Under the pieces are notes generated by a model. That model was not told the origin of the DNA. It made no database searches and was given only the letters and a program-made list of their open reading frames with translations. A stretch of DNA of 21,237 nt from a virus: IMG/VR virus record IMGVR_UViG_3300024344_000152, positions 1 to 21,237 of that record. One strand, given 5' to 3'. This document shows, piece after piece, positions 1 to 21,237 of this stretch. The position numbers and the translations under genes are program-made. Every line of letters starts with the position of its first letter. The stretch's first letter is position 1.

Positions 1-1960
<1,960 letters not shown>

Positions 1961-1968
1961 GAGAGATC

Positions 1969-3228
1969 ATGGGATTTTTAAGTAAAATATTTAAAGGCTT
2001 TAAAAAGCTAGTTAAGAAAGTAGCGAAAGGAATTAAGAAAGTAGCTAAGTTTATATTCAAGCCAATTAAAGCTGTACTTAAACCTTTAGCAAAAGTATTT
2101 GGAAAACTAGGACCGCTAGGGACCATTGCATTAGGCATAATGCTTCCGGGGATTGGGAGTATTATGGGATCATGGTTTAATGCGGCAGGAGGAGCTTTCC
2201 AAGGATTGTTTGCGCCGGGATCTTTTATGCATAATGCTATAGGTGCTATTGGTAGAGGCATCAATGCGGCAGGACGCGCTGTTAATTGGGTACATGATAA
2301 TACTATTGGTAGAGTATTTGGAAAAGTTACTGATGTTATTAAAGGCGGAGTAAATAATTTAACTGGTGGAAAAACTGGAAGGTTTGGACAATGGGTAAAA
2401 GATTTTACAGGTAGAATTAAAGAAGGATGGAATAACTTTACTAAAAAATTATCATATAAAGGAGATGTATCTCTTCAAGATGGTGAATGGTTTGGAGGAG
2501 ATGTAGTTCAAATAGATGAAATAGCTAAAACCAGTACACAAGTAGTAGGTGATATGACTGGTCCTGAAATTAGAGCAGGCATAAAAGAAAGTGCAGACTT
2601 TACAACTCAAAGACAAGAAGTATGGTCAGCAGACGAACTTAAGTTTGATGTTCCTGAAGTAACACTAGATCCAGAGTCTTTAAAACTTGATCCAGAAAGT
2701 CTTAAGCCTGAAATAAATATACCTCCGCCAAGTTTAGATGTATCTGGTGTAGGACATAAGTTTGGAGATCAATCAGATCCCGGCTTGTTTAGCGACTGGA
2801 GTAGTGATGAATCTCTTGTTAATAATCTTTCAAACGTAGCCGGACGTGCAACTGATAAACTTGCAAATATAAACTTAGGCGTAGGAACTACTGGTGACAT
2901 TTATGATGCTTATGGTAAGTATCAACAAGGTGAAAACTTGTACTATACTTTATCTGGCGGACCAGATCCTATTAAACCTCGTATGCCCGGACAGGCTTCT
3001 TCTGGAATTTCAGGAGCTTTATTAAGCGGAGTAGATCAAGATACAATGGCTGATCCTTTGTACCAAATAGATACAACTCAATTTAGTAAAAATGATTCGG
3101 CAAGCTTTATTCAGAATAATGTATTAAAACAATTTGGAATGCCTAGTTCAGGATTGCCACAATTAGGATTACCAATGTTAGGTTGGGGATGGAACCTTGA
3201 TCAACATATGGCAGAAACGTGGGGTTAA
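1969..3228 (+). CDS. Putative virion protein with a lysine-rich amphipathic N-terminus
   Basis: The 419-aa product starts at an ATG preceded by GGAGAG at a good distance, right after the stop of the previous gene. Residues 1-46 contain 15 lysines and no acidic residue, spaced every 3-4 positions among Phe, Leu, Ile and Val; this is the pattern of a cationic amphipathic helix. A Gly-rich hydrophobic stretch (about 48-68) follows, then Gly/Ala/Asn-rich helices to about residue 150. A direct repeat of LDPESLK lies near residues 228-241. The C-terminal half is acidic and polar with several Pro-Gly turns. Similar proteins sit beside QFN-repeat proteins in marine phages as far as I recall. The N-terminus suggests membrane insertion, perhaps during DNA entry, but that is inference and no known domain is identified. 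Confidence 0.68.
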   Translation: MGFLSKIFKGFKKLVKKVAKGIKKVAKFIFKPIKAVLKPLAKVFGKLGPLGTIALGIMLPGIGSIMGSWFNAAGGAFQGLFAPGSFMHNAIGAIGRGINAAGRAVNWVHDNTIGRVFGKVTDVIKGGVNNLTGGKTGRFGQWVKDFTGRIKEGWNNFTKKLSYKGDVSLQDGEWFGGDVVQIDEIAKTSTQVVGDMTGPEIRAGIKESADFTTQRQEVWSADELKFDVPEVTLDPESLKLDPESLKPEINIPPPSLDVSGVGHKFGDQSDPGLFSDWSSDESLVNNLSNVAGRATDKLANINLGVGTTGDIYDAYGKYQQGENLYYTLSGGPDPIKPRMPGQASSGISGALLSGVDQDTMADPLYQIDTTQFSKNDSASFIQNNVLKQFGMPSSGLPQLGLPMLGWGWNLDQHMAETWG

Positions 3229-3232
3229 TAAT

Positions 3233-3877
3233 ATGGAATTAAATAAAGATCAAATGATTGACCAAGAAGCTCTAAGAATGCGACCGCCTTTTGACGGTCC
3301 TGTGCCCGGACAATCTTTAACGAGGAATCCAGAAGGTGCGGCTCCTTACGAGCAGTCACCAGAAATGGTAGACTTAAGAGAAGCATCTCAAGCTATATTC
3401 TTAAGTTTATTAGAGCCTGTAATGTTTAGGCAAGTAACTAAATTAATGATTGAAGGTACAAGCATTGAAGACATTACTAAGATGTTATTGATTGGAGGAT
3501 TATCTAAAGGAAAATTTAATCCTGATTTAATGGTCTTATTAATAGAACCAGTAATGTTAATGCTTATGGCGATTGCTGAAAAAGTAGGTATTAAGAATTT
3601 TAAAATGTATCGTGGAGAAGAAGAAGACGAGGCAGAAGAGCCTATGGATCCTGCGGCAGAAGAATGGGTTAAACGTCAAGTAGAAAAAGCACAAAGAGAT
3701 GAGCTTAATAATTTAAACCCTAAAAAATTCTCAGACGTTAATGTAAGAAGAATAAGCGGAAGTCCTGTTGATCAAGAAATTATGGATAAGCTTGAGGCAA
3801 TAGATGTAACAGAAATAAGAGAGAGCTTAATGGCTAGACCTGAACGCTCTGATAATAGTTTAATGGGGAGAGAATAA
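3233..3877 (+). CDS. Conserved phage protein of unknown function
   Basis: The 214-aa product is called from the ATG at 3233, four bases after the previous stop, with GGGG about nine bases upstream. An in-frame TTG at 3197 would overlap the previous gene and is less likely. The N-terminus holds FDGPVPGQSLTRNPEG, a Pro/Gly motif I associate with small conserved proteins in marine phage structural clusters. Residues around 50-125 form hydrophobic helices rich in Met, Leu and Ile (for example VLLIEPVMLMLMAIAEKVG). An acidic patch (EEEDEAEEP) and a charged C-terminus follow. The stop overlaps the next ATG by one base (TAATG), so the two genes are probably translationally coupled. It lies between two presumed virion proteins and probably takes part in the same assembly step. 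The function is not known. Confidence 0.68.
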   Translation: MELNKDQMIDQEALRMRPPFDGPVPGQSLTRNPEGAAPYEQSPEMVDLREASQAIFLSLLEPVMFRQVTKLMIEGTSIEDITKMLLIGGLSKGKFNPDLMVLLIEPVMLMLMAIAEKVGIKNFKMYRGEEEDEAEEPMDPAAEEWVKRQVEKAQRDELNNLNPKKFSDVNVRRISGSPVDQEIMDKLEAIDVTEIRESLMARPERSDNSLMGRE

Positions 3878-5838
3878 TGCCAGAACAAACAGATATGGGT
3901 AACTTAATGGCTAATTGGGACACAATGTCTATGGAACAATTAGGCTCTTCTTTATTAGCTCGTAAAGGCGAAATGGCGGCGCGTGCGGCAAAGCAAAGAA
4001 AAAAAGATGACCGCGTAGCTATGGCTATGGGTGTTCTTATGGCAGGACAAACTATTTTTAAAAATGCTGTTGATAATCGTATTGAAGAAAACAATGCTAT
4101 TGGTGCATTGAGACAAGGACAAGCAGACGTTAGACAAAGTCAAATACAAAAAATTGCTCCTTTATATAATCATATGCAAAATTTTAAAGGTGATACAGAG
4201 TATGCTAACTCTGACGAATTTATGGAGGCGTTTGCAAATAGTTCTGATTTTGATGCTTTTGTTAATGCATTAGGACCAGACATGGATGTTATGTTTAAAG
4301 ATCACATAGAACTTGATACGAGTACAGGAACAGGAAGTGCTAGAACTGGTAGAAGACAACTTTCAAAAGGCATAGCAAAAAACATGTATGAAGGATGGGG
4401 TGATTTTGATAGTCAAATGCGAGGACTATTTACTATAGGCGCTGAGGAAGATTTATATTCAAGACTTACTGGTCTTAGTGCAGGAGATTTAGAAATTGTT
4501 TTAGCTAAAAGACTTGCAGATCAAAACAGACAACTTAAAAGAAGCGGAAGAATTACTAATGTTGTTGGTAATGTAAAAAACGTATTAGATTCTTTTGGAT
4601 TGGCATATGATTATGATGAAGATAAACAAGAGCGTTTAGACGCATTACAAGCTCGTCTTGATGCAGGCGAACTAACAGAAGAAGATTATGCTTTAGCTCT
4701 TGAAAAAGAAAAAAAGAGAATAAATATCTTTAGAGAAATAAGCTATGAAAAAGAAGCTTGGGAAATAACTATGGATAGAGTTAGTCCTTACGCAACTATG
4801 AAAGAACTAGGTGATCAAATGAAAGCTAATCCTGCTTATGGTGATTGGACTGAAAAAGGAATGGCAGTAGACGATTGGAGCGGCGAAGGCGGACTAATTG
4901 ATATGTACCTTGGTGACTTAGATAATTTATATAACAATAATTATCAGATGGGTTTAGAGAAAACATGGGGACTTGGTAGTGCTCCTATAATTGGTAACTT
5001 AAACGTCTTTAATGAAGTTGATCAGTTACAGGAAGAACTTAAAGGAAACATAGGTAAGCAATACTATGGCGGATATAAAAGAAGAATTGCAGGATTAATG
5101 GCAAGACTACAAGAAGATCAAGAGTTTAATAAAGCTATGTTTAATACAAGTACACCAATTAGAGATACTAATGAAATAGCTAGAAGAGCTACAGCATATG
5201 TTATTGGAGTATCTGCAAAACATAAAAGCGAAATTGTTGCCGCAGATCTACCCGGATCGGGTAAGCAAGGAATGAATTTTGAGCATTCTTTTGATACTGT
5301 AGATCGTACTATCTATGGTATGTTTAAAGTAGAAGATGGTCAGTTTATTGCTGAACAAGCTTTTTGGGATATGGATTTTGATCATTCTAGATTGGGAGCA
5401 CTTGAAGAAGAGATAAAACATATAATGGGTAATCTTACAAACATAAGTGAACAAGATAGATTAACTCTTCAAAATAAATTAATAGAAGCAATAAATCCTG
5501 TTGAAAATTTTGGAGGACTTGCAACTGCTGAATTTAAAGCAACTATGAAAGATGCTTATGATATTGATTGGAACATGACTAATGCTGAAATTGTAGACAG
5601 CATTAATGCAATGGGAGATGATATAAGTTGGGAAGAAGCATATGAATTTTTCATGCAAAGACAACCGGACGTTATAAAAAAATCTCCTCCTTACCTCAGT
5701 AACCGTAAAACGATTGAGGATGATAGACCTAGAACACAGGATAGAGGTCAGCTTTCTACTCTTGAAGAACTTCAACCTGAGGAAGAAGACTACTTTTACG
5801 ATCCTAGACGAATGGAAGACGAGCTTTACGGATTATAA
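3877..5838 (+). CDS. Putative virion or internal protein (653 aa), function unknown
   Basis: The ATG shares one base with the preceding stop. The protein opens with a charged helical segment containing a basic patch (KQRKKDD, near residues 43-49), then a hydrophobic Met/Ala-rich helix (about 50-65) ending in GQTIFKNAVDN. The remainder is mixed alpha-helical, with two dense acidic/basic stretches (around residues 245-290) and an acidic Tyr-rich C-terminus (EEEDYFYDPRR). No enzymatic motif was recognised. Its size, its place between small structural genes and the 1899-aa giant, and its tight spacing (three bases to the next ATG) fit an internal virion or ejection protein. This assignment rests on context only. 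Confidence 0.62.
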   Translation: MPEQTDMGNLMANWDTMSMEQLGSSLLARKGEMAARAAKQRKKDDRVAMAMGVLMAGQTIFKNAVDNRIEENNAIGALRQGQADVRQSQIQKIAPLYNHMQNFKGDTEYANSDEFMEAFANSSDFDAFVNALGPDMDVMFKDHIELDTSTGTGSARTGRRQLSKGIAKNMYEGWGDFDSQMRGLFTIGAEEDLYSRLTGLSAGDLEIVLAKRLADQNRQLKRSGRITNVVGNVKNVLDSFGLAYDYDEDKQERLDALQARLDAGELTEEDYALALEKEKKRINIFREISYEKEAWEITMDRVSPYATMKELGDQMKANPAYGDWTEKGMAVDDWSGEGGLIDMYLGDLDNLYNNNYQMGLEKTWGLGSAPIIGNLNVFNEVDQLQEELKGNIGKQYYGGYKRRIAGLMARLQEDQEFNKAMFNTSTPIRDTNEIARRATAYVIGVSAKHKSEIVAADLPGSGKQGMNFEHSFDTVDRTIYGMFKVEDGQFIAEQAFWDMDFDHSRLGALEEEIKHIMGNLTNISEQDRLTLQNKLIEAINPVENFGGLATAEFKATMKDAYDIDWNMTNAEIVDSINAMGDDISWEEAYEFFMQRQPDVIKKSPPYLSNRKTIEDDRPRTQDRGQLSTLEELQPEEEDYFYDPRRMEDELYGL

Positions 5839-5841
5839 AAT

Positions 5842-8800
5842 ATGACATCTAGTACAAAACAAGCATTTGACGCTTATATAGATCTTACTAGGAAACAAAG
5901 AGAAGGAGCACTCGCTCCTCAAGAAGAAGAGCCTTCTATTTCAGAAGCACTTGCAACTCTATATAATAATCAAAATAACAAAAGAACATCAGAAGAAGTA
6001 CAATCTGATGTAGGTATTCCTTTGTCTCAACAAATTGTAGAAGAATCAACAGAGCCTGTTGAAGAAATAGATGAAGAATTAGAAGAAGCATATAACAGTC
6101 CTAAATATGTTGCGCCTGCTAAAACTAGACTTAGATATCCTAGAACAAAAGTAAGAGGTATTCCTATTGGAGGACCTGCTTTACCTGACTTTGGTTCTGG
6201 TAAAGGATATTCAATTTCTTCTTTAGAAAGGAACGCGGACTTTAATCGTGTTGCAGATAGGTTTTTTGAGAACATAGGTAAAGACGAAGATATTATTGAA
6301 TACTTAAGAGATTCAGATTGGAATGTTGGAAGTGCAGGAACTCGTATGCTTGAGATGAAAGGATGGGACCAACAAACAAAAGAAGATTATATATGGCTAA
6401 AAGATAAATTTGATAGAGCAGAAGTAACAGGCGCAGGAGAATTCTTTGAAGCCTTTTGGGATATTGGTATAGACTTAGTACGAGATCCAGTTAATTTACT
6501 TACTCTGTTTACTGCTCCTGCAAGTCTTGGAGGTTCATTTGCGGCAAGAGCAGGAATGCAACAAGCAATGAAAGAAGCTACAAAAAGACTTTCATTATCT
6601 TTAGTTAAAGATCCGAAGACTAAAAAGAAACTAACTAAACAAGTTTATAAGAATGCTTTTAAAGAAGAACTAAAAGGAAACTATTGGAATGCTTTAGGTA
6701 AGCCTGCTGTGTTTGGTGTAGCAGAAGGAGCCGCCTTTACTGGTCCCCACGATTATTTTTTACAAGGACAAGAACAGCATTTAGGACTGAGAGAAAACAT
6801 AGACGCTACTCGAGTTGCTCTTTCTGCCGGAATTGGTGGTGTTTTTGGAGGAACAGTCGGAGGAGCTATTGGTGCTAAGACAGCGTTAGGTCCTTACTAT
6901 TCTAGAATGATGAAAGAATATTCAGACGAAGCACGTATTGTTAGACAAGTTAAAGAACAACAGAAAAAAGCTAGTCCAACTGGTCCAATGGATTCTGTAG
7001 GCGCAATGAGAGTAAAAGGATCAAAAGTATTAAGAGAAGATCTTGAAGAAGAAAATGAAATACTAAACTGGCTTATAAATAGAACAGACGATATAAAAGG
7101 ATATGCTAGTAAAGCAGGACAACCTTTTAGAAAAGCAATAGGATATACTATTGGTCGCTCAACTTCTGTAGTAATGGATTATGCAAACAATTCTCCAACT
7201 CTTCAAAAGTTTCTTGAAGATATAAGATATGATTGGTATAAAAGAGTTACAAAAGATGTTGTTGAAGGAGTAGATATTCAAGCAGAAGGAGGAACTTTTG
7301 CAGAAATTTGGAATATGTTTAGATCTCCTTGGCAGTATTCTTTACAAAAATCTATGCAAAATGTAAGCAGAGCCGGAAGACAAAAAGGAAAAGGATTTTG
7401 GAGAAATGCAGAAAATATTTTAACTGATAAGTTAGATCCTAATAAACAAGGGATGGTAGTAGGTCTTGCATTACGTATAAGAAAACAAGCAGACGGCGGT
7501 TATGGTGATATTAATACTCGTGTTACTCAAAAAATAGAGGGTAAAGATGTTACAGTAATGGAGCCTATGATTGGAAAAGAAGTACAGTATGTAGGAGACG
7601 AAGGAGTTAATAAAACAATTCTTTTTGATGACATTGATACAGATTTAATAGATGCGGCTATGCAACTACAAGACCTGTCAAATACAATGTTTAAGGCTTT
7701 GGTTACGGAAGGTGTTCTTTTACCTGTACAACAAGTATTAAATTATTTTCCTAGAAAATTTCAACACGATAAAATTATTGCTGATCGTGCAAACTTTGAA
7801 AAAATTATTATAGATTCGCCACATGCAGATCCTTTAAGCTCAGCCTCATATCAAGCAGGCTATGTGTCATTATCAGATGCATATGATCCCCAACAATTTA
7901 GACATCTTATAGATCCTAAAACTAACAAACCTTTTAAAAAGATTTCGGAATTTAAAAGAGATGTTAGTATTCCTTCTCAAATAAATACACTAGAAGAATT
8001 ATATAATTTTGCATATGCAGGAAAACTAGACAAGTCAGGATTGTTTCCTGATACAATTAAAAAACAAAAAGATGTTTTCTTAACAGCAGAATCAATGACA
8101 AGAGATCAAATAGCTTTTGGAAGAGATTTTGTACAAGAAGCTATGCAAAAGAATGGTGTAAAGAGTCCCGAAGAATTGTTTAAATTAAAAGAAACAAATA
8201 CAGAACTTTATGATGCTATATGGTTAGATGCTAAAGAATTAAAAGCTACAAAAATTGTAGACGATATGTTAAGCTATGCTGACGATCCTTTTTTAAATCC
8301 TATGTATTTAGAAACAATAAATTATGGTCAATGGAGTGTCGCGCCTGCAAGTAATGTAATGTTTAGAGCAAAGCCGGGAGCAGGTTTTCAAAAATCAAGA
8401 GTGTTTAGTGAAATAGACGATTCTTTATTTGCTCCATATATAGACAATGATATTGTGAGAGTAATGTCAGACTATATTAACTCTTCATCTAGATCCATAG
8501 CTCGAACAAGAAAGTTTGGTAAGGGACCAGAAGATTTTAAAGACAATGTTTTATTAAAAATAAGAGACGAGCTTAGAGAAAATGGAGTAGATATTACTGA
8601 GTCTAATAAAGTTGTAAAATATGTTGAGAAAATGTATGGTGAAATGACAGGCATAGATACTTATAAAAGATGGACAGGTGCTTGGGGACATATATCAGAT
8701 ACACTTAAACTTTCACAACAGCTTGCTCACTTACCTTTAGCTACAATTTCAAGTTTAACAGAACCTTTCTTATTAGCCGGAAGAGTTGAATGGAAAGATT

Positions 8801-11541
8801 ATCCACAAGCAGGTAAAGACTTTTTTAATGCCATGGGCAAAGGAATTAAAAAGGACATGGAAAGATGGGGACGTGCATGGAAAAAAGTTAAGGGAGAAGA
8901 TGTAAAAGGCTTTAAAGATATTGACGATGCTGTTTGGGAAGAAGCATATAAAACAGGATTGGCAATGGAGCAAGCAGTTTTTCAAAGACTTGAAGGATTA
9001 TATGGTGAAGCACCAAGCAGTAACCTAGCAAAAACAATTCAAAATACTTTCTTCCAAGCTAACTTACTTACTCAATGGACAGGTGCTGTACAGTTAGCGG
9101 CATTTACTACTGGTAAAAGAATGATTCTAGAAAGTTCTGAAAGACTTTATAATCATGCAACTGGAATTGCAAAATTAACAGACGAACAATTTAAATTAGA
9201 AACTAAAAAACTTTGGGAAGCAGGCATTGATGATAGAAAAGCAATGGCTTGGTATAAAAATTCTTTAGATGAAAATGGTAATTTTTCTGAAGCACTAGCA
9301 AAAAGTAATAAGCAAGTAAAAGGTCAACTTGCTGTTACAGGAAAATGGAAAAGAAGAAGCGATGAGTCTGCTATAGAAAAAGGAAATTTGTCAACGAAAT
9401 CTAAAAAAAGAGGATGGGAAAGTACAAACTTATCATTCTATGAAAACCATTATGTTAGGGGAGCTACAAGATTTGCAAAAGAAATTATTCTTAATCCAAG
9501 TACTGTAGAAGCTAATAGACCTTTATGGTATGGCTCACCTGCCGGAACACTTCTTACTCAGTTTGCCGGATATCCTACTGCGTTTAATAATACAGTATTA
9601 AAACGAGTAGCAACAGAAGTATATCAAAACCCTGTACAAGCTACACCTCAAATTGTTGCAATGATGACAATGATGACAGGAGTTGCTACAATGATGAATG
9701 CTTTACGTAGTCAAGGAAGAAGTTTAGAAGACGAGCCAGAACAAATAGCATTGAAAGCTGTTCAAAGATGGGGAGGATTAGGACCTTTTGAATATCTTTA
9801 TAGATATAATGTTAATGCCGGATATGGTAGTGGACAAATGGGTGCTTTACTTAAAGCTCCGGCAGGACCTATTGTACAAGACGTAGTTGATTCTGTTTTA
9901 TATAGAAAAGGAATAGGACAAACTGTTGCCGCAAACCTTCCTTTGTCTGCCGCTTATCCAATGTTAATGGATGAAGAAGCAAAACAACAAATTAAAGATT
10001 ATGGAAAAGCTTTTGATAAAGCAACTTGGGATCGTGTCTTTGGACCAGAGAAAAAACCTAAGAAACCTAAAAAAGGAGATCCTTCTCCTTATGCTAGAAA
10101 GTCTTTTAGATCGGGTTACAAAAGAAAAACATATGCAACTGGTGGTGAAGTAACAGATAGTGACCAAGATTATGTAAACTTTTTTACTAGAGAATTAAGG
10201 CACGAAGCACCAGTATTAAATGATGGTGCAATTATTCCTGAGTATGCAGAAGAAGAATTAAAAGACTTTTCAAAAGGAATAACTGAAACTGTATATAGAA
10301 AACTTGATAGCGATTTAGATGCTGAACATGTTGAAGACTTTATAATAACAAATAAAGTAGGCGTACATGCGCACACAAAAGATAACGGACAAGTTCCTTT
10401 TAAAGTAAGATTAAATAATCCATTAGATTTACGCGCAAGAAAAGTTGAAGACTTTAAAGGCGTAGAGTTTATGGAAGAGTTAAAGTCTAGAAAAGAATTA
10501 CAAAATACAATTATTAAACATTCTAAATTTCCAAAAGTTTTAGCTCAAGGAAGAGTAGAAGAAGTTATAGATGATTATAATTTTATATTAAGAGAAATGT
10601 CAAGGCATTTTCCTGTTGAAAATAATGCTAGAGTTAAACTAGCTATGGATGTTAAGTTCAGTAGAGATCTTAGAAATCTATTTAATGAGTTAGGTTATGA
10701 TAGTATTATTTACAATAACGAAGGAGAGAAGAGTGTAGTATTATTTGAGCCGGGACAAACTAGAAAGTTATCTGCTTCTCCTCAAAACGAAACCGAGATG
10801 TCAAGAGAAAAATATTTTGCAGGCGGTGCAATTTTATCGGCTCTTCTAAGAAATAGAAACAAAGAAGAGAGAAAAGTTAGAACTGTAGAAAGAGGAGACA
10901 CTTTATCAAAAATCGCCGAAGAAGAAAAAGTAGATATTAATAGACTTATTAAAGAAAATAGTATTGAAGATCCTAATAAGATTACAAGAGGACAAAGACT
11001 TTTTATTCCTACAGGAAAAACAAGAAAAGAACCCCTCATTCCTACAAATATAAGACAGTTTGCTTATGATATTTTTGGAGGAAAAGAACCACTAACAGAG
11101 AAGAAATTACAAACTGATGAATTGAATGCATTAAGAGCCATTGTTAAAGAAAATGTAAGCAAAGGTAGAATGAATATTGGGTATGATGATTATAAAACTG
11201 AAGACTCAGGCAGAAGTGATATTGCGCAAAAAGGCAGAGAGTCTATGGGTAATTTAGAATTTATTGATAAACTAAGTAACCCTTACTATTCTTTAAAAAC
11301 AACACTAGGTAAAAGTAGTATTCAAGTTAAAGATGATAATGTGTATGTCATAGATCAGTATGATTTTAGTGATCCAGATGATGCGCCAGATTCAGGTCGT
11401 AAGTTTATTCCAGATGCTTATAGAGCAGGCACAGATATATACAGACAAATGAGAAATATTGGAAGACACTTTGGAAGTGACACAGGAGAAGGCTCACCTG
11501 TTCGCATAAATTTAGGAAATAGAAAAGATTTTGGAATTTAA
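5842..11541 (+). CDS. Giant multidomain virion/ejection protein with ART-like and LysM domains
   Basis: The 1899-aa protein starts three bases after the previous stop without a clear Shine-Dalgarno sequence, suggesting coupling. Residues ~200-240 and ~320-350 hold hydrophobic or Gly-rich helices (for example GIGGVFGGTVGGAIGA). Residues ~970-1290 are mainly helical and include LTQFAGYPTAFNNTVLKR (1238-1255) and a Met-rich hydrophobic stretch near 1270-1290, resembling regions seen in large phage polyvalent or internal virion proteins. Residues ~1440-1645 look like an ADP-ribosyltransferase-type fold: NPLDLR at 1526-1531, GYDSIIYNNEG at 1618-1628 and VVLFEPGQ at 1632-1639 match the layout of the ART-PolyVal family. 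A LysM domain occupies 1679-1723 (VERGDTLSKIAEEEK to QRLFIP). Two Y-x-x-G-G-like motifs (YATGGEV 1431-1437, YFAGGAI 1658-1664) flank the ART segment. I infer that it is packaged and injected, with LysM binding peptidoglycan; catalytic residues of the ART domain were not verified. Confidence 0.75.
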   Translation: MTSSTKQAFDAYIDLTRKQREGALAPQEEEPSISEALATLYNNQNNKRTSEEVQSDVGIPLSQQIVEESTEPVEEIDEELEEAYNSPKYVAPAKTRLRYPRTKVRGIPIGGPALPDFGSGKGYSISSLERNADFNRVADRFFENIGKDEDIIEYLRDSDWNVGSAGTRMLEMKGWDQQTKEDYIWLKDKFDRAEVTGAGEFFEAFWDIGIDLVRDPVNLLTLFTAPASLGGSFAARAGMQQAMKEATKRLSLSLVKDPKTKKKLTKQVYKNAFKEELKGNYWNALGKPAVFGVAEGAAFTGPHDYFLQGQEQHLGLRENIDATRVALSAGIGGVFGGTVGGAIGAKTALGPYYSRMMKEYSDEARIVRQVKEQQKKASPTGPMDSVGAMRVKGSKVLREDLEEENEILNWLINRTDDIKGYASKAGQPFRKAIGYTIGRSTSVVMDYANNSPTLQKFLEDIRYDWYKRVTKDVVEGVDIQAEGGTFAEIWNMFRSPWQYSLQKSMQNVSRAGRQKGKGFWRNAENILTDKLDPNKQGMVVGLALRIRKQADGGYGDINTRVTQKIEGKDVTVMEPMIGKEVQYVGDEGVNKTILFDDIDTDLIDAAMQLQDLSNTMFKALVTEGVLLPVQQVLNYFPRKFQHDKIIADRANFEKIIIDSPHADPLSSASYQAGYVSLSDAYDPQQFRHLIDPKTNKPFKKISEFKRDVSIPSQINTLEELYNFAYAGKLDKSGLFPDTIKKQKDVFLTAESMTRDQIAFGRDFVQEAMQKNGVKSPEELFKLKETNTELYDAIWLDAKELKATKIVDDMLSYADDPFLNPMYLETINYGQWSVAPASNVMFRAKPGAGFQKSRVFSEIDDSLFAPYIDNDIVRVMSDYINSSSRSIARTRKFGKGPEDFKDNVLLKIRDELRENGVDITESNKVVKYVEKMYGEMTGIDTYKRWTGAWGHISDTLKLSQQLAHLPLATISSLTEPFLLAGRVEWKDYPQAGKDFFNAMGKGIKKDMERWGRAWKKVKGEDVKGFKDIDDAVWEEAYKTGLAMEQAVFQRLEGLYGEAPSSNLAKTIQNTFFQANLLTQWTGAVQLAAFTTGKRMILESSERLYNHATGIAKLTDEQFKLETKKLWEAGIDDRKAMAWYKNSLDENGNFSEALAKSNKQVKGQLAVTGKWKRRSDESAIEKGNLSTKSKKRGWESTNLSFYENHYVRGATRFAKEIILNPSTVEANRPLWYGSPAGTLLTQFAGYPTAFNNTVLKRVATEVYQNPVQATPQIVAMMTMMTGVATMMNALRSQGRSLEDEPEQIALKAVQRWGGLGPFEYLYRYNVNAGYGSGQMGALLKAPAGPIVQDVVDSVLYRKGIGQTVAANLPLSAAYPMLMDEEAKQQIKDYGKAFDKATWDRVFGPEKKPKKPKKGDPSPYARKSFRSGYKRKTYATGGEVTDSDQDYVNFFTRELRHEAPVLNDGAIIPEYAEEELKDFSKGITETVYRKLDSDLDAEHVEDFIITNKVGVHAHTKDNGQVPFKVRLNNPLDLRARKVEDFKGVEFMEELKSRKELQNTIIKHSKFPKVLAQGRVEEVIDDYNFILREMSRHFPVENNARVKLAMDVKFSRDLRNLFNELGYDSIIYNNEGEKSVVLFEPGQTRKLSASPQNETEMSREKYFAGGAILSALLRNRNKEERKVRTVERGDTLSKIAEEEKVDINRLIKENSIEDPNKITRGQRLFIPTGKTRKEPLIPTNIRQFAYDIFGGKEPLTEKKLQTDELNALRAIVKENVSKGRMNIGYDDYKTEDSGRSDIAQKGRESMGNLEFIDKLSNPYYSLKTTLGKSSIQVKDDNVYVIDQYDFSDPDDAPDSGRKFIPDAYRAGTDIYRQMRNIGRHFGSDTGEGSPVRINLGNRKDFGI

Positions 11542-11544
11542 TAC

Positions 11545-11573
11545 TTGACGGATTTATTATACGATGCTATTAT
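11545..11573 (+). promoter_or_regulatory. Candidate sigma70-type promoter with extended -10
   Basis: TTGACG at 11545-11550 (5 of 6 matches to the -35 consensus) and TATTAT at 11568-11573 (5 of 6 to the -10 consensus) are separated by exactly 17 bp. A TG dinucleotide one base before the -10 forms an extended -10 element. The predicted start site near 11580 lies after the start codon of the 55-aa gene but upstream of the holin. The promoter would therefore drive the holin and the following small-gene block. It sits in the only gap between the giant virion gene and this block. Confidence 0.5.
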
Positions 11574-11731
11574 ATACAGAAAGACAACTAGAAGAAGCTT
11601 ATAAAATATATAGAACTCATCAAATTAAGAAAGACTTATCATTTATGAGTCTTGAAAACTTTAGAGCAATGTTTGAAGACATGGGTTTAAAACTAATGGA
11701 GGCTATGTTCAATGAAATTCAACATGATTAA
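11564..11731 (+). CDS. Small protein of unknown function (55 aa)
   Basis: An ATG at 11564 opens 55 codons ending in TAA at 11729-11731. The product is helical and charged (starts MLLYTERQLEEAYKIYRTHQ and ends FNEIQHD), with no membrane segment. The first 16 residues are EER/Y-rich and the last 28 are Met/Phe/Leu-rich in an amphipathic pattern. It overlaps the holin start by 20 bp in another frame, which is typical of real small phage genes. There is no obvious Shine-Dalgarno sequence. The candidate promoter overlaps its 5' end, so it could only be read from transcripts coming from further upstream. A gene of this size just before a holin suggests a role in lysis timing, but this is a guess. 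Confidence 0.5.
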   Translation: MLLYTERQLEEAYKIYRTHQIKKDLSFMSLENFRAMFEDMGLKLMEAMFNEIQHD

Positions 11732-12191
11732 AAATTTAGTAGGTGCGGTAGCTCCTACACTTGGCTCAGCACTTGGCGGTCCGTTAGGCGGACAAGCCGC
11801 AACAGTTATTGCAGGTGTGTTGGGATGTGGAACAAAGCCAAAAGAAATTGAGAAGGCTATGGCAGTAGCTACGCCTGAACAACTGGCAGAAGTTAAGAAA
11901 GCAGAATTAGAATTTGAAGCGCAAATGAAAGAACTAGATGTTGATATTTTTGCGCTAGAGACAGCAGATAAACAAGATGCGCGTAAGATGTTTGGTAGAG
12001 ACTGGACACCACGCATTATGGGTATTGCTGTACTAGGCGGATTCTTAGGATATATCTTCCTAGTAACGCTACAGCCTCCTGAGCAAAATAGTGAGGCATT
12101 AATTAACTTAGTACTAGGTTATCTTGGTGGACTAGCAAGTGCTGTCATATCATTTTATTTTGGTGCAAGTAATAAGAAAGAGGATAAATGA
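11712..12191 (+). CDS. Holin, three-transmembrane (GTA-type) family
   Basis: The 159-aa protein begins at an ATG preceded by GGAGG with nine bases of spacing. It has a Gly/Ala-rich hydrophobic N-terminus (about 8-38), a central charged amphipathic helix (about 42-92), the motif DWTPR (97-101), then two strong membrane helices (about 101-120 and 128-150) and a short charged tail. This layout and the W-[ST]-P-R motif before the second hydrophobic segment match the 'holin of 3TMs, for gene-transfer release' family (PF11351 in Pfam, from memory). It would form inner-membrane lesions at the end of infection. Its stop overlaps the next gene as ATGA. No peptidoglycan-degrading enzyme is adjacent, so the endolysin must be encoded elsewhere. 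Confidence 0.83.
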   Translation: MKFNMIKNLVGAVAPTLGSALGGPLGGQAATVIAGVLGCGTKPKEIEKAMAVATPEQLAEVKKAELEFEAQMKELDVDIFALETADKQDARKMFGRDWTPRIMGIAVLGGFLGYIFLVTLQPPEQNSEALINLVLGYLGGLASAVISFYFGASNKKEDK

Positions 12192-12331
12192 TGGAAAATT
12201 TAATCATTGGTTTATTCGCCGCAGGAATAGTGTATATTATATTCCGAAAACGTAAAGAAATAAAAGTAAAGACAGACGTTGTTTGGAAAAATATTTATAA
12301 GCCTAGACGTGGCGGAAAAGGTAAAAAATAA
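12188..12331 (+). CDS. Small single-pass membrane protein (47 aa)
   Basis: It begins inside the holin stop (ATGA overlap); a second ATG follows directly at 12191. The product has a short hydrophobic helix (LIIGLFAAGIVYIIF) followed by a strongly basic tail (RKRKEIKVK ... PRRGGKGKK), so by the positive-inside rule the C-terminus is cytoplasmic. It is too short and lacks the long periplasmic region expected of an inner-membrane spanin, so I do not call it one. Its position directly after the holin suggests a lysis accessory role. Its last codons are a run of six A bases followed by TAA, where the reading frame of the methyltransferase begins. Confidence 0.6.
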   Translation: MMENLIIGLFAAGIVYIIFRKRKEIKVKTDVVWKNIYKPRRGGKGKK

Positions 12332-12849
12332 TTACTCTTATTACAAAAGAATATCGTAAAGAATTACAGCAGTTACACAATGAAGACGAAGATTGGGGAA
12401 CAGGTCCTCGAAACCATATTATTGTTTTATGTAATTTTTTATATGATAATAGTATAAAAAGATTTATAGACTATGGGTGCGGTAAAGGAGAGAACATGTC
12501 GTGGGTTCTTCCTGAATGGATGCAAGTTATAAACTACGATCCTGCTTTGCCTGAATGGTCTGCTGATCCTAGTCCTGAAGACTATTTAGTATGTACTGAT
12601 GTATTAGAACATATTGAACCACAATTAATTGATAATGTTATAGATCATTTAGTTTCTAAATTTAAAAAGAAAGCATTTCTTGCTATTGATATGAAAGAAT
12701 CAAAGAAGAGTTTACCTAGTGGAAGGAATGCACATTTAATTATAGAAGATGTACATTATTGGATTAAAAAATTTAGCGGTCATTGTAATATTAAAACAGT
12801 AAATAATGACCATATTTTATATTTAGAATTAACAAAGAGTAAAGAATGA
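12331..12849 (+). CDS. Phage class I SAM-dependent methyltransferase with a non-ATG start
   Basis: The 172-residue frame carries a full Rossmann-type methyltransferase core. It starts with ITKEYRKELQQLH, a common N-terminus of phage methyltransferases of this type. Motif I is DYGCGKGEN (47-55), the acidic end of strand 2 is NYDP (68-71), and CTDVLEHIEP (88-97) matches the post-motif region of DUF/class I enzymes. Later LPSGRNAHLI is also typical. The first ATG (12496) lies after motif I, so a start there would delete the SAM-binding loop. Upstream in frame there is only AAA ATA ATT after the TAA at 12322. I chose ATT at 12331, which follows AAAAGG (12316-12321) by nine bases and overlaps the previous stop as TAATT. 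ATA at 12328, or a -1 frameshift from the previous gene, are alternatives. The substrate is unknown. Confidence 0.75.
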   Translation: MTLITKEYRKELQQLHNEDEDWGTGPRNHIIVLCNFLYDNSIKRFIDYGCGKGENMSWVLPEWMQVINYDPALPEWSADPSPEDYLVCTDVLEHIEPQLIDNVIDHLVSKFKKKAFLAIDMKESKKSLPSGRNAHLIIEDVHYWIKKFSGHCNIKTVNNDHILYLELTKSKE

Positions 12850-13004
12850 GTATTATATTATTTTTAATAATTATCGGAATGATTATCATGTGGCATTGTG
12901 AGCCAAACTTGATGCGTGACATTGTTGCAAAAGGCAAAATGTATTACGATTTAGTAAAAAATAAAATGTCCGATATAAAGGCTTTATTTAAATCTAAGGG
13001 GTAA
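12846..13004 (+). CDS. Small single-pass membrane protein (52 aa)
   Basis: The ATG overlaps the methyltransferase stop (ATGA). The first 16 residues are almost purely Ile/Leu/Met/Phe (MSIILFLIIIGMIIMW), a membrane segment or signal anchor, followed by HCEPNLMRD and a Lys-rich amphipathic tail. No lipobox or cleavage motif is clear. It ends just before a 122-bp non-coding gap. The overlap and composition support a real gene. The function is unknown. Confidence 0.55.
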   Translation: MSIILFLIIIGMIIMWHCEPNLMRDIVAKGKMYYDLVKNKMSDIKALFKSKG

Positions 13005-13025
13005 CCTTTGTTTAAAGAAAGAAGT

Positions 13026-13058
13026 CCTCTCTAGCGCTCATATATGAGGTCTGAGAGG
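13026..13058 (+). other. Two-tier hairpin upstream of hsp20
   Basis: CCTCTC (13026-13031) pairs with GAGAGG (13053-13058), AG (13033-13034) with CT (13051-13052), and the 12-base perfect palindrome CTCATATATGAG (13037-13048) closes the structure with small internal mismatches. No T-run follows, so it does not look like an intrinsic terminator. It lies in the 122-bp gap between the 52-aa gene and hsp20. As DNA, the inner palindrome could also be an operator. I see no other gene or clear promoter in this gap. Confidence 0.55.
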
Positions 13059-13126
13059 CATTAACGAAGCGTACTCTTGATGGGTATGTTTTTAATATTA
13101 ATCTTGCTTATAATAAGGAGAAAATC

Positions 13127-13585
13127 ATGGTCAGAAAAAATGACTTTTATGGGACAGTAGATTTTAGAGATCCCATATTTTCATCATTGTTTGTAGGATT
13201 TGATAGTCTATTTGATAACATCTCTCAGATGTCTCAAGGTTCAAAAAGTCTACCAAGTTATCCGCCTTACAATGTACTACAAGACGGAGATGATTTCATA
13301 ATTGAAATTGCTCTTGCAGGAATAGCAAAAAAAGATCTTAACATAGAACTCCAAGAAAACACATTGTCAATTTCTTATGATTCTTCAAACGACATTGTTA
13401 ATGATGTTATCGAAGAGAATAAGATACTGCACAAAGGAATAGCACAGCGTTCTTTTAAAAGACAATTTACTTTATCAGAAGATATTGTAGTTGAGGGTGC
13501 TAGTTTTAAGGACGGAATGTTAAATATCTTTTTGAAAAAAGTTCTTCCTGAAGAAAAGAAACCAAAACAAATTAAAATTAAATAG
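13127..13585 (+). CDS. hsp20: Hsp20/alpha-crystallin family small heat-shock protein
   Basis: The 152-aa product starts at an ATG preceded by AAGGAG with seven bases of spacing. It has a short Phe-rich N-terminal arm (1-42), an alpha-crystallin domain (about 45-140) opening with YPPYNVLQDGDDFIIEIALAG, the conserved LHKGIAQRSFKRQF stretch (101-114) and GASFKDGMLNIFL (124-136) containing the family's GxL-like turn. The C-terminal tail ends KQIKIK, an I-x-I-type motif that docks into neighbouring subunits. The length is normal for bacterial IbpA-type and phage Hsp20 proteins. Hsp20 genes are known in marine myoviruses of cyanobacteria. It probably acts as an ATP-independent holdase in the host cytoplasm during virion assembly. 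The upstream hairpin may control its expression. Confidence 0.9.
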   Translation: MVRKNDFYGTVDFRDPIFSSLFVGFDSLFDNISQMSQGSKSLPSYPPYNVLQDGDDFIIEIALAGIAKKDLNIELQENTLSISYDSSNDIVNDVIEENKILHKGIAQRSFKRQFTLSEDIVVEGASFKDGMLNIFLKKVLPEEKKPKQIKIK

Positions 13586-13592
13586 TGACAAC

Positions 13593-13745
13593 GTGGAAAA
13601 GAACGACCATAGAAAATGGGTACATATTAATAAAGAGGAGCTTGTAACATTGACAAGCGACTTATATAGATATCGCTTAATGTTCCGAGTCCTTTTTGCC
13701 TATTTAATATTCGATGTTCTTATACACTTTGATTTGCTAACTTAA
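13593..13745 (+). CDS. Small protein with one membrane segment (50 aa, start uncertain)
   Basis: The frame runs to a TAA at 13743-13745. From GTG at 13593 it reads MEKNDHRKWVHINKEELVTL, then TSDLYRYR and a hydrophobic helix MFRVLFAYLIFDVLIHFDLL. The GTG start has no good Shine-Dalgarno sequence. An in-frame TTG at 13650 follows GAGGAG by nine bases and would give 31 aa. A short basic-aromatic segment before a Phe/Leu/Ile helix points to an inner-membrane peptide. It fills the gap between hsp20 and the exported-protein genes. I judge the coding frame likely but the start unresolved. Confidence 0.42.
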   Translation: MEKNDHRKWVHINKEELVTLTSDLYRYRLMFRVLFAYLIFDVLIHFDLLT

Positions 13746-13756
13746 TTTTTTATACT
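13729..13756 (+). promoter_or_regulatory. Possible sigma70-type promoter before the exported-protein genes
   Basis: TTGATT (13729-13734, 4 of 6 to -35) and TATACT (13751-13756, 5 of 6 to -10) are separated by 16 bp. The predicted start near 13763 would leave only about 11 bases before the ATG at 13774, just enough to hold the AGAGGGGG ribosome binding site. Such motifs are common by chance in A+T-rich DNA. Confidence 0.28.
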
Positions 13757-13773
13757 ACTAAAGAGGGGGCAGT

Positions 13774-14904
13774 ATGAAACAAAAACTTTTATTAGGAGCA
13801 TTGTTCATATCTGCTCTTTTCTTTGGTAATCCTGTTGTTGCCGATACACAAACTGGAACCTGTACCGCAGGCTCAGAGTATTGTGAAGCTAATTCGTTAA
13901 ATACTACTAATAGTACAACGACTACTAATACCAATACCAACACAAACACCAATACTAATACCAACACCAACACAAATACTAATAGTAATACAAACGTAAA
14001 TACTACTACGACTACTGGTACTAATACAAATACTAATACAAATAATAATACGAACACTAGTACAAATAATAATACAAATACCAGTACTTCGACAGCTACC
14101 AATACTAATAACAATACAAATGTTAATACAAATACAAATGCTAATACGAATGTAAATACTAATAATTCTACTAGTACTTCCAATGTTACTAGTAATTCTA
14201 CTAATACTAATAATAACAACAACAATAATGTAAATACATCTACTAGTAATAGTACAAGCAATAACACAAACAATAATAATAATACTAATAACAGTACTAG
14301 TAATAATACAAATACGAATACTAATGTAAATCAAAGTACATCTGATTCAACTGTTACTACAGATAATACAAACAATAACAACAATACTAATACTAGTACA
14401 TCCGACAACACTAATAGAAATATAAATGAGAGCAAGTCTGAACAGGTTATCACGCAAAATATCAATCAGAAAGCGCCGCCTGCTTCTGCGATTGCTCCTT
14501 CTATTATGAGTTATAGCCAAGACCTGTGTACAACCGGAGTAAGCGGTGCGTTTCAAGGACAGGTGTTTGGATTATCAGGAGGAAAAGCAGTTCGTGATGA
14601 GAATTGTGAGCGTTTAAAACTTTCTAAATATCTATATGATACTGGCATGAAAATAGCGGCAGTCGGAATACTTTGCCAAGATCCTAGAGTTTTTAAAGCA
14701 ATGCACATGGCAGGAACTCCTTGTCCTTACGAAGGCATGATAGGAGAAGAAGCTAAGACTGCATGGAGACAGAATCCTGAAGATAGACCAGACTATGAAG
14801 AAGCTAAAGATAGATACGTTAAAAGATGTAAAGCCGAAAAGACAGAAGGTAAGGTAAAGAAATCAAGGCTCACTTGTGTTAGAGAATTTAAAAACCAAAC
14901 TTAG
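13774..14904 (+). CDS. Exported Asn/Thr/Ser-rich low-complexity protein
   Basis: A strong GAGGGGG ribosome binding site precedes the ATG. Residues 1-23 form a classic signal peptide (MKQKLLLGALFISALFF ... VVA, cleavage expected before DTQ). A short Cys-containing segment (C30, C37) follows. Residues 42-214 consist almost only of Asn, Thr and Ser, mostly alternating NT, with N-x-S/T sequons throughout. The C-terminal domain (about 236-376) has six cysteines (252, 278, 301, 317, 352, 368) and recognisable segments MSYSQDLCTTGVSGAF and GGKAVRDENCERLKLSKYLY. I recall this Cys-containing domain from uncharacterised marine phage proteins. The even cysteine count and signal peptide suggest a disulfide-bonded periplasmic or envelope protein, which is unusual for a phage. 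The next gene overlaps its 3' end by 29 bases. Function unknown. Confidence 0.75.
   Translation: MKQKLLLGALFISALFFGNPVVADTQTGTCTAGSEYCEANSLNTTNSTTTTNTNTNTNTNTNTNTNTNTNSNTNVNTTTTTGTNTNTNTNNNTNTSTNNNTNTSTSTATNTNNNTNVNTNTNANTNVNTNNSTSTSNVTSNSTNTNNNNNNNVNTSTSNSTSNNTNNNNNTNNSTSNNTNTNTNVNQSTSDSTVTTDNTNNNNNTNTSTSDNTNRNINESKSEQVITQNINQKAPPASAIAPSIMSYSQDLCTTGVSGAFQGQVFGLSGGKAVRDENCERLKLSKYLYDTGMKIAAVGILCQDPRVFKAMHMAGTPCPYEGMIGEEAKTAWRQNPEDRPDYEEAKDRYVKRCKAEKTEGKVKKSRLTCVREFKNQT
13897..14415 (+). repeat. Degenerate Asn-Thr codon repeat tract
   Basis: About 170 codons alternate AAY with ACN or AGT in a mostly 6-bp rhythm. All four Thr codons and both Asn codons are used and mixed, so the DNA is not a clean tandem repeat even though the protein is. 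Long open frames on the opposite strand here (Val/Leu- or Ile/Ser/Cys-rich) are by-products of this composition. Confidence 0.9.
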
Positions 14905-17071
14905 TTTATTTATAGGTTCTCTTTTATTATCCTTTAATCTAAGTGCTAATGAATGGACCACAGGAACCAATAGTATTCTCGATCTGAGAAACTATACCGA
15001 AACTACTCAATATAATTTAGGCGATGACAGTCGATCGGGTGCGGTCGGCATAGGATTTGATTTTGATTTTTACAACCAGACATACACCCAAGGCTATATT
15101 TCTACTAATGGTTGTTTTTCTTTCACCACAGCGTATTGCAACGACTATACACCTGATCCCTTACCTGACACGAATCATACCATCTATCCTTTTTGGACTG
15201 ATCTTATAAGAGATAACGGATCTAAAATACTTTCTAAAAAATTTGAGGTTGATGGTGCAAATGATTACTTTGTTGTTGGATGGTACAATCTTCGTGAGTA
15301 TAACCGATCATCTGATAACACCTTTGAATTACTTCTTTATGAAAATAATTCAGCCATAGAATTTCGATATGGCGATTTAGATATTATAAATCACGATGTA
15401 CTTATAGGACTTCAAGGGACAAGTACAGAGTATACACAATATTTATTCCACGATGAATGTAATACAGGAACTACAAATGTGGCAGGAACCTGTGTTAATA
15501 CTAACTGGAATAATAGTAACTTTAATACTCTACTAGAAAATAAATCTTTATCTTATAGTAATCAATGCGCCATCAATCCTCTTAGTAGTACTGAATGTGC
15601 AGGCTATCAAGTAGCATACTTCACTCAGCAATGTGGTTTGAATCCTTTGTATGATAATGCTTGCGTTGGATACTGGCAGGCATTTGATGATCAGCAATGT
15701 GACTTAGATCCACAGTACGCACCTTTCTGTCCGGGATATACACAAGAGCAATCGGTAGCTTATTTTATAGCTGATGATTTTGATTATGGCTATGAAGAAG
15801 AGTACGACTATGGGTACGTAGAGGAAGAATATTTTTGGGAAGAGCCTCCTGAATATATAGAAGAGTTTTATGTAGAAGAATTTTATGAAGAGTTCTTGCC
15901 TGTAATGCTTGAAGAATATTCTGATGCACCAATTTGGCTAGCTCCTTCCGAAGAATTTATTCCTTTTGAAGAACTAGTATATATGGTAGAGGAAGAACTT
16001 CCTGAAAGTATGGAAGACTTACCAATCTTTGAAGAAGAAATGTTAGATTCTATATTAGACTTTGAAGAATATGATTTAAGTTACATGGCTCAAGCTCATC
16101 CGTCTCAGGGAATAGGAAGAGAAGCTCTTATAGAAGAAGCAGAAAGATTAATTTTAAGAGAAGCTCCTATAGACGAACCCATAGAAGAAGCTATAGAGTT
16201 TGAAAGCATTGAAGAATTAGAAGAACAACTAGAAGAGTTTGAAGAATTAGAAGAAGAGATAGAAGAATTAGAAGAAGAGATAGAAGAAGAAGAACTTGAA
16301 GAAGATGAAAAAGAAAATAAGATCGAGCAACAATTAAAAGTAGTACAAGGCACAATGCTTACCGCAATTAATAGTGTTAGTGGCACAACCGCAGGGACTT
16401 CCTTGCACTCCACAGGCACTTCGAGGGCATCAGGCGGCACATCCTCTAGCACAACAACATCAGCAAGTGTGTCTGGTTCTACTGGTAGCGGAATATCTTT
16501 TTCAAGTTCGCCTTCTATCTCTGCACAAATTGTTAGTTCTGCGGTACAGACACAACAAGTATTAACAATGAGTTCTGCTGTAGATACTGGTGCACAATCT
16601 TCAATGGGAGCTACGTCAGAAGCGACAACAGTAGCCAGTATGGACACAGGAACTTCAGAGGTTATGACGACAGAAACAGCCAGTACAACTGTAGATACTT
16701 CTGTTGCAAGCACAGAAAGCACAGAGACTGCTGTAGTAGAAACTTCAGAACAACCAACACAAACTGTTGCACAGAATATAAAACAACAGCAACAAGAAAT
16801 GGAAGAACAGCAATCTGAGACAGGAGAATACGCAGACTCTTCTGAATTAATTGCTATCATGGGAACTGTAGAAGGATTTGATGTATATAGAACAGCATCA
16901 ATGCCTCCTCAACCTACATGGTATGAGCCAAAAGATATTTATGCGAGCGCAGTATTGCCTGATAATGTTAGAGCATTTGCAGGTTTAGCTTCTGCAAGTA
17001 TAAATCAATTAACAAATATGAGAAACTTACAACCAAACTTAGACGGAGGAAATCATGGAATGGTTAAATAA
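14876..17071 (+). CDS. Exported nidogen-like protein with Cys repeats, Glu-rich and Ser/Thr-rich segments
   Basis: The 731-aa product begins at a GTG at 14876 (AAGG seven bases upstream) inside the previous gene. This is the only start that keeps the signal peptide KTKLSLFIGSLLLSFNLSA (6-24). Residues ~50-195 match a nidogen-like/extracellular beta domain: IGFDFDFYNQTYTQGYISTN (59-78), PFWTDLI (105-111), YFVVGWYN (131-138) and the TFELLLYENNSAIEF segment (149-163). Three Cys repeats follow (230-288). Residues ~300-485 are extremely Glu-rich with aromatic residues and end in a probable coiled coil. Residues ~495-650 are Ser/Thr/Ala-rich. The C-terminus contains MPPQPTWYEPKDIY, which I associate with marine phage proteins. 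It lies between two other envelope-type genes and overlaps both. It looks like a modular secreted adhesin-like protein, either displayed on the host or part of the particle. Its role is unknown. Confidence 0.75.
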   Translation: MLENLKTKLSLFIGSLLLSFNLSANEWTTGTNSILDLRNYTETTQYNLGDDSRSGAVGIGFDFDFYNQTYTQGYISTNGCFSFTTAYCNDYTPDPLPDTNHTIYPFWTDLIRDNGSKILSKKFEVDGANDYFVVGWYNLREYNRSSDNTFELLLYENNSAIEFRYGDLDIINHDVLIGLQGTSTEYTQYLFHDECNTGTTNVAGTCVNTNWNNSNFNTLLENKSLSYSNQCAINPLSSTECAGYQVAYFTQQCGLNPLYDNACVGYWQAFDDQQCDLDPQYAPFCPGYTQEQSVAYFIADDFDYGYEEEYDYGYVEEEYFWEEPPEYIEEFYVEEFYEEFLPVMLEEYSDAPIWLAPSEEFIPFEELVYMVEEELPESMEDLPIFEEEMLDSILDFEEYDLSYMAQAHPSQGIGREALIEEAERLILREAPIDEPIEEAIEFESIEELEEQLEEFEELEEEIEELEEEIEEEELEEDEKENKIEQQLKVVQGTMLTAINSVSGTTAGTSLHSTGTSRASGGTSSSTTTSASVSGSTGSGISFSSSPSISAQIVSSAVQTQQVLTMSSAVDTGAQSSMGATSEATTVASMDTGTSEVMTTETASTTVDTSVASTESTETAVVETSEQPTQTVAQNIKQQQQEMEEQQSETGEYADSSELIAIMGTVEGFDVYRTASMPPQPTWYEPKDIYASAVLPDNVRAFAGLASASINQLTNMRNLQPNLDGGNHGMVK
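15563..15739 (+). repeat. Triplicated Cys-x-Gly-Tyr peptide repeat
   Basis: Three consecutive units of about 22 residues share the pattern Q-C-x-x-[N/D]-P-x5-C-x-G-Y (QCAINP/ECAGY, QCGLNP/ACVGY, QCDLDP/FCPGY). Each unit has two cysteines, suggesting one disulfide per unit. The nucleotide sequences of the units differ considerably. Confidence 0.8.
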
Positions 17072-17441
17072 TAGACTTGGACAAATTATTGCAGGCGTTA
17101 CAGTAGCAGGAACATTAGCAGGTTTCGGCTATGAAGGCGCTCAAACAATTAACAGGATTGATAATATAGAAAGTGCAACGAATGAATACATAACTGCTGT
17201 AGATGGAATGGCAGATACAATGGTTGAGCTAGAAAAGAAAATGGCAGTCATTGATGAACAATTAAAATCTTTAGATGTTCCTGATATAGGAGCAATTGAA
17301 AAAGATATAGTAGCTTTGAAAGCACATGGACATCCTGCACAAGCGATGCCTGATCTATCAGGAATTAAAGAAGATATAGCAGTTCTTAAAACAACTGTTG
17401 AATCTTTAAAGAATAAAGACGCTAATCCTTTAGCTAATTAA
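17055..17441 (+). CDS. Membrane-anchored coiled-coil protein (128 aa)
   Basis: The ATG follows GGAGG by about six bases and overlaps the end of the nidogen-like gene by 17 bases. An N-terminal hydrophobic, Gly-rich helix (about 9-27) acts as a signal anchor, followed by helices with heptad-like spacing (about 33-120). There is an internal repeat: PDIGAIEKDIVALKA (76-90) resembles PDLSGIKEDIAVLKT (99-113). It ends with a TAA that overlaps the stop codon of the opposite-strand gene. It is the third in a run of envelope-directed genes and probably works with them, perhaps as an envelope-spanning connector. Function unknown. Confidence 0.68.
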   Translation: MEWLNNRLGQIIAGVTVAGTLAGFGYEGAQTINRIDNIESATNEYITAVDGMADTMVELEKKMAVIDEQLKSLDVPDIGAIEKDIVALKAHGHPAQAMPDLSGIKEDIAVLKTTVESLKNKDANPLAN

Positions 17442-18151
17442 TTATGGCTATGTCTGTTTATGTCTTTGGCAAAATCAGGCACAGGTAAATCTTCTTCTTT
17501 AAAGTCAGATAGTTTAATCCATTTAATCTTGCCTTCTTTTTCTAATTGAAGGGCATGATCTCTTTCAACAGTAATTCCGGTGTGTGGGTTGTCTGTTTCA
17601 ATAGGAGTATCTAAGCGTGGCTTATGCCAACTATGCGGTCTTCCTGATCCTACCTTATTTGAATAGGTCTTAGCAAAGAAATCAAAACCTATTAGTGTAA
17701 GGCTTTTATAAGCAGGAAGTTTTCTTGTGAAAAAAAGAAGGGAGATAAAACCTTGGGAAGGTCTGGGTGAGTGCAGATCAGGATCTGTAAAATTAAACTC
17801 TTTATAAATCTGATCTAGTTCTTTATCCGAATACATATTAACATGTGGGAAATTTGGAAGCTTGTTTTGTTTTATTTCTTTATCTAAATAAATTCTACTT
17901 CTATTAAACAATCTGACTTGGGCATCAGAAAATTTCATAAACATATGTCTTCTTAATATTCCAGTCTGCCAAATATCTGTGCGCTTTCCTATAGCATGTT
18001 CTATTGCAGGTGTTGGGAATCCTTTACCAAATCTTACAATCGTATCATAAGAGTCTATTAGTTCTCCGTTATTGTATTGCAGAATCTCTACTGAGTTTCC
18101 TACAAGAATAACATCTTTATTTATTACTAAATTTTTTAGCGCGTTTTGCAT
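17438..18151 (-). CDS. GT29 (sialyltransferase-like) glycosyltransferase
   Basis: The 237-aa protein has no signal peptide or membrane segment and reaches catalytic motifs at once. A sialylmotif L-like stretch begins DVILVGNSVEILQYNNG (13-29) and continues LIDSYDTIVRFGKG (31-44). A motif S-like stretch spans 128-159 (SPRPSQGFISLLFF, then LTLIGFDFF). H199-x4-E204 in DHALQLEKEG fits the VS motif. These features are those of CAZy family GT29, found in bacteria and marine phages; the natural donor may be CMP-sialic acid or another CMP-keto sugar. It is the last gene of the minus-strand operon; its start overlaps the preceding SDR-like gene by 35 bases, and its stop shares bases with the stop of the convergent gene. 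The acceptor is unknown. Confidence 0.8.
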   Translation of the reverse strand: MQNALKNLVINKDVILVGNSVEILQYNNGELIDSYDTIVRFGKGFPTPAIEHAIGKRTDIWQTGILRRHMFMKFSDAQVRLFNRSRIYLDKEIKQNKLPNFPHVNMYSDKELDQIYKEFNFTDPDLHSPRPSQGFISLLFFTRKLPAYKSLTLIGFDFFAKTYSNKVGSGRPHSWHKPRLDTPIETDNPHTGITVERDHALQLEKEGKIKWIKLSDFKEEDLPVPDFAKDINRHSHN

Positions 18152-18629
18152 TTTGGATCTGTTTATAATTAGCAGGATGCTGAATAGTTATATCTGGAAC
18201 ATCTAAATCAGAATTGATAATAGATTCAATAGTGTCTGCTACGTCTTGATAAGAGATACTTGGTAATGTTCTGTGTCGCATTAATCCTAAATTAAGAGTA
18301 GATACTTTACAAACCTTATTAGAATTGTATACAATGTTATTTGTATAATGATTCAATGCGGCTTTCTGAGAAGCATAGAGATAACCTTTAGATATATTAG
18401 GCTGAGAAGCTCTTGAAGAAATATTAATTATGTGCTTGTCTGTTTGCTTACGCCATTTATTAAAATATAAATCTAATAATTCAACCTGTTTAAAATCTTT
18501 ATGTTCACAGTTAATGAGTATGTTATCTTCTACTGGTTCTTCCAGTAATTTATAAACGCTATAATACTTAGCGTCTTTAAAGTATTTACTTAGGTATACT
18601 GCTAGTCCGTATGTTCCTGATATTATCAT
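18117..18629 (-). CDS. Minimal short-chain dehydrogenase/reductase-like protein
   Basis: The 170-aa protein is short compared with the usual ~250 aa of SDRs, yet shows the order of SDR landmarks: a reduced dinucleotide loop SGTYGLA (4-10), a strand NILINCEH in the place of the NNAG motif (36-43), the catalytic serine in INISSRAS (68-75), the catalytic Y85-x3-K89 in YASQKAALNHY, and a strand STLNLGLM (109-116) where PG is expected. The usual helices between strands appear trimmed. Its start overlaps the stop of the radical SAM gene as ATGA. It may reduce or oxidise a nucleotide sugar or a modified product of its neighbours. The glycine-rich loop is weak, so cofactor binding is uncertain. It could instead be a non-enzymatic relic of the fold. 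Confidence 0.68.
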   Translation of the reverse strand: MIISGTYGLAVYLSKYFKDAKYYSVYKLLEEPVEDNILINCEHKDFKQVELLDLYFNKWRKQTDKHIINISSRASQPNISKGYLYASQKAALNHYTNNIVYNSNKVCKVSTLNLGLMRHRTLPSISYQDVADTIESIINSDLDVPDITIQHPANYKQIQNAKRAKKFSNK

Positions 18630-19513
18630 ATGTTATTCATAATTAAATCAAAAGATTTTTTTCCAAACAACGTACCATCAACACTACATTTATTACAAGG
18701 AGACATCTCTCTGTTTCCTTTAGCTAGTTTGCGTCTGATTTTATTCATAGGCTTACTAAACCAAACATCTTCTAGGGTTTGTTGTTGTAAGTTTCCAACT
18801 ATATGTTCTCTTCCCCAATCATTAGAGCAGAAAAGAACATCCCCATTCCAGTCAACAAACATTTTATAGAACGGATAGTGGCATGGTTTTCCTTTCAATG
18901 CTTCTACCTCACTCTTATCAATACCAATCCAATCAATAGTTCCGCTACGATTGTTAAGAAACAATCCATAATCTTCTTCGCTATAGTGCATTCTATATTT
19001 ATATTTGGAGCCATCAAAATGTTTCATTTGATCTTGAAAGATTTTTATTTGTTCTATGCCATCATATAAATTTATATAAAGCAAGTCGAGTCCGCTATTA
19101 AATAATCTTTTAGCATAGTCTGTTGTAAGTTTGTCTCCGTTTGTATTACATTCAAGAGTAGCGTCTGGTAAGTATAGGCGGAAACGAAATATAATTTCAG
19201 GGAATTTAGGATTAAGAAAATTTTCTCCGAACCCACTAAAAGAAATCTTTCCTTTATAATTATTTCTTCCTAGTTCTTTTGCAATAGCTTCTGCACCTTT
19301 GGGTGTCATGTGTAAGTTTCTATTTGGAAATACTTCTGGGTCGTGTCGGGGACAAAAGACACAGGTACGATTACAAAGTTCTGTGGTGTTTACTTCCACA
19401 GTAAGAATAGAGTCAAGAGGTTTTACTTCTTTAATTTTATTAAAGTGTTTTTCTTCTTGCTTTTTTCTGTGTTCGAGAAAACTTATTTTATTGTGTTGTG
19501 TACTCTGAGCCAT
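18626..19513 (-). CDS. Radical SAM enzyme with SPASM/twitch-like C-terminal domain
   Basis: The 295-aa product is called from ATG at 19513. An upstream in-frame TTG (19552) would only lengthen the overlap with the GT8-like gene. The radical SAM cluster motif is C47-x3-C51-x2-C54 (CNRTCVFC), followed by SGFGENFLNP (93-102), equivalent to the GGE/GEP SAM-binding motif, and ECNTNG (121-126). The C-terminal region has four cysteines, C211, C229, C273 and C276, in CHYPF, GDVLFCSNDWG and PCNKC contexts. This fits a SPASM/twitch domain holding one auxiliary 4Fe-4S cluster. The enzymes of this class act on peptides, sugars or aminoglycoside-like substrates. Its position between glycosyltransferase genes suggests a glycan or peptide substrate. 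The stop overlaps the SDR-like gene. Confidence 0.85.
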   Translation of the reverse strand: MAQSTQHNKISFLEHRKKQEEKHFNKIKEVKPLDSILTVEVNTTELCNRTCVFCPRHDPEVFPNRNLHMTPKGAEAIAKELGRNNYKGKISFSGFGENFLNPKFPEIIFRFRLYLPDATLECNTNGDKLTTDYAKRLFNSGLDLLYINLYDGIEQIKIFQDQMKHFDGSKYKYRMHYSEEDYGLFLNNRSGTIDWIGIDKSEVEALKGKPCHYPFYKMFVDWNGDVLFCSNDWGREHIVGNLQQQTLEDVWFSKPMNKIRRKLAKGNREMSPCNKCSVDGTLFGKKSFDLIMNNI

Positions 19514-20172
19514 TCTTCTGCGTAATCTACATTTGTATAATCTTTTAACCAAGGACCGCCATCTGTAAAGTGTACGGCTCTAGGTATCCTTGTATAAGGA
19601 AGATCTTTAAAATTATAATAACCTACTAGCATGTTGTATGCAACAGGAAGTTCTCCTATTTGATCATCACTATCTAACCATTTAAATCCATGCAGGTTTC
19701 CTGCTTCTGTTGTACTAACATAATCAATATTTAATCGTTTACATTTTTCATTATTAAAGTACATAAGACTTGACCAATACTTTTTATCGTAAGGTCTATT
19801 TGTTTTATCCATCATCTTACCATGAGGACGTGTAACTAATTGAGGATGCTTAACTACATGGACTGCATGGTCATCTTCACAACATATGCTTGCGTAATCA
19901 GCAATCTCTTCAGGATCACAGCGCCAAAGAAAATCAACATCACAAAATAAAGCATGACCTTTAAAGTTGCAGAGGTGAGGAACGAGGAAACGAGTGAACG
20001 CAAAGTCTGTAGACTCTCCTTGAACTGGTCGGTAATACATCTTAGCATTTTCTAAATCTTTTTTTATCAATGGTATAATTTCATGTTTGTTATTCGATCT
20101 ATTTTCAATAGAGCGTTTACAAACTTCATAAACTTCGGGGTAATAAGAATCGTAACCTATAAAAATTTTCAT
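19483..20172 (-). CDS. GT8-like glycosyltransferase (GT-A fold)
   Basis: The 229-aa protein begins MKIFIGYDSYYPEVYEVC, the usual nucleotide-sugar-binding start of this family, and carries the metal-binding DVD motif at 78-80 in HALFCDVDFLW. STDFAFTRFLVPHLC (54-68), YWSSLMYFNN and the NLHGFKWL region match the conserved layout of small GT8-like or 'putative glycosyltransferase' proteins found in bacteria and phages. No membrane segment is seen. It starts inside the stop of the 46-aa gene (ATGA overlap) and overlaps the radical SAM gene by about 30 bases. It probably transfers a hexose or similar sugar in the cytoplasm. Donor and acceptor are unknown. Confidence 0.83.
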   Translation of the reverse strand: MKIFIGYDSYYPEVYEVCKRSIENRSNNKHEIIPLIKKDLENAKMYYRPVQGESTDFAFTRFLVPHLCNFKGHALFCDVDFLWRCDPEEIADYASICCEDDHAVHVVKHPQLVTRPHGKMMDKTNRPYDKKYWSSLMYFNNEKCKRLNIDYVSTTEAGNLHGFKWLDSDDQIGELPVAYNMLVGYYNFKDLPYTRIPRAVHFTDGGPWLKDYTNVDYAEEWLRVHNTIK

Positions 20173-20309
20173 TCTTCTTTTTCCTTTTCTTCCATTCCTT
20201 TATTTAAAATATCTAAGATTTGCTTTTGATCTTCAATAGGTAAAGACCAAAAGAATCCTAGTATGTCTACGATTTTAGAGTCGTCACTCTTTTCAGGGGG
20301 TGAAGTCAT
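20169..20309 (-). CDS. Small acidic protein or peptide (46 aa) inside the modification operon
   Basis: The frame opens with ATG at 20309, preceded by AGGAG with five bases of spacing, the clearest ribosome binding site in this operon. It reads MTSPPEKSDDSKIVDILGFF, then WSLPIEDQKQILDILNKG, and ends EEKEKEE. It has no cysteine, no signal peptide and no membrane segment; the central part looks like one or two amphipathic helices with a Phe-Phe-Trp core. It overlaps the upstream oxygenase by 17 bases and the downstream glycosyltransferase as ATGA. Because it sits among modifying enzymes it could be a carrier or adapter peptide, or a substrate, but nothing in the sequence proves this. Confidence 0.6.
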   Translation of the reverse strand: MTSPPEKSDDSKIVDILGFFWSLPIEDQKQILDILNKGMEEKEKEE

Positions 20310-21036
20310 AGTATCTCCTGTCTAATGGTTTTTTATTTCCTTCTCCTAAAGGAATCGAAATAGATATTCTCGGTCCTTGAGGAATTGCTTTGTGATAAAG
20401 TCCAGTAGGTATATAAATCATATCTCCTACTGTCAATGTTTCATCATATCTTAATTGCATTTCTTTTTCTTGTTGTGCTGTTAAATTAGCAGGAGCATTC
20501 TTTCCTGCAAATACTCTATAAACTTTCCATCTTACTTTTCCTATGGCATGGACAAGAAAGTTATTATCACTATCTCTATGACAAGGGAATGTTAAAGCAT
20601 TCTTAATTGGTGAACAATATAAATGTGCGTCCGCCGCACTACCTTCAAACTGTCGCTCAACCGCACCGGAAAGAGCAGACATAGCAGGACTTATTAAAGA
20701 TGCTTTAGTTAATATAATACTACATCCTTGATTCCAGAGTTCGTGTATATATTTTTTATCAAAGTAATCTATCCTAGACCAACTAGGTTTCCTGCCTTTA
20801 TATGCGTTATTTTTTTCCATGCAAAGCTTTCCTTCAGGTGTAATTATTTGAAGTCCTGATACTGCTCTATCATTATGTATATAATCAGAAAGCTTTTCCC
20901 AAGTTATTATCTGGCTCATAATATCTTTGCGCATATCATTTGCTTTCACTATGAGAGGTTGTTTATTTTTATAATTACCTATAAACTCATCAACTGATAG
21001 GGGATGTATTAAGTCTGCAAAACTTATATCATACAT
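20293..21036 (-). CDS. JmjC/cupin-type 2-oxoglutarate Fe(II) oxygenase
   Basis: The 247-aa protein has the cupin-like fold pattern of JmjC hydroxylases (bacterial ROXA/YcfD-like or Cupin_4/Cupin_8 class). An iron-binding H153-x-D155 lies in TFPCHRDSDNNFLVHAIGKVRW, and the distal histidine is H215 in GDMIYIPTGLYHKA. The strand pair RWKVYR and RISISIPLGEG fits the barrel. An N-terminal helical part (HPLSVDEFIGNY ... QPLIV) resembles the 'fish-hook' lead-in typical of these enzymes. They hydroxylate proteins or small molecules using 2-oxoglutarate and oxygen. The first codons overlap the stop of the upstream partial gene by eight bases. The substrate is unknown; the adjacent 46-aa protein or glycan products are candidates only by position. 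Confidence 0.82.
   Translation of the reverse strand: MYDISFADLIHPLSVDEFIGNYKNKQPLIVKANDMRKDIMSQIITWEKLSDYIHNDRAVSGLQIITPEGKLCMEKNNAYKGRKPSWSRIDYFDKKYIHELWNQGCSIILTKASLISPAMSALSGAVERQFEGSAADAHLYCSPIKNALTFPCHRDSDNNFLVHAIGKVRWKVYRVFAGKNAPANLTAQQEKEMQLRYDETLTVGDMIYIPTGLYHKAIPQGPRISISIPLGEGNKKPLDRRYYDFTP
20315..20319 (-). promoter_or_regulatory. Strong Shine-Dalgarno sequence deciding the 46-aa gene
   Basis: AGGAG on the minus strand lies five bases before the ATG at 20309. It is within the end of the oxygenase gene, so it marks an independent translation start and is the main support for the 46-aa frame. Confidence 0.6.
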
Positions 21037-21237
21037 CCTTATATACCTTAGCGTCTAGTTCTATTTCTAATTTATTATGTATCTTATAAAATTCTTCTTT
21101 TGCTACACGAGTAATTGTTTGTAGTGTAGAATATGTAATTGGATTTAATTTAGATTCTATCACAGAGATGTCTGCAATACTTTGCTCAGTTGTAATTTTA
21201 CCTTTAGGATCAATAAGAACACTATAGCTTATTACGT
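21029..21237 (-). CDS. C-terminal end of an unidentified protein, start outside the window
   Basis: On the minus strand the frame is open from the right edge (first full codon at 21235) for 68 residues to a TGA that overlaps the oxygenase start. It reads VISYSVLIDPKGKITTEQSI, then ADISVIESKLNPI and a charged helical end (KLEIELDAKVYKDV). No family is recognised. The overlap shows it belongs to the same operon. Confidence 0.6.
   Translation of the reverse strand, partial: VISYSVLIDPKGKITTEQSIADISVIESKLNPITYSTLQTITRVAKEEFYKIHNKLEIELDAKVYKDV

Follow-up and report, generated by a model that had tools for sequence, protein, structure and literature searches.

A radical SAM–SDR gene pair nested within a GT8-like–GT29 pair in uncultured phages, most likely for the predicted remodelling of a sialic-acid-like sugar

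INTRODUCTION

What would a virus make with an iron-dependent oxygenase, a radical SAM enzyme (rSAM), a short-chain dehydrogenase/reductase (SDR) and two glycosyltransferases? These enzymes are encoded by one chain of minus-strand genes at the end of the window, the 21,237-nt stretch of IMG/VR record IMGVR_UViG_3300024344_000152 analysed here (Table 1). An earlier note, made from the letters alone, had read the chain as one coupled pathway that could build or modify a surface glycan, decorate phage or host proteins, or modify a 46-aa protein (p46). We asked whether the genes belong together, and what they could act on.

Table 1. Genes of the chain and its two convergent neighbours
Feature	Position	Strand	Basis or remark
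GT29 (sialyltransferase-family) glycosyltransferase, 237 aa	17438..18151	-	Pfam, Foldseek, relatives
Minimal SDR, 170 aa	18117..18629	-	Alignment, model, pairing with rSAM
Twitch-type radical SAM enzyme (rSAM), 295 aa	18626..19513	-	Pfam, BtrN profile match
GT8-like glycosyltransferase, 229 aa, DxD (D78, D80)	19483..20172	-	phrog_28018, pairing with GT29
p46, 46 aa, no assigned function	20169..20309	-	ORF; window's clade only
JmjC_2 2-oxoglutarate/Fe(II) oxygenase, 247 aa	20293..21036	-	Pfam; H153-x-D155...H215
Small ORF, truncated by contig end	21029..21237	-	phrog_27180, 7.5e-5
Ser/Thr/Asn-rich protein, signal peptide apparent by eye	13774..14904	+	Convergent to the operon
731-aa protein with Ser/Thr-rich domain	14876..17071	+	Convergent neighbour of the operon

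RESULTS

Layout and authenticity of the gene chain

As had been read from the sequence, six minus-strand ORFs and one partial ORF overlap at all junctions, by 4–35 nt when rSAM is taken from its ATG at 19513. The overlaps are 35 nt (GT29/SDR), 4 nt (SDR/rSAM, ATGA), 31 nt (rSAM/GT8), 4 nt (GT8/p46), 17 nt (p46/JmjC) and 8 nt (JmjC/partial ORF). An upstream TTG at 19552 is a possible alternative start of rSAM; with it, the rSAM/GT8 overlap is 70 nt. The end of GT29 overlaps the convergent plus-strand gene by 4 nt. The partial ORF is 76 aa long in complete copies, such as those of L002 and L086.

Proteins 100% identical to those of the operon are encoded by two further IMG/VR contigs (3300009481_000089 and 3300002231_000115), which argues against misassembly. 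The dN/dS values of the operon enzymes, computed against relatives of the same clade, are 0.07–0.16, indicating that the enzymes are under purifying selection. Among cultured phages, megablast gave no match to the whole window; in a scan for sigma-70 promoters and terminators, the number of sites was not above that in shuffled sequences.

Predicted enzymes

The enzyme identities proposed before were borne out by Pfam, structure models and relatives, with the GT8 label the weakest of them. The rSAM matches the Pfam radical SAM (1.6e-13) and SPASM (6.6e-15) families. Among 20 aligned relatives, with a mean column identity of 64%, the CxxxCxxC cysteines C45, C49 and C52 are invariant, as are the C-terminal C209, C227, C271 and C274 (numbering of the aligned fragment, which starts two codons past the ATG). 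Four conserved C-terminal cysteines are what a twitch domain carries, as opposed to the larger cysteine set of a full SPASM domain. The sole solved relative, found by profile (1e-25), is BtrN (PDB 4m7s, 4m7t), a twitch radical SAM alcohol dehydrogenase of butirosin biosynthesis that oxidises a hydroxyl of the aminocyclitol 2-deoxy-scyllo-inosamine and holds an auxiliary cluster by four Cys ligands (PMC9012708). The radical SAM and twitch portions of BtrN and the phage enzyme align over most of their length; the CxxxCxxC motif and the first two auxiliary cysteines coincide, whereas the final CxxC is offset, in low-confidence columns. The two proteins are distant in sequence, and the phage enzyme differs in having a mini-SDR partner. 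Judging from its invariant cysteines, the phage rSAM may bind an auxiliary [4Fe-4S] cluster through four Cys, as BtrN does.

The SDR is predicted to be a trimmed Rossmann enzyme of the SDR superfamily. Ser72, Tyr85 and Lys89, the catalytic Ser and the YxxxK motif, are invariant in the alignment of relatives; the window copy falls under the Pfam cut-off, and 23 of 23 relatives match adh_short (E ≤ 0.1, best 1e-6). The model (pLDDT 89.4) matches solved SDRs with the Rossmann fold, which are longer (212–275 aa) than the phage protein. Structure predictions for GT29 and the SDR were built on alignments of 14 and 23 sequences, respectively.

The GT29 protein passes the Pfam cut-off just barely (3.3e-5; 23.9 bits against 23); the Pfam family matches all 14 aligned relatives, whose mean identity is 56%. 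Its model has a pLDDT of 72.7, and all 29 Foldseek matches in the PDB (E ≤ 0.001) are sialyltransferases, several of them in complex with CMP, CDP, CTP or CMP-sialic acid. The fold is common to GT29 sialyltransferases such as 2wnb, 5bo9 and 6apl, CMP-bound structures are among the best matches, and the 237-aa phage protein is 12–17% identical to the solved enzymes. From family and fold we infer a CMP-sugar as its donor. The identity of its partner is the weakest in the operon, hence the name GT8-like: the window copy has no Pfam match, Glyco_transf_8 is found in 2 of 17 relatives (best 2.6e-4), and the strong match is to the unannotated phrog_28018 (1.5e-48).

The JmjC protein matches Pfam JmjC_2 (1.6e-13), its iron ligands are invariant, and its nearest solved relatives are NO66 (1e-10) and a ribosomal L16 hydroxylase (3e-5). 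We considered it as a Kdo hydroxylase and rejected the idea, since the relatives with solved structures that we found hydroxylate proteins.

Two conserved gene pairs

In the first set of loci, anchored on the window's rSAM, the rSAM family was present in 87, the SDR family in 86, GT8 in 36 and GT29 in 36. Because each of these scans started from a single protein of the window, pairs were counted again in loci anchored on the SDR or on GT29, which removes the anchor bias. Going upstream from the SDR, rSAM is the first profiled gene in 74 (with 53 distinct SDR sequences) of 80 SDR-anchored loci; the remaining six start at the edge of a contig, so that rSAM is present in 74 of 74 loci with upstream room. 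Likewise, a GT8-like gene lies upstream of GT29 in 74 of 80 GT29-anchored loci, the other six beginning no more than 1.4 kb from GT29. Forty-eight of these 74 loci read GT8-GT29, and 26 read GT8-rSAM-SDR-GT29. The rSAM and SDR genes overlap in most pairs, with ThyX or small ORFs intervening in some loci.

Empty sites were found at two positions: L154 has GT8-GT29 where group B loci have GT8-rSAM-SDR-GT29, and L412 has PhoH-UvsW where L240 has PhoH-rSAM-SDR-UvsW. On contig G187, the two pairs lie ~13 kb apart. JmjC and p46 stand outside the pairs and are lineage-specific accessories. JmjC was rejected as an obligate partner of rSAM-SDR: outside the window's clade, at least the SDR is present in only 7 of 54 JmjC loci; p46 is restricted to that clade in the locus comparison.

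The operon is thus two nested conserved pairs, rSAM-SDR and GT8-GT29, plus lineage-specific extras, and not a six-gene pathway. The single coupled pathway of the earlier note survives as two fixed pairs that occur together or apart; co-occurrence and order are conserved in metagenomic phages for each pair, though not for the set of six. The module does split between loci, which the note had taken as a sign against it, yet it splits into fixed pairs and not into single genes.

Distribution in phages and chromosomes

Relatives of the rSAM are encoded in 359 IMG/VR stretches, and the rSAM-SDR pair occurs in hundreds of sequences of uncultured phages, most of them marine and some from lineages that are unrelated in other respects. 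Between a member of the window's clade with an SU10-type portal (G182) and a phage that is T4-like by gene content (G188), a podovirus/T4-like comparison, the only reciprocal matches are rSAM (67%) and SDR (50%). The rSAM is ~70% identical across phages that otherwise share almost nothing, which points to a function that is under strong selection and transferable among ocean phages. The collection of cultured phages that was searched held no rSAM relative above 30% identity, and the SDR profile matched none of the genes adjoining the more distant rSAM matches (<30%) of Campylobacter and Synechococcus phages. Pelagimyophage and pelagiphage cassettes are described with GT8 genes, radical SAM genes and paired auxiliary metabolic genes moved between phage families (PMC7029224, PMC9599517); the available portions of these papers hold no rSAM-SDR pair nested in GT8-GT29. 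Within the CC-licensed PMC subset, we found no description of the rSAM-SDR pair.

In the rSAM tree, the phage sequences fall into a single clade (97/92), and the nearest sequence is from a marine alphaproteobacterial single-cell contig; owing to long branches, the order of the chromosomal sequences is unsure. Chromosomal copies of the gene are rare: of 385 genomes sampled from that alphaproteobacterial class, only four gave matches below 1e-45, two of these being G001 and G002, from which L092 and L093 come. With the phage SDR profile, the bacterial genomes G001–G003 gave no match; its two matches, G004 and G005, sit on phage-like contigs within MAGs.

The nearest chromosomal rSAM relatives, 47–56% identical, are few, and others were found by profile only. 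They belong to surface-sugar clusters and are mostly paired with an NAD(P) oxidoreductase. In L358, the rSAM relative lies near NeuB (8.5e-40), NeuC/Epimerase_2 (5e-86) and a CBS nucleotidyltransferase; in L361, near a NeuA-like cytidylyltransferase and a KdsA-like synthase; and in L360, a KdsB-like cytidylyltransferase, a HAD phosphatase, rSAM and an SDR follow in direct succession. L093 and L094 place it in a SIS_2/HAD sugar cluster with a GT8 homologue; this cluster resembles heptose chemistry more than ulosonate chemistry. The gene adjoining rSAM encodes an SDR or Gfo/Idh/MocA enzyme in L093, L094 and L358–L361, as judged for L093 and L359 by reading the sequence; no oxidoreductase lies next to rSAM in L362, and L092 ends short of the relevant side.

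Among the phages, a cytidylyltransferase of the CMP-sugar synthetase family is encoded on 4 of 35 rSAM-SDR contigs and on 0 of 7 GT8-GT29-only contigs, with L178, which carries rSAM-SDR, counted outside the latter group. The contigs are partial, near-copies may be among them, and counts this small do not demonstrate an association. The window-clade contigs searched (36 and 56 kb) contain no CMP-sugar synthetase. In G188, the cytidylyltransferase gene overlaps an ORF that is, judged by eye, a candidate HAD phosphatase.

DISCUSSION

Judging from these sequence relationships, the most likely role of the rSAM-SDR pair nested in GT8-GT29 is the remodelling of a sialic-acid-like sugar. On a sugar or nucleotide sugar, the rSAM would turn a hydroxyl into a ketone by BtrN-like oxidation. 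The SDR would then use NAD(P)H to reduce or otherwise process this ketone, so that the sugar emerges epimerised or altered in another way. The most likely substrate would be sialic-acid-like or Kdo-like (a CMP-ulosonate-type sugar). The GT8-GT29 pair would build a glycan to which GT29 adds the CMP-activated sugar, and the acceptor would be either a glycan on the host surface or Ser/Thr-rich proteins of the phage itself. The substrate, the direction of each step and the acceptor are what we infer here, and we hold this whole proposal tentatively, at a little under an even chance. The idea of a surface glycan or of protein decoration, voiced before, holds up, with the acceptor left to two readings.

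A comparable arrangement exists in apramycin biosynthesis, where the radical SAM enzyme AprD4 works with the SDR reductase AprD3. There, as proposed for the phage pair, the radical SAM enzyme and its NAD(P)-dependent partner act in turn on a sugar; AprD4 differs in being a dehydratase.

The sugar reading draws on the BtrN relation, the chromosomal sugar clusters, a GT29 resembling CMP-sialic acid transferases and the four contigs with a cytidylyltransferase. Against it stand the small number of close chromosomal relatives, the heptose-like clusters and the missing neighbour in L362, and also the absence of a CMP-sugar synthetase from the window's clade, the offset of the CxxC relative to BtrN and the weak GT8 label. 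The phage pair itself often lies among nucleotide-metabolism and replication genes, which would also fit nucleotide modification. In several lineages it adjoins genes for ribonucleotide reductase, ThyX, PhoH, DNA polymerase or a UvsW-like helicase (partly by sequence reading), as expected if it served nucleotide or DNA-base hypermodification and the glycosyltransferases added sugars to the modified bases. Against this speak the surface-sugar context of the chromosomal relatives, the likeness of the GT29 fold to CMP-sialic acid transferases and the resemblance of rSAM to BtrN, and we consider base modification unlikely. Slightly less probable still is a host-metabolism cassette that makes no glycan, the adjacency reflecting modular phage genomes: the pairs are found apart and at different insertion sites, but rSAM-SDR is never split where room exists, and the chromosomal rSAM relatives are mostly oxidoreductase-paired inside sugar clusters. 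That rSAM modifies p46 as a RiPP-like peptide, the third suggestion of the earlier note, is very improbable. Although p46 is a small protein of the same gene chain, it is confined to the window's clade, while rSAM is present in hundreds of loci, so p46 was rejected as a general rSAM substrate; in addition, the four C-terminal cysteines are twitch-like, and no NCBIfam peptide-maturase model scored above its own cut-off.

A stronger competitor, possible though clearly less probable than the broader proposal, is that the glycosyltransferases modify Ser/Thr-rich tail or fibre proteins of the phage itself, with a capping sugar tailored by rSAM-SDR, and leave the host surface unaltered. Phages whose glycosyltransferases are suggested to glycosylate their own capsids have been reported (PMC11256854). 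Defining a protein as Ser/Thr-rich when Ser and Thr make up 45% or more of a 100-residue stretch, we found one in 78 of 87 GT8-GT29 loci of at least 7 kb and in 0 of 24 rSAM-SDR-only loci; with identical-marker loci removed, the counts are 36 of 43 and 0 of 20. In the window, the products of the two convergent genes reach 53% (13774..14904) and 50% (14876..17071) Ser+Thr in their densest 100 residues and are possible, if speculative, acceptors. The cultured phage DLP6, which is of another lineage and carries GT8-GT29 as AAY80_201 and AAY80_202, encodes a baseplate protein with 53% Ser+Thr, with ~18 kb of DLP6 partly or not covered. The association is confounded by lineage, however: T-rich fibres also occur in L378 and L382 without a nearby GT8-GT29, so it may follow lineage, and the acceptors and sites are candidates from sequence composition. 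Virion glycosylation is therefore kept as a rival. Its boldest form, in which a phage-specific rSAM-SDR pair, passed as a unit among unrelated marine phages, yields a novel CMP-ulosonate-type sugar that in the company of GT8-GT29 caps O-glycans on the Ser/Thr-rich fibres of the phage to give a mucin-like coat, appears improbable to us.

If sialic-acid-like sugars are indeed remodelled, the system would connect infection with the glycome of the host surface or with glycosylation of the virion, and would represent new radical sugar chemistry. The GT8-GT29 genes of DLP6 overlap as a pair, so that half of the system is testable in a cultured phage.

Additional genes in the neighborhoods

Several further genes were observed around the radical SAM-SDR (rSAM-SDR) and GT8-GT29 pairs. 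In the group B phages, where the order is GT8-rSAM-SDR-GT29, a gene for a Coq4-like protein is convergent to GT29. Many group C phage loci contain a DruA-like (Druantia) protein gene upstream of rSAM-SDR; near the pair, group C phages also have one gene which, as read by eye from the sequence, appears to encode a CHASE2/adenylate-cyclase type protein. In some group E contigs, an additional, divergent radical SAM gene is located before PhoH.

In the window's 731-residue protein (14876-17071, plus strand), an extended Glu-rich segment precedes a domain rich in Ser and Thr. Several phage lineages have two overlapping genes close to those for Thr-rich repeat proteins; the group B relatives of this gene pair gave no Pfam match.

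Additional genes, with locations and supporting evidence
Feature	Location	Evidence
Coq4-like protein	L085 4358-5020; other group B loci	Pfam 1.1e-7
Divergent second radical SAM gene	L220 959-1951; L240 905-1957	Profile score ~100
DruA-like (Druantia) protein	L031 1784-2920; other group C loci	Pfam 2e-10
Putative CHASE2/adenylate-cyclase type protein	L036 1033-2883; other group C loci	By-eye reading
Overlapping gene pair	G182 (window clade) 12974-14558; G187 (contig with both pairs) 40026-41601; L378 (T-rich fibre locus) 4510-6097
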